DNA from: Clostridia bacterium | GTDB taxonomy: Bacteria > Bacillota > Clostridia > Oscillospirales > CAG-272 | Assembly (NCBI GenBank): GCA_017456005.1 | Contig: JAFTLJ010000023.1 | Location: forward strand, 1-46,173 | Direction: 5' to 3' | Length of the DNA stretch: 46,173 nucleotides | Shown here: one piece after another, positions 1 to 46,173 of the stretch | How the letters are laid out: each line of letters begins with the position of its first letter | Numbering within the stretch: the first letter of the stretch is position 1 | The notes under the pieces: generated by a model | The model's input: only the letters and a program-made list of their open reading frames with translations | Told to the model about the DNA's origin: nothing | The model's database searches: none | Position numbers and translations under genes: made by a program

Positions 1-929
1 GCGATAATTATATAATCCTTTACAGGGTCCGACATATGGTATTTTTCCATAACGGGGCCGCCGATGCAACTGCCTGCGCATGCGGACATTTCTATAAAGC
101 ATTTATGTATATTGCCGTTTTGGATATCTTTCAGCGCGGCGATGCATTTTTCCACACCGTCTACTGCGAGATAAGTGTATCCGGGGGCATCCTGCTTCAT
201 CGTTTTGAGAATGCCGCCTGCCGTGGGGAAGAAGCGCGCGCGGCTTTCGGGGGTGCTGTCCATTTCAAGATCGAGCTCTATTCCTTCGTCCTTGAGCCAA
301 TTTGTGAGCTCTTCGAAGGTAAGAACTGCATCTACAAGGCCGTTATAATAATCGGCTTCGTCTTTTTTTGCTACGCAAGGACCGATGAATACTGTCTTTG
401 CCTCCGGCATTCTGCGCTTGATGTCCATACAGTGCGACTGCATGGGGGACATAACGTCAGCAAGATATTCCACCAAAGAGGGGAAATGCTTCTGGATAAG
501 CAAATTTACGGAATGGCAGGAGGAGGTGATGATAATATCTCTATCCTCTTCGCGGAGCATGCGTTCGTACTCGTTTTTAACTATCGTGGCACCGATAGCA
601 GTTTCCTCAACGTCGTAGAAACCGAGCTTTTTCAGAGCGCGGCGCATAGATTCGATGCCTACGCCTTCGTAATTAGCTATGAAAGATGGCGCGAGGCTGA
701 CGATAACGGGAGCATTGCTGTGGAGCAAAACTTTCGTTTTTTCTATGCCGTCTACTATTTCTTTTGCGTTTTGCGGGCACGCTACAAAGCACTGGCCGCA
801 CCAGATGCATTCGTTGCCGATGATATGCGCCTGGTTGCCCGAAAAGCGAATGGCTTTAACAGGGCAGTGACGTATGCATTTATAACAGTTATTGCAGTTT
901 GATTTTTTGAGTGTCAAAGATTTTGCCAT
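1..929 (-). CDS. [FeFe]-hydrogenase-domain protein with ferredoxin-like N-terminus, partial (sensor type likely)
   Basis: The reading frame starts at the ATG at 929 on the minus strand, about nine bases after AAGGATG, and runs off the left edge (about 309 codons visible). Residues 12-57 carry two 4Fe-4S motifs of the C-x2-C-x2-C-x3-CP type (CNNCYKCIRHCP and CIWCGQCFVACP). The rest matches the H-cluster domain of [FeFe] hydrogenases: TSSCHS, MSPMQSHC, FIGPCVAKKDEA and EMSACAGSCIGG. In catalytic enzymes the first motif is TSCCP, where the first Cys relays protons and the second binds the cluster. Here the first position is Ser, so cluster binding may persist with low catalytic activity. Such proteins next to thioredoxin-like ferredoxins and Rex occur in clostridial hydrogenase operons and are thought to sense hydrogen or redox state (inference). 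The C-terminus, possibly a PAS, kinase or phosphatase domain, lies outside the window. It is the last visible gene of the rex operon. Confidence 0.8.
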   Translation of the reverse strand, partial: MAKSLTLKKSNCNNCYKCIRHCPVKAIRFSGNQAHIIGNECIWCGQCFVACPQNAKEIVDGIEKTKVLLHSNAPVIVSLAPSFIANYEGVGIESMRRALKKLGFYDVEETAIGATIVKNEYERMLREEDRDIIITSSCHSVNLLIQKHFPSLVEYLADVMSPMQSHCMDIKRRMPEAKTVFIGPCVAKKDEADYYNGLVDAVLTFEELTNWLKDEGIELDLEMDSTPESRARFFPTAGGILKTMKQDAPGYTYLAVDGVEKCIAALKDIQNGNIHKCFIEMSACAGSCIGGPVMEKYHMSDPVKDYIII

Positions 930-934
930 AACTG

Positions 935-1198
935 TCACATCCTTTCGTTTTTAATTGTGTTTAGTATATGTTTGTTAAAGAACTCCTGGAAGTTCTCTAT
1001 CGTTACGCCGACGTGAATATCGTCGTCGATCTGTATGGTAACTCCCGAACGGTTGCATTTGCCTATGCAAAAGCTGCCGGAAAGCACCACATCGTCTTCG
1101 ATATGGTTTTCTTCAATAGCCTTTTCGAGCAATGCCACTATTTCGTGCGAGCCTTTGAGATGACAGGACGACCCCACACAAACCTGAACGAATAACAT
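935..1198 (-). CDS. (2Fe-2S) ferredoxin, NuoE/thioredoxin-like
   Basis: This 87-residue protein has the four-cysteine pattern of thioredoxin-like [2Fe-2S] ferredoxins: CVGSSC near residues 7-12 and CIGKC near residues 44-48. It corresponds to the isolated cluster-binding part of NuoE/HydC-type subunits. The neighbour upstream (1203-1442) is a paralogue with the same pattern, so the pair probably arose by tandem duplication. Only four bases separate it from that gene and five from the hydrogenase-domain gene downstream, so all are one transcript. The role is presumably electron transfer to or from the hydrogenase-like protein or a HydAB-type enzyme beyond the left edge (inference). The family is clear; the partner is not. 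Confidence 0.85.
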   Translation of the reverse strand: MLFVQVCVGSSCHLKGSHEIVALLEKAIEENHIEDDVVLSGSFCIGKCNRSGVTIQIDDDIHVGVTIENFQEFFNKHILNTIKNERM

Positions 1199-1202
1199 TA
1201 TT

Positions 1203-1442
1203 TTATACCTTTGCCAAAACTGCGTTTGCGAAGAATTCGTCTACCGTGTCGGGTGTTACGGAATAGAATTCGTTATCTGCTGTTACGCAAACACCCTTCT
1301 GGCAGTTGCCCATGCAGAAAGTGCCGGCGAGTTCAACTTTGCCTTCGAGCTTGTTTTCTGCGATTAAATTCTGGAGTTTTTCTACTACCTGGCGAGAGCC
1401 TTTGATGTGGCAGGAGCTTCCGATACAAACTGTAATTTTCAT
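1203..1442 (-). CDS. (2Fe-2S) ferredoxin, NuoE/thioredoxin-like (first copy)
   Basis: The product has 79 residues. It shares CIGSSCHIKGS at the N-terminus and FCMGNC further on with the next gene, giving the four cysteine ligands of a thioredoxin-like [2Fe-2S] ferredoxin. It starts at the ATG at 1442, preceded by GGAAGAA, 27 bases after the rex stop. It is too small to be a full NuoE subunit because the N-terminal helical domain is missing, as is usual for the stand-alone versions in clostridial hydrogenase operons. Its place right after rex suggests control by the NADH/NAD+ ratio. Function beyond electron transfer is inferred. Confidence 0.85.
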   Translation of the reverse strand: MKITVCIGSSCHIKGSRQVVEKLQNLIAENKLEGKVELAGTFCMGNCQKGVCVTADNEFYSVTPDTVDEFFANAVLAKV

Positions 1443-1469
1443 AATAAGTTCTTCCTTTTTATAAATAAT

Positions 1470-2099
1470 TTATTTTTTTGTTTTGGTTTGGGAATTGAGG
1501 TGTGCAAGGGAAAGTGCTAAATTTTCTTGCTTTAAAAGTACGGTTTCGGGAACGGAAAGGGCACAGGGGGCAAAATTCCAAATGGCTTTTACGCCGCATG
1601 CCACAAGCGTATCGCAAACGCTCTGTGCTGAATGTTTACCTACTGTTATAATGCCGAGCTTTACGCTGTTTTCGGCACAGTACCGTTCGATATCGTTTAT
1701 AGGCAAAATGGATTTTTGTTTTTCATCGTTGCGGAACAAATTTTCGTCGCAATCGAATCCCGCTGCGATCTTGATTCCAAACTCTTCAAAGCCATCGTAA
1801 TCCAAAAGGGCTCTTCCCAGTTTTCCTGCGCCTACAAGCACGGCGTTTGTAAAACCTTCATAGCCGAGATGACGTTCAAGGTCGTATATCAGCTTCAGCT
1901 TGTTATAGCCCACCTTGGGTTTTCCGCAACCGCTGAGCATGGCAAGGTCTTTTCTTACCTGAACTTCGCCCAGCATAAGATCGCGCGCGATTTTCGTGGC
2001 GGATATGTTTGCCCCTTTTTCGTCGGGCAGGTCTTTTAAATACTGTATGTATAGCGGGAGCCGACCGAGCGTAGCCTTGGGAATGGAGTATCTGGTCAT
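1470..2099 (-). CDS. rex: Redox-sensing transcriptional repressor Rex
   Basis: The protein has 209 residues, the usual Rex length. Residues 1-75 form the winged helix (IPKATLGRLPLYIQYL, then VRKDLAMLSGCGKPKVGY), and residues 80-200 form the Rossmann NAD(H)-binding domain with VGAGKLGRALL. Rex represses fermentation and hydrogenase genes and is released by NADH. The ATG at 2099 follows AAGGAGG with proper spacing. It heads an operon with two small ferredoxins and a hydrogenase-domain protein, a setting in which Rex commonly regulates its own operon. I did not find a good match to the TTGTTAA-N4-TTAACAA type operator in the 230 bases upstream, so autoregulation is not shown by the sequence. Confidence 0.95.
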   Translation of the reverse strand: MTRYSIPKATLGRLPLYIQYLKDLPDEKGANISATKIARDLMLGEVQVRKDLAMLSGCGKPKVGYNKLKLIYDLERHLGYEGFTNAVLVGAGKLGRALLDYDGFEEFGIKIAAGFDCDENLFRNDEKQKSILPINDIERYCAENSVKLGIITVGKHSAQSVCDTLVACGVKAIWNFAPCALSVPETVLLKQENLALSLAHLNSQTKTKK

Positions 2100-2186
2100 T
2101 TGCCACCTCCTTGTCTTATTTGATTTTGTTTGCTTCGAGTTTTTTTATTGAAAATCTGTTGAAATATACAATTATATGGTAAAATG

Positions 2187-2225
2187 TAATCGATAATGCC
2201 ATAATCGGTATATTTATAATCGATA
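2187..2225. repeat. Three 15-bp-phased repeats of TAATCGATA upstream of rex
   Basis: TAATCGATA occurs at 2187-2195, TAATCGGTA at 2202-2210 and TAATCGATA at 2217-2225, each start exactly 15 bases from the last. They lie just upstream of a second TATAAT (minus strand, 2176-2171) that has no good -35 box. The layout fits a multi-site operator, but no regulator is known. Confidence 0.5.
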
Positions 2226-2234
2226 TAACTAATG

Positions 2235-2279
2235 CCAATAAAAAGCCATTTAAGCGTAAGGGTTTATTGCTCAAATGGC
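2235..2279 (-). terminator. Terminator-like hairpin inside the rex leader (possible attenuator)
   Basis: On the minus strand an 11-bp stem with one G/U-type mismatch (arms 2279-2269 and 2255-2245, 13-base loop) is followed by TTTTTATT. No minus-strand gene ends just upstream, so it does not terminate a neighbour. It sits about 25-65 bases after the predicted rex start, which suggests premature termination. Confidence 0.5.
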
Positions 2280-2311
2280 ACGCTGCGAAGCTTGCATAAT
2301 TTCACATAGTG

Positions 2312-2340
2312 ATTATAACACAAAAAAGATGGTATTTCAA
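2312..2340 (-). promoter_or_regulatory. Sigma-A promoter of the rex operon
   Basis: On the minus strand TTGAAA (2340-2335) and TATAAT (2317-2312) are separated by exactly 17 bases. This puts the start near 2304 and leaves a leader of about 205 bases before rex. Confidence 0.7.
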
Positions 2341-2458
2341 TATATATTCTAAAAAAAGTAGAAAAATAAAAAATAAAATTCCATTTCGTCGATAAGCTGC
2401 ACAAGGTTTTCAGGGGGATTTTTTGCCCGATTTATTCTATAAAAAAATCCCCAAAAAG

Positions 2459-2490
2459 TGTCAGAAACAGAGGAAAATCTTGTCTTATAT
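2459..2490 (+). promoter_or_regulatory. Possible ECF-type autoregulated promoter
   Basis: TGTCAG (2459-2464) and TGTCTTATAT (2481-2490) are 16 bases apart and lie about 40 bases before the sigma-factor start. They do not resemble TTGACA/TATAAT. The guess that the encoded ECF sigma recognises them rests on position only. Confidence 0.3.
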
Positions 2491-2528
2491 AGTGAAGGCG
2501 CCTGACAATACAAAGAAAGGAGGGCTGT

Positions 2529-3089
2529 ATGGAAGACAGAGAAATATACGAACTTTTCAAGTGCAAAAGCGAAAAGGCAATAGCCGCGGTATCGGAAAAA
2601 TACGGGCGTTATTGCCTTGCTATAGCTATGCATATACTCGGAAACGCAGAGGATGCAGAGGAGTGTGTGAACGACACTTGGCTTGCGTTTTGGGCTTCCG
2701 TGCCCGAAGAAGAGCCGAAGAACCTAAAGCTTTTGCTTGCAAAAATAACGCGCAATTTTGCGCTGAACCGCTACAATGCGGAAAAGCGGGAAAAACGCGG
2801 CGGCAGCGAGGTCTGCTTGGCATTGGAGGAAATAAACGAATTTGTTTCCGGAGAAGATGACACCGCGGAAAAGGTGGTGCAGGCAGAGCTTATGGCGGCT
2901 ATAAACAGTTTTTTACGCGGGCTTCCCGAGCGAGAATGCGGAATTTTTATAAACCGTTATTTTAAATTGGAAACGACTGTGCATATAGCAGAAATGTATG
3001 GTGTGACGGAAAGCAACGTACATAAAATTCTTTCCAGAACGAGAACAAAACTGAAAAATTATTTAATCAAGGAGGGTTATGAAATATGA
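2529..3089 (+). CDS. ECF-type sigma-70 family RNA polymerase sigma factor
   Basis: The product has 186 residues. Region 2 is in the first 100 residues (AIAMHILGNAEDAEECVNDT, then LAKITRNFALNRY) and region 4 is at about 125-180 (LPERECGIFINRYF, then VHIAEMYGVTESNVHKILSR). There is no region 1 or 3, as in ECF sigmas. The ATG at 2529 follows AAGGAGG. Its stop overlaps the ATG of the next gene (ATGA), so sigma factor and the membrane-anchored partner are translationally coupled, the usual arrangement of a sigma with its anti-sigma. The signal sensed and the regulon are unknown. Confidence 0.9.
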   Translation: MEDREIYELFKCKSEKAIAAVSEKYGRYCLAIAMHILGNAEDAEECVNDTWLAFWASVPEEEPKNLKLLLAKITRNFALNRYNAEKREKRGGSEVCLALEEINEFVSGEDDTAEKVVQAELMAAINSFLRGLPERECGIFINRYFKLETTVHIAEMYGVTESNVHKILSRTRTKLKNYLIKEGYEI

Positions 3090-4126
3090 AAAATACTGAT
3101 TTTTTAAATTTAATGCAGGAAATAGATAGCGACCTTATAGAAAAAGCGGAGCACCCGAAGAAAATAAGATATAAAAAGAGAATTTGGGCTTCCGCTATTG
3201 CGGCGTGCCTTGCGCTCGGCGTTGTGGCGTTACCTTTGGCAAAATATATAGGCGGAACAGCCGCGCCGGGCGGCGTAGTACAGGGCACGACAGGCGGAGA
3301 AGCTGAACTTCCCACGGTTATAAAGCTCGGCGAAAGCGGCAAGTTTACGGCGTATGAATTGGAAAATGTTGATATTGATACAACGCTTGGCGCAAATCAC
3401 AAAGTGGAAGCGAAAATAAATTTTATAAACGGTTATTTTACAGATGAAAGTAAAAGAAATACAACTGCTGTTGTTGTAATAGATGGAAAGCGTTATGAGG
3501 GTGTTTATTCGTATAGCCAAAAAAGTGATTATTTTGAAAATGATATGGATGTTTACAAAATAACAAACTCTGCTACAAAAGGGGATTTTTCTATAAACAG
3601 AGAGACTGGTGTTTGCGTAAGTTTTTATGTAAATAGATTGAATGAGCCTATGCAAAATGTTTTAACAAGGGATGGGTGCTACGAGAAAGTATTAAATTAT
3701 TTGAAAAACTATATTGAGGATTTGGAAAATTATTCTTTGATATATGAACAACGCCGTATAAACGGATATGGCTATTACTTTGTATTCAGAAGAACTATAG
3801 GAGATATGCAGACAAGCGACAGTATTGCCGTTGGCATTCGAGAAAACGGAGAAATATATACGCATCTTATGCAAAGCCTTGGTGCCATGGCGTATACTGA
3901 TATTTCAGGTGTTAATATGAGTGCATTTGATGAAGCCGTTAATAAGAAAGTCGATGACATATATGATAAATTTTTAAATGTAAATCATACGACGCAGGAT
4001 ATTGTTCTCGTTAAATTAAAAGACGGCACTTATGCATTTGAATTAAATATAGCTGTAGAAGCCAATAAAAGAGAAAACGGAAAAATATATAACGATAGTT
4101 GCCGTTTTTTGGTTGAAATAGATTGA
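3086..4126 (+). CDS. Membrane-anchored anti-sigma-like protein
   Basis: The 346-residue product has a charged cytoplasmic N-terminus (1-32), one membrane span at about 33-52 (WASAIAACLALGVVALPLAK) and a large external part. This is the topology of anti-sigma factors, and the gene overlaps the ECF sigma gene by four bases, so it probably holds that sigma inactive (inference). No zinc-binding HxxxCxxC motif is seen. Base composition changes inside the gene: up to about 3360 it resembles its neighbours, while the part coding for the external domain is clearly richer in A/T. The external domain is not recognised and has no evident enzymatic motif. Confidence 0.65.
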   Translation: MKNTDFLNLMQEIDSDLIEKAEHPKKIRYKKRIWASAIAACLALGVVALPLAKYIGGTAAPGGVVQGTTGGEAELPTVIKLGESGKFTAYELENVDIDTTLGANHKVEAKINFINGYFTDESKRNTTAVVVIDGKRYEGVYSYSQKSDYFENDMDVYKITNSATKGDFSINRETGVCVSFYVNRLNEPMQNVLTRDGCYEKVLNYLKNYIEDLENYSLIYEQRRINGYGYYFVFRRTIGDMQTSDSIAVGIRENGEIYTHLMQSLGAMAYTDISGVNMSAFDEAVNKKVDDIYDKFLNVNHTTQDIVLVKLKDGTYAFELNIAVEANKRENGKIYNDSCRFLVEID

Positions 4127-4174
4127 ATTTGAATTGATTTTATGAATATGTTTGCAAGGAGGTTTTTAGTAATC

Positions 4175-4741
4175 ATGAAAAGATGTTTAAAAGAAAATTT
4201 GATTATAGCTTTAATAATAGGTATTTTAGTTGTGTGTGTGTTTGTTTCTTGCGGTAATATAAGAACGGAAACTTCAGCTACTACGGTTACTACTATAGAT
4301 CCTAATATTACGCAAGCTGCGCAAAAACTTGAAACAAAAACGAAATATGATGTTTTAGAAGTATACGGATATGATGGCTTTCGTTATGGCAAAAAAGCAA
4401 ATGATATTCTCGTTGATGATATTATAAGAATAAAAACGGTTGAAATAGCTCTTTTAGAAAACGATATGTTGGATATACAAATTCAAGAAAGAATTTTAGA
4501 GGAATATAATGTTGATATTTCTGAACTCGATATTTCTTTAATAAACCGGGAAATAGACGTACATATTGAGGATATTTATAAAGGTTTTTTCAAAACAGAG
4601 TGCAAAAAAAACACAATTTCTTTTTTGGAAACAGTAAGCGGAAAATATGCGTTGCAATATAAAATTGATACTCATATATATGAAACGGAAGAAGAACATT
4701 GGAATTCCGATTTTAGACATTTTATAGTTTATTTGAATTAA
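4175..4741 (+). CDS. Hypothetical lipoprotein
   Basis: I chose the ATG at 4175, 12 bases after AAGGAGG (4156-4162), over the in-frame ATG at 4142, which has no RBS. The result is 188 residues: MKRC, a hydrophobic stretch, then FVSCGN, which could be a lipobox with Cys about residue 21. The remainder is rich in Ile, Asp, Glu and Lys with no known motif. The coding sequence is markedly A/T-rich like the second half of the gene before it, and it lies 48 bases downstream of that gene, so it probably belongs to the sigma/anti-sigma transcription unit. Function unknown. Confidence 0.6.
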   Translation: MKRCLKENLIIALIIGILVVCVFVSCGNIRTETSATTVTTIDPNITQAAQKLETKTKYDVLEVYGYDGFRYGKKANDILVDDIIRIKTVEIALLENDMLDIQIQERILEEYNVDISELDISLINREIDVHIEDIYKGFFKTECKKNTISFLETVSGKYALQYKIDTHIYETEEEHWNSDFRHFIVYLN

Positions 4742-4748
4742 AAAGAAA

Positions 4749-4776
4749 AAAACGGAGGCGATGCCTCCGTTTTTCC
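4749..4776. terminator. Bidirectional terminator between convergent genes
   Basis: A perfect 9-bp stem, AACGGAGGC (4751-4759) with GCCTCCGTT (4763-4771), is flanked by A and T runs on both sides. It serves the lipoprotein gene and the convergent kinase-like gene. Confidence 0.85.
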
Positions 4777-4777
4777 T

Positions 4778-5368
4778 TTACATATTATTATATATTCCAG
4801 CTATTATATCCGCGCAGTTTTCCACGCCTATTTTCGTGCTGTTGAGCGTAAGGGTGTAGTTTTTGGCTTCTCCCCAGGTTTCGCCCGTGTAATAGCGGTA
4901 ATTTATGCTGCGTTTTTTGTCTGTTTCGCGCATAAGCTTCTCCGCGTCGCTCGGTATAACGCCGTGGAAGCGGCAAACACGCTCTTTTTTTGCCGCCGTG
5001 TCGCCATGAATAAATACGTTAAGCAATTCGTGCTTGCCCTGCAAAATATAATCTGCCGAGCGCCCCACGAAAACGCAATCGCCCTTTTCCGCCAGCTCTA
5101 AAATTATTTTGCGCTGAACGTTGTGTATGTAATCTTCCACGCTTTCGCCTGCTTGGTTCCTGCCCACGAAGGCATATGCAAAAATGCTTTTTGACGGGGC
5201 GTATTCTGCGAGCTTTTCTATAAATTCGCTAACAAAGCCCGTTTCTTCGGCGATCTTTTCCATAATCTCCTTATCATAGAACGGTATGCCGAGCTTTTGC
5301 GCCACAAGCTCGCCTATATATTTGCCGCCGCTGCCGTATTCACGGCTTATGGTTATTATTTTGCTCAT
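4778..5368 (-). CDS. Cytidylate kinase-like family protein (P-loop)
   Basis: The 196-residue protein begins MSKIITISREYGSGGKYIGE, where REYGSGG is the altered P-loop of the cytidylate-kinase-like family. VFVGRSADYIL and a basic RCRFHGV-like region follow. It is related to Cmk but is a separate family whose substrate is not established. It follows the IMPase-family gene by 22 bases on the same strand. A second member lies at 20410-21015. Assignment to the family is firm; calling it a true CMP kinase would be premature. Confidence 0.85.
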   Translation of the reverse strand: MSKIITISREYGSGGKYIGELVAQKLGIPFYDKEIMEKIAEETGFVSEFIEKLAEYAPSKSIFAYAFVGRNQAGESVEDYIHNVQRKIILELAEKGDCVFVGRSADYILQGKHELLNVFIHGDTAAKKERVCRFHGVIPSDAEKLMRETDKKRSINYRYYTGETWGEAKNYTLTLNSTKIGVENCADIIAGIYNNM

Positions 5369-5390
5369 GTTCTTGCCCCTTTCCTTAAAT

Positions 5391-6176
5391 TTATTTGTTT
5401 ACTATCATATGCTCTGCTATTGCAGAAAGGATATCTTCGTGAACGGTGCCGTTGGAAATAATCGCGCCGTTTATGTCGCGGTCGTAGCGTTGTTCTTTGC
5501 CGAAAAGGTCTGTAACCTTGCCGCCCGCTTCCTCTACAATAACCTTTGCCGCGGCAATATCGCAGTTTTTGTGCTTTGTTCCGGGGAAAACAGCCGCCGC
5601 AAAGTCGCCGCACGCCACGTAAGCCGCCGCGTGTATAACGCTGCCGAGCCCCACGGCATACGTCTTTTTGCCGAGCTCGCCGAAAACGCCCCAGAGGTTA
5701 TATTCTGCATCGGGCCACATATCTATATTCACAATAGTGCGCATATTCGAAAAAGGCAGGTCGCTTACCCGAATTTGTTCGCCGTTTCTGTATGCGCCGC
5801 CGCCGAGCGTTGCCCAGTACATAATATCCATGAAAGCATCGTATATAACGCCGACAATGGGCTTGCCTTCGTGCACAAGGGCGAGCGAGAACACCGAAAC
5901 GGGTATGTGGCGCGCGTACATAGCCGTGCCGTCCACAGGGTCGCACACCCAAACGTATGGGGAAGCGCCGAACTGCTCCTCCTCGCCGTCTACGGCGTGT
6001 TCGGGGAACGTTTCGCGCACGCGCTTTATAAGGTAGGAATTTATTTCTGTGTCTGCTTTGGTCACTATAGTCTGGTCGTATTTATAGCCTGCGCCGTTTT
6101 CGCCGCTGAAATATTTTCTGGTTATTTCGCCTGCGCCGAGAGCGATCTCTTTTGCAAATTCAAGGTATTTTTCCAT
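5391..6176 (-). CDS. Inositol monophosphatase family protein
   Basis: The 261-residue protein carries both metal-binding signatures of the IMPase/FBPase fold: VDGEEEQF near residue 60 and WVCDPVDGTAMYAR near residue 77. A C-terminal CDIAAAKVIVEEAGGKVTD matches the family's second motif. Substrates in this family include inositol phosphates, 3'-phosphoadenosine phosphate and fructose bisphosphate, and the sequence alone does not decide. The ATG at 6176 has GGAGG upstream and is served by a good promoter. It is followed directly by the cytidylate-kinase-like gene, making a two-gene operon. Confidence 0.9.
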   Translation of the reverse strand: MEKYLEFAKEIALGAGEITRKYFSGENGAGYKYDQTIVTKADTEINSYLIKRVRETFPEHAVDGEEEQFGASPYVWVCDPVDGTAMYARHIPVSVFSLALVHEGKPIVGVIYDAFMDIMYWATLGGGAYRNGEQIRVSDLPFSNMRTIVNIDMWPDAEYNLWGVFGELGKKTYAVGLGSVIHAAAYVACGDFAAAVFPGTKHKNCDIAAAKVIVEEAGGKVTDLFGKEQRYDRDINGAIISNGTVHEDILSAIAEHMIVNK

Positions 6177-6207
6177 AATAGCCTCCGATTATCTTATCGT
6201 TATTTAT

Positions 6208-6236
6208 ATTATACACCAATAAAGGGGAAAATGCAA
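6208..6236 (-). promoter_or_regulatory. Sigma-A promoter for the IMPase-family operon
   Basis: On the minus strand TTGCAT (6236-6231) and TATAAT (6213-6208) are spaced by 17 bases, about 32 bases ahead of the start codon. Confidence 0.7.
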
Positions 6237-6245
6237 GAAAAAATT

Positions 6246-6274
6246 AAATCGCACCGAGAAGGTGCGATTTTTTT
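6246..6274. terminator. Terminator after the small membrane protein gene
   Basis: AAATCGCACC (6246-6255) pairs with GGTGCGATTT (6261-6270). T runs follow on both strands. It ends the GH3/membrane-protein transcript just before the IMPase promoter. Confidence 0.75.
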
Positions 6275-6728
6275 AGGAAAGCTTTGTTTTTTTAAATAAC
6301 AACACGATAGATTCAAAAATCAGAAGTGCAAATGGTAGCGCGGAGGCACACCAAATAAAGCCTACGGCGAAACGCGGAAAATCCGGGTGAATATCATTTT
6401 TTGCAAGCCCTAAAACAGTACGTGCAAACACATAACCTATACCGTTGGCCGCATAGATAGCTATGATGGAAGCGCAAGAAACGAGCCTTATTTTTTCACA
6501 CGATCTCAAAATTTTTATTTTGCTTTGGTCATATGCGCGAAGGTGCAAGCAAGAAAGTGTGTTTTCCGCCGAAAAAAGAAGCGGGAAAAATACTATAGCA
6601 TAATATATGGCGCTAAGCTCTCGCAAATCTTGCGAAAGATATATCGGAGAAAGCACAAAAAGAAGGAATAGCGCCGCAACACCGATATATGATAAAGCGA
6701 AAAAAACATTTCTATTTTTACCGTTCAT
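6273..6728 (-). CDS. Small integral membrane protein, function unknown
   Basis: The 151-residue protein has four hydrophobic segments at about 8-30, 40-58, 85-105 and 118-142, separated by short charged loops (for example KIKILRSCEKIR). No family was recognised. Its ATG shares a base with the stop codon of the GH3 gene upstream (TAATG), so translation is probably coupled. The link to beta-glucosidase suggests a part in sugar handling, but nothing in the sequence shows transport or catalysis. Confidence 0.65.
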   Translation of the reverse strand: MNGKNRNVFFALSYIGVAALFLLFVLSPIYLSQDLRELSAIYYAIVFFPLLFSAENTLSCLHLRAYDQSKIKILRSCEKIRLVSCASIIAIYAANGIGYVFARTVLGLAKNDIHPDFPRFAVGFIWCASALPFALLIFESIVLLFKKTKLS

Positions 6729-8863
6729 TATTCCACCACTTCTATAATTTTTGCAAGCTCTTCATCCTCGTATGTGAAATTTGGCGCGCAAGGGGCTATG
6801 TAAAGTGTGAACTTGCCCGGTTCCACCACGGTTTCCTCCTTGCGGTTTACAAGCGCAAGGTCTGCAGGGGCTACCGTAAAGGAAACACGTTTTGTTTCGC
6901 CCGGCTCAAGGTGAATTTTCTTGAAGCCGCGCAGGTTTATACGAGGGGTCATTACAGAACTGTAATGGTCTGTTACGTAAAGCTGAACCGTTTCGTCGCC
7001 TGCCATACCGCCCTTGTTTGTGATGTTTGCGGAGATTTTTACGCTTTCGCCCATATGGATCTGTGTTTGGGAAACGGAAATATCGCTGTATTCATACTCT
7101 GTGTAGGAAAGACCGTGGCCGAAGGAAAGAAGCGCGCCCTTTTCCACATCGCAATATTTGCCCCAATGCCAGGAGGAGTAGCCGTTGTAGTAGCAGGGCA
7201 GAGCGCCTGTGGCACGGGGATAGGAAATGGGCAGCTTGCCGCTGGGGTTGAATTTGCCGGCGATAAGCTCTGCTGTGCAAAGCCCGCCGAGGTCGCCGCC
7301 GCCGAACATCTGCACCACGGCATCGGAGCTTTCGAGCACTTCGCCAATGCAAAGAGGCTTGCCCGTTACCATGACTGTTACTATGGGTGTGCCCGTGGAT
7401 TTTACTGCACGGAGCAACTCTTTCTGCTTGCCCGAAAGCTCGAGGTCGGCGCGGTCCTTTGCTTCGCCGTTTTGGCTTAGCTCGTCGCCGAGCACGAGAA
7501 TTGCAAGGTCTGCGCTTTCGGCGAGATGCACGGCTTTTTCTATATCTGCACCTTCTTCGCCGCAAACGGGGCAACCAAGGGTGTATTCTACAGCGGAGGT
7601 GGAGAATATTTCGCGTACGCCGCGAAGAACGGTGTAGCAATCGTTCTTTATGGGGGTATATTCTTCTGCCGGGCGGTGGCTAGTAAACGTCCAATCTCCG
7701 TATTGGTTTGCTATATTGTCGGCATTAGGACCTATTACCGCGATTTTTGCGGGAATATTTTTAAATGGAAGAACACCGTTGTTTTTTAGAAGTACGAGGC
7801 TTTCGCGTGTGAGCCTATGGTTTAGCTCGCGGTGCTCTTCGCAAGCGATAACGCTTTTGGGCATACGCTCTTTTTCTTCGAATAGCCCGAGGCTCGCTTT
7901 CACGCGGAGAATACGGCGCACAGCCTCGTCGATTGCTTCTTCGGGTATATTGCCGTTTTTAACTTCGTCTATCGCCGCGCCTATAAATGAAACGGCGTTC
8001 ATGCTCATATCGTTGCCTGCGGTAATGCCCAGGCGCGCTGCTTCGCCTGCGTTTGCCGCCACGCGGTGCTTGGTGGAAATGAGCTTGTAGTTTAAATAGT
8101 CCGTTACAACAAAGCCTTCAAACCCGAGCTCGCCGCGCAGTACATCGGTAAGCAGCTCTTTGTGCGCTGTCATTGGTGTGCCGTCGAGCGAGCCGTATGC
8201 TGTCATAACCGTGGATGTGCCGGCATCCACCGCTTCTTTAAATGGAGGAAGAAATGTTTCGCGGACCTTGCGCATGGTAAGCTCAGTATCATAGGAATCG
8301 CGCCCGCCCGTGGCTTCGCCGTAGCCTATATAATGCTTTGCGCAGGATGCAACAAGCCCGTCTTTTTCATAGCCGCGTATTATCGCCGCGCCGAGCTTAC
8401 CTATAAGGTACGGGTCTTCTCCAAAGGTTTCGTCCACTCTGCCCCAGCGCGTGTCGCGCGCTACGCAGAGCACGGGAGAAAACACCCAATCGAGCCCATC
8501 GGCGTTCACTTCCTTTGCTGTGGCTTCGCCCATTTTTTCTATGAGCTCCGCATTAAAAGAGCAAGCCATCGCAAGCTGGGAGGGGAATATCGTGGCGCCG
8601 TTTTTTAGCGAATGACCGTGTATGGCATCTATGCCGAATATGGGGGGGATTGCGTTTTTCGTTTGCTTTGCCTTTTCGCGCAAATTCTCCACCTCTTCGC
8701 CCATTATGGAAAGGTAAGAGCCTATATTAAGCTTGGAAAGCTCGGGGTATGCTTCTTTATGTGCGCTGTTGTCCATTTGGAACATTTGAAGGATTTTTTC
8801 TTCCAAGGACATATTTTCTATTATATCGTTAATTTTTTTCTCTGTGGCGGGAGTGATTTTCAT
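6728..8863 (-). CDS. Beta-glucosidase-type glycoside hydrolase, family GH3
   Basis: The start is the ATG at 8863, seven bases after AAGGAGA; longer in-frame versions would cross the promoter. This gives 711 residues. The N-terminal (beta/alpha)8 domain has FSPVLCVARDTRWGRVDETF, KHYIGYG and the nucleophile region FEGFVVTDYLN, whose Asp is the catalytic base in GH3. The second domain spans about 350-560, and a C-terminal fibronectin-III-like domain ends with GDETVQLYVTD and LRGFKKIHLEPGETKRVSF. There is no signal peptide, so it acts inside the cell on imported oligosaccharides. Whether it prefers glucosides or xylosides is not decidable. It is cotranscribed with the membrane protein downstream. 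Confidence 0.93.
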   Translation of the reverse strand: MKITPATEKKINDIIENMSLEEKILQMFQMDNSAHKEAYPELSKLNIGSYLSIMGEEVENLREKAKQTKNAIPPIFGIDAIHGHSLKNGATIFPSQLAMACSFNAELIEKMGEATAKEVNADGLDWVFSPVLCVARDTRWGRVDETFGEDPYLIGKLGAAIIRGYEKDGLVASCAKHYIGYGEATGGRDSYDTELTMRKVRETFLPPFKEAVDAGTSTVMTAYGSLDGTPMTAHKELLTDVLRGELGFEGFVVTDYLNYKLISTKHRVAANAGEAARLGITAGNDMSMNAVSFIGAAIDEVKNGNIPEEAIDEAVRRILRVKASLGLFEEKERMPKSVIACEEHRELNHRLTRESLVLLKNNGVLPFKNIPAKIAVIGPNADNIANQYGDWTFTSHRPAEEYTPIKNDCYTVLRGVREIFSTSAVEYTLGCPVCGEEGADIEKAVHLAESADLAILVLGDELSQNGEAKDRADLELSGKQKELLRAVKSTGTPIVTVMVTGKPLCIGEVLESSDAVVQMFGGGDLGGLCTAELIAGKFNPSGKLPISYPRATGALPCYYNGYSSWHWGKYCDVEKGALLSFGHGLSYTEYEYSDISVSQTQIHMGESVKISANITNKGGMAGDETVQLYVTDHYSSVMTPRINLRGFKKIHLEPGETKRVSFTVAPADLALVNRKEETVVEPGKFTLYIAPCAPNFTYEDEELAKIIEVVE

Positions 8864-8897
8864 GATTTTAATCTCCTTGATTTTTTGCCTTTTTTGA

Positions 8898-8926
8898 AGT
8901 ATATCATGAAATAATAAAAAAATCAA
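8898..8926 (-). promoter_or_regulatory. Promoter of the GH3 gene
   Basis: Minus-strand TTGATT (8926-8921), a 17-base spacer and TATACT (8903-8898) lie 34 bases upstream of the chosen start. Confidence 0.6.
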
Positions 8927-8960
8927 CATTGTTTCGGGCAAAACTAAAATGCCGCGGCTG

Positions 8961-8989
8961 TTGAATTTTTTGTTGAGATGTGGTAGAAT
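8961..8989 (+). promoter_or_regulatory. Promoter of the glmM operon
   Basis: TTGAAT (8961-8966), a 17-base spacer and TAGAAT (8984-8989) face away from the GH3 promoter. The leader to the glmM start is about 90 bases. Confidence 0.5.
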
Positions 8990-9086
8990 AATTAAAAATG
9001 CTCGTAACACAGAAAACAGGTACGTTTTACGTTATTTTTGCATAAAATAGTTTCGTAAACCGTTTTATTTTCAAGGAGTGTTTTAT

Positions 9087-10460
9087 ATGAGCAAAGAAAC
9101 AATATACAAAAACAAGTATTTCGGCACAGACGGCTTCCGCGGTGAGGCAGGCATAACGCTTACGGCAGACCACGCATATAAAATAGGGCGTTTTGCGGGA
9201 GCATATTTTTCGAGCAGGGCTAAAGACGGGCGAGCGCGCGTCTGCATAGGAAAGGATACGCGCCGTTCTTCCTATATGCTGGAGTATGCCATGGCGGCAG
9301 GCCTTGCTTCCTCGGGCGCGGACGTATATCTTTTACACGTTACCACAACACCGAGCGTGTCTTACATAACAAAACGGCATAGCTTTGACCTCGGCGTGAT
9401 GATAACCGCTTCGCACAACCCTTTTTGCGATAACGGAATAAAGCTTATAGATGCAAGCGGCGAAAAGCTCGGCGATGCCGAAGCTGCGCTTATAGAAAAA
9501 TATATAGACGGCGAAGCGGGCGAGCTCCCCTTTGCCTTTGGCGCAGACATTGGCGCGGTATACGATTTTGCAGAGGGGCGTGGGGAATACGTCGCGCACC
9601 TTACCACGCTTGCGGAGCATTCCTTTGAAAAAATGAAAATAGGCCTTGATATGGCAAACGGTGCGGCTTTTGCCGTTGCGGGCGACGTTTTCAAGGCTCT
9701 CGGAGCGCGTGTTTTTACCTTGGGCGATGCGCCGAACGGTATGAACATAAACCTCGCCTGCGGCTCTACGCATGCAGAGATGCTTGCAAGGCTTGTACGC
9801 GAAAAGGGGCTTGATATAGGCTTTGCCTTTGACGGCGACGGTGATAGATGCATAGCCGTGGACGAAAACGGGGCTGTTGTAGACGGCGATAAGATGATGT
9901 ATATTTTTGCAAAGCATATGGCGGCACACGGCAGGCTCGCGCACGGTACGCTCGCCGCCACGGTCATGTCCAACAGCGGCTTTTTCGAAAGCCTCGCACG
10001 CGCGGGTATTTCCTGTGTGCAAACAGCCGTGGGCGACCGCTTTGTATACGAAAAAATGAAGGAATGCGGCTATTCCTTGGGCGGGGAGCAATCGGGGCAT
10101 ATAATTTTTGCCGACCACGCCAGCACGGGAGATGGAATTTTGACAGCCATAATGCTTGCAAACGTGCTGTGCGAAAGCGGTATACCGCTTTCCTCGCTTG
10201 CTTCGGGGGCTGTGCTCTACCCACAGTACGTAAAAAACGTAAGGGTCAAAGATAAAGATGCGGCCGCAAGCGATGCGGAGGTGCAAAAGACCGTGGAACG
10301 AGCCGAAAAAGAGATAGATAAAAAAGGAAGAATACTTTTGCGCAAAAGCGGCACGGAACCCGTTTTGCGCATTATGTTGGAAGCGGAAACCGAAGAAAAA
10401 TGCCGCAAATATGCGGAAGAAATAGCAAACGTTATAGAGGAAAGGGGATATTATGTTTAA
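9087..10460 (+). CDS. glmM: Phosphoglucosamine mutase
   Basis: The ATG at 9087 follows AAGGAG by eight bases, so the in-frame GTG at 9078 is not used. The product has 457 residues, typical of GlmM. Ordered motifs: FGTDGFRGEAG near the N-terminus, the phosphoserine loop MITASHNPFCDNGIK (about 100), the metal loop FAFDGDGDRCIAVD (about 245), the sugar loop LGGEQSGHIIF (about 328) and the phosphate loop RKSGTEPVLRI (about 417). It interconverts GlcN-6-P and GlcN-1-P for UDP-GlcNAc synthesis. A related phosphomannomutase cannot be fully excluded. The next two genes, an acyltransferase and nagB, support the amino-sugar role; it overlaps the first by eight bases. Confidence 0.9.
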   Translation: MSKETIYKNKYFGTDGFRGEAGITLTADHAYKIGRFAGAYFSSRAKDGRARVCIGKDTRRSSYMLEYAMAAGLASSGADVYLLHVTTTPSVSYITKRHSFDLGVMITASHNPFCDNGIKLIDASGEKLGDAEAALIEKYIDGEAGELPFAFGADIGAVYDFAEGRGEYVAHLTTLAEHSFEKMKIGLDMANGAAFAVAGDVFKALGARVFTLGDAPNGMNINLACGSTHAEMLARLVREKGLDIGFAFDGDGDRCIAVDENGAVVDGDKMMYIFAKHMAAHGRLAHGTLAATVMSNSGFFESLARAGISCVQTAVGDRFVYEKMKECGYSLGGEQSGHIIFADHASTGDGILTAIMLANVLCESGIPLSSLASGAVLYPQYVKNVRVKDKDAAASDAEVQKTVERAEKEIDKKGRILLRKSGTEPVLRIMLEAETEEKCRKYAEEIANVIEERGYYV

Positions 10461-11118
10461 TAAACTTGTAAAAACAAAAGAACTTTTTGCGTGCGAGGTA
10501 CCGTACCTTGCGCCGCTTTTTGACGAATACGAATATCCATGGGAAATATTGCCGAGGATAGGTGAATATATCGCAGAGCTCATATCGGGCGATATGACGG
10601 GCTTTACAGAAATTTATGAGGGCGTTTGGGTTGGCGAAAACGTGAAAATTTACCCGACGGCTGTCATAGAAGCCCCTGCAGTGATAGGAGCAGGCACGGT
10701 GCTTCGCCCCGGTGCTTTTCTGCGCGGCAACGTTATTGTGGGCAGAAACTGTGTGATAGGTAACTCCAGCGAGCTTAAAAACTGCGTTCTGCTCGACGGC
10801 GTGCAGGCACCGCACTATAACTATATAGGTGATTCTGTGCTTGGCAACCGCGCTCATATGGGTGCCGGGGCTGTTTGCTCCAACCTTAAATCCGACGGCA
10901 AGGCTGTTGTGGTGCACGGCGAGAGGGAATATGCCACAGGGCTGCGCAAGGTGGGCGCAATGCTTGCGGACGGCGCAGATATAGGCTGCGGATGTGTGCT
11001 GAACCCCGGCACGGTTGTGGGAAAAAACACTTCTGTGTATCCTCTTACCGCTCTGCGCGGTGTTTACCCCGGCGGATGTATAGTTAAAAGTGCGTGCGAA
11101 TTTACAGAACGAAAATGA
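10453..11118 (+). CDS. Left-handed beta-helix acyltransferase resembling the C-terminal half of GlmU
   Basis: The 221-residue product has a short helical N-terminus (about 1-60) and then hexapeptide repeats of a left-handed beta helix (VGENVKIYPTAVIEAPAVIG and onward). The segment PHYNYIGDSVLGNRAHMGAG resembles the acetyltransferase core of GlmU and of archaeal GlmU-like enzymes, where the His and Asn act in catalysis or acetyl-CoA binding. The nucleotidyltransferase half is absent. Lying between glmM (8-base overlap) and nagB, it probably acetylates GlcN-1-P or a related sugar phosphate (inference), with uridylyl transfer done elsewhere. Similar proteins are often labelled UDP-GlcNAc pyrophosphorylase, which this length does not support. 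Confidence 0.75.
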   Translation: MFNKLVKTKELFACEVPYLAPLFDEYEYPWEILPRIGEYIAELISGDMTGFTEIYEGVWVGENVKIYPTAVIEAPAVIGAGTVLRPGAFLRGNVIVGRNCVIGNSSELKNCVLLDGVQAPHYNYIGDSVLGNRAHMGAGAVCSNLKSDGKAVVVHGEREYATGLRKVGAMLADGADIGCGCVLNPGTVVGKNTSVYPLTALRGVYPGGCIVKSACEFTERK

Positions 11119-11136
11119 CCTTTGGAGGGAGCTTTT

Positions 11137-11847
11137 ATGAATTTTATCAAAGCGGAAAGCTATGAAGCTTTAAGCTGTGCTGCGGCGGAAATAATAGCCG
11201 CACAGATAGCAGAAAAGAAAAATGCCGTGCTGGGGCTTGCCACGGGCTCTTCGCCGCTGGGCACATACGCTTGCCTTAGCAAAATGTATGCGGAGGAACG
11301 AGCGGATTTTTCCGAGGTTACAAGCGTGAATTTGGACGAATACGTGGGCTTGAGCGCGGAAAACGAGCAAAGCTACCGTTATTTTATGAATAAAAACCTT
11401 TTTGACCATATAAATATAAGACCCGAAAACACGTTTGTGCCGAACGGCTGTGCCGAAGAGCTCGCACGCGAGGCGGCGGAATACGATGCGCTTATAGCGC
11501 GCCTCGGCGGTATAGACCTGCAACTGCTCGGCATAGGGCTCGATGGGCACATAGGCTTTAACGAGCCTGCGGAATTTTTTACAAAGGAAACGCATGTTAC
11601 AGAGCTGGATGCTTCTACCATAGAGGCGAACGCACGCTTTTTTGCACGGCGCGAGGATGTGCCAACAAAAGCTATAACAATGGGTATGGGAGCCATTATG
11701 GGCGCAAAGAAAATTCTGCTTATAGCAAACGGCAAAAAGAAGCGTGAAATACTCGAAAAGGCGATGTACGGCAAAATAACACCGCGTGTGCCTGCATCGA
11801 TTTTACAGCTTCACCCAAACGTTACGGTGATCTACAGCGAAATATAA
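11137..11847 (+). CDS. nagB: Glucosamine-6-phosphate deaminase
   Basis: The ATG at 11137 has GGAGGGA six bases upstream; the in-frame TTG at 11122 lies inside that signal and is rejected. The product has 236 residues. Signatures are LGLATGSSPLGTY (phosphate loop), VNLDEYVGL with the catalytic Asp, and LLGIGLDGHIGFNEP with the catalytic His. The enzyme converts GlcN-6-P to fructose-6-P and ammonia, or the reverse. Located with glmM and the GlmU-like acyltransferase, the reversible enzyme could feed cell-wall synthesis from fructose-6-P as well as break down amino sugars. The first copy of a three-copy repeat starts four bases after its stop codon. Confidence 0.93.
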   Translation: MNFIKAESYEALSCAAAEIIAAQIAEKKNAVLGLATGSSPLGTYACLSKMYAEERADFSEVTSVNLDEYVGLSAENEQSYRYFMNKNLFDHINIRPENTFVPNGCAEELAREAAEYDALIARLGGIDLQLLGIGLDGHIGFNEPAEFFTKETHVTELDASTIEANARFFARREDVPTKAITMGMGAIMGAKKILLIANGKKKREILEKAMYGKITPRVPASILQLHPNVTVIYSEI

Positions 11848-11850
11848 AAA

Positions 11851-11957
11851 TTTGCCTTCGGTAACTATAAAATGCTCGAAAAACGGGCATTTTTGCATAA
11901 GGAAAATTTTTTGAACAAGAAATTGCGCACTATTTGCGCGCAATTTCTCATGTTATA
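11851..11957 (+). repeat. Three-hairpin interspersed repeat, copy A
   Basis: This is one of three near-identical elements of about 108 bp. Hairpin 1 is TTGCC-TTC-GGTAA, hairpin 2 is AAAATGCTCG/CGGGCATTTT, and hairpin 3 is AAATTGCGC/GCGCAATTT; the spacer GCATAAGGAAAA and the end ATGTTATA are shared. This copy diverges most, yet its changes in hairpin 2 keep a G-U pair. It starts four bases after the nagB stop. Confidence 0.85.
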
Positions 11958-11960
11958 GAA

Positions 11961-11998
11961 AAAACGCACAGAGAAGAGCCTATTCTCTGTGTGTTTTT
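11961..11998 (+). terminator. Terminator between nagB and spoIIIAA
   Basis: A 15-bp stem (11961-11975 with 11983-11997, one G-U pair) ends in a T6 run. It directly follows repeat copy A and probably ends the glmM-nagB transcript. Confidence 0.75.
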
Positions 11999-12062
11999 TG
12001 TTCTATCCACATGTTTTTGCCCATATATATTTACCAAATACCTTGCGAAAGGAAGAAAGAGC

Positions 12063-12965
12063 TTGGACGCTATAGATAAAGTGCTTTTTTGCCTGCCGGA
12101 ATACGAACGGCGTGCGCTTTCCGATTTTTTTGCTTCGGGAATTGAACGGAAAAAGGTAAGCGAATTGCGCCTGCGCGCGGATATGCCGCTTTCTGTTACT
12201 TATGCGGGGCGTAACGTGAGCGTTTTCTGCGGTCGGGAGCTCGTGCTCGGTACTGCGGCGCTGGGCGGCGTGGTTTCGCGCCTTTGCGAGGAATCCGTGC
12301 ACACGTACGGAAGCACTATAAAAGAGGGGTACATAACCCTCGCAGACGGCTTGCGCGCCGGTGTATGCGGCAGGGCACGCAGCGAGGGTGGGCACGTTTT
12401 GGCTGTGCGTGAGATAACTTCCGTTTGCGTGCGCATACCGCATGCTTTGCCGCGTGTGGGCGACGAGCTAATGGGGGTTATATATGAAAAAAGGCGTGTG
12501 CATAGCGCACTTATCTATTCGCCACCCGGTGTCGGGAAGACCACACTTGTGCGTGCGCTCGCCGCACGCCTGGGGGGCGAGGGGGTGCGCCGTCGTGTGG
12601 CTGTGGTAGACAGCAGAGGGGAAATATATATGCGCGAAATGTTTGCGCATACTCTTTGCGATTTTCTCGACGGATACCCGAAAGGCACAGGTATGGAAAT
12701 AGCCACACGCACTCTTTCGCCGGAGCTCGTTGTGTGCGATGAAATAGGCGAGGGCGAGGTGGAAGCGGTGCTAGCCGCGCAGAATACGGGCGTGCCGCTT
12801 ATTGCTACGGCGCACGGAGAAAGCTTTGCTTCGCTTACGGCACGGTCAGGCATGAAAAAGCTTTGTGAGGCGGGTGTTTTCCGTTTTTTTATAGGGCTTT
12901 GCCGTGCGGACGGCGAAGAAAAATTTTCATTTGATATAAAAGATATGCGGAGGGGACTTTTGTGA
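12063..12965 (+). CDS. spoIIIAA: Stage III sporulation protein AA (ATPase)
   Basis: The TTG at 12063 (reading LDAIDKVLFC) follows AAGGAAG and gives 300 residues, close to the usual size. No in-frame ATG with an RBS exists upstream. Walker A is SPPGVGKTTLVRALA (about residue 155) and Walker B is ELVVCDEIGEGE (about 222). In sporulation this secretion-type ATPase powers the channel joining mother cell and forespore. It is the first gene of a complete operon AA to AH. A CATATATA near 12021 could be a sigma-E -10 box, but the matching -35 is not clear. Confidence 0.95.
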   Translation: MDAIDKVLFCLPEYERRALSDFFASGIERKKVSELRLRADMPLSVTYAGRNVSVFCGRELVLGTAALGGVVSRLCEESVHTYGSTIKEGYITLADGLRAGVCGRARSEGGHVLAVREITSVCVRIPHALPRVGDELMGVIYEKRRVHSALIYSPPGVGKTTLVRALAARLGGEGVRRRVAVVDSRGEIYMREMFAHTLCDFLDGYPKGTGMEIATRTLSPELVVCDEIGEGEVEAVLAAQNTGVPLIATAHGESFASLTARSGMKKLCEAGVFRFFIGLCRADGEEKFSFDIKDMRRGLL

Positions 12966-13465
12966 GGCTCGCGGGAGCGTTCGTTATGTTTTTGTTTTTC
13001 ACTTTTTTAGGTGTTTACGCAGGGGGCAGGGAAAAAAAGCGGCTTGCCGAATGCGAAGCCTTCCTTTCTCTTTTTGAATATATAAAAAACCAAATTATAT
13101 TTTTTCTCACACCTACAAAGGTTATATACGGGAGCTTTTCGAACGACGTGCTGGAGGAGTGCGGTTTTTTGCCCGCACTGCGCTCGCACGAAAACGATGC
13201 CGTATACCACGGCATATGGCAAAGCGCGCTGAACTCTTCTGCAGGGGCTCTGCACCTTACGGAAAAGCAACGCGAACTTGTGGCGGATTTCGGCGATTGC
13301 ATAGGCAAAACGAACGGCGAAATACAAGCAAACAGCTTCGATTATTACATAGCGGAGCTGAAGGCAGAAATAGAAAGAGAAAAGAGCGAGGGCACAAAAA
13401 ACGTGAAACTCTACCGCACGCTGGGGCTTGCGGCAGGGGCTTGTGCCGCGATATTGATTATTTAA
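12962..13465 (+). CDS. spoIIIAB: Stage III sporulation protein AB
   Basis: The GTG at 12962 overlaps the spoIIIAA stop by four bases. The 167-residue product has a hydrophobic N-terminus (about 1-20), the typical GREKKRLAECEAFLSLFEYIKNQI and a C-terminal hydrophobic segment (LGLAAGACAAILII). SpoIIIAB is a membrane protein of the mother-cell side of the feeding channel, similar to the GspF group of secretion systems. Position between AA and AC confirms it. Confidence 0.92.
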   Translation: MRLAGAFVMFLFFTFLGVYAGGREKKRLAECEAFLSLFEYIKNQIIFFLTPTKVIYGSFSNDVLEECGFLPALRSHENDAVYHGIWQSALNSSAGALHLTEKQRELVADFGDCIGKTNGEIQANSFDYYIAELKAEIEREKSEGTKNVKLYRTLGLAAGACAAILII

Positions 13466-13480
13466 AAAGTGGGTGGAAAA

Positions 13481-13675
13481 ATGAACATAGAGCTTATACT
13501 TAAGGTGGCAGGGGTGGGCGTGCTCGTTACCGTGGCATATCAGGTGCTTATGAAATCCGGGCGGGATGAACAAGCCATGCTTGTTTCTGTGGCCGGCATA
13601 ATTATAGTGCTTTTTATGCTTGTGAACGAAATAGGCGGTCTGTTTGAGGCGGTAAGGAACGTGTTCGGGCTGTGA
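13481..13675 (+). CDS. spoIIIAC: Stage III sporulation protein AC
   Basis: The product has 64 residues with two membrane spans (LKVAGVGVLVTVAYQVL and MLVSVAGIIIVLFMLV), matching the size and topology of SpoIIIAC. The ATG at 13481 is used with GGGTGG just upstream; the GTG at 13469 would add four residues and cannot be excluded. Confidence 0.92.
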   Translation: MNIELILKVAGVGVLVTVAYQVLMKSGRDEQAMLVSVAGIIIVLFMLVNEIGGLFEAVRNVFGL

Positions 13676-14058
13676 ACGAGATAATTAAAATTTGCGGTGT
13701 TGCGCTTGTGGGGCTCGTGGCGGTAAGCGTTATGCGAGGGTTGAAAAATGATTTTTCCGCTTTTGTCGGCATAGCCACGGGGCTTGTTTTGCTCGGATTC
13801 GCCGTGGGCGCACTTTACCCGCTTATAGAGTACGTACAAAAAATAACGGAAGGGAGCGGTTTTTCGCTATACATAGAAACTATACTTAAGGCGCTCGGTA
13901 TAGCGGTGGTGGCGGAAAGCGCGGCCGATATATGCCGCGATTTCGGCGAAAGTGCGATAGCCGCGCGTGTGGAATTTGCGGCAAAGAGCCTTATAATGCT
14001 GCTTGCCCTTCCTGTGGTGGAAAGCCTGCTCGCTCTTGCCTTCGGGGTGCTGGAATGA
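13672..14058 (+). CDS. spoIIIAD: Stage III sporulation protein AD
   Basis: The GTG at 13672 overlaps the spoIIIAC stop in GTGA. The 128-residue product has four hydrophobic segments and ends with the family's SLIMLLALPVVESLLALAF-like helix. SpoIIIAC and AD resemble each other in the first 60 residues. It is part of the channel complex in the mother-cell membrane. Confidence 0.92.
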   Translation: MNEIIKICGVALVGLVAVSVMRGLKNDFSAFVGIATGLVLLGFAVGALYPLIEYVQKITEGSGFSLYIETILKALGIAVVAESAADICRDFGESAIAARVEFAAKSLIMLLALPVVESLLALAFGVLE

Positions 14059-15152
14059 AGCGTGCTGCAGCTATTATATTCTTTGTTTTGTTCATTTTTC
14101 CGCTCTTCGGCGCAAGCTCTTTTGCAGAGGAGCTTACATCGACTGTAACGGAGGGCGACGTGCCGCAAGGCGCCGCGGAATTTTTGCCCGAGGGGTTGTT
14201 CAGCGCCGATGCAAGTGAATTTTTAGAGCTTTTTACGGTGGAAAGCGTTTTGAAAACGGTGCTTTCCATACTTAAAAGTATTTTTCCCGAAGCGATGAAG
14301 GCTTTTTTTGCTCTTTTGGGGCTTCTCATAATTTCTGCGGTTATGGCGGCCCTGCGCGAAAGCATTGCTTCGCATGGATTTGGTACGTTTTTGGGCTATG
14401 TTTCGGTTTTGTGTGTGGCTTCCGCCTCGTTTGTTTATATGGAGGCGCTGTTTGCTGAATTTGAAGCTTTTATAGAGCAGACGAATAAATTCATGCTTGC
14501 GGTAATACCCGCTATGTCTGCGCTTATGCTTTCGGGCGGCGAGGTGAGCTCCTCGATGGTTTTCGGCGGAGTGCTTTCCGGAGTGGTGGCGCTTTTGGAG
14601 TTTTTGTGCACATCTGCTGTTCTGCCGATGCTAAAGGCACTTTTGTGCGTTTATACGAGCGCGAAAATATGCGGTGTGGGCGATCTTTCCGCATTTGCGC
14701 GGTTACTGAAAAACGCGGTGACCTATACTCTTACCACAATGACGGTGATAATGACGTGCGTACTCACTTTCCAAAGCGTTATCGCCAAAAGCGCTGATAC
14801 GGCGGCTGTTAAGGGCGTTAAATTTGTGCTGGGTAACACGGTCCCTGTTGTAGGCGGTGCGCTTGCCGATGCCGTGGGTACGGTGGCTTCCTCGCTCGGT
14901 ATGATAAAGAGCACCACAGGCGTACTCGGTGCGGTGGTGCTGTGCGCTATTTTCGCCGTGCCCGTGCTGAAGCTTATTGTATGGAAAACGGTTTTTGATG
15001 CTGTATGCGCCGTTGGTTCTGCGTTTTCTCTGAAAAAGGAAAGTGAATTTTTTGCGGAAATGAGCGAGATAACGTCATTTTTGGCGGCGCTTATGGCGAG
15101 CATAGCGGTGTTTTTTATAATAGCGCTTACTGCGGCGGCTTTCAGTGGATAA
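14055..15152 (+). CDS. spoIIIAE: Stage III sporulation protein AE
   Basis: The ATG at 14055 overlaps the spoIIIAD stop (ATGA). The 365-residue product begins with a signal peptide ending near SSFAEE (about residue 25), and has six to eight further membrane spans. The signal peptide and polytopic C-terminal part are the known SpoIIIAE plan. Genes AD, AE and AF overlap, so they are translated as a coupled set. Confidence 0.94.
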   Translation: MKRAAAIIFFVLFIFPLFGASSFAEELTSTVTEGDVPQGAAEFLPEGLFSADASEFLELFTVESVLKTVLSILKSIFPEAMKAFFALLGLLIISAVMAALRESIASHGFGTFLGYVSVLCVASASFVYMEALFAEFEAFIEQTNKFMLAVIPAMSALMLSGGEVSSSMVFGGVLSGVVALLEFLCTSAVLPMLKALLCVYTSAKICGVGDLSAFARLLKNAVTYTLTTMTVIMTCVLTFQSVIAKSADTAAVKGVKFVLGNTVPVVGGALADAVGTVASSLGMIKSTTGVLGAVVLCAIFAVPVLKLIVWKTVFDAVCAVGSAFSLKKESEFFAEMSEITSFLAALMASIAVFFIIALTAAAFSG

Positions 15153-15165
15153 AGGAGGAAACGGC

Positions 15166-15654
15166 TTGGAAGGATTTTTTGGTTTTATAAAGGATTTTTG
15201 TGTCATAGCTGTTGCGGGCGGTCTTATAATGCTCGCTTCGCCGAATGGCAAAATGCAAGGGCATATAAAGTTTATAATCTCGCTTTGTATGGTCTGCGCC
15301 CTGCTTTCAGCACTTGTGAGCGCACCTGCGGAAATAGAAAAATATTTTTCGGAAATAGAGCTTGAAGTGGAAGAAAGCGTTGCCGAGGGTGGGGAGGATG
15401 CGCGCCTTGCTGTGGCAAAAACGGCGAAGCGTAATATGGAAGCGGAGCTTACGCGCCTATTGTGCGCTCGCTTTTCTCTTTCGGAAAGTGATGTTTATAT
15501 AGTTGTGACGCTGGACACGCGTGACCTATCCGCTGTGGAAATAAGTGCGGTAACGGCATTTATAGAGGACGCGGAGGCGTGTGAGGGCGCACAAGAATAC
15601 CTTTCCGGGCTTTTTATGGGCAGCACGGAAATAATTATTATGGAAAAGGGGTAA
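15166..15654 (+). CDS. spoIIIAF: Stage III sporulation protein AF
   Basis: I chose the TTG at 15166, eight bases after AAGGAGG (15151-15157), over the GTG at 15145, which lies inside spoIIIAE without an RBS. This gives 162 residues: two N-terminal membrane spans (FCVIAVAGGLIMLA and IKFIISLCMVCALLSAL) followed by a soluble alpha/beta domain from about 75. Such ring-building domains are shared among AF, AG and AH. It is the sixth gene of the operon. Confidence 0.88.
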   Translation: MEGFFGFIKDFCVIAVAGGLIMLASPNGKMQGHIKFIISLCMVCALLSALVSAPAEIEKYFSEIELEVEESVAEGGEDARLAVAKTAKRNMEAELTRLLCARFSLSESDVYIVVTLDTRDLSAVEISAVTAFIEDAEACEGAQEYLSGLFMGSTEIIIMEKG

Positions 15655-15661
15655 TTTACTT

Positions 15662-16162
15662 ATGAAAATTTCGGGTTTGAGCGAAAGAAAAAAGCTGCTT
15701 TTTTTGATTTTGCTCGGCGCGGTGGGCGTTTTGCTTGTGCTTTGCGGCTTTTTTGCGCCAAACGACGGAAAAAATGCGGAAATTTCGGGCAAAGAAGAAA
15801 TTTCTTCCCCGACAATGGAATATATTGAAAGCGTGGAGAATAAGATTAGAAGCATAACGGAGAAAATCACGGGAAGCACCGACGTTTCCGTGATTGTGAG
15901 TGCCGAAAGCGGAACGGAATACGTCTATGTTTCCAACGAGGAAGCCGACGGGGAAGCACTTTCGCGAGAATACATAACCGTGAAGAACGAAAGCGGTAGA
16001 TACGAGCTTGTGCTTGCAAAGGAGGTCTACCCGGAAATCAAGGGTATTTCCATTGCGTGCCCCGGAGGCGACGACAGCAAGATTAAGCTGAAAATTTTAG
16101 AGGCGATTTCCGTAGCCTTGGGTATTTCCAAAAACCGTATTTGCATAGTCGGAACAAAATAA
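15662..16162 (+). CDS. spoIIIAG: Stage III sporulation protein AG
   Basis: The 166-residue product has one membrane span at about 12-31 (LLFLILLGAVGVLLVLCGFF), a linker and a soluble domain with VSVIVSAESGTEYVYV and the ending LGISKNRICIVGTK typical of SpoIIIAG. The domain oligomerises into a large ring in the space between the two membranes of the forespore. The gene starts seven bases after spoIIIAF. Confidence 0.93.
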   Translation: MKISGLSERKKLLFLILLGAVGVLLVLCGFFAPNDGKNAEISGKEEISSPTMEYIESVENKIRSITEKITGSTDVSVIVSAESGTEYVYVSNEEADGEALSREYITVKNESGRYELVLAKEVYPEIKGISIACPGGDDSKIKLKILEAISVALGISKNRICIVGTK

Positions 16163-16185
16163 AAATTTTAAGGAGTTTTTTCGGT

Positions 16186-16875
16186 ATGAGAAACGAAGAA
16201 AGAGCAGCAAAAAGAATGAATGAAGCGGAAAGCACAGAGCTTAACACGGTTTTGGAGCTTCCCGAATCCACAAAGCAGGATTTTAAATTCAAAAGCGTAT
16301 TTACGGCAGACGGCTTTAAAAACGGCATGAAAAAGTTCGGCGTGCGCAACCTCGCCATAGTGCTTTCCGTGCTCGTTATAGGCGCTTCCGTCTATGTAAA
16401 CTGGGCGCTTTACGGCAAGGACAGCGGTACACCCACGGGCGGCGACAATCAGGCGAGCGTTGGCGGTGGCAATACGAACGGCGCGGGAAACACGGGAAAT
16501 ACGGGCGACACCGGTACGGGAATTTTGGAAGAGGATTATTTCTCTGCGGCGGTTATCGAACGCGAAAGCGCAAGAGATGAGGCGCTGGAGGTGCTCCAGG
16601 GTGTTGTGGATGATGCTACGGCTCTTGATTCCGCAAAGGAGCAGGCGCTCAAGGATATCGCCGCGATGGCAAAGGTTATCGAAAACGAATCCAATATAGA
16701 AACACTCGTTAAAGCAAAGGGCTTTGAAGATTGCGTTGCCGTTATAAACGGTGAAAAGGCAAGCGTTATCGTAAAGAGCGAAGGTTTGCAGCCCAACCAC
16801 CTTTCCCAGATACTTGAAATAGTTTATCTTCAGGCCGGAATTTTGCCCGAAAACGTAACGATTATGGAAAAATGA
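16186..16875 (+). CDS. spoIIIAH: Stage III sporulation protein AH
   Basis: The ATG at 16186 has AAGGAG upstream. The 229-residue product has a cytoplasmic part, one membrane span at about 54-72 (LAIVLSVLVIGASVYVNWAL), a flexible linker rich in Gly, Asn and Thr (about 77-112) and a C-terminal ring-building motif domain of the YscJ/FliF kind. SpoIIIAH binds forespore SpoIIQ across the septal space. The long Gly/Asn/Thr linker is a little unusual but the family is clear. It closes the operon. Confidence 0.94.
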   Translation: MRNEERAAKRMNEAESTELNTVLELPESTKQDFKFKSVFTADGFKNGMKKFGVRNLAIVLSVLVIGASVYVNWALYGKDSGTPTGGDNQASVGGGNTNGAGNTGNTGDTGTGILEEDYFSAAVIERESARDEALEVLQGVVDDATALDSAKEQALKDIAAMAKVIENESNIETLVKAKGFEDCVAVINGEKASVIVKSEGLQPNHLSQILEIVYLQAGILPENVTIMEK

Positions 16876-16894
16876 CTGAGCTTTGAAGGCGGCG

Positions 16895-16940
16895 TGCGCA
16901 TAATCCGCATAAAAAAACGGATTATGCGCATATTTTGTTT
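16895..16940 (+). terminator. Terminator of the spoIIIA operon
   Basis: A perfect 13-bp stem (16895-16907 with 16918-16930) is followed by TATTTTGTTTT. Confidence 0.9.
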
Positions 16941-17041
16941 TGTAAAAAATGGAAAAATATTCATGGTGTATTCATTAAATCGTGAAAAAAAGCGAGTTTT
17001 TTCGACATAAAAAATATTTTTTTGAAAAAACTTAATATCAT

Positions 17042-17070
17042 TTGACAAGGCGATTCTTTTGTGCTATAAT
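17042..17070 (+). promoter_or_regulatory. Consensus sigma-A promoter of the tyrosine-kinase operon
   Basis: TTGACA (17042-17047), 17 bases, TATAAT (17065-17070): a perfect match to consensus, suggesting strong vegetative expression of the phosphatase-adaptor-kinase genes. Confidence 0.88.
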
Positions 17071-17255
17071 CTAATGTGAAATATCAAAGTCGCTTTTTGC
17101 GTGTGGCCGACCTTTTGTTTAAAACGATAATGTTTCTTACAGCATAGTTTATTCTTTTTGATGAATAATAATACAGATTTAAACTTTGGGGCGGTTTTTT
17201 TATGCTTGCGGGCGGTATGCTCGGGCTTTGGTTGTTTTTGGGTAAGGAGGAGCAA

Positions 17256-17981
17256 ATGCAATTTTCCGATATCCATATCCATGCAATATGCGGCGTGGAT
17301 GACGGAGCAAAAAACAAAGAGGATATGTTTGCTATAGTGGACGCGGCTTATGCCGACGGCACTCGCCTTATGTGCGTGACACCGCATTTTAACCCGGGGA
17401 TGTTCGGCGAACATAGCAGAAGGACCAAAGAAAACTATGAGGTTCTGAAGGCTTACGTTTCTGAAAAATATCCCGATATGCAGTTAATGCTCGGCAACGA
17501 GCTTCGCTATGCGAGCGGCTGCAGAAACTGGATATACGACGGTGTGTGCAACACAATGGGCGGCACAAAATATGTCCTTTTGGAATTTTCTTTTACGGAA
17601 GCTTCCGACAAAATTGTAAGAGGCGTGGAAAGTATGTTCAACAGCGGCTTTATCCCGATAATTGCCCACGTAGAACGCTATTCCAAACTTTCTATTGCCC
17701 AGATCCGTGAGTTACGCGAAAAGGGTGCGCTTATGCAGATCGACTCCATGTCTCTTTTGCGTGATTTCGGATTTAAAGAATGGATGCGAAGTAAGAAATT
17801 GCTTGCTGAACGCTTGGCAGATTTCGTTTCTTCCGATGCGCACGATACGGGCAGCAGACCGCCCGAGCTTTCGCCGTGCTACGAGTACGTGAAGAAAAAA
17901 TTCGGCGAGCGTTATGCAGAAGCTGTTTTTTACAGTAATGCATATGAGCTTTTCGGCTCACAAAAAGAAAGAGAGGTTTAA
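17256..17981 (+). CDS. CpsB/CapC-type protein-tyrosine phosphatase, PHP domain
   Basis: The start at 17256 follows AAGGAGG by seven bases and places MQFSDIHIHAICGVDDGA at the N-terminus, as in CpsB/YwqE proteins. The product has 241 residues. Metal-binding motifs of the PHP fold are IHIH, VTPHFNPG, GNELRY, IIAHVERY and SSDAHDTG. These phosphatases remove phosphate from the partner BY-kinase or its substrates and control polysaccharide export. It is the first gene of a three-gene unit with the adaptor and kinase. No glycan assembly genes follow, so its target may not be a capsule. Confidence 0.9.
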   Translation: MQFSDIHIHAICGVDDGAKNKEDMFAIVDAAYADGTRLMCVTPHFNPGMFGEHSRRTKENYEVLKAYVSEKYPDMQLMLGNELRYASGCRNWIYDGVCNTMGGTKYVLLEFSFTEASDKIVRGVESMFNSGFIPIIAHVERYSKLSIAQIRELREKGALMQIDSMSLLRDFGFKEWMRSKKLLAERLADFVSSDAHDTGSRPPELSPCYEYVKKKFGERYAEAVFYSNAYELFGSQKEREV

Positions 17982-17989
17982 AAAGTTCT

Positions 17990-18805
17990 ATGGATGAACA
18001 GACAAATGTAAAAACTATTGCACTCAAAGACTTATGGGATATTTTCGTTAAGCGAGCTTGGATAATGGTGCTCGTTGCGGCGATTGCGGTGGGTTCTTTC
18101 CTTGCAATCTCCCAGGCGCTCTACGTGCCCGAATATTCCTCTAAGGCTACCATCTACGTTCTCGACAAAAACGAAGGCGGCACTGTCGGCACAACAGAGC
18201 TTAACGTAGCGGATAAATTCCTTACAGACTGCACACACGCTATTAAACACGAAAAAGTTTTAAGACAGGTTATGGCAGATCTTTCCCTTTCCGAAACATA
18301 CAATTCCCTTAAAGAAAAGGTTTCCACAAGCAACCCTACAAACACACGTTTTATTGAAGTGACTGTTAGGGCTGATACTCCCGAACAGGCTAAAGAAATC
18401 GTTGATGCGATCTGCCTTGAAAGCAAAGATGCTATTATGGAAAATATGAACTACGAGATCCACATTTTCCAAGAAGGTATCCTTAATATGAACCCCTGCA
18501 ACGGAACAAGTTTCACAACGTATATTCTCGTTGGTCTTGTTGCCGCAGTTCTCGTATACGGCATATTCTTCCTTATGTTCATGCTTGACGATTCTGTATG
18601 GACAGACGAAGAAATCGAAAAATATCTCGGTGTAAGCATTCTCGGCGATATTCCCGATGCTAACTCCACACACAAAAAAGGCTATGGCTACGGTAAATAC
18701 GGCAAGTACGGCAGATACGGTGCGTATGGTAAATATGGCGCATACGGCGCGTACGGCAATAACCCCACAAACACGGGCGCGGCAGATAAAGGAGGCAAAA
18801 AATGA
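17990..18805 (+). CDS. Wzz/CpsC-like transmembrane adaptor with C-terminal YGX tyrosine repeats
   Basis: The 271-residue product has an N-terminal span at about 25-45 (AWIMVLVAAIAVGSFLAI), an external domain with typical chain-length-determinant features, and a second span at about 178-198. In BY-kinase systems the cytoplasmic C-terminus of this adaptor activates the kinase. Here that tail, from residue 229, contains nine tyrosines in YG units, eight of them as consecutive YGX triplets (18681-18762). In Streptococcus pneumoniae the comparable YGX cluster is at the end of the kinase CpsD. The kinase encoded next lacks it. The tail may be the phosphorylated element (inference). Codons are strongly biased (TTC, AAC, CTC, ACA), unlike most neighbours and like gap, so expression may be high. 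Confidence 0.88.
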   Translation: MDEQTNVKTIALKDLWDIFVKRAWIMVLVAAIAVGSFLAISQALYVPEYSSKATIYVLDKNEGGTVGTTELNVADKFLTDCTHAIKHEKVLRQVMADLSLSETYNSLKEKVSTSNPTNTRFIEVTVRADTPEQAKEIVDAICLESKDAIMENMNYEIHIFQEGILNMNPCNGTSFTTYILVGLVAAVLVYGIFFLMFMLDDSVWTDEEIEKYLGVSILGDIPDANSTHKKGYGYGKYGKYGRYGAYGKYGAYGAYGNNPTNTGAADKGGKK

Positions 18806-19491
18806 AACAGATAAAGCTTAACCTCCCCGGTGAAAAAGATTATTTTATGCAGGAATCGCTTAAAACGCTTCGTACAAACCTCCAGTTCTGCGGTCAGGAC
18901 ATTCGCGTTGTAATGTTTACGAGCGTTGGCGAAAACGAAGGTAAATCCACGGTTACGCTCAGCCTTGCAAAAAGCTTTGCCGACCTCGGCAAAAAGGTTC
19001 TTGTTATCGATGCCGATATGAGAAAATCAGTTATGGCCGGCCGTAACACAGACGCTATGAACCCCAAGGGGCTCAGCGAAGTTCTTAACGGTCTTGCAAA
19101 ACTTGAAGATGTTGTTTGCCAGGCAGAAAACTCCTCTGCATTCGTTCTTTTCTCCGGTCAGTATCCCCCCAACCCCGTAGAGCTTCTCAGCGGTAAATAT
19201 TTCACAGACCTCATTTCTCTCGCAAGAGAAAAATTCGATTACGTTATAGTAGATACTCCTCCGCTCGGCAGAGTAGTAGATGCTGCGGTTATCGCTCAGA
19301 ATTGCGACGGTGCTGTGCTTCTTATAGGACACAACAAGGTTCCTTACCACGATGCACAGGAAGTTATTGCACAGATACGCAAGAGTAACTGCAAAATGCT
19401 CGGCGTTGTGCGCAACAACTCCTCTGTAAACAGCCACACATATTACCATCATCACACTAAAAAAGACAAAGCAGAAAACGAAAATGCATAA
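18802..19491 (+). CDS. CpsD/CapB-family bacterial tyrosine kinase (BY-kinase)
   Basis: The 229-residue kinase overlaps the adaptor gene by four bases. It has Walker A SVGENEGKSTVTLSL (about 36-50), Walker A' VLVIDADMRKS (about 69) and Walker B FDYVIVDTPPLG (about 146). The N-terminus ESLKTLRTNLQF is the segment by which these kinases form rings. The C-terminus ends SHTYYHHHTKKDKAENENA and has only two tyrosines, so the usual tyrosine cluster is missing; the cluster is on the adaptor instead. It may phosphorylate the adaptor tail or other proteins. The codon bias is as strong as in the adaptor gene. Confidence 0.92.
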   Translation: MKQIKLNLPGEKDYFMQESLKTLRTNLQFCGQDIRVVMFTSVGENEGKSTVTLSLAKSFADLGKKVLVIDADMRKSVMAGRNTDAMNPKGLSEVLNGLAKLEDVVCQAENSSAFVLFSGQYPPNPVELLSGKYFTDLISLAREKFDYVIVDTPPLGRVVDAAVIAQNCDGAVLLIGHNKVPYHDAQEVIAQIRKSNCKMLGVVRNNSSVNSHTYYHHHTKKDKAENENA

Positions 19492-19497
19492 TAAAGG

Positions 19498-19528
19498 CGA
19501 GCTTCCCTAAAAGGAAGCTCGTTTTTTC
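19498..19528 (+). terminator. Terminator of the BY-kinase operon
   Basis: CGAGCTTCC (19498-19506) pairs with GGAAGCTCG (19513-19521), followed by T6. Confidence 0.92.
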
Positions 19529-19563
19529 TTGAAAATATTTTACGGCAAAAAAATAAATATCTC

Positions 19564-19592
19564 TTGCAAAAAATTCCCGTATATGTTATTAT
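19564..19592 (+). promoter_or_regulatory. Promoter of rubrerythrin
   Basis: TTGCAA (19564-19569), 17 bases, TATTAT (19587-19592). The leader is about 75 bases with GGAGGA before the start codon. Confidence 0.6.
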
Positions 19593-19673
19593 AAAATAAA
19601 ATAAATATATATGAATTTCTCGGCTCGTTTCGGGGAAAATATATAATGAAAATTTTTTTGGAGGATACAGATT

Positions 19674-20213
19674 ATGGCAAACAAATATGCAGGCACAAAA
19701 ACAGAACAGAACCTTCGCGCGGCTTTTTCCGGCGAAAGTGAAGCGAGAAACAAATACACATATTTTGCTTCCGTTGCTAAAAAAGAAGGCTACGAGCAGA
19801 TCTCAGCCCTCTTCCTCAAAACAGCAGACAACGAAAAAGAACATGCAAAAATGTGGTTTAAGGAGCTTGAAGGTCTTGGCGATACAGCACAGAACCTCCT
19901 TGCAGCGGCAGAAGGCGAAAACTACGAATGGACAGATATGTACGAAGGCTTTGCCAAAGACGCCGAAGAAGAAGGCTTCAAGGCGCTTGCCGCTAAGTTC
20001 AGAATGGTTGCTGCTATCGAAAAAGAACATGAAGAACGCTACCGCGCACTTCTCAACAACGTAGAAACAAAAACCGTGTTTGAAAAGAGCGAGGTTAAGG
20101 TTTGGGAATGCCGCAACTGCGGTCATATTATGGTTGGCACAAAGGCGCCCGAAATGTGCCCCGTATGCGCTCACCCGAAGGCTTACTTTGAATTAAACGC
20201 TAAAAACTATTGA
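19674..20213 (+). CDS. rbr: Rubrerythrin
   Basis: The 179-residue protein has a ferritin-like four-helix domain with iron ligands in [19 protein letters not shown] and [11 protein letters not shown], then a rubredoxin domain at about 145-175 with CRNCG and [11 protein letters not shown]. Rubrerythrin reduces hydrogen peroxide in anaerobes using electrons from rubredoxin or NADH-dependent partners. It stands alone between its own promoter and terminator. Codon bias (CTC, AAC, ACA) indicates high expression. Confidence 0.96.
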
Positions 20214-20234
20214 TTTTAATTCATAAATTAAATA

Positions 20235-20272
20235 AAAAAGCAAGAAAATTTAAACATTTTCTTGCTTTTTTG
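20235..20272 (+). terminator. Terminator of rubrerythrin
   Basis: A perfect 15-bp stem (20235-20249 with 20256-20270) ends in a T-rich tract. It is symmetrical, so it could work in both directions. Confidence 0.88.
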
Positions 20273-20333
20273 TATTCTTTTGCAATTACATTGTACAAAT
20301 TAAACAAATTTACAGGTAAACAATAATTTTTTG

Positions 20334-20362
20334 GTGACAAATTATATAAAATGTGTTACAAT
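20334..20362 (+). promoter_or_regulatory. Promoter of the second cytidylate-kinase-like gene
   Basis: GTGACA (20334-20339), 17 bases, TACAAT (20357-20362), about 48 bases before the start codon. Confidence 0.55.
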
Positions 20363-20409
20363 AAATAATGTAATAATATGAATGTCATTAAATGGAGGGA
20401 TTTTCGAGT

Positions 20410-21015
20410 ATGAAATGCAATTATATCACCATAGAAAGGGAATACGGCAGCGGCGGCACATTTGTGGCGCGCGAGCTTGCCAAGCAGTGTGGCATAGCCT
20501 GCTACGGCAGAGAAATACTCGAAGAGGTTTCCAAGGAATACAATATTTCGCCCGAAAGCATAGAGCAGTATGAGGAAACGGTTACAAACAGCTTTCTTTA
20601 CTCTATGTTTATAATCAGCCGTGCGCAGGCGGGCGACCCCGATATGCTTGCCAACGAAGGGCATATTTACGTGGCAGAGCAGCTTATGATAAAGAAGCTT
20701 GCTTCGCGCGGGCGCGCTATTTTTCTGGGGCATTGTGCCGCAGAGGCACTTAAAGAGCGCGAGGGCGTGGTTAAAGTATTTATCCGTTCTTCCAAGGAAG
20801 ATAAAGCCAAACGCATTATGGACCTTTACAACATAGACGAAAAAGAAGTGGAGCTTGTGCGCAAGAAGTATGACAAAAAGCGAGCAAACTACTTCTATGC
20901 AAACACGGCGAAAACGTGGGACGACCTGCGCAACTACGATTTGGTGCTCGATGTTTCGAACATCGGAATAGATGGGTGCGTGGCGGCTTTGCGCGGAATT
21001 TTGGAATGTGAATGA
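20410..21015 (+). CDS. Cytidylate kinase-like family protein, second copy
   Basis: The ATG at 20410 follows GGAGGGA. The 201-residue product starts MKCNYITIEREYGSGGTFVA, the same altered P-loop as the protein at 4778-5368. Further shared features are RAIFLGHCAAEAL and a basic KKYDKKRANYFY segment followed by TAKTWDDLRNYDLVLD, like the other copy's TGETWGEAKNYTLTLN. Identity between the two appears moderate, so this is an old paralogue pair. The substrate is not known; it stands as its own transcription unit. Confidence 0.85.
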   Translation: MKCNYITIEREYGSGGTFVARELAKQCGIACYGREILEEVSKEYNISPESIEQYEETVTNSFLYSMFIISRAQAGDPDMLANEGHIYVAEQLMIKKLASRGRAIFLGHCAAEALKEREGVVKVFIRSSKEDKAKRIMDLYNIDEKEVELVRKKYDKKRANYFYANTAKTWDDLRNYDLVLDVSNIGIDGCVAALRGILECE

Positions 21016-21028
21016 CAAAAAGAATACT

Positions 21029-21060
21029 GCAGAGCTTTCGTACGGAAGCTCTGCTTTTGC
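21029..21060 (+). terminator. Terminator after the second cytidylate-kinase-like gene
   Basis: GCAGAGCTTTC (21029-21039) pairs with the facing arm ending at 21054 (GAAGCTCTGC), followed by TTTTGC. The T run is short, so some read-through into the GH78 gene is possible. Confidence 0.65.
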
Positions 21061-21076
21061 ATGGAGAGGTAATTTT

Positions 21077-23320
21077 ATGAAAAATATTCAGTGGATAAAA
21101 AGCCCCGAAAACCGCGAGGGCGCGGCATATACTTTTGTGAAAAGGTTTTCTGCAAAAGACGTGAAATATGCCGTTGCCAAAATTTCCGCAATGGGCATTT
21201 ACACAGCGTTTATAAACGGCGAACGGCTGGGAAACCAAGTGCTTACCCCCGGTTTTACGAGCTACCGCCGCAGAGTGCAGTACCAATCATACGATATAAC
21301 GTCGCTTCTGCAAGAAGAAAATAAAATAGAAATAAACGCAGGCCCCGGCTGGGCGAGCGGTAACTTTGGGCTTGAAGGCAAGGACAAGGTCTTTGCGGAG
21401 CATATAAGCATTGTAGCAGAAATAGAGCTTACGCTCGAAAACGGCGAAAAAGAAATAGTAACTACCGATGAAACATGGGAAACATTCAGTAATAAAGTGA
21501 CTTTTTCGGGTATATTCTGCGGAGAGACCTTCGACGCTACGCATACGCCTGTACGTATAGGCTTTGCGGCGGCAGACGAGATAGGTGCGTCGCTCATACC
21601 CGATGTGGGTGAGAAAATACTAGAACAGGAAAGAATCGCCCCTGTAGAGCTGATAACAACGCCAAACGGCGAAAGAGTTATAGATTTCGGGCAGAATATG
21701 ACAGGATATGTGGAATTTTGCGTGCAAGGAAAGCGTGAGGAACGCATCGTTACCGATTGCGCAGAGGTTCTTGATAAAGACGGAAATTTCTATAATGAAA
21801 ATTATAGATCGGCAAAAAATGAAGTAGTGTTTATACTCGATGGAGAGAAGCGCACGTACAAACCGCAGTTTTCCTTTCAAGGCTTCCGCTATATAAGGCT
21901 TAAGGAATATCCCGATATACCCGTGGATTTTGCGAATATCCGCGCCATTGCCGTTCATTCCGATCTGCGCAGGATAGGTTATTTTTCCTGCGGAGAAGCA
22001 AGGGTAAATCAGCTTTATCACAACATTATCTGGGGGCAAAAGAGCAATTACCTCGATATTCCCACGGATTGCCCACAGAGGGATGAACGCCAGGGTTGGA
22101 CGGGCGATGCGCAGGTTTTCTGCCGCGCCGCCGCGATGAACTATGATGTAAGTAAATTCTTTGAAAAATGGCTTGCCGACCTGCGCTTGGAGCAAAGAGA
22201 AGACGGCGCGATTTACGGCGTTTGCCCGGAATCGTTCAAAAATCCCCAAAGCCACACTATGGTTTCTGCGGCGTGGGGCGATGCGGCGGTTATAATCCCG
22301 TGGGAGCTGTACCGAGCATACGGCGATAAAAGAATACTTGCCGATAATTTTGAAATGATGAAAAAATGGGTGAATTATCAACGTAGCGCGGGGAACGAGG
22401 AATTTCTTTGGCTTGGTGGGCGCCACTACGGCGACTGGCTCGCGATGGACGCAGGCGGCGAGAGCTGTGTGGGTGCAACCTCAAATGACCTTATTGCTTC
22501 CGCCTTTTATGCCGGCGCGGCAGATATTGTTGTACGCGCAGGAGAGGTGCTTAGGGAAGACGTTTCGGGATACCGCGAGCTTCACAAAAATATTGTGGCA
22601 AAATTCCGCGAATATTTCCTTGAAAACGGTTTGCCGAAAGCAGAATTCCCCCTGACAGAGCCGGTTCGTCCGGGCAAAAAGGTACAGGATGCTTTGCGCC
22701 TCGGAATGACGCAGACGGCACTTGTGCTTATTTTACATTTCCGACTTTGCAAGGAGGATGAAAGAGGTCTTGTGGCAGACAAGCTAGAAGAGCTTATAGA
22801 AAGCTTCGGCACGCGCATGACTACCGGCTTTGTAGGTACGCCGTACATACTGCATGTGCTTACGGAAAGCGGAAAAACTGAGCTTGCATATAAGCTTCTG
22901 TTACAAAATAAAAATCCCTCCTGGCTCTATTCCGTGGAGCACGGCGCCACCACGATGTGGGAGCATTGGAACGGCATACGCGAGGATGGTAGCCTGTGGG
23001 GTGCCGATATGAACTCCTTTAACCATTACGCGTACGGCGCTGTGGGCGATTGGCTATATGGAGCTGCAGCGGGTATAACTGTTTGCGAAGACGGCGCAGG
23101 GTACAAAAAAATGACGATAGCGCCGCACCCGTGCAAGGAGCTCGGATTTATAAATTGCAAAATGGAAACGGCAAGCGGTACGGTGGAAAGCAACTGGTAC
23201 TGCAAGGGCGAAAAAGTTTATTTTGAAATAACGGTTCCGCACGGCGCAGAGGCAAAAATTATTTTGCCAAACGGATATGAAGAAGACGTTTGCGGCGGAA
23301 AATATAACTTTACGGTTTAA
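21077..23320 (+). CDS. Alpha-L-rhamnosidase, family GH78
   Basis: The ATG at 21077 (MKNIQWIKSPENREG) with GAGAGG upstream gives 747 residues; the longer in-frame version would overlap the previous gene. The N-terminal beta-sandwich domains (about 1-320) include ISAMGIYTAFINGERLGNQV and VIDFGQNMTGYVEF. The (alpha/alpha)6 catalytic domain includes DCPQRDERQGWTGDAQVF (about 336), the site of the acidic catalytic residues in GH78, and SFNHYAYGAVGDWLYG near 660. A C-terminal sandwich closes the protein. There is no signal peptide, so it probably hydrolyses imported rhamnosides from flavonoids or pectin. It is followed by rluA-type gene 22 bases later. Confidence 0.93.
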   Translation: MKNIQWIKSPENREGAAYTFVKRFSAKDVKYAVAKISAMGIYTAFINGERLGNQVLTPGFTSYRRRVQYQSYDITSLLQEENKIEINAGPGWASGNFGLEGKDKVFAEHISIVAEIELTLENGEKEIVTTDETWETFSNKVTFSGIFCGETFDATHTPVRIGFAAADEIGASLIPDVGEKILEQERIAPVELITTPNGERVIDFGQNMTGYVEFCVQGKREERIVTDCAEVLDKDGNFYNENYRSAKNEVVFILDGEKRTYKPQFSFQGFRYIRLKEYPDIPVDFANIRAIAVHSDLRRIGYFSCGEARVNQLYHNIIWGQKSNYLDIPTDCPQRDERQGWTGDAQVFCRAAAMNYDVSKFFEKWLADLRLEQREDGAIYGVCPESFKNPQSHTMVSAAWGDAAVIIPWELYRAYGDKRILADNFEMMKKWVNYQRSAGNEEFLWLGGRHYGDWLAMDAGGESCVGATSNDLIASAFYAGAADIVVRAGEVLREDVSGYRELHKNIVAKFREYFLENGLPKAEFPLTEPVRPGKKVQDALRLGMTQTALVLILHFRLCKEDERGLVADKLEELIESFGTRMTTGFVGTPYILHVLTESGKTELAYKLLLQNKNPSWLYSVEHGATTMWEHWNGIREDGSLWGADMNSFNHYAYGAVGDWLYGAAAGITVCEDGAGYKKMTIAPHPCKELGFINCKMETASGTVESNWYCKGEKVYFEITVPHGAEAKIILPNGYEEDVCGGKYNFTV

Positions 23321-23342
23321 TATGCGGATTTTAGGGAGATTT

Positions 23343-24002
23343 ATGGAAATAGAAATTCTTTACGAGGATAAATCGCTGGTGGTTTGCAAGAAGCCTTCGG
23401 GTGTGCCGTCGCAGCCAGACCCGAGCGGTCAGCCTGATATGCTCAGTGCATTATCCGAAAGATATAAAAATATAAGCCTTGTTCACCGTTTAGACACGCC
23501 CACGGGAGGTGTTATGGTGTTCGGGCTTGTACCTAAAGCGACGGCAAAGCTGTGCGCGCTTGTACAGGACCACGAAAAATTTGTGAAAGAATATCTTGCA
23601 GTGGTTTCAAAGCCTCCGGCAGAGCCTCGTGGGCAAATGCGCGATTACCTTTACCACGATAAGCGCACAAACAAGGCTTTCCCCACAGACGGGGCGAGAA
23701 AGGGCAGCAAAGAGGCTATACTTGATTATCGCGTTCTCTCTACCGCCGAAAACGGGCACACGCTCGTGCTCGTTCGCTTACATACGGGGCGCACACATCA
23801 GATACGCGTGCAATTTGCTTCGCGCGGTATGCCGCTTATCGGCGATGGAAAATACGGAAGTCGCGAAAAATGCCCATATATAGGCTTGTGGGCGTACAGA
23901 CTTACTTTTCCGCACCCCGTTTTGCAAAAGGAGATAAGTATATCGGCAGCGCCCGATATGGAAATGGCCCCTTGGTGCGAATTTACGCAAGACCTTATAT
24001 AG
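23343..24002 (+). CDS. RluA-family pseudouridine synthase
   Basis: The start at 23343 has GGGAG upstream and yields 219 residues. The catalytic Asp lies in VHRLDTPTGGVMVFG (about 53), where most relatives have HRLDxxTSG, so Gly replaces Ser. RLHTGRTHQIRVQFA near 148 is the second family motif. No S4 domain is present, so it is of the short RluA/RluC-like type. The RNA target is not predictable. It is in the same direction as the GH78 gene and shares its terminator. Confidence 0.93.
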   Translation: MEIEILYEDKSLVVCKKPSGVPSQPDPSGQPDMLSALSERYKNISLVHRLDTPTGGVMVFGLVPKATAKLCALVQDHEKFVKEYLAVVSKPPAEPRGQMRDYLYHDKRTNKAFPTDGARKGSKEAILDYRVLSTAENGHTLVLVRLHTGRTHQIRVQFASRGMPLIGDGKYGSREKCPYIGLWAYRLTFPHPVLQKEISISAAPDMEMAPWCEFTQDLI

Positions 24003-24003
24003 A

Positions 24004-24034
24004 AAAATGCTGCCTTTTAGGCAGCATTTTTTCG
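24004..24034 (+). terminator. Terminator of the GH78-pseudouridine synthase unit
   Basis: AAAATGCTGCC (24004-24014) pairs with GGCAGCATTTT (24020-24030), then T run. Confidence 0.92.
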
Positions 24035-24169
24035 TATATGGTCCCAAAGACCCCTTCCAAATTTAATTATATCACATATTTAAGTGAATTGTAAAGTACC
24101 ATTTGTTAATATGCACAAAGTTCTCCTTGATGCACAAAAAATAATTGTTAACTTTGAATACATTGTCAA

Positions 24170-24198
24170 TTGAAAAAGTGTTTTGAATGTGCTATAAT
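24170..24198 (+). promoter_or_regulatory. Strong sigma-A promoter of the non-coding unit
   Basis: TTGAAA (24170-24175), 17 bases, TATAAT (24193-24198). Upstream, TTGTTAA occurs at 24103-24109 and 24145-24151, and ATGCACAAA at 24111-24119 and 24130-24138, a symmetrical arrangement that may be a control region. Confidence 0.75.
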
Positions 24199-24225
24199 AA
24201 AATCACAAACAGGAGGTACAGTCCA

Positions 24226-24237
24226 ATGAGAATCTAA
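24226..24237 (+). CDS. Three-codon reading frame with canonical RBS (MRI-stop)
   Basis: ATG AGA ATC TAA lies nine bases after AGGAGGT and about 22 bases after the predicted transcript start. The promoter, the RBS and the spacing are all near ideal, yet translation would stop after three residues. It could be a minimal regulatory ORF or the broken start of an inactivated gene. Neither is proven. Confidence 0.25.
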   Translation: MRI

Positions 24238-24574
24238 AAAATAAGACTTTTATAAAAAAGACAGATCGATGAGCGGTTTGAACATAAGAAAATGTAATAA
24301 CAAAACACGGCGGTGTTATACGCTTCATATAGATTTGTGAGTTTGCTTTTTTTAAAATTGAATAGAGATGATTAAAGTTTAAATCCAAAGCGAAAGGTCT
24401 TAAAAAAGAGTCTTAAAAACAAAAAAACATCATTCGCCTTATGCAAAAGAAATAAAAACAAGATGGTCTTCTCCCATAGAGAATTGTGAAATGAAAAAGA
24501 GGTTTTGACGAGTAGCATAGGTAGACAAAGAAAGAGAGGATATACAAAATGATGTTAGATATCAAAATCGAACA

Positions 24575-24630
24575 GAAATAACCCTTGATTGTGAGATGTG
24601 CATAAACAATCAAGGGTTATTTCATTTTTA
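24575..24630 (+). terminator. Long-stem terminator of the non-coding unit
   Basis: A perfect 18-bp stem (24575-24592 with 24606-24623) and a 13-base loop are followed by ATTTTTATG. A second weak hairpin with T7 follows at about 24637-24657. Confidence 0.85.
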
Positions 24631-24744
24631 TGCGAAACGGCGGAAAACCGTCTTTTTTTATTGGATAAACATAAAAATCTTTTTTGATATTTTATATAAA
24701 CAGTAAAATTTTAAATTCTTTTATTTAAAAAATTGTATATAATG

Positions 24745-24773
24745 TTGACATACGGCACAAGCGGTGGTATAAT
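24745..24773 (+). promoter_or_regulatory. Perfect consensus promoter of the small acidic protein gene
   Basis: TTGACA (24745-24750), 17 bases, TATAAT (24768-24773). The leader to the start codon is about 105 bases. Confidence 0.88.
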
Positions 24774-24883
24774 TATTTACAAACAAGATAAACTTATGTA
24801 TTAAGCTTTTCTTGTTGACAAAGGGTATTATTTCGGTTATGTTTCCGAGTTATCACCAAAAATTTATAAAGGAGAATATAACA

Positions 24884-25132
24884 ATGAGCAAGAACGCAAA
24901 AACAATCGTTGCAGTAGCATCCGTTGCAGCAGCAGTAGCATCCGCTGCAGCAGCAGTAGCAGTTGCATTGCACCTCAAAAAGAAAAAAGCAGCAGAAGTT
25001 AAAGCAGAAGTTGAAGTTGTGGAAGACGTTGAAGCAGTAGAAGCAGAAGCAGAAGTAGAAGTTGCTGAAGAAGCTGAAGAAGTTGCAGCAGAAGAAGCTG
25101 TAGCAGAAGAAGCTGAAGTAGTTGCAGAATAA
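24884..25132 (+). CDS. Small membrane-anchored acidic Ala/Glu/Val-rich protein
   Basis: The ATG at 24884 with AAGGAGAA upstream gives 82 residues. Residues 7-30 are a hydrophobic alanine-rich segment (TIVAVASVAAAVASAAAAVA), residues 33-37 are HLKKKKA-like basic, and residues 38-82 are a low-complexity tail almost wholly of Ala, Glu and Val. The single-span, positive-inside layout predicts a protein held in the membrane with an acidic tail in the cytoplasm. A perfect promoter and repetitive highly biased codons (GCA, GAA, GTT) suggest strong expression. The repetitive DNA could change length by slippage. No homologous family is recognised. Confidence 0.75.
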   Translation: MSKNAKTIVAVASVAAAVASAAAAVAVALHLKKKKAAEVKAEVEVVEDVEAVEAEAEVEVAEEAEEVAAEEAVAEEAEVVAE

Positions 25133-25147
25133 TTTGCATAACGAAGA

Positions 25148-25182
25148 ATAAAACCCCGACATTTTTTGTCGGGGTTTTATTT
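25148..25182. terminator. Bidirectional terminator between small acidic protein and GDPD genes
   Basis: AAAACCCCGACA (25150-25161) pairs with TGTCGGGGTTTT (25167-25178). A and T runs on both sides allow use from either strand. Confidence 0.9.
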
Positions 25183-26023
25183 ATGAAATTATTTCCGGAA
25201 AATTAAGGTATATACCGTCTGCGCCCATATAAGCTGCATCTGCTGATTCCTCTTTTGTAAGCGGAGTAAAAACATAGATTTTCTTGCTTTCTTTGAATTT
25301 GTATATATTGGAGCGTATATAGTTATCTGTGTAGGAGGGAAGAGCAATGCCTACTATGCGAGGGTCGTCGAAATATTCCAAAATTTGCCCTACGCTGTAA
25401 TAGACTTTATAATGAGAAAAAAGATAGCCGTCGAATGTGGTCGTTTCTTTCGCTATATCCCACATTTCCTTGCTGAAAATTTCCGGCAGGATATTTGCGG
25501 AAATATCGTAATTATATATGGATTCGAGAGCTTCTAGGCGTGCGAGCACGGCGGCATCCCCCTCTGTGCTGTCCATTTTTGCATCTACCACGATCTTAAT
25601 ATCGGGGCATTGCATTATGGTTTCCATAAGCCATTCTTCGTTTGCGGGGGTATAACCGTTATCGAGGCGAAGTGATTTAAATTCATCATATGTTATTTCC
25701 GGGCGGTAAAGCTCTAGATGCTCCCAATCGTGTGTGGCGATAATTCTGCCATCGGTAGAGAGTTTAAGGTCATATTCAAAATAACGATATCCTTGATTAT
25801 AGTAATATTCGAAGGTTTCCTGCGCATTAAGGTGCGTTTGCCCGCCCCAACCGCCGCCAGCGTGCAATATTACAGTAAGCTCTGAAAGGGGTAAGGGTGT
25901 TATTTTTGTGATTTCTGCTGTTATCTGTTCTGTTGTTTGCGCAGTAGCCGGCTTTGTGCCGCAGGAATTCAGAGCCGATAGCAAGAATAATGCAGAAAGA
26001 AAGCATAGAAATAATTTTTTCAT
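25181..26023 (-). CDS. Glycerophosphodiester phosphodiesterase-like lipoprotein
   Basis: The 280-residue product has a lipoprotein signal (LLSALNSCGT, Cys at about 21) and a TIM-barrel PI-PLC/GDPD domain: VILHAGGGWGGQTHLNAQET, YFEYDLKLSTDGRIIATHDWEHL, KIVVDAKMD. The active-site His pair, HAGG and THDW, and the Glu/Asp of EYD are present, although the canonical HRG is HAG here. It would act outside the cell on phosphodiesters of lipids or teichoic acids. It follows exoA by 10 bases and shares its transcript. Confidence 0.82.
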   Translation of the reverse strand: MKKLFLCFLSALFLLSALNSCGTKPATAQTTEQITAEITKITPLPLSELTVILHAGGGWGGQTHLNAQETFEYYYNQGYRYFEYDLKLSTDGRIIATHDWEHLELYRPEITYDEFKSLRLDNGYTPANEEWLMETIMQCPDIKIVVDAKMDSTEGDAAVLARLEALESIYNYDISANILPEIFSKEMWDIAKETTTFDGYLFSHYKVYYSVGQILEYFDDPRIVGIALPSYTDNYIRSNIYKFKESKKIYVFTPLTKEESADAAYMGADGIYLNFPEIIS

Positions 26024-26033
26024 ATTATGCCTC

Positions 26034-26783
26034 TCATTCCAGTTCTATTCCTACAGGGCAATGGTCGCTGCCCATAACTTCTGTTAAAATAAAGCTGTCT
26101 TTTATACGTGGCATAAGTCTTTCGGAAACCACAAAATAGTCTATGCGCCAGCCCACGTTCTTTTCACGCGCTTTCCGCATATAGCTCCACCAGGAGTATT
26201 CCACGCGCTCGGGGTATAGCGTGCGAAACGTATCGGCAAAGCCGCACGCGAGTAGCTCTGTAAACTTGCCGCGTTCCTCATCGGAAAAACCTGCGCTGAA
26301 ATGATTTGTTTTGGGGTTTTTGAGGTCTATTTCATTATGAGCAACATTAAGGTCTCCGCAGTAGATAACGGGTTTGTTTTTATCAAGTTCTACAATGTAG
26401 GCGCGCAGAGCATCTTCCCATTCCATACGGTAGGAAAGGCGTGCGAGCTCTCTTTGTGCGTTGGGTGTATATACACAGAGAAGGTAAAAATCTTCATACT
26501 CAAGAGTTATGGCTCTGCCTTCCGTATCGTGTTCCGGTATACCTATACCGTATCGCACGGAAAGAGGTTCTTTTTTTGTAAAGACGGCTGTGCCGGAATA
26601 TCCTTTCTTTTCGGCGCTGTACCAATACTGGAAATATCCCTCCGGGGCAAAATCTGCTTGTCCCACCTGCATTTTTGTTTCTTGAATGCAGAAAAAGTCT
26701 GCGTTTTGTGAAGTGAAAAATTCAGAGAAGCCCTTTTCAAGGCAAGAGCGAAAGCCGTTTACGTTCCAAGATATAAATTTCAT
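26034..26783 (-). CDS. Exodeoxyribonuclease III / AP endonuclease
   Basis: The 249-residue protein contains the exonuclease III signatures in order: ISWNVNGFRSCL, FFCIQETKMQ (metal-binding Glu), LLCVYTPNA, YCGDLNVAHNEIDL, FRTLYPERVEYSWWSYM, WRIDYFVVSERL and GSDHCPVGIEL. It repairs abasic sites in DNA. Length matches the ExoA/Xth family. It has its own promoter (26814-26842) and runs into the GDPD-like gene. Confidence 0.95.
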   Translation of the reverse strand: MKFISWNVNGFRSCLEKGFSEFFTSQNADFFCIQETKMQVGQADFAPEGYFQYWYSAEKKGYSGTAVFTKKEPLSVRYGIGIPEHDTEGRAITLEYEDFYLLCVYTPNAQRELARLSYRMEWEDALRAYIVELDKNKPVIYCGDLNVAHNEIDLKNPKTNHFSAGFSDEERGKFTELLACGFADTFRTLYPERVEYSWWSYMRKAREKNVGWRIDYFVVSERLMPRIKDSFILTEVMGSDHCPVGIELE

Positions 26784-26813
26784 ATGTTTACCTCTAAAAG
26801 TTTATATATCTAT

Positions 26814-26842
26814 ATTATACACCTATTTTTGCGCCGTGCCAA
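26814..26842 (-). promoter_or_regulatory. Promoter of the exonuclease III gene
   Basis: Minus-strand TTGGCA (26842-26837), 17 bases, TATAAT (26819-26814). Confidence 0.7.
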
Positions 26843-26862
26843 GTATATATGCAAAATTTGGG

Positions 26863-26890
26863 CAAAAAAGCCCCCGAAAATCGGGGGCTA
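26863..26890 (-). terminator. Terminator of the coaX-S component operon
   Basis: On the minus strand AGCCCCCGA (26889-26881) pairs with TCGGGGGCT (26877-26869), followed by T6. Confidence 0.88.
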
Positions 26891-26895
26891 TGTAA

Positions 26896-27504
26896 TTATT
26901 TATTTAATCTTTTGGAAACGACTACAGCAACCGTGTTCATTGCCGGTGCGAAGATCATATTAACTACAAATTCCCAAATGAAGTTCCAGCCTGCAACTCC
27001 TACAATGAGGAACATTATAACCGTAGAGCCTGCTTCAACAAAGTTAGCAAGAAGTACGTCCGGAATTGTGAGGCAAAGAAGAATGAACACACCTGTGTTT
27101 ACGATAGGCGTTATTGCCGCCGCAACAAATGTTGCCACAATTTGATTTTTTTCTTTCAAAAGCTTATATGCCAAACCTGAAAGGAAACCTGCGAGAGTTG
27201 TCTTTACAAGGCAGATGACCGATGTCATAAAAGGCTCGTTTTGAAAGAGGATGGCCGTGAATGGGTCAAGAGCCATTACGCCGAACTGAATAAGCACGAT
27301 TGCGCCGTAAATAAGACCGAGCGCCGCGCCCGCTGCAGGGCCGAGAAGCATTGCACCGATAGAAATAGGGATAAGCACCACGCTTATTTTTGTAGTGCCT
27401 ACGGGGATGGAGCCGATCGCAAAATGAAGCACGAGCATAAGCGCAAGAGAAATGGCAAAATACGTCATTTTAACGATGGATGAATGATTTTTTCTTGTTG
27501 TCAT
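26896..27504 (-). CDS. ECF transporter S component, probably for pantothenate
   Basis: The 202-residue integral membrane protein has six hydrophobic segments and the SIPVGTTKISVVLIPISIGAM pattern of ECF substrate-capture subunits. S components are recruited by a shared energizing module (EcfA, EcfA', EcfT), absent here. The gene lies 105 bases downstream of coaX on the same strand, so pantothenate (PanT type) is the likely substrate, though other vitamins are possible. Its own RBS is AAAGGAGA. Confidence 0.82.
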   Translation of the reverse strand: MTTRKNHSSIVKMTYFAISLALMLVLHFAIGSIPVGTTKISVVLIPISIGAMLLGPAAGAALGLIYGAIVLIQFGVMALDPFTAILFQNEPFMTSVICLVKTTLAGFLSGLAYKLLKEKNQIVATFVAAAITPIVNTGVFILLCLTIPDVLLANFVEAGSTVIMFLIVGVAGWNFIWEFVVNMIFAPAMNTVAVVVSKRLNK

Positions 27505-27609
27505 AACAAGTTCTCCTTTACTGCCGTTCCGCCTTTTTACGGATACGGCGAAAAATAATTTATTTGTAAAACGCGCTTGGGTTTGTGTAAAATCCGATTT
27601 TCGGTATTT

Positions 27610-28401
27610 TCACTTTGTGCGCGGAATTACCTTGTTTTTATTGAACTTATATATAATATTGAGCCCCTCTAACGTAAGGTTTGGGATGTGAATTTTGCTT
27701 TCGGGCAGATAAGGCAGGGCGTATTTTGTAAAGCCGCCTGAAACGACGAGCTTTATATCTTTGCCGCCGAACACTTTTTCTTTGTATTCGTTTGCAAAGC
27801 CGAGGGCGGCATACACCGTTCCGCGGATAACACCGGAGTGCATACAATCTTTCGTGTTTTTGCCGAGCAGAGAAATAGGGACATCTGCGGAGATACCGGG
27901 CAAAAGCCCTGTGTTTTGCAAGGCATCGAGGCTCATTTGAATACCCGGCATTATAGCGCCGCCCAAATACGCTTTATTTTCATCGATTACGGAGATGGCC
28001 GTTGCTGTGCCGAAATCTATTATTATGCAGGGAGCGCCCACTTTGGCTATTGCTCCTGCGGCATTTGCTGCAAGATCTGCACCGAGCTCGGAAGGAGAAT
28101 CTATTTTTAAAGGAAAGCCAGTTTTTATTCCGGGGCCTACGTTCAGTATAGGCGCGTTTATTATAGAAGAAACAGCGCTTTGTATGGTATTTGTAAGCGA
28201 TGGCACGACAGAACCTATTATAACACCGTCGAAATTGCCGATCTTGTAGCCATTAAGCTCGGAGATGGATTTTATAAGCATAGCGTATTCGTCTGTTGTG
28301 CGGTTTTTGTCTGTGCCGAGGCGGAATGTATGCAAAAGTTTTTCGTCATCAAAAAATCCTATATGTATGTTGGAATTTCCTATATCTATGGCAAAAAGCA
28401 T
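27610..28401 (-). CDS. coaX: Type III pantothenate kinase
   Basis: The 263-residue protein has the ASKHA-fold signatures of CoaX: FAIDIGNSNIHIGFF (phosphate-1), GADLAANAAGAIAK, CIIIDFGTATAISVID (phosphate-2) and LVVSGGFTKYAL. It catalyses the first step of coenzyme A synthesis and differs from types I and II in needing monovalent cations and resisting CoA feedback. The S component follows, forming an uptake-and-phosphorylation pair. Confidence 0.96.
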   Translation of the reverse strand: MLFAIDIGNSNIHIGFFDDEKLLHTFRLGTDKNRTTDEYAMLIKSISELNGYKIGNFDGVIIGSVVPSLTNTIQSAVSSIINAPILNVGPGIKTGFPLKIDSPSELGADLAANAAGAIAKVGAPCIIIDFGTATAISVIDENKAYLGGAIMPGIQMSLDALQNTGLLPGISADVPISLLGKNTKDCMHSGVIRGTVYAALGFANEYKEKVFGGKDIKLVVSGGFTKYALPYLPESKIHIPNLTLEGLNIIYKFNKNKVIPRTK

Positions 28402-28424
28402 AATTTTAACCCTCCGTTTTTATT

Positions 28425-28453
28425 AGTTTACCACAAACGCCAATGAAAATCAA
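28425..28453 (-). promoter_or_regulatory. Promoter of coaX
   Basis: Minus-strand TTGATT (28453-28448), 17 bases, TAAACT (28430-28425). Confidence 0.5.
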
Positions 28454-28488
28454 TAGAAAAATGAAATTTTTCTTTTTTATCTTTATTA

Positions 28489-28517
28489 TAGACAAAAAAA
28501 TTCTTTTATGATATATT
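28489..28517 (+). promoter_or_regulatory. Probable promoter of the serine acetyltransferase gene
   Basis: TAGACA (28489-28494), 17 bases, TATATT (28512-28517). The region is A/T-rich, so alternatives exist (TATTAT overlapping downstream). Confidence 0.4.
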
Positions 28518-28549
28518 ATAGTATATACCTTTATTAAGGAGAGATATTT

Positions 28550-29467
28550 ATGAATGAATTTATAAAAAGCGCCGCAGAAAAAATGACGGCTAACTATATG
28601 GAATGTGACTTTTTTCCAAGACAAGATAAGGTTTTGCCAGATGAAAGATCTATAGAAAAAATAATACACGATGCCCGAAGTGTAATCTTTCCCGGATATT
28701 TTGGCGATGAAAGCCTTTCGGAAACGGTTACGGGTGTTTTTGAAGAAGGCACTCTTATAAAAATTTATTCTGCACTCAAAAAGCAGATAAAGCTTGCGCT
28801 GCTGTACAAATGCAAATGCAACGATACAGAGGAGGCAGAAAAGCTTTCTGCCGAATATGCAAAGGATTTTATAGATGAACTGCCGCACATCCAGCAGATG
28901 ATGTTTAAGGATGTGGAAGCGGGATTTTTCGGGGACCCTGCGGCAAGCTCGAAGGGTGAAATAATAATTTCCTATCCCGGGCTTTTTGCCATACTCGTAT
29001 ACAGGCTTGCGCACGTGCTGTATAAGCAGAAGGTGCCGATACTGCCCCGTATGATGACAGAGTATGCACACGGCAAAACGGGTATAGACATCAACTCCGG
29101 CGCGGAAATAGGCGAATATTTCTTCATAGACCACGGTACAGGTGTGGTTGTAGGCGAAACCACGGTTATCGGCAACAACGTGAAGCTCTACCAGGGTGTG
29201 ACGCTCGGTGCGCTTTCCACGCGCAAGGGGCAGGCTCTTTCGGGCGTGAAACGCCACCCCACTATTGAAGATGGTGTAACGATATATTCGGGCGCTTCTA
29301 TTCTCGGCGGCGATACGGTTATTGGCAAGGGCTCTATCGTTGCAGGTAACGCATTTATTACAAAATCCATACCGCCTTATACCAAAGTAATCGTAAAAAC
29401 GCCGGAGCTTATTTTGGAAGCACCGAAGCAACCAACGCAGAGCGAGAAAAAGGTTTGGGATTTCTGA
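28550..29467 (+). CDS. Serine O-acetyltransferase (CysE/EpsC family)
   Basis: The 305-residue product has an alpha-helical N-terminal domain (about 1-165) and a left-handed beta-helix (about 180-285) with GIDINSGAEIGEYFFIDHGT, GVVVGETTVIGNNVKLYQGV and RHPTIEDGVTIYSGASILGG. The His in IDHGTG is the conserved catalytic His. It makes O-acetylserine from serine and acetyl-CoA for cysteine synthesis. The N-terminus is longer than in CysE of enteric bacteria, as seen in EpsC-type relatives. No cysteine synthase gene is adjacent. It is followed after one base by the HAD gene. Confidence 0.92.
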   Translation: MNEFIKSAAEKMTANYMECDFFPRQDKVLPDERSIEKIIHDARSVIFPGYFGDESLSETVTGVFEEGTLIKIYSALKKQIKLALLYKCKCNDTEEAEKLSAEYAKDFIDELPHIQQMMFKDVEAGFFGDPAASSKGEIIISYPGLFAILVYRLAHVLYKQKVPILPRMMTEYAHGKTGIDINSGAEIGEYFFIDHGTGVVVGETTVIGNNVKLYQGVTLGALSTRKGQALSGVKRHPTIEDGVTIYSGASILGGDTVIGKGSIVAGNAFITKSIPPYTKVIVKTPELILEAPKQPTQSEKKVWDF

Positions 29468-29468
29468 T

Positions 29469-30119
29469 ATGGCAAGGTATAAAACAGTAATTTTTGATTT
29501 GGATGGAACACTGCTGAATACGCTTGAGGATCTTTGCGACAGCACGAATTTTGCTCTTGCACAGTTCGGATATCCCGCAAGAACGCTCGAGCAGGTGCGT
29601 GCTTTTGTGGGCAACGGCATAGGCAAACTCATAGAGCGCGCTGTGCCGGAGGGGACGGAAAGCGATGTTTGCGCGGAGGTTCTCGGTGTGTTCAAGGCGC
29701 ACTATGCAGAAAATTGCAATAATAAGACACGTGCCTACGATGGTATTGTGCCGCTTTTGGCTCGCTTGAAGAGTGAAAACGTGAAAATAGCTGTGGTTTC
29801 CAACAAGGTAGACAGCGCCGTGAAAGCGCTTTGCGAGCGCTATTTTGCGGAATACATAGACGTGGCGATGGGCGAAACGGCAAATATCCGCCGCAAGCCC
29901 GCGCCCGATACTATTTTTGCGGCTATGGAGCTTTTGGGGGCTGAAAAAGAAAGCACTGTTTACATAGGCGATTCCGAGGTAGATGTGGAAAGCGCAAAAA
30001 ATGCGGGAATAGACCTTGTTGCTGTTTCTTGGGGCTTTCGCGATGCGGAAATGCTGGCTTCTCTCGGTGATTTTCCTATAGCTGATACGTCGGAAGACAT
30101 TTTGCGCTTGCTCAACTGA
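29469..30119 (+). CDS. HAD-family phosphatase, phosphoglycolate phosphatase-like
   Basis: The 216-residue protein has motif I FDLDGTLLNTLEDL, motif II VVSNKV, motif III RKPAPDTIF and motif IV YIGDSEVDVESAKNAG, with a helical cap between I and II. This is the Gph/PgmB group; phosphoglycolate is a likely but unproven substrate. The start at 29469 directly follows the acetyltransferase stop, so the pair is one operon. Confidence 0.9.
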   Translation: MARYKTVIFDLDGTLLNTLEDLCDSTNFALAQFGYPARTLEQVRAFVGNGIGKLIERAVPEGTESDVCAEVLGVFKAHYAENCNNKTRAYDGIVPLLARLKSENVKIAVVSNKVDSAVKALCERYFAEYIDVAMGETANIRRKPAPDTIFAAMELLGAEKESTVYIGDSEVDVESAKNAGIDLVAVSWGFRDAEMLASLGDFPIADTSEDILRLLN

Positions 30120-30148
30120 CGGTAGAGGATTTTTCTAACACAGCGTTA

Positions 30149-30177
30149 TTGTAATTCGTATTTTTTGCTTGTATAAT
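30149..30177 (+). promoter_or_regulatory. Promoter of the XRE regulator
   Basis: TTGTAA (30149-30154), 17 bases, TATAAT (30172-30177). The palindrome 30182-30195 overlaps the expected start site. Confidence 0.65.
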
Positions 30178-30181
30178 GGTA

Positions 30182-30195
30182 TTGTACCGGTACAA
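30182..30195. promoter_or_regulatory. Perfect palindrome TTGTACCGGTACAA, likely operator
   Basis: The 14-base sequence equals its own reverse complement. It begins five bases after the -10 box of the regulator gene, where a bound repressor would block initiation. The encoded XRE protein is the natural candidate to bind it. Confidence 0.6.
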
Positions 30196-30216
30196 AAATG
30201 TTTCAGGAGAATTACA

Positions 30217-31038
30217 ATGATAAAAATAGGTGAGAAAATCAAATCTTTGCGAAAATCCAAAAGTATATCGCAGGAAACCTTGGCAGAGTATCTGAGCGTT
30301 TCTTTCCAAGCTGTTTCAAAATGGGAAACGGGCGCGGCTATGCCGGATATAACCTTGGTGCCTGCGATAGCTTCGTTTTTTGGGATATCCACAGACGAGC
30401 TTTTTGATTTTAACGTATATGAAATCGAAAAGAACGTGGAAAAAATAGTACACGAACACAAAAAATATTATGATACCGACAGGGAGAAGTGCGAAGCGGT
30501 CATACGCGAAGGGCTTACACGTTACCCCGGTAACGATACGCTTCTTAATTGCCTTGTGGGGGTTATACCTGTGCCGGAAAGAGCAGGCGAGGTAATAGAG
30601 CTGTGCAAAGCACTTGCAGAGAGCACGCGATTTGACGATATACGCATAGATGCGTACAGAATAATGGCGGAGGCATATGCCTCTATAGGCGAGCTTTCGT
30701 ATGCCAAAGATGCTATAGAGCATATACCGGAAATATATTTTACAAAGCTTGGCGTTATGGCAGATTTACTTGAAGGAGAAGACAAGCTTTACGGCGCGAC
30801 AAAGCAACGCACTCTCGCTTTTGATTGGCTTATAACGAGCTGTGTGCGTCTTGCGGAATATTACAAAGAAAAAGGGGAAGTGCGAAAGGCGGAAATTCAG
30901 CTTACTATGGCAAAAAACGTGCTTCTTTCCGCAAAAGACGATTTTGCAACAAAGTACACGCGCAGTTTGTACGAGGCTTACGGCGAAGGAATGGCAGAGC
31001 TTGAAGAACTGCTCGCAGATTTAAAAAAAGCACCATAA
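30217..31038 (+). CDS. XRE-family transcriptional regulator with helical C-terminal domain
   Basis: The ATG at 30217 follows CAGGAGA and gives 273 residues. Residues 1-62 are an HTH_3 domain (IKSLRKSKSISQETLAEYLSVSFQAVSKWETG). The rest (about 90-270) is wholly helical with repeated pairs of helices resembling TPR units, as in regulators that respond to peptides or protein partners. It stands alone after the cysE-HAD pair. A perfect palindrome over its promoter suggests autoregulation. Target genes unknown. Confidence 0.88.
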   Translation: MIKIGEKIKSLRKSKSISQETLAEYLSVSFQAVSKWETGAAMPDITLVPAIASFFGISTDELFDFNVYEIEKNVEKIVHEHKKYYDTDREKCEAVIREGLTRYPGNDTLLNCLVGVIPVPERAGEVIELCKALAESTRFDDIRIDAYRIMAEAYASIGELSYAKDAIEHIPEIYFTKLGVMADLLEGEDKLYGATKQRTLAFDWLITSCVRLAEYYKEKGEVRKAEIQLTMAKNVLLSAKDDFATKYTRSLYEAYGEGMAELEELLADLKKAP

Positions 31039-31051
31039 CGGTGCTTTTTTT
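31023..31051 (+). terminator. Terminator of the XRE gene
   Basis: AAAAAAAGCACC (31023-31034) pairs with GGTGCTTTTTTT (31040-31051), overlapping the end of the gene. Repeat copy B begins at its last base. Confidence 0.85.
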
Positions 31052-31159
31052 ATAACATAGGAAATTGCGCGCAAATCGTGCGCAATTGCTTGTTCAAAAA
31101 AAGTTTTCCTTATGCAAAAATGCCCGATTTTCGGGCATTTTATAGTTGCCGAAGGCAAC
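31051..31159 (-). repeat. Three-hairpin interspersed repeat, copy B (reversed)
   Basis: Read on the minus strand this is nearly identical to copies A and C: GTTGCC-TTC-GGCAAC, AAAATGCCCGA/TCGGGCATTTT, spacer GCATAAGGAAAAC, and AATTGCGC/GCGCAATT with the end ATGTTATA. Unlike the other copies it is not just behind a gene read in its own direction. Confidence 0.85.
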
Positions 31160-31260
31160 TTTTTTATTATGGAGCTATAAGGGCATATGCGGAAACAGAT
31201 TGTTAATATTTTATTTTGCGATTTTTTGGCAAAGTGCGTTTTTTACCTGCTTTTACGTCG

Positions 31261-31289
31261 TTGACATATGGCGGATTTTGCGGTATAAT
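31261..31289 (+). promoter_or_regulatory. Perfect consensus promoter of the hydrolase-acyltransferase operon
   Basis: TTGACA (31261-31266), 17 bases, TATAAT (31284-31289), 38 bases before the start codon. Confidence 0.88.
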
Positions 31290-31326
31290 ATTAAATAATA
31301 GTATTTAGAAGACAGGGGGCGAAAAA

Positions 31327-33483
31327 ATGGCACTTTCTGCAAAGATGATACGCAAGCAGCTTACCATATTGAAGCCGATAATAGGCGGATTTTCGCTTAA
31401 AACCAGCCGACGTATGCAAAATAAGATAGGCGAGCTTATGGAATGGCGATACAGAGGGGAAATAATACAGAAAAAACACTCGTTTGAAAGCTTCGAGGGC
31501 GCTTGGGTAATACCAAAGGATGAACGAAGAGATGGTGTGATCCTGTATCTTCACGGCGGTGGTTATGTTTTCGGCGATCTGGAATACGCTATGGGCTTTG
31601 CTTCCGCCCTTGCGGTTCAGTGCGGCACACGCGTTTTTTGCGTTGCATACAGGCTTGCACCCGAAGCCCCGTTTCCTGCGGCTTTGAACGATGTGATTAC
31701 AGCATATAAATATCTGACTGAAAAGGGATATACGAATATTTCTCTTTGCGGCGAAAGTGCAGGTGGTGGGCTTTGCTATGCTTTGTGCCAGAAGCTTGGT
31801 GAAAGCGGCTTGCCTATGCCGTGCGGAATAATAGCCATTTCCCCTTGGACAGACCTCACAGCCTCTGGAGAGTCTTATATTTCAAATGCAGAGTCGGATC
31901 CTTCCATGAGTATAGAGTTACTCGATTTCTTTGCAAATAACTACACTTCGGAAAGAGAAAATCCTCTTGTTTCGCCCGTTTTTGCGGAACTTTCCGGTAT
32001 GCCGCCATCGCTCATCTTTGCGGGAGGGGACGAGATAATGCTGGATGACGCACGCGCTTTGCACGCTCGCCTTACGGAATCGGGTGTAAAAAGCCGCCTT
32101 GTTATAAAGCCGGAAAGGTGGCACGCATACTTGCTCTATGGCTTAGAGGAGGATAAAAAGGATTTTTCGCTTATAAACAGTTTTCTTTCCAAGGTTATGG
32201 CGGCAGAGCACAGGCTACGCTGGATGCCTCTCGATAACTCTGCAAAAATATATCCGCCCGCGAGAAATCAACGCTGGAGCAATGTTTTCCGAGTTTCTGC
32301 CACATTGACTGAAGCTATAGATAAGGATATAATGCGTTCTGCGCTCGATATTACTATGCGGCGTTTCCCCTCTATGGCGGTGCGCTTGCGCAGAGGAGCC
32401 TTTTGGTACTATCTGCAACAGATAGCGGATGTTCCGGAGCTGAAAGAGGAAAGCAGTTATCCTCTTACGCCGATGTCGAAGGAGGAGATGCGAAAATGTG
32501 CTTTTCGTATAATAGTTTACGAGCGCAGGGTAGCGCTGGAGATTTTTCACTCTATAACAGACGGAAACGGTGCACTTGTTTTTCTAAAAAGCCTTGTGGC
32601 TGAATATTTACAGCAAAAGCACGGCGTGTATATACCTGCCGAAAACGGCGTGCTGGGGCGATTGGAAGAGCCGAGCGAAGCAGAGCTTGAGGATAGCTAC
32701 CAAAAATATGTGGGAAGCGTACAGGCATCATTGCGTGCAAGCAATGCTTGGCGACCGAGCGGTACGCCCGAGGCACATGGTTTTGCCCACCTTACGTGCT
32801 TGGAGCTGCCGGTAAAAGAAACGCTTGCGAAAGCGCACGAATACGGTGTAAGCCTTACTGTTTTTCTTTGCTCGGTAATGATGCAGGCGCTGCAAAATAT
32901 GCAAGAGGAAAAAGTGCCGAATATTCGCAAGCGCAAGCCGATAAAGGTATTTATTCCCGTGAATTTGCGAGGCATTTTCGAAAGCAGCTCGCTACGCAAT
33001 TTTGTGCTGTACACCACACCTGAAATTTTGCCGAAGCTTGGCAGATACGAGTTTAAAGAAATTTGCAAGGTGGTTCATCATCAGATGGCGCTTGAAATAA
33101 CGCCGAAGCAGATGAGCATGAAAATAGCCACAAATACCGCCTGCGAGAAAATATTGGCTTTTAAGCTTATGCCGCTTTTTATAAAGGATATAGCGATGAA
33201 AGCTGTGTTCAATTCTGTGGGCGAGCGAAAATCCTGCTTGGCTTTTTCAAACCTCGGTGCGGTAAAACTGCCTGAAATTATGAACGATTACGTGGAAAGA
33301 ATGGATTTTATACTCGGCGTACAGGCTACTGCGCCTTACGATTGCGCCATGCTTTCGTTTAAAGACAAGCTCTATATCAATTTTATAAGGAATATACGCG
33401 AATCGGAACTGGAATATCATTTTTACCGTGTTCTGCGCGATATGGGGCTACCCGTTACGGTGCAGAGCAACTACCAGGATTAA
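31327..33483 (+). CDS. Two-domain protein: HSL-type alpha/beta hydrolase fused to HxxxDG acyltransferase
   Basis: The 718-residue protein has two parts. Residues 1-295 are an alpha/beta hydrolase of the hormone-sensitive-lipase group: oxyanion loop YLHGGGYVFGD, nucleophile LCGESAGGG, acid AGGDEIMLDDA and base ERWHAYLLY. From about 300 there is a condensation/acyltransferase-like domain starting MPLDNSAKIYPPARNQRWSN, with the catalytic-type motif HSITDG (HxxxDG) near 400, as in alcohol acetyltransferases and peptide-synthetase condensation domains. Together it may form and hydrolyse, or transfer, acyl esters of a lipid (inference). A zinc-ribbon membrane protein follows 12 bases later. The start at 31327 has AGGGGGC-like sequence upstream. 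Confidence 0.85.
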   Translation: MALSAKMIRKQLTILKPIIGGFSLKTSRRMQNKIGELMEWRYRGEIIQKKHSFESFEGAWVIPKDERRDGVILYLHGGGYVFGDLEYAMGFASALAVQCGTRVFCVAYRLAPEAPFPAALNDVITAYKYLTEKGYTNISLCGESAGGGLCYALCQKLGESGLPMPCGIIAISPWTDLTASGESYISNAESDPSMSIELLDFFANNYTSERENPLVSPVFAELSGMPPSLIFAGGDEIMLDDARALHARLTESGVKSRLVIKPERWHAYLLYGLEEDKKDFSLINSFLSKVMAAEHRLRWMPLDNSAKIYPPARNQRWSNVFRVSATLTEAIDKDIMRSALDITMRRFPSMAVRLRRGAFWYYLQQIADVPELKEESSYPLTPMSKEEMRKCAFRIIVYERRVALEIFHSITDGNGALVFLKSLVAEYLQQKHGVYIPAENGVLGRLEEPSEAELEDSYQKYVGSVQASLRASNAWRPSGTPEAHGFAHLTCLELPVKETLAKAHEYGVSLTVFLCSVMMQALQNMQEEKVPNIRKRKPIKVFIPVNLRGIFESSSLRNFVLYTTPEILPKLGRYEFKEICKVVHHQMALEITPKQMSMKIATNTACEKILAFKLMPLFIKDIAMKAVFNSVGERKSCLAFSNLGAVKLPEIMNDYVERMDFILGVQATAPYDCAMLSFKDKLYINFIRNIRESELEYHFYRVLRDMGLPVTVQSNYQD

Positions 33484-33495
33484 GGAGGCTTTTTT

Positions 33496-34191
33496 ATGTA
33501 TTGTGTAAAATGCGGAGTCAAGCTTGCAGACAGCGAGGTGCGTTGTCCGCTTTGCGGAACGAGAGCTTTTCACCCCGATATTCTGCGGGAAGAAGGCGAA
33601 AAGCTCTATCCCACAAAAAAATATCCGTCTGCACGCAAAAGAACATATTGGCAACAGGTATTTTTTACGGCTGCGTTTGTTTTGCCGTTGCTAATAGTAA
33701 TTCTTTGCGATATGCAGTTTAATATGGCGATAACTTGGTCCGGGTATGTAATAGGTGCTCTTATTTTGGGCTATGTTTCGATTGTTTTGCCCTCTTGGTT
33801 TAAAAAACCGAACCCCGTTATATTCGTGCCGTGTGATTTTGCCGTATTGCTTCTTTACCTGCTCTATATAAATATTGCTACGGGAGGCAAGTGGTTTTTG
33901 AGCTTTGCTTTGCCCGTTGTCGGCGTTGTTGGCGCAATAGTTATTACCGTTGTTGCGCTTGTATATTATTTGCGCCGCGGCAAGCTGTTTATTTTCGGCG
34001 GAGCGACTATTGCATTCGGTGCGTTTATGCTGCTTATGGAATTTTTGATGTGCATTACCTTTGAAGGAGTGTATTTTAAAGGTTGGTCGCTCTATCCGCT
34101 GATAAGCCTTGCTGTTATAGGCGGACTTTTGATATTCTTGGGTATCTGCCGCCCCGCGCGCGAAAATATGGAAAGAAAGTTTTTTATATAA
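33496..34191 (+). CDS. Zinc-ribbon multi-span membrane protein (DUF6320-like)
   Basis: The 231-residue product begins with a zinc ribbon, CVKCGVKLADSEVRCPLCGT (two CxxC pairs), followed by about six membrane spans from residue 52 onward. This plan resembles DUF6320 proteins, which I recall occurring next to acetyltransferase-like genes; that recollection is not checked. It lies 12 bases after the fusion gene with AAGGAGG upstream, so the two likely work together at the membrane. Function unknown. Confidence 0.78.
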   Translation: MYCVKCGVKLADSEVRCPLCGTRAFHPDILREEGEKLYPTKKYPSARKRTYWQQVFFTAAFVLPLLIVILCDMQFNMAITWSGYVIGALILGYVSIVLPSWFKKPNPVIFVPCDFAVLLLYLLYINIATGGKWFLSFALPVVGVVGAIVITVVALVYYLRRGKLFIFGGATIAFGAFMLLMEFLMCITFEGVYFKGWSLYPLISLAVIGGLLIFLGICRPARENMERKFFI

Positions 34192-34212
34192 CTGAATTTA
34201 GGAGATATTATT

Positions 34213-34929
34213 TTGGTTGTAACTGAATATACTGTAAAAGCCGATATTGCTAACCCCGTGAGGTTTGCGTTTCTATCTGACCTTCACGACAGCGAAAACG
34301 GTCCGCTTATAAAAGCTATACGCCGCGCGAGAGTGGACGCGGTTCTTGTGGGCGGCGATTTTATACATAACGACGAGCTTTGCGAGCGCGGTTTTGAATT
34401 TTTGCGCCTTTCTGCAAAGCTGTTGCCTACATTTTGCTCTATAGGAAACCACGAAAGGCGCTATAAGGGCGATCTGCTCGCGCGGATGAACGAAACCGGT
34501 GTCACTGTGCTAGATAACCGCGCGGTTGCTTTTAGAGGCGTGCGCATAGGCGGACTTTCCACGGGATACACGGCAGAAAATCACCAGAGCCATTGGGACA
34601 GAACGCCTGCGCCGAATTTGGATTTCCTTGAAGAGTTTTCGAGCCTTCGCGGCTTTAAGCTGCTTCTTTCGCACCACCCGGAATATTACCCGAGATATAT
34701 ACGTGAAAAGTCAATAGACCTGACACTTTCGGGGCACGCACACGGTGGGCAGTGGCGATTCTTTGGGCGCGGAGTTTATTCGCCGGGGCAGGGGATTTTT
34801 CCGAAATATACCTCCGGTATGCACGAAGGAAGATTTATTGTAAGCCGAGGGCTAAGTACACTCGGTTGGATACCGAGAATAAACAATAAGCCCGAAATGC
34901 TTGTAATAAACCTTATACCGAGAGGATAA
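34213..34929 (+). CDS. Metallophosphoesterase (YkuE/YaeI-like)
   Basis: The probable TTG start at 34213 follows AGGAGAT. The 238-residue protein has the calcineurin-like motif series FLSDLHD, VGGDFIHN, IGNHERR, LLSHHPEYY and LSGHAHGGQ. GHAHGGQWR near the end is typical of the YkuE group, some of which act on lipid-linked phosphates. Relatives often have an N-terminal membrane span, which this one lacks. It follows the zinc-ribbon gene by 21 bases and is probably cotranscribed. Confidence 0.88.
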   Translation: MVVTEYTVKADIANPVRFAFLSDLHDSENGPLIKAIRRARVDAVLVGGDFIHNDELCERGFEFLRLSAKLLPTFCSIGNHERRYKGDLLARMNETGVTVLDNRAVAFRGVRIGGLSTGYTAENHQSHWDRTPAPNLDFLEEFSSLRGFKLLLSHHPEYYPRYIREKSIDLTLSGHAHGGQWRFFGRGVYSPGQGIFPKYTSGMHEGRFIVSRGLSTLGWIPRINNKPEMLVINLIPRG

Positions 34930-34956
34930 AAATTATACAACAAAGGAGTGGTGACA

Positions 34957-35634
34957 GTGATTCGCATAATAGGAGACACGCACGGCGACAGAGATAGATT
35001 TGAAAAACTCGCCGAATATGGCGAAAAAGAATGGAACGAAAACGATATACTTATCGTTACGGGAGATTTCGGATTCATTTTCGCCAACAGTGATTATGAA
35101 AGAGAATTTTTAGACGAACTTGAAAAAAAGCCGTATACTATTTGCTTTTGCGACGGCAACCACGAAAATTTTCCTGCCATATATTCCTTCCCAAAAGAAA
35201 AGTGGAATGGCGGCAGGGTACACCGCATAAGAAAAAATATTTTACACCTTATGCGTGGGCAAGTTTTTACAATAGAAGGAAAGAAATTTTTCACAATGGG
35301 CGGTGCGTACAGCTTGGATAAATACAGGCGCTACGAAAACCTTTCCTGGTGGAAAGAGGAGCTGCCGAACAACGCGGAGTATACAGAAGCTATTTCTAAC
35401 CTTAAAGAAAACGGAAACTGTGTGGATTACGTTATAACTCATACGGCACCGAGATACATTATACGAATGCTCGGCTTTGAGCCTTCCATGCGAGATATGG
35501 AGCTTACGGGATTTTTCGATTGGATACGTCACGATGTAAAATTCAAGCATTGGTATTTCGGGCATTGGCATAAGGACAGAGATCTGGAAGGGAAATACAG
35601 CGCACTATATTACGATATGAAGACTATAGAATAA
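34957..35634 (+). CDS. Metallophosphoesterase, second type
   Basis: The GTG at 34957 follows AAAGGAG by eight bases (two nearer GTGs are possible). The 225-residue protein has IRIIGDTHGD, VTGDFGF, CDGNHENF, VITHTAPRY and FGHWHKDRD, the five blocks of calcineurin-like phosphoesterases. It differs clearly from the previous gene product and is closer to small cytoplasmic phosphatases of the serine/threonine-phosphatase type. The two genes are 27 bases apart and share a terminator. Confidence 0.88.
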   Translation: MIRIIGDTHGDRDRFEKLAEYGEKEWNENDILIVTGDFGFIFANSDYEREFLDELEKKPYTICFCDGNHENFPAIYSFPKEKWNGGRVHRIRKNILHLMRGQVFTIEGKKFFTMGGAYSLDKYRRYENLSWWKEELPNNAEYTEAISNLKENGNCVDYVITHTAPRYIIRMLGFEPSMRDMELTGFFDWIRHDVKFKHWYFGHWHKDRDLEGKYSALYYDMKTIE

Positions 35635-35640
35635 AAAACA

Positions 35641-35678
35641 AAAAGATAGATTTTTTTCGAATCTATCTTTTTATTTTT
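35641..35678. terminator. Terminator between the metallophosphoesterase and GH39 genes
   Basis: AAAAGATAGATT (35641-35652) pairs with AATCTATCTTTT (35660-35671) and is followed by TATTTTTTT. It can serve the plus strand and, more weakly, the convergent GH39 gene. Confidence 0.8.
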
Positions 35679-37154
35679 TTAAAATTCAATTTCAAGTAAA
35701 TCTACTTGGTTTTCGTACTGTTCGAGGGTGATTTCAAGCGTACCGTCTGCATTTGCCTCTGCATGGAAAAGTTTCTCACGGGGCTTGGAATCTTCTATCA
35801 GAGAAGCCACTTGCTCGCGCGTGGTAAGCTCGCCGTATGCGCCTGTTTTATAAAGAGAAAGTGGATCGCCCGAGTTTTTGCCTATGGTTTTTCGGTGTAC
35901 CAAATATTTCTTTCCTGCCTCAAACCCGCCCAGCGTGATTTGCGTTTGACCCACACTCTCGCATGGGATTTCGCTCGCGAAATATTTTTTGTTGTCGATT
36001 TGCTTTTGGCGCAGGGAAACGTTCCAAAACAGAATTTGTACACCTTTTTCGGATTTGCAGATATAAGAGCTTTCGTCTGCGCCGCAAAGCTCCGTTTCGC
36101 CAAGGCTTGCGAGGAACGTATAGGCGTGGTAGACGGGCTTGGGCACAGAGTTCAGGTTTATGAAACCAAATCCGCCATGAAAAGGCTTTGTTGGCGGAGA
36201 ATTTTCTTCAAAAATATCCGTAAATACCCAATATGAGAGCATATCTGCATAGCCTTCGCTCTTTTTCAGCGTGTGTAGCTGGTACGGCGCGGAAAAATAA
36301 TGGTCGTGCACGGGATCTGTAGGGGAATATGAGCTTGACCATTCCGTTACTATAAAGGGAAGGTTTTCTTTGTGACACAGAGAGCCGTAAACGCGCATTT
36401 CTTCCGGAATTTTGTCTGCACTTTTTATAACGGTTATGGCGTTGCCGTCGGGATCGAAATCGCCTTTCACGCCGTAGGAGTGGCTGGTTACGAAATCTAT
36501 CGGTATGCCGTTTGCTTTGCAATGTTCGATAGTTTCCCTAACCCAAACCATCCCTGCCGATGCAGGGCCGCCTACCTTGTATTCGGGGCTTACGCGTTTT
36601 ATTGCGTGCGCGGCGGCTTCGTAGAGCTTAAAGTACGCTTCGGGGGTTTTATATTCCGTGAAAAAGTGCGGGTGGTTCGGTTCGTTCCAAACTTCAAAAT
36701 ACCATTTTTGGATTTCATCTTCGCCATAGCGCTCTGTGAGGTGAGTGACAAACGCTTCTATAAGCATTTCCCATTCCGCGATGTCGCGCGGCATAGATAT
36801 GTTCATATTCCACCAAAAAACGTATTTTTGCTCACTCGCCATTACATCGGGCATAAGCCCGAGCTCGCAAACAGGGCGGAGCCCGTGCTCAAGGAGCATA
36901 TCGAAAATCATATCTGTATAGAAAAAGCAGAATTCCAGCTTGCCTTCGTCATTTCTACGCACCACATTCATTTCTTCGTGGAAAATGCCGTGGAAACGGA
37001 TATATTCAAAAGGGCACTCTTTTTGAATTTTTTGAAGCTGTCGCATAACAGGATATCGCATAAGCTCGCCCGCGCGGCCGACACTTACGCATTTTGCAAA
37101 AGTTCTGTTCAGCTTTCCTTTTTCGCGCAGTATATGCGCTTCGAGTTTTCTCAT
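35679..37154 (-). CDS. GH39 glycoside hydrolase (beta-xylosidase type)
   Basis: The 491-residue protein has the acid/base motif FEVWNEPNHPHFF (about 168-180) and the nucleophile region FIVTEWSSSYSP (about 270), the GH39 pattern of beta-xylosidases and alpha-L-iduronidase relatives. FEYIRFHGIFHEEMNV near the N-terminus matches the start of the barrel, and a beta-sandwich follows from about 370. There is no signal peptide. It would release xylose from imported xylo-oligosaccharides. The gene is 21 bases behind the HAD-IIA phosphatase gene. Confidence 0.92.
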   Translation of the reverse strand: MRKLEAHILREKGKLNRTFAKCVSVGRAGELMRYPVMRQLQKIQKECPFEYIRFHGIFHEEMNVVRRNDEGKLEFCFFYTDMIFDMLLEHGLRPVCELGLMPDVMASEQKYVFWWNMNISMPRDIAEWEMLIEAFVTHLTERYGEDEIQKWYFEVWNEPNHPHFFTEYKTPEAYFKLYEAAAHAIKRVSPEYKVGGPASAGMVWVRETIEHCKANGIPIDFVTSHSYGVKGDFDPDGNAITVIKSADKIPEEMRVYGSLCHKENLPFIVTEWSSSYSPTDPVHDHYFSAPYQLHTLKKSEGYADMLSYWVFTDIFEENSPPTKPFHGGFGFINLNSVPKPVYHAYTFLASLGETELCGADESSYICKSEKGVQILFWNVSLRQKQIDNKKYFASEIPCESVGQTQITLGGFEAGKKYLVHRKTIGKNSGDPLSLYKTGAYGELTTREQVASLIEDSKPREKLFHAEANADGTLEITLEQYENQVDLLEIEF

Positions 37155-37175
37155 ATTTCCCTCACAGGTAAGCGT

Positions 37176-37958
37176 TTATTTTACATTTTTAACTATATCA
37201 CCAACACCGTCTATAACGTATTTGGGGCGGTAGGGGTAATTTCCGATGTCTTCGGCTTTTGTAAATCCGCTGAGCACCAGAATGGAATCCACGTTGGATT
37301 CTATGGCGGCGATAATATCTGTGTCCATTCTGTCGCCGATAAACGCTATATCTTCGCTGTGGCAACCGATCTTTTTAAGCCCGTGGCGGAGCATAAGGGG
37401 GTTGGGCTTGCCCACAAAATATGCTTTTTTGCCTGTTGCGATTTCGATGGGCGCAATAAGTGAACCTGTGGCGGGAATAACACCCTTTTCTTTAACGCCC
37501 ACCGTATCGGGGTTGCAACCGATAAGCTTTGCGCCTTTGTTTACAAGCTCTATGGCTTTTTCTACCTTTTCAAAGCAATATGTTCTCGTTTCGCCAAGAA
37601 CAACGTAATCGGGGTTTACGTCGTTCATATAAATTTTCTGGTCGTACATCGCTTTGGAAAGAGCTGCCTCGCCTATAACATATGCTGTGCAGCCGGGCGC
37701 TTGACTGTAAAGAAATTCAGATGTAGCCATAGCGCTCGTATAGAAATGGTCTGCCGAAACAGAAAGACCCATGCGCTCAAGCTTCATACTGAGTTCGTGA
37801 GGCGTTTTTTCGGGGCTGTTTGTAAGGAAAACAAACTTTTTATCGTTTTCTATCATCCAGTTTACAAATTCGGCAACGCCGGGCAGAATTTTGTTTCCGT
37901 GATAGATAACGCCGTCCATATCACATATAAAGCCTTTTTTTTCGAGTATTCTTTCCAT
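37176..37958 (-). CDS. HAD-IIA family sugar phosphatase (NagD-like)
   Basis: The ATG at 37958 with GGAGA upstream gives 260 residues. Motifs: FICDMDGVIYHG, FLTNSPEKTP, VGKPNPLMLRHGL and FIGDRMDTDIIAA. Members dephosphorylate sugar phosphates or nucleotides. Coupling to a GH39 gene is unusual but may be chance. Confidence 0.9.
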   Translation of the reverse strand: MERILEKKGFICDMDGVIYHGNKILPGVAEFVNWMIENDKKFVFLTNSPEKTPHELSMKLERMGLSVSADHFYTSAMATSEFLYSQAPGCTAYVIGEAALSKAMYDQKIYMNDVNPDYVVLGETRTYCFEKVEKAIELVNKGAKLIGCNPDTVGVKEKGVIPATGSLIAPIEIATGKKAYFVGKPNPLMLRHGLKKIGCHSEDIAFIGDRMDTDIIAAIESNVDSILVLSGFTKAEDIGNYPYRPKYVIDGVGDIVKNVK

Positions 37959-38010
37959 AAAAATATATCTCCGTTTCTGAAAATGCTGAATTTTCAAATT
38001 TTATGTTAAT

Positions 38011-38039
38011 ATTATATCAATTATTTTCTTGTAAATCAA
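38011..38039 (-). promoter_or_regulatory. Promoter of the HAD-IIA/GH39 operon
   Basis: Minus-strand TTGATT (38039-38034), 17 bases, TATAAT (38016-38011). Confidence 0.65.
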
Positions 38040-38048
38040 GGGAAAACA

Positions 38049-38082
38049 TAAAAACGGCAGATCCCAATCTGCCGTTTTTGCA
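38049..38082. terminator. Terminator after the Rrf2 gene
   Basis: AAAACGGCAGAT (38051-38062) pairs with ATCTGCCGTTTT (38067-38078); T runs lie on both sides. Confidence 0.88.
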
Positions 38083-38109
38083 TTTTAGTTATATGAATAA
38101 AAACAAATC

Positions 38110-38526
38110 TTATTTTATCGACATTTTATCGATAAGGTCTTTAAGCGTGAGCCCGTCGAGGTAATCCGCAATTACTGTCTGCAAGCCTTCCCAAATAGGC
38201 AAAGTTACGCAATCGCCTGCGCGAGGGCACTGATTTTCCTTATCCTGAAGGCAAGCAACGGGTGCAAGGTTGCCTTCCGTTATACGCAGAATTTCGCCTA
38301 TTGTGCATTCTTCGGGAGATTTAGCTAAACGGTAGCCGCCCTGGAAACCTCTCGTAGTTTCGAGAATACCTGCTTTATGAAGCGCGGGAACGATCTGCTC
38401 CAAATATTTTTTTGAAATGTTCTGTCTTTCGGCTACGTCTTTAAGTGCGATATATCTTTCCTGACCGTTGGTGCAAAGGTCGATAAGCATACGCAGAGCG
38501 TAACGTCCTTTTGTGGAAATTTTCAT
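38110..38526 (-). CDS. Rrf2-family transcriptional regulator, probably Fe-S binding
   Basis: The 138-residue protein starts MKISTKGRYALRMLIDL, the typical Rrf2 N-terminus, with a winged helix through about residue 85 (ISKKYLEQIVPALHKAGILETTRGFQGGYRLAK). Three cysteines, in CLQDKENQC and CPRAGDC (about 94-108), match the cluster-binding positions of IscR-type regulators, so it probably senses iron-sulfur status or sulfur supply. No isc, suf or cys genes are next to it. It has its own promoter. Confidence 0.92.
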   Translation of the reverse strand: MKISTKGRYALRMLIDLCTNGQERYIALKDVAERQNISKKYLEQIVPALHKAGILETTRGFQGGYRLAKSPEECTIGEILRITEGNLAPVACLQDKENQCPRAGDCVTLPIWEGLQTVIADYLDGLTLKDLIDKMSIK

Positions 38527-38572
38527 AAAAATGCAACTCCTTTAAAAAATATTCATATAATCTATATAGTAT

Positions 38573-38601
38573 ATAATACCATATTTCCAATAGGTTTTCA
38601 A
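38573..38601 (-). promoter_or_regulatory. Promoter of the Rrf2 gene
   Basis: Minus-strand TTGAAA (38601-38596), 17 bases, TATTAT (38578-38573). The spacer contains TGGAAAT (38589-38583), the same half-site as the palindrome at the gap promoter. Confidence 0.65.
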
Positions 38602-38701
38602 GAGAATATTTAAAAAAATAATATATTTTTTCTTGAATTTATCACTTTATTTTGATTTTTTGAATCTTAATGGATATTATAAATAAAATGAAACCCTAAA
38701 C

Positions 38702-38730
38702 TTGATATTATTTTGAATTTGTGATAAAAT
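38702..38730 (+). promoter_or_regulatory. Promoter of the SGNH hydrolase gene
   Basis: TTGATA (38702-38707), 17 bases, TAAAAT (38725-38730). Confidence 0.55.
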
Positions 38731-38792
38731 GAAAATAATATATACTGTTTTAGCCACATCGGTTGTGATATTATGCGAAAGGGGTGGGGGTA

Positions 38793-39506
38793 ATGAACAA
38801 TAACCTATATAAAAATAAATATTTTTCCGTTCTTGGCGATTCTATAAGTACATTGGAATGGTACAGTACGCCGGAATACGCTTCATATTACGATACTGAA
38901 AAAAAGCTTTTGAGCGGTGTATTTACCCCTAAGTACACTTGGTGGGGGCAGACTGCAGAGTATTTTGGAGGCGAAATACTTATAAACAATTCTTTTGCGG
39001 GAAGTACAGTTTGCAAGCGCGCGGGCTGCGAGATACCATCCTACGGATGTAGCGATGAGCGCACGGCAAGCCTGCACCGCGGCGATATCGCACCGAATGT
39101 AATTATGGTTTTTATGGGCATGAACGATTGGGGATATGGCATAGCGCCGACGCCCACACAAGAAAGACAGAAAGAGGAACTTTCCGTGTTTTCCACAGCA
39201 TATACGGCTATGCTGAAAAAACTGAGAAAAAATTATCCGAAGGCAGAGCTTTGGTGCTTCACCTTACCTGTAGGAAAACGCAAAGATGGCGAAGAATTTC
39301 CGTATTGCTACGGAGGGCGGCACATAGAAGAATACTGCAACGTTATACGCGACTGCGCGGCGCTCTTCGGCTGCCGTTTGATAGACCTTTACCGCTTTTC
39401 GGCGCCGTATAGCTCGCTAGATGGCTTCCACCCCGATGCAGATGGAATGAAAACTCTCGCCGAAGCGATTATTTTACAAATAGAAAGTGAGGTGCAAGGC
39501 ACATGA
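38793..39506 (+). CDS. SGNH/GDSL-type esterase
   Basis: The ATG at 38793 follows AAGGGGTGGGGG. The 237-residue protein has block I FSVLGDSISTLEW with the catalytic Ser, the oxyanion Gly in NNSFAGSTVC, block III MGMNDW and block V DGFHPDADG with Asp-His. Such esterases often deacetylate polysaccharides. No signal peptide is present. It overlaps the TatD gene by four bases. Confidence 0.9.
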   Translation: MNNNLYKNKYFSVLGDSISTLEWYSTPEYASYYDTEKKLLSGVFTPKYTWWGQTAEYFGGEILINNSFAGSTVCKRAGCEIPSYGCSDERTASLHRGDIAPNVIMVFMGMNDWGYGIAPTPTQERQKEELSVFSTAYTAMLKKLRKNYPKAELWCFTLPVGKRKDGEEFPYCYGGRHIEEYCNVIRDCAALFGCRLIDLYRFSAPYSSLDGFHPDADGMKTLAEAIILQIESEVQGT

Positions 39507-40396
39507 TAATAGATTCACACACACACTATGCTCATGCACGTTACGACAAAGAAATTCCTTATCTTTGCCCGGCAGACGGGGAATATTCTATAGGGCGCGC
39601 AGACAGAGAAAGTTTAATTTCGGAAATGCGAAAAAGCGGCATAACCGGATTTATCGAACCTTCCATAGGCTTTGATACAATAGAAAAACAGCTGGAACTG
39701 GTAAAATCACACGAAAACTTTATGTGGAGCGCGCTTGGAGTGCACCCCACAAGGTGCATACATACCTCATGGAAAAAAAGAAAAAAACTTTTGGAATATG
39801 CAAAAAAGTATTCTGTAGTGGCTATAGGGGAAACCGGGCTGGATTACCACCTGACGCGGCGCGAGCAACGCCGATTTTGGCAGAAGATATGGTTTACATA
39901 CCAGATAAAGCTTGCAGACAAGCTGAAGCTGCCTCTTGTTTTGCACGTGCGCGGGGCAGATGCAGATGCACTGAAAATTCTTAAAAGATATAAAAATCGT
40001 TTGCATGGCGGAGTGGTCCATTGCTTTGGCGGAAATTATGAATGTGCGAAAGAGTATATTGCGCTTGGGTTTGCTATCGGAATTGGGGGCAAGCTTTTGG
40101 CAGGCGACAGTGAAGCGACAGAACTCAGCGATACTGTAAAAAAAGCTCCGCTTTACAGTTTGTTGCTCGAAACAGATGCTCCATTTGTTTTTCCCGATAT
40201 AAAAGGGCTGAAATGTGGCAGCAATCAACGTAAAAAGCTGTGTAATTCTTCTTTAATTTTACCTCTTGTTTTGCAAAAGATCGCCTTTTTGCGCGGCGAA
40301 GACAAAAAGACAGTGGAGGATATTATATATGAAAACACCCTTCGCGTTTTCAACTTGCAGGGTAATGAAAGTGAAACACGGTTGAGGAAAAAATAA
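39503..40396 (+). CDS. TatD-family hydrolase
   Basis: The 297-residue protein has the TIM-barrel metal motifs of TatD: IDSHTHYAH, GETGLDYH, LVLHVRGADADAL, GGVVHCFGGNYE and LLLETDAPF. TatD proteins are metal-dependent deoxyribonucleases. The N-terminus includes a short insert (about 15-40) relative to the family minimum. It is translated from the overlap ATGA at the end of the SGNH gene. Copy C of the repeat lies four bases after its stop. Confidence 0.9.
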   Translation: MIIDSHTHYAHARYDKEIPYLCPADGEYSIGRADRESLISEMRKSGITGFIEPSIGFDTIEKQLELVKSHENFMWSALGVHPTRCIHTSWKKRKKLLEYAKKYSVVAIGETGLDYHLTRREQRRFWQKIWFTYQIKLADKLKLPLVLHVRGADADALKILKRYKNRLHGGVVHCFGGNYECAKEYIALGFAIGIGGKLLAGDSEATELSDTVKKAPLYSLLLETDAPFVFPDIKGLKCGSNQRKKLCNSSLILPLVLQKIAFLRGEDKKTVEDIIYENTLRVFNLQGNESETRLRKK

Positions 40397-40400
40397 AAAA

Positions 40401-40510
40401 GTTGCCTTCGGCAACTACAAAATGCCCGAAAATCGGGCATTTTTACATAAGGAAAACTTTTTTTGAACAAGCAAAATTGCACCGCTTCGCGCGCAATTTT
40501 CTATGTTATA
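40401..40510 (+). repeat. Three-hairpin interspersed repeat, copy C
   Basis: GTTGCC-TTC-GGCAAC, AAAATGCCCGA/TCGGGCATTTT, spacer ACATAAGGAAAAC and a third hairpin AAAATTGC/GCAATTTT whose inner part differs from copies A and B but can still pair (CGC-TTC-GCG). The end ATGTTATA is shared. It begins right after the TatD stop. Confidence 0.85.
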
Positions 40511-40515
40511 AATGT

Positions 40516-40560
40516 AAAAACTCTCGTAGTTTTTTATGAACGGCGAGAGTTTTTGTAAGT
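40516..40560. terminator. Terminator between repeat copy C and the secreted-protein gene
   Basis: AAAACTCTCG (about 40516-40525) pairs with CGAGAGTTTT (about 40544-40553) around an 18-base loop. T runs on both sides allow it to end the convergent secreted-protein gene. Confidence 0.65.
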
Positions 40561-40564
40561 TTTA

Positions 40565-41524
40565 TTAGGAAACTTCTGTAAGAGTAGCTGTCATATTATT
40601 GGGATCGGTTAGGTCAATGGTCATTATGTAAGATTTGCCTGCTTCTACAGCGGTTATTTTGTTATAGCTGCTTTCTTCAAAGTCGGGGTATTTCTCTGTG
40701 CTTAATTTAACGGTAGAATTTGGTGAAAACAAGAAGGGGGTTCCTGCCTCATAAATATAATAATAGGTTTGGTTTATACAAATCAATGTATCCATGCTTG
40801 CTTCTGCGCCGAGAGCGGCGTCAGCAGTGCCTTGGAACTCTACTTTATAAATCGAAGAGGATTGTTGATAGATGTTATATTGTTCGTTTATATCGTAACT
40901 GGAATTGTTTTTATCAAACAAATTCAAGTATCCTACAGGTGTGGATGTGTCTACTGTACCACCTGAAGAGTTATTCGCATTGGAGCTGCTTGAAGAAGAT
41001 ATGGTTACGGTTACAGAACCAAATGTTACGTTCTGTGTGGCAGTTGATGAGAGTGCACCGGAAAGAGTGATTTTTGATGTGCCTGTAGGCGCTGTATTTT
41101 GCGCACTTCCTTCTGCAGGCGCGGCAAGATTTAATGTATTGTTATCAAATGTAGCGTTTATGTTGGGGTAGGATGCCGAGGGGGTATATGAAAATGATGC
41201 TGTTATGGGCTTGGAAGAGTGGTTTGTTACCGTTATTGCATTTGCATCTTCCGTAATGGGTGTCCAACGAGCAGCATTGCTTTCAACAAATCTGTGAGTT
41301 GAGGGATCCCAAACTTTGTCTGCGGAGTGATATTCAAAAGTCATGCTCCCCCAGATTATATCAACAGAATATGTATCGGTATTTGTTCCCGAAACGTATT
41401 TGCCGCCCACATCGAAAGATGCGGAACCGGAAGAAGATGGAATATTAGTGTCCGCGGCGGATACCATAAATGCTGATGACAGCAGGAAAACCAGAGAAAG
41501 ATAAACAGTTAAAAATTTTTTCAT
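40565..41524 (-). CDS. Secreted two-domain protein of unknown function
   Basis: The 319-residue product begins with a signal peptide cut after MVSAA (about residue 23). Residues 30-178 form a beta-rich domain with YSVDIIWGSMTFEYHSADKV and NAITVTNHSSKPITASFSYT, a pattern I recall from other secreted Firmicutes proteins without a named function. A Ser/Asn-rich linker (SSSSSSNANNSSGG, about 178-195) leads to a second domain (about 200-319). No LPXTG, lipobox or S-layer motif is present. It would be released or loosely bound outside. It has a good promoter just downstream of a MITE-like element. Confidence 0.75.
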   Translation of the reverse strand: MKKFLTVYLSLVFLLSSAFMVSAADTNIPSSSGSASFDVGGKYVSGTNTDTYSVDIIWGSMTFEYHSADKVWDPSTHRFVESNAARWTPITEDANAITVTNHSSKPITASFSYTPSASYPNINATFDNNTLNLAAPAEGSAQNTAPTGTSKITLSGALSSTATQNVTFGSVTVTISSSSSSNANNSSGGTVDTSTPVGYLNLFDKNNSSYDINEQYNIYQQSSSIYKVEFQGTADAALGAEASMDTLICINQTYYYIYEAGTPFLFSPNSTVKLSTEKYPDFEESSYNKITAVEAGKSYIMTIDLTDPNNMTATLTEVS

Positions 41525-41552
41525 AGGAACCTCCAGGAATTTTTATATAAAT

Positions 41553-41581
41553 ATTATACCATATATTACATTTTTCGTCAA
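41553..41581 (-). promoter_or_regulatory. Promoter of the secreted-protein gene
   Basis: Minus-strand TTGACG (41581-41576), 17 bases, TATAAT (41558-41553). The MITE-like element begins 19 bases upstream of the -35 box. Confidence 0.78.
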
Positions 41582-41600
41582 GGAGTAGCGTGGGACATAT

Positions 41601-41812
41601 CAGGGTTTTTGAATGAGTTAACAATTGATGAACAAAAGATATAATCTAAAGCATAGCCCTCGGGAAGAGTTGGCACGGCGTGTAGCCGTGACGGGGAGGG
41701 GAAGATAGCAGAAAATTACGCCCTCTCAGTCGCCCTACGACGACAGCTCCACGGAAGGTGGAGCCTAAAAAGTACATCCGTTCATAATTTATTAACTCGT
41801 TCAAAAGCCGTG
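41601..41812. mobile_element. MITE-like element with 33-bp terminal inverted repeats
   Basis: The ends 41601-41633 and 41780-41812 are inverted repeats with about 27 of 33 positions matching. Between them lie hairpins: CACGGC/GCCGTG (41674-41690) and GCTCCAC/GTGGAGC (41746-41764), plus a shorter GTCG/CGAC. It is G/C-richer than its surroundings and has no open frame. The inner part resembles G/C-rich palindromic repeats common between genes in gut Clostridia (from memory). No clear target duplication is seen. Confidence 0.6.
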
Positions 41813-41834
41813 TGCGATATATTTGTCGTGGGTA

Positions 41835-41878
41835 AAATTTAAAAATCTCACCTTTTGAGTGAGATTTTTAAATTTTAC
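41835..41878. terminator. Long-stem terminator of the helical-protein gene
   Basis: AAAATTTAAAAATCTCACC-type arm (about 41835-41853) pairs with the arm ending at about 41876 over almost its whole length, with the sequence TTTTGA in the loop. It can serve the minus-strand gene. Confidence 0.82.
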
Positions 41879-42327
41879 AAATAATTTTTCATTTTTTCGA
41901 TGCTGCTTTGCTCGAAAGCTACGACACTTTCGGCTATATTCATAACTTCCTCCGGCACGCCGTCGCTTTTGGCTTGATTGATACTTTTTTGAAGGTCAAG
42001 AAGCCCCATGTGATAGCCGCCTATCATAATTTCCGCTATTTTTGAATTTGAATTGTCCATCATGGTGCTCATTTTAATGGAAAGGTCGGTGGGCAGCTTT
42101 GAAAACATACTAGGATCCTTTGCATCTGCAGACATTTCGAGCAATTTGTTTTTTGCTGCCGTTTCAAAGCTGTAATAGCTTTCGAGCTGGCTTGTGAGTT
42201 CCTCGCGCATATGTGCGTCTTTTGTTTTTCCTATTACCGTGGTAACGGCTTCGGAGCCCATTTTTGCGTTTTTATATACCGCCTGCATAAGCGCTTCTTC
42301 GGGATGCTTGCTTTTTTTGTTTTCCAT
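41875..42327 (-). CDS. Small all-helical protein, possibly ferritin-like fold, unknown function
   Basis: The ATG at 42327 with AGGAGAAA upstream is preferred over the ATG at 42342. The product has 150 residues, predicted as four long helices, with Glu and His scattered (TSQLESYYSFE, IGGYHMGLLDL, VVAFEQSSIEKM), reminiscent of ferritin-like bundles such as DUF2383-type proteins. The metal-binding ExxH pairs of ferritins are not evident. No membrane span or signal. It is a single-gene unit with a strong terminator. Confidence 0.7.
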   Translation of the reverse strand: MENKKSKHPEEALMQAVYKNAKMGSEAVTTVIGKTKDAHMREELTSQLESYYSFETAAKNKLLEMSADAKDPSMFSKLPTDLSIKMSTMMDNSNSKIAEIMIGGYHMGLLDLQKSINQAKSDGVPEEVMNIAESVVAFEQSSIEKMKNYL

Positions 42328-42461
42328 AATATTTCTCCTCATTTATGGTTTATTTCAGTATTATTATTGCACGATTCGGCTTTTTTAATTCCTTTAAAGA
42401 GCTTTTTTTGCGAAAAACAATAAAATTTTTGAAAAAACTTAAACTTTTTTTCAAAAATCTC

Positions 42462-42490
42462 TTGTAAAATTCTTCATATAAGGGTAAAAT
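42462..42490 (+). promoter_or_regulatory. Promoter of gap
   Basis: TTGTAA (42462-42467), 17 bases, TAAAAT (42485-42490). The palindrome 42500-42515 follows at the expected start site. Confidence 0.65.
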
Positions 42491-42499
42491 ATAAATGAA

Positions 42500-42515
42500 T
42501 GGAAATGTATTTCCA
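42500..42515. promoter_or_regulatory. Inverted repeat TGGAAAT-GT-ATTTCCA at the gap start site
   Basis: Arms of seven bases are perfect complements around GT. The site sits just after the -10 box, where a repressor would act. A matching half-site lies in the Rrf2 gene promoter. The binding protein is unknown, and it does not resemble the CggR operator. Confidence 0.5.
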
Positions 42516-42550
42516 AAGCTACAAAAAATCTTTTTCGGAGGAATTTTAAA

Positions 42551-43570
42551 ATGTCAGTAAAAGTTGCTATCAATGGTTTTGGCCGTATCGGTCGTCTTGC
42601 GTTCAGACAGATGTTTGGCGCAGAAGGTTATGAAGTTGTTGCTATCAACGACCTCACAAGCCCCAAAATGCTCGCTCACCTTCTCAAATACGACACAGCT
42701 CAGGGTCCCTACGCTGGTCACACAGTAGAAGCTGATGAAGAAGCAGGCACAATCACAGTAGACGGCAAAACACTCAAAATCTACGCAGAAAAGAATGCTG
42801 CAGACCTTCCTTGGGGTGAAATCGGTGTAGACGTAGTTCTCGAATGCACAGGTTTCTACACATCCAAAGAAAAATCCCAGGCTCACATCGATGCAGGTGC
42901 TAAGAAAGTTGTTATTTCCGCTCCCGCAGGCAAAGACCTCAAAACAATCGTTTACAGCGTAAACGAAAAAACACTTACAGCTGAAGACAAAATCATCTCT
43001 GCTGCATCTTGCACAACAAACTGCCTCGCTCCCATGGCTAAAGCTCTCAACGACTATGCTCCCATCCAGAGCGGTATCATGACAACAGTTCATGCTTACA
43101 CAGGCGACCAGATGATCCTCGACGGTCCCCACAGAAAAGGCGACCTCCGTCGTGCTCGCGCAGGCGCTCAGAACATCGTTCCTAACTCCACAGGCGCTGC
43201 AAAAGCTATCGGTCTCGTTATCCCCGAACTCAACGGCAAGCTCATCGGTTCCGCTCAGCGTGTTCCTACTTGCACAGGTTCTACAACAATTCTCGTTGCA
43301 GTTGTTAAAGGCACAGACGTAACAGTTGACGGCATCAATGCTGCTATGAAAGCTGCTGCTTCCGCATCCTTCGGCTACAACACAGACGAAATCGTATCTT
43401 CCGACGTTATCGGTATGACATACGGTTCTCTCTTCGACGCAACACAGACAATGGTTGCTAAGATCGATGACGACACATATCAGGTTCAGGTTGTTTCTTG
43501 GTACGACAACGAAAACAGCTACACAAGCCAGATGGTTCGTACAATCAAATACTTCGCAGAACTCAACTAA
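42551..43570 (+). CDS. gap: Glyceraldehyde-3-phosphate dehydrogenase
   Basis: The 339-residue protein has the NAD-binding [18 protein letters not shown], the active-site [16 protein letters not shown] with the catalytic Cys (about 154), [29 protein letters not shown] and [16 protein letters not shown]. It is the glycolytic, NAD-dependent type. Codon use is extremely biased (TTC, AAC, CTC, ACA), consistent with very high expression. The gene is alone, without pgk or tpi beside it. Confidence 0.97.
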
Positions 43571-43601
43571 TTTAATTAAGAGAACTCGAAAGTTAAATGA
43601 C

Positions 43602-43634
43602 CAAAAGCCGCCGATTTTCTCGGCGGCTTTGAAT
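43602..43634 (+). terminator. Probable terminator of gap
   Basis: AAAGCCGCCGA (43604-43614) pairs with TCGGCGGCTTT (43620-43630). The T run after it is interrupted (GAATTTTAT), so read-through into the GH78-like gene is possible. Confidence 0.6.
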
Positions 43635-43653
43635 TTTATAAGAGGAAATTTTT

Positions 43654-45846
43654 ATGAAAACCAAATTCCCTGCAAATAAAGTTAATTTTGAAAAAGCCGT
43701 GCCCGTATGGCCGTTGGGCAGAGAAACAGAGATGAACCTTTGGCTCTCCTTCCGTGCTGTTGCAAAGGGCACCAAAAATACGATTTTGCGCCTCTCCGGT
43801 TCTGCTGCGTATAACGTAAAAGTAAATGGAAAGTTTGTAGCATTTGGCCCTGCAAGGAGCGCACACGGCTTCTACCGTGTGGACGAACTTTACCTTGGCG
43901 ATTATATAGACGGAGAAAGTGTTGTTACAATAGACGTAGCAGGCTATAGTGTAGATTCCTTTTACCATATAGACCAACCCTCGTTTCTTTGCGCCGAGCT
44001 TATAGAAAACGGCGAGGTAACCGCCGCAACAGGCGAAAGCGGCTTTGTTTGCCGCGTTATGACGGAGCACGAACAAAAAGCGCAGCGTTACGCGGGCCAG
44101 CGCACTTTCTGCGAGGTATACAATCTTACGCCGAGCATTGAAAAATGGGAGAAGGATACGGAAATAAAACTCTATGAGTTTGCTCTCGTGCTTACACGCC
44201 AAACCGAGGAAAAAGAGTTTATCGCGCGCGAATGCGACTATAACATTTTCGATTGTGTTTCGGCAGAAAAGATTGTTTCACGCATAAAATTCCGATCCTT
44301 GGAGGGGAATGAAGGAGTTCGTTATCCCGAATATATAGTTCCTCGCGGTAACAAAACAGGCGCGAGCAAAAAAGGCTTTTCGCTCGGCGAGGTGGAAACC
44401 GACATTTTCCTAAAGGCTCGCAATATAGATATAACAGAGCTTATTCCGTGTGACGAAGCAAACGAAAAAATCACGCTCTCCGAAGGAGAAGGCGCAACAT
44501 ACAAAATGGCGTTTAATACGAGCGGTAAAATACAGCTTAACGCAGTGTGCGAAGAAGATACGGAAATACTTATAAAATTCGATGAATTTTTAGGGGAAGA
44601 CGGGCTTGTAAATTTCCGCAGAATGTATACCGTTAATGCCGTTCTTTTCAGAATTAAAAAGGGAAGCTATACGCTTACTACGTTCGAACCGTATACGATG
44701 GGGGCTATGCATATCTTCGTTACAAAGGGAAATGCGGAAATTTCCAACGTTTCGCTTTGTTACTTCGGCGACAGTAAAACAGAGCGAAAATACACGGGCG
44801 ATGATGCGGATATACAAAAGATCTTCGATGCCGCTGTGGAAACATACCGCCAGAATGCGTTTACCATCTTTATGGATTGCCCCTCGCGTGAGCGTGCGGG
44901 TTGGCTGTGCGACAGCTTCTTTACAGCCCGCGCAGAAAAAGTGCTTATGGGCAGAAGCACAATAGAGCGCAACTTCCTTGAAAACTTCTTTCTCCCCGAC
45001 GGATTTAAAGAACTGCCGCACGGTATGTTTGCGGAATGTTACCCGGGCGACCATTATGGCGGCGGATATATTTCCAACTGGGCGATGTGGCTCGTTATTG
45101 AGCTTGAGGAGTACCTGGGGCGCACTGGCGACAGCGAATTTGTAAACGCGGCGAAGGTGCGCATAGACGCGCTCCTTGCCTTCCTTGCGAAATATGAAAA
45201 CGGCGATGGCTTGCTTGAAAAATTAGAGCGTTGGGTATTTGTGGAATGGTCGAAGGCAAACGAGCTCACGCAGGATATAAACTACCCCACGAATATGCTC
45301 TATGCGCGTATGCTGGAGGCGGCGGCAAGTCTTTACGGCGATGAAGCGATTCTTTCCAAAGCGGCAAACATAAAGAAAAAGATAAACGAGCAGGCGATAA
45401 TGCCCGACGGCTTTTATTGCGATAACGCCGTATACGGCGAGGACGGCGTGGCTCACCTTTCGGGCAAATGCACAGAGGCTTGCCAATATTATGCATTCTT
45501 CTGCGGAGTGGCAACACCTGAGCAGAACCCCGTGCTTTGGGAAAGGCTTCTTCATGATTTTGGCCCCGAGCGCGTGGAAAAAGGAAAATGGCCAAATCTT
45601 GCCGAAGATGCAAAATGGAAGAACATCTACCCCGCAAATGCTTTTATAGGCAACTATTTGCGCCTCGAAATTCTTTGCAGATACGGCGAGAACGAAAAGC
45701 TTCTTGAAAATATCCGAGGATACTTCCTTAAAATGGCGGAGCTTACGGGCACACTTTGGGAAAACAACGACCCGGGCGCAAGCTGCAACCACGGTTTTGC
45801 TTCGCACGTGGTATATTGGATGGATAAACTGGGCTTGATAGAGTAA
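43654..45846 (+). CDS. GH78-like alpha-L-rhamnosidase family protein
   Basis: The 730-residue protein shares the GH78 plan: N-terminal beta-sandwich domains with RLSGSAAYNVKVNGKFVAFG, then an (alpha/alpha)6 domain with FMDCPSRERAGWLCDSFFTA (about 408), equivalent to the DCPQRDERQGWTGD region of the other copy, and SCNHGFASHVVYWMD near the end. In true GH78 enzymes the Asp and Glu of that motif are catalytic. Here DERxGW reads SRERAGW, so Arg-Glu-Arg is kept but the first Asp is replaced, and activity could differ. There is no signal peptide. It is only distantly similar to the protein at 21077-23320. Confidence 0.82.
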   Translation: MKTKFPANKVNFEKAVPVWPLGRETEMNLWLSFRAVAKGTKNTILRLSGSAAYNVKVNGKFVAFGPARSAHGFYRVDELYLGDYIDGESVVTIDVAGYSVDSFYHIDQPSFLCAELIENGEVTAATGESGFVCRVMTEHEQKAQRYAGQRTFCEVYNLTPSIEKWEKDTEIKLYEFALVLTRQTEEKEFIARECDYNIFDCVSAEKIVSRIKFRSLEGNEGVRYPEYIVPRGNKTGASKKGFSLGEVETDIFLKARNIDITELIPCDEANEKITLSEGEGATYKMAFNTSGKIQLNAVCEEDTEILIKFDEFLGEDGLVNFRRMYTVNAVLFRIKKGSYTLTTFEPYTMGAMHIFVTKGNAEISNVSLCYFGDSKTERKYTGDDADIQKIFDAAVETYRQNAFTIFMDCPSRERAGWLCDSFFTARAEKVLMGRSTIERNFLENFFLPDGFKELPHGMFAECYPGDHYGGGYISNWAMWLVIELEEYLGRTGDSEFVNAAKVRIDALLAFLAKYENGDGLLEKLERWVFVEWSKANELTQDINYPTNMLYARMLEAAASLYGDEAILSKAANIKKKINEQAIMPDGFYCDNAVYGEDGVAHLSGKCTEACQYYAFFCGVATPEQNPVLWERLLHDFGPERVEKGKWPNLAEDAKWKNIYPANAFIGNYLRLEILCRYGENEKLLENIRGYFLKMAELTGTLWENNDPGASCNHGFASHVVYWMDKLGLIE

Positions 45847-45902
45847 ATAAAAAGCTGCACTCGCTCTGCATTCTTAGCGGAGAATTTGTAGGCATAAAAA
45901 CT

Positions 45903-45937
45903 TCGGCAGAGAACTTGTTTCCTCTGCCGATTTGTGT
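45903..45937 (+). terminator. Hairpin after the GH78-like gene overlapping a promoter
   Basis: TCGGCAGAG (about 45903-45911) pairs with CTCTGCCGA (about 45922-45930), followed by TTTGTGTT. The -35 box of the next promoter lies in the loop. Confidence 0.5.
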
Positions 45938-45943
45938 TATAAT
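45915..45943 (+). promoter_or_regulatory. Promoter of the last gene
   Basis: TTGTTT (45915-45920), 17 bases, TATAAT (45938-45943). The leader of about 130 bases contains a hairpin GCCTTTG-CCATA-CAAAGGC near 46009-46027. Confidence 0.5.
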
Positions 45944-46080
45944 GGGATTAACGAAAAAGCCTTCCTTTGGATGCGTACAACCTTAAGGATATTGGCTTTG
46001 CACTGTGCCTTTGCCATACAAAGGCGAATCCGACGATAAAGCAGAATGATAAATAAGAATTTGGAGGTGAGTGTAAAAAT

Positions 46081-46173
46081 GAAGTATATAGAATATGGAA
46101 AGCATTGTCTTGATACAATTATTCTTCTACACGGCGGTGGGTTGTCGTGGTGGAATTATGAGGATGTAGCAAA
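46081..46173 (+). CDS. Alpha/beta hydrolase, partial (N-terminus only)
   Basis: The frame opens at the ATG at 46081, eleven bases after GGAGGTGAG, and runs off the right edge (31 codons). The sequence begins MKYIEYGKHCLDTIILLHGG, with LLHGGGLSWWNY, the oxyanion-hole motif of alpha/beta hydrolases at the usual place after the first strand. The substrate cannot be known from this much. Confidence 0.7.

Follow-up and report, generated by a model that had tools for sequence, protein, structure and literature searches.

A non-coding unit of 114 letters occurs three times in the window, that is, in the whole 46,173-nucleotide stretch of DNA analysed here, and this locus raises the question whether such a unit is a structure kept by its host or an element that moves, and if it moves, by which enzyme. 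The window makes up a single contig in a 2.12-Mb Clostridia draft genome (G000; 101 contigs, 94.65% complete). An earlier note had reported the three copies, here A, B and C, and their places and strands were confirmed by sequence; we took the A-run as the start of the unit and ATAA (ATAG in copy A) as its end. Copy A (112 bp, 11847..11958, plus strand, left boundary uncertain by 1-2 bases), delimited by sequence, BLAST and an empty site in sister genome G001, lies between a glucosamine-6-phosphate isomerase-like gene and spoIIIAA. Copy B (114 bp, 31050..31163, minus strand) lies between an HTH gene (30169-31038) and an alpha/beta-hydrolase gene, and copy C (115 bp, 40397..40511, plus strand), which has a variant right-end hairpin, is located directly after the stop codon of a TatD-like gene (39503-40396) and before a gene without assignment. 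Two copies, A and C, do follow a stop codon, as the note had it, in each case that of a gene on the same strand, but they start at or next to it and not four bases beyond it; copy B is found past a terminator and is antisense to the upstream HTH gene. Beyond copy B, upstream of the hydrolase gene, a perfect sigma-70 consensus promoter (TTGACA-17-TATAAT) is present at 31261-31289.

Read from the left, the unit consists of A4-G, a left hairpin (GTTGCC-TTC-GGCAAC), a second stem, the spacer CATAAGGAAAAC, T6-7 and a domain, D2, made up of GAACAAGC, an inner hairpin and TCCTATGTTATAA; in the window's genus each unit has three stem-loops, and its right end is hairpin-AATTTCCTATGTTATAA. In copy B, on the minus strand, the left hairpin (31145..31159) adjoins the A-run and corresponds to the hairpin at the left end of the Y2 elements described below, while the second stem, AAAATGCCCGA-AAA-TCGGGCATTTT, occupies 31117..31141 and the right-end domain D2 31050..31095. 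The mean column identity of the three copies is 92%, and their fold z values are -5.8, -5.5 and -5.4, with none of 200 shuffles as good for any copy. The motif GTTGCC/GGCAAC, previously ascribed to all three, is found in B and C, whereas copy A has TTTGCC/GGTAAC, with one broken pair and one G-U; likewise, the T-G pair said to keep hairpin 2 of copy A does hold, but the innermost A-T pair is lost. A coding unit was considered and rejected on inspection, as a short TTG...TAA frame exists in A and B but is broken by indels in C and in relatives.

The stems covary when tested, and variation without regard to pairing, which would have spoken against a structured repeat, is not what the copies show. 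In D2, 6 of 11 pairs are doubly changed, and 0 of 500 shuffles reach either this count or the covariation score; the test used 63 of 74 distinct sequences, the 11 dropped being near-duplicates and the internal deletions L019, L020 and L053. Some carriers have TTACA...TGTAA in place of AACA...TGTT, and Butyrivibrio units read ATAACATAGGAA/TTCCTATGTTAT where a unit of the same type, L254, reads ATATCATAGGAA/TTCCTATGATAT. For the left hairpin, 31 units gave 10 doubly changed cells against a shuffled mean of 3.6, with a covariation score reached by 0 of 500 shuffles; only 2 of its pairs are doubly changed, a number that 166 of 500 shuffles reach. Over the whole fold, 8 of 29 pairs are doubly changed in 33 model-fitted units (13 of 500 shuffles reach this), in an alignment that leans to the structure. 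A closing helix from A-run to T-run (P1) can pair in 61 of 108 units (shuffled mean 23, maximum 36), but it was set aside, since only 5 of 31 distinct combinations pair and its covariation rests on one pair. The Butyrivibrio-type units L152, L155, L164 and L254 end in the right end's own palindrome, which in L254 is a compensated variant.

The earlier note had expected further copies elsewhere in the genome, and these are present. BLAST with copy B gave 34 matches in the own draft, of which by reading the first 20 are near-full, the next 6 truncated and the remaining 8 short or reverse-strand palindrome, which puts the draft at ~20 copies that are nearly complete and 6 or more that are truncated. 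From 18 of the 20 near-full units we built a covariance model, and this found 31 matches in the same genome at E<=0.01; some matches of both searches are the reverse strand of palindromic stems, and this many matches exclude chance as an explanation for the repeat. The model gave 10, 8, 3 and 8 matches in the sister species G001, G002, G003 and G005, respectively, while in G004, a draft 98% complete, neither the model nor right-end searches found a unit. With two mismatches allowed, the right end was found 19 times in G000 and 7 times in G001, and its reversed control once in each.

Across the class, the distribution of the unit is patchy. A 19-mer of the right end, at one mismatch, is present in 21 of 391 genomes (reversed control 0; single matches such as L256 and L259 we read as chance) and the D2 model matches 19 of 391, with no other genome of the same order matching in either sample. 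In the species collection, 76 stretches contain a 22-base pattern of the right end; judged by title they come from 13 assemblies, which include Acetivibrio sp. MSJd-27 and Butyrivibrio proteoclasticus P18. The 5' bodies differ among carriers, while the right end is common to them, and 16 of 108 relaxed right-end matches are without a D2 motif in the 130 nt read upstream. In viral contigs a 21-mer of the right end was found in 0 stretches, and the 2 and 6 matches of looser patterns there are read as chance; BLAST of copy B against plasmids and phages gave no match, and a window-type 32-mer gave 0 matches in a genome collection that may omit the own genome. A literature search that included four sequence strings, with most subscription journals outside its scope, found no paper on the repeat. 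Several minor observations concern individual carriers: a lone right-end match is found in another genus of the family (L035, G030:C56:67475-67506, E 1.9e-5); L134 (JALEIO010000136.1, 135-782) has three tandem 313-bp repeats with one unit in each, and a flank like that of L134 occurs in L172 with another unit; and in G005 a lysine riboswitch match lies beside a type II unit (L049, 1244-1410). The right flank of L002 (query bases ~236-309) contains a second short dispersed repeat of ~65 bp, which is present at dozens of places in six genus genomes, also in G004.

If the unit moves, sister genomes should contain sites without it. For 12 own loci, the flanks served as queries against the genus; 20 regions were fetched, and 8 pairs at 6 own loci could be aligned; copy B was outside the flank query and copy C had no orthologous flank pair. 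The unit is absent from the sister genome in 5 of the 8 alignments, representing 4 of the 6 loci: copy A (L017) and L015 against G001, L019 against G003, and L016 against both G001 and G003. The L016 site is less clean because the relatives have a different terminator hairpin there. For L019, the empty site in G003 reads GGATATTAAAAAACGAGAGG, and the filled site TTAA|AAAAGTTGCC and TTATAA|AAAACGAGAGG. As for the other alignments, L006 and L019 have other sequence at the site in G001, and at L021 the G001 unit lies on the opposite side of the intergenic terminator. On these sequence comparisons we regard the unit as mobile, and the earlier reading of a mobile structured repeat is borne out by copy number, empty sites and covariation.

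These data bear directly on the alternative that the units are a host 3'-UTR structure or terminator that has spread by being useful. Units do lie after genes and between convergent genes (by crude ORF calls), and the left hairpin and T-run of copies B and C score as a terminator on the antisense strand; a role as a 3'-end structure is plausible from the predicted folds, while the antisense terminator is probably a side effect. We nevertheless consider this alternative improbable as an account of the repeat, given the empty orthologous sites, the lack of units in G004, the patchy occurrence over the class, the antisense placements, and the ends held in common with transposons.

The insertion sites themselves have a recognizable layout. 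A separate terminator-like hairpin, which the earlier note does not mention, lies within 5-9 nt of the right end of each window copy: CACAGAGAA/TTCTCTGTG at 11967..11991 beside copy A, whose stem is also present in G001 without the unit; GCACC/GGTGC at 31030..31044 beside copy B; and CTCTCG/CGAGAG, with a loop of 17, at 40521..40549 beside copy C. Detection depends on the method: a consensus scan lists the hairpin of copy A and not those of B and C, our first hairpin detector accepts that of B and rejects that of C, and the second detector does the reverse. By eye, the right end abuts the A-tract of such a hairpin in 18 of 20 full own copies, L002 and L018 being the ones without. The first detector finds a hairpin beside the right end in 14 of 17 own units and 56 of 112 units overall, compared to 6 of 560 for shuffled sequence, 1 of 111 on the upstream side and 55 of 3020 at random positions; among ATAA-A sites, the figures are 60 of 883 for background and 30 of 98 after stops. 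With the second detector, the count is 10 of 16 for own units (p = 0.0025) and 57 of 100 for single units (p = 6e-8), the after-stop sites giving 51 of 206. The enrichment over after-stop A-tracts is only 1.6 to 2.7-fold, and for about half of the units no hairpin is accepted next to the right end (56 of 112 and 43 of 100 with the first and second detector, respectively); L002, L018, L131 and L156 sit before ordinary sequence. In 12 of 112 cases another unit follows within 140 nt. Terminators of low-GC Firmicutes commonly carry 5' A-tracts (excerpt of PMC1590033).

The left flank is NTAA in 85 of 102 units, the right end is ATAA in 97 of 102, and the right flank is an A-run, so the insertions carry no target duplication. 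In 65 of 102 callable units (shuffled mean 2.9, maximum 7), a hairpin with 4 or more pairs sets in directly behind the A-run. Comparison of unit ends and flanks revealed neither terminal inverted repeats nor a target duplication, and a MITE of the DDE type was rejected for lack of both. The kinship to BOX or ERIC elements suggested before is not supported either: the window has no Rfam match at gathering score (over the units in 8 loci there are sub-threshold matches only, at E<=5), inverted terminal repeats are lacking, and the parent is probably of IS91 type. As a whole, the first reading is partly supported.

This likely parent was recognized in Butyrivibrio P18, where a locus with a Y2 (IS91-type) transposase gene is flanked by both unit-like ends. 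On its left side, the stop of the upstream gene is followed by the element as TATAA|AAAAGTGCC-TGC-GGCAC; the protein has 400 aa with PF04986 (Y2_Tnp) and PF14319 (Zn_Tnp_IS91), and on the right side there is a small frame, a hairpin with AATTTCCTATTAAATAA|AAAA, and a terminator. Related elements were found in Butyrivibrio, in the window's genus (G001, L343), in gut scaffolds and on Fusobacteria plasmids, the relatives of the P18 protein examined being 7 of 4135 plasmid records, 4 of 6 phage records and one viral contig. In these elements, the A-run-plus-hairpin end stands on the upstream side of the gene for the Y2 protein, and the end with hairpin-AATTTCCT...TAA on its downstream side; both ends are present in L344, L348, L349 (internally cut), L352, L357 and L358, and one end in L343, L347 and L350. 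The left-end layout precedes the gene in L347 and L348 (65% and 55% identical to the P18 protein), L349, L350 (called by reading, the script having halted at an earlier A-run) and, on Fusobacteria plasmids, in L352, L357 and L358 (32-34% identical). Of the 12 Y2 loci whose 3' side is covered, 8 have the AATTTCCT...TAA right end (L343, L344, L348, L349, L352, L356, L357 and L358), and it is absent from L351, L353, L354 and L355, all distant relatives. This pattern was written after 5 positive loci had been seen, and 3 of 5 loci fetched afterwards match; it occurs in 16 of 2400 shuffled windows, and has 0 matches in 42 Y1, RVT_1 and IS110 loci (233,708 bases). In all 8 matching loci a hairpin follows the right-end A-run, and per locus between 0 and 12 of 50 shuffled versions of the stretch do as well. 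Mini-units and Y2 elements are inserted alike: both follow TAA, and the right end of each abuts a hairpin's A-tract. The right ends fold alike while their letters differ, with outer stems AACA/TGTT, TTTAAT/ATTAAA and TTATA/TATAA, the predicted minimum for L352 being another, weak fold; the right end of the unit may also have a likeness to dif/Xer. Between the Y2 gene and the right end of L344 there is a small acidic frame of ~58 aa.

Because the same two ends and the habit of landing at an A-tract hairpin are found on Y2 elements, the repeat is most readily understood as non-autonomous and descended from an IS91 group that lands at terminators, and we hold it to be very probably a small, non-coding offshoot of transposons with a Y2 HUH transposase. 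It is unlikely that a different enzyme moves the units and that the Y2 elements have only the landing layout in common with them. In favour of such a different enzyme, no Y2 gene is found in G000 or in most carrier drafts: a PF04986 profile search found none in the own draft, where at 94.65% completeness absence is unproven, and Y2_Tnp is present in 2 of 18 genomes searched, including G001, counts that rest on drafts, which lose repeated genes. The 5' bodies point both ways. Those of the SUG37 and RGIG3586 mini-units resemble the left ends of L344, L347 and L348 (0-2 of 300 shuffles reach this), the window-type body is weakly like Y2 left ends, resembling that of L344 (1 of 300 shuffles) and not those of L347 or L348 (181 and 63 of 300), and the Acetivibrio-type body has no clear likeness to any. 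On the other hand, the right-end core AATTTCCT...TAA, the left-end layout and the target layout all coincide, and a Y2 gene with such a right end is present in the same genus (G001, L343).

Other known movers fit less well. An IS200/IS605 (Y1) element would also have hairpins at both ends, no inverted repeats and no duplication, but Y1_Tnp is not found in G000, is present in 2 of 6 genus genomes with internal stops in both, and is absent from 4 of 9 other carriers; as 0 of 23 Y1 loci have the right-end 15-mer within 2 mismatches, we judge this origin highly improbable. Group IIC introns insert just after the T-tract of a terminator, and on the other strand the unit does lie directly after such a tract; however, G000 lacks RVT_1, as do 10 of 17 other genomes (9 of the 10 are carriers), and at 0 of 17 RVT_1 loci was the right end found with up to 2 mismatches, which makes an RNA-mediated insertion of this kind scarcely credible. 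IS110 was rejected as a mover: it is present in 4 of 18 genomes, and these include G004, where units are lacking. Overall, 0 of 44 fetched Y1, RVT_1 and IS110 loci have the 15-mer within 2 mismatches, a match that is weak alone, being present in 7 of 213 shuffled 3-kb windows.

Returning to the IS91-type derivation, we suggest that a Y2 enzyme supplied in trans would cut after TAA at the right, ori-like end, run off one strand, and stop at the A-tract foot of the left hairpin, which is the ter-like end, with rolling-circle and strand steps by which the unit may transpose. The enzyme would take a terminator with a 5' A-tract as target because its layout, A-tract and hairpin, equals that of the left end. 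Each insertion would recreate a new A-tract foot at the left end, so that head-to-tail tandems could arise. Full elements also stand in tandem: in L357, a Fusobacterium varium plasmid (AP017969.1), the right end of one Y2 element is directly followed by the left end of the next. In broader terms, we tentatively propose, as an idea that falls a little short of an even chance, that an IS91-type group in Clostridia and Fusobacteria picks its sites by shape, namely an A-tract with a hairpin foot, be it the group's own left end or any intrinsic terminator. Terminators would then be natural landing sites, each landing would plant another, and mini-units with swapped 5' bodies would ride on the enzyme across the class.

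IS91 itself needs a GAAC/CAAG tetranucleotide target, whereas the site of the unit is TAA before an A-tract, usually with a hairpin, and lacks GAAC/CAAG. We know of no short non-autonomous units of such kind for IS91. We class the units as non-autonomous derivatives of an IS91-type group with this unusual landing rule. IS91 and ISCR elements have two distinct structured ends, ori and ter, with ter on the promoter side of the transposase and a presumed rolling-circle mechanism (excerpt of PMC13393415). In line with this, the ends of our parent candidates also differ, with the hairpin-foot end upstream of the gene.

Among repeats, the nearest by habit would be EFAR, which we set beside the unit by description. 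Empty sites of EFAR are unrelated stem-loops, and its targets lose part of the stem on insertion, whereas at copy A, L015 and L019 the hairpin seen in the empty site is retained. EFAR, or Efa-1, of Enterococcus faecalis is a short intergenic unit of 163 nt with adjacent stem-loops (excerpt of PMC2267715), lies near 3' ends of genes (excerpt of PMC1590033) and is listed among the MITEs (excerpt of PMC3733652). Adjacent stem-loop domains in a short intergenic unit are shared with the window repeat, while the one Enterococcus Y2 locus read (L354) is without the repeat's ends. In Helitrons, which are also HUH elements, a terminal hairpin acts as transposition terminator (excerpt of PMC4778049). 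They differ in being eukaryotic and in having a helicase. RUP has inverted ends, by which it differs from the window repeat, and an IS630-type helper. Together with BOX and SPRITE, it belongs to the small structured repeats of Streptococcus pneumoniae read as parasitic (excerpt of PMC3049150). REP/BIME are small palindromic units with a proposed movement in trans by RAYT (excerpts of PMC2817692 and PMC3733652). Their GTAG/CGTC tag is absent from the unit ends, and the REP enzyme is a Y1, not a Y2.

In L051, L075, L078, L086 and L092, the same right end is joined to another repeat that is widespread (CACCTCATCCGTCAGC, CCTTCCCC/GGGGAAGG). A similar arrangement is seen in L222 and next to the L343 Y2 element, and a hairpin of this kind adjoins the right end of the Y2 element of G001. 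The proposed origin connects a repeat that had no explanation with a named family of enzymes, and it opens structure-guided site choice to testing. Landing beside terminators without breaking them would allow spread at little cost, and annotators should bear in mind that terminator-like or 3'-UTR hairpins found repeatedly in gut Clostridia could be mobile.
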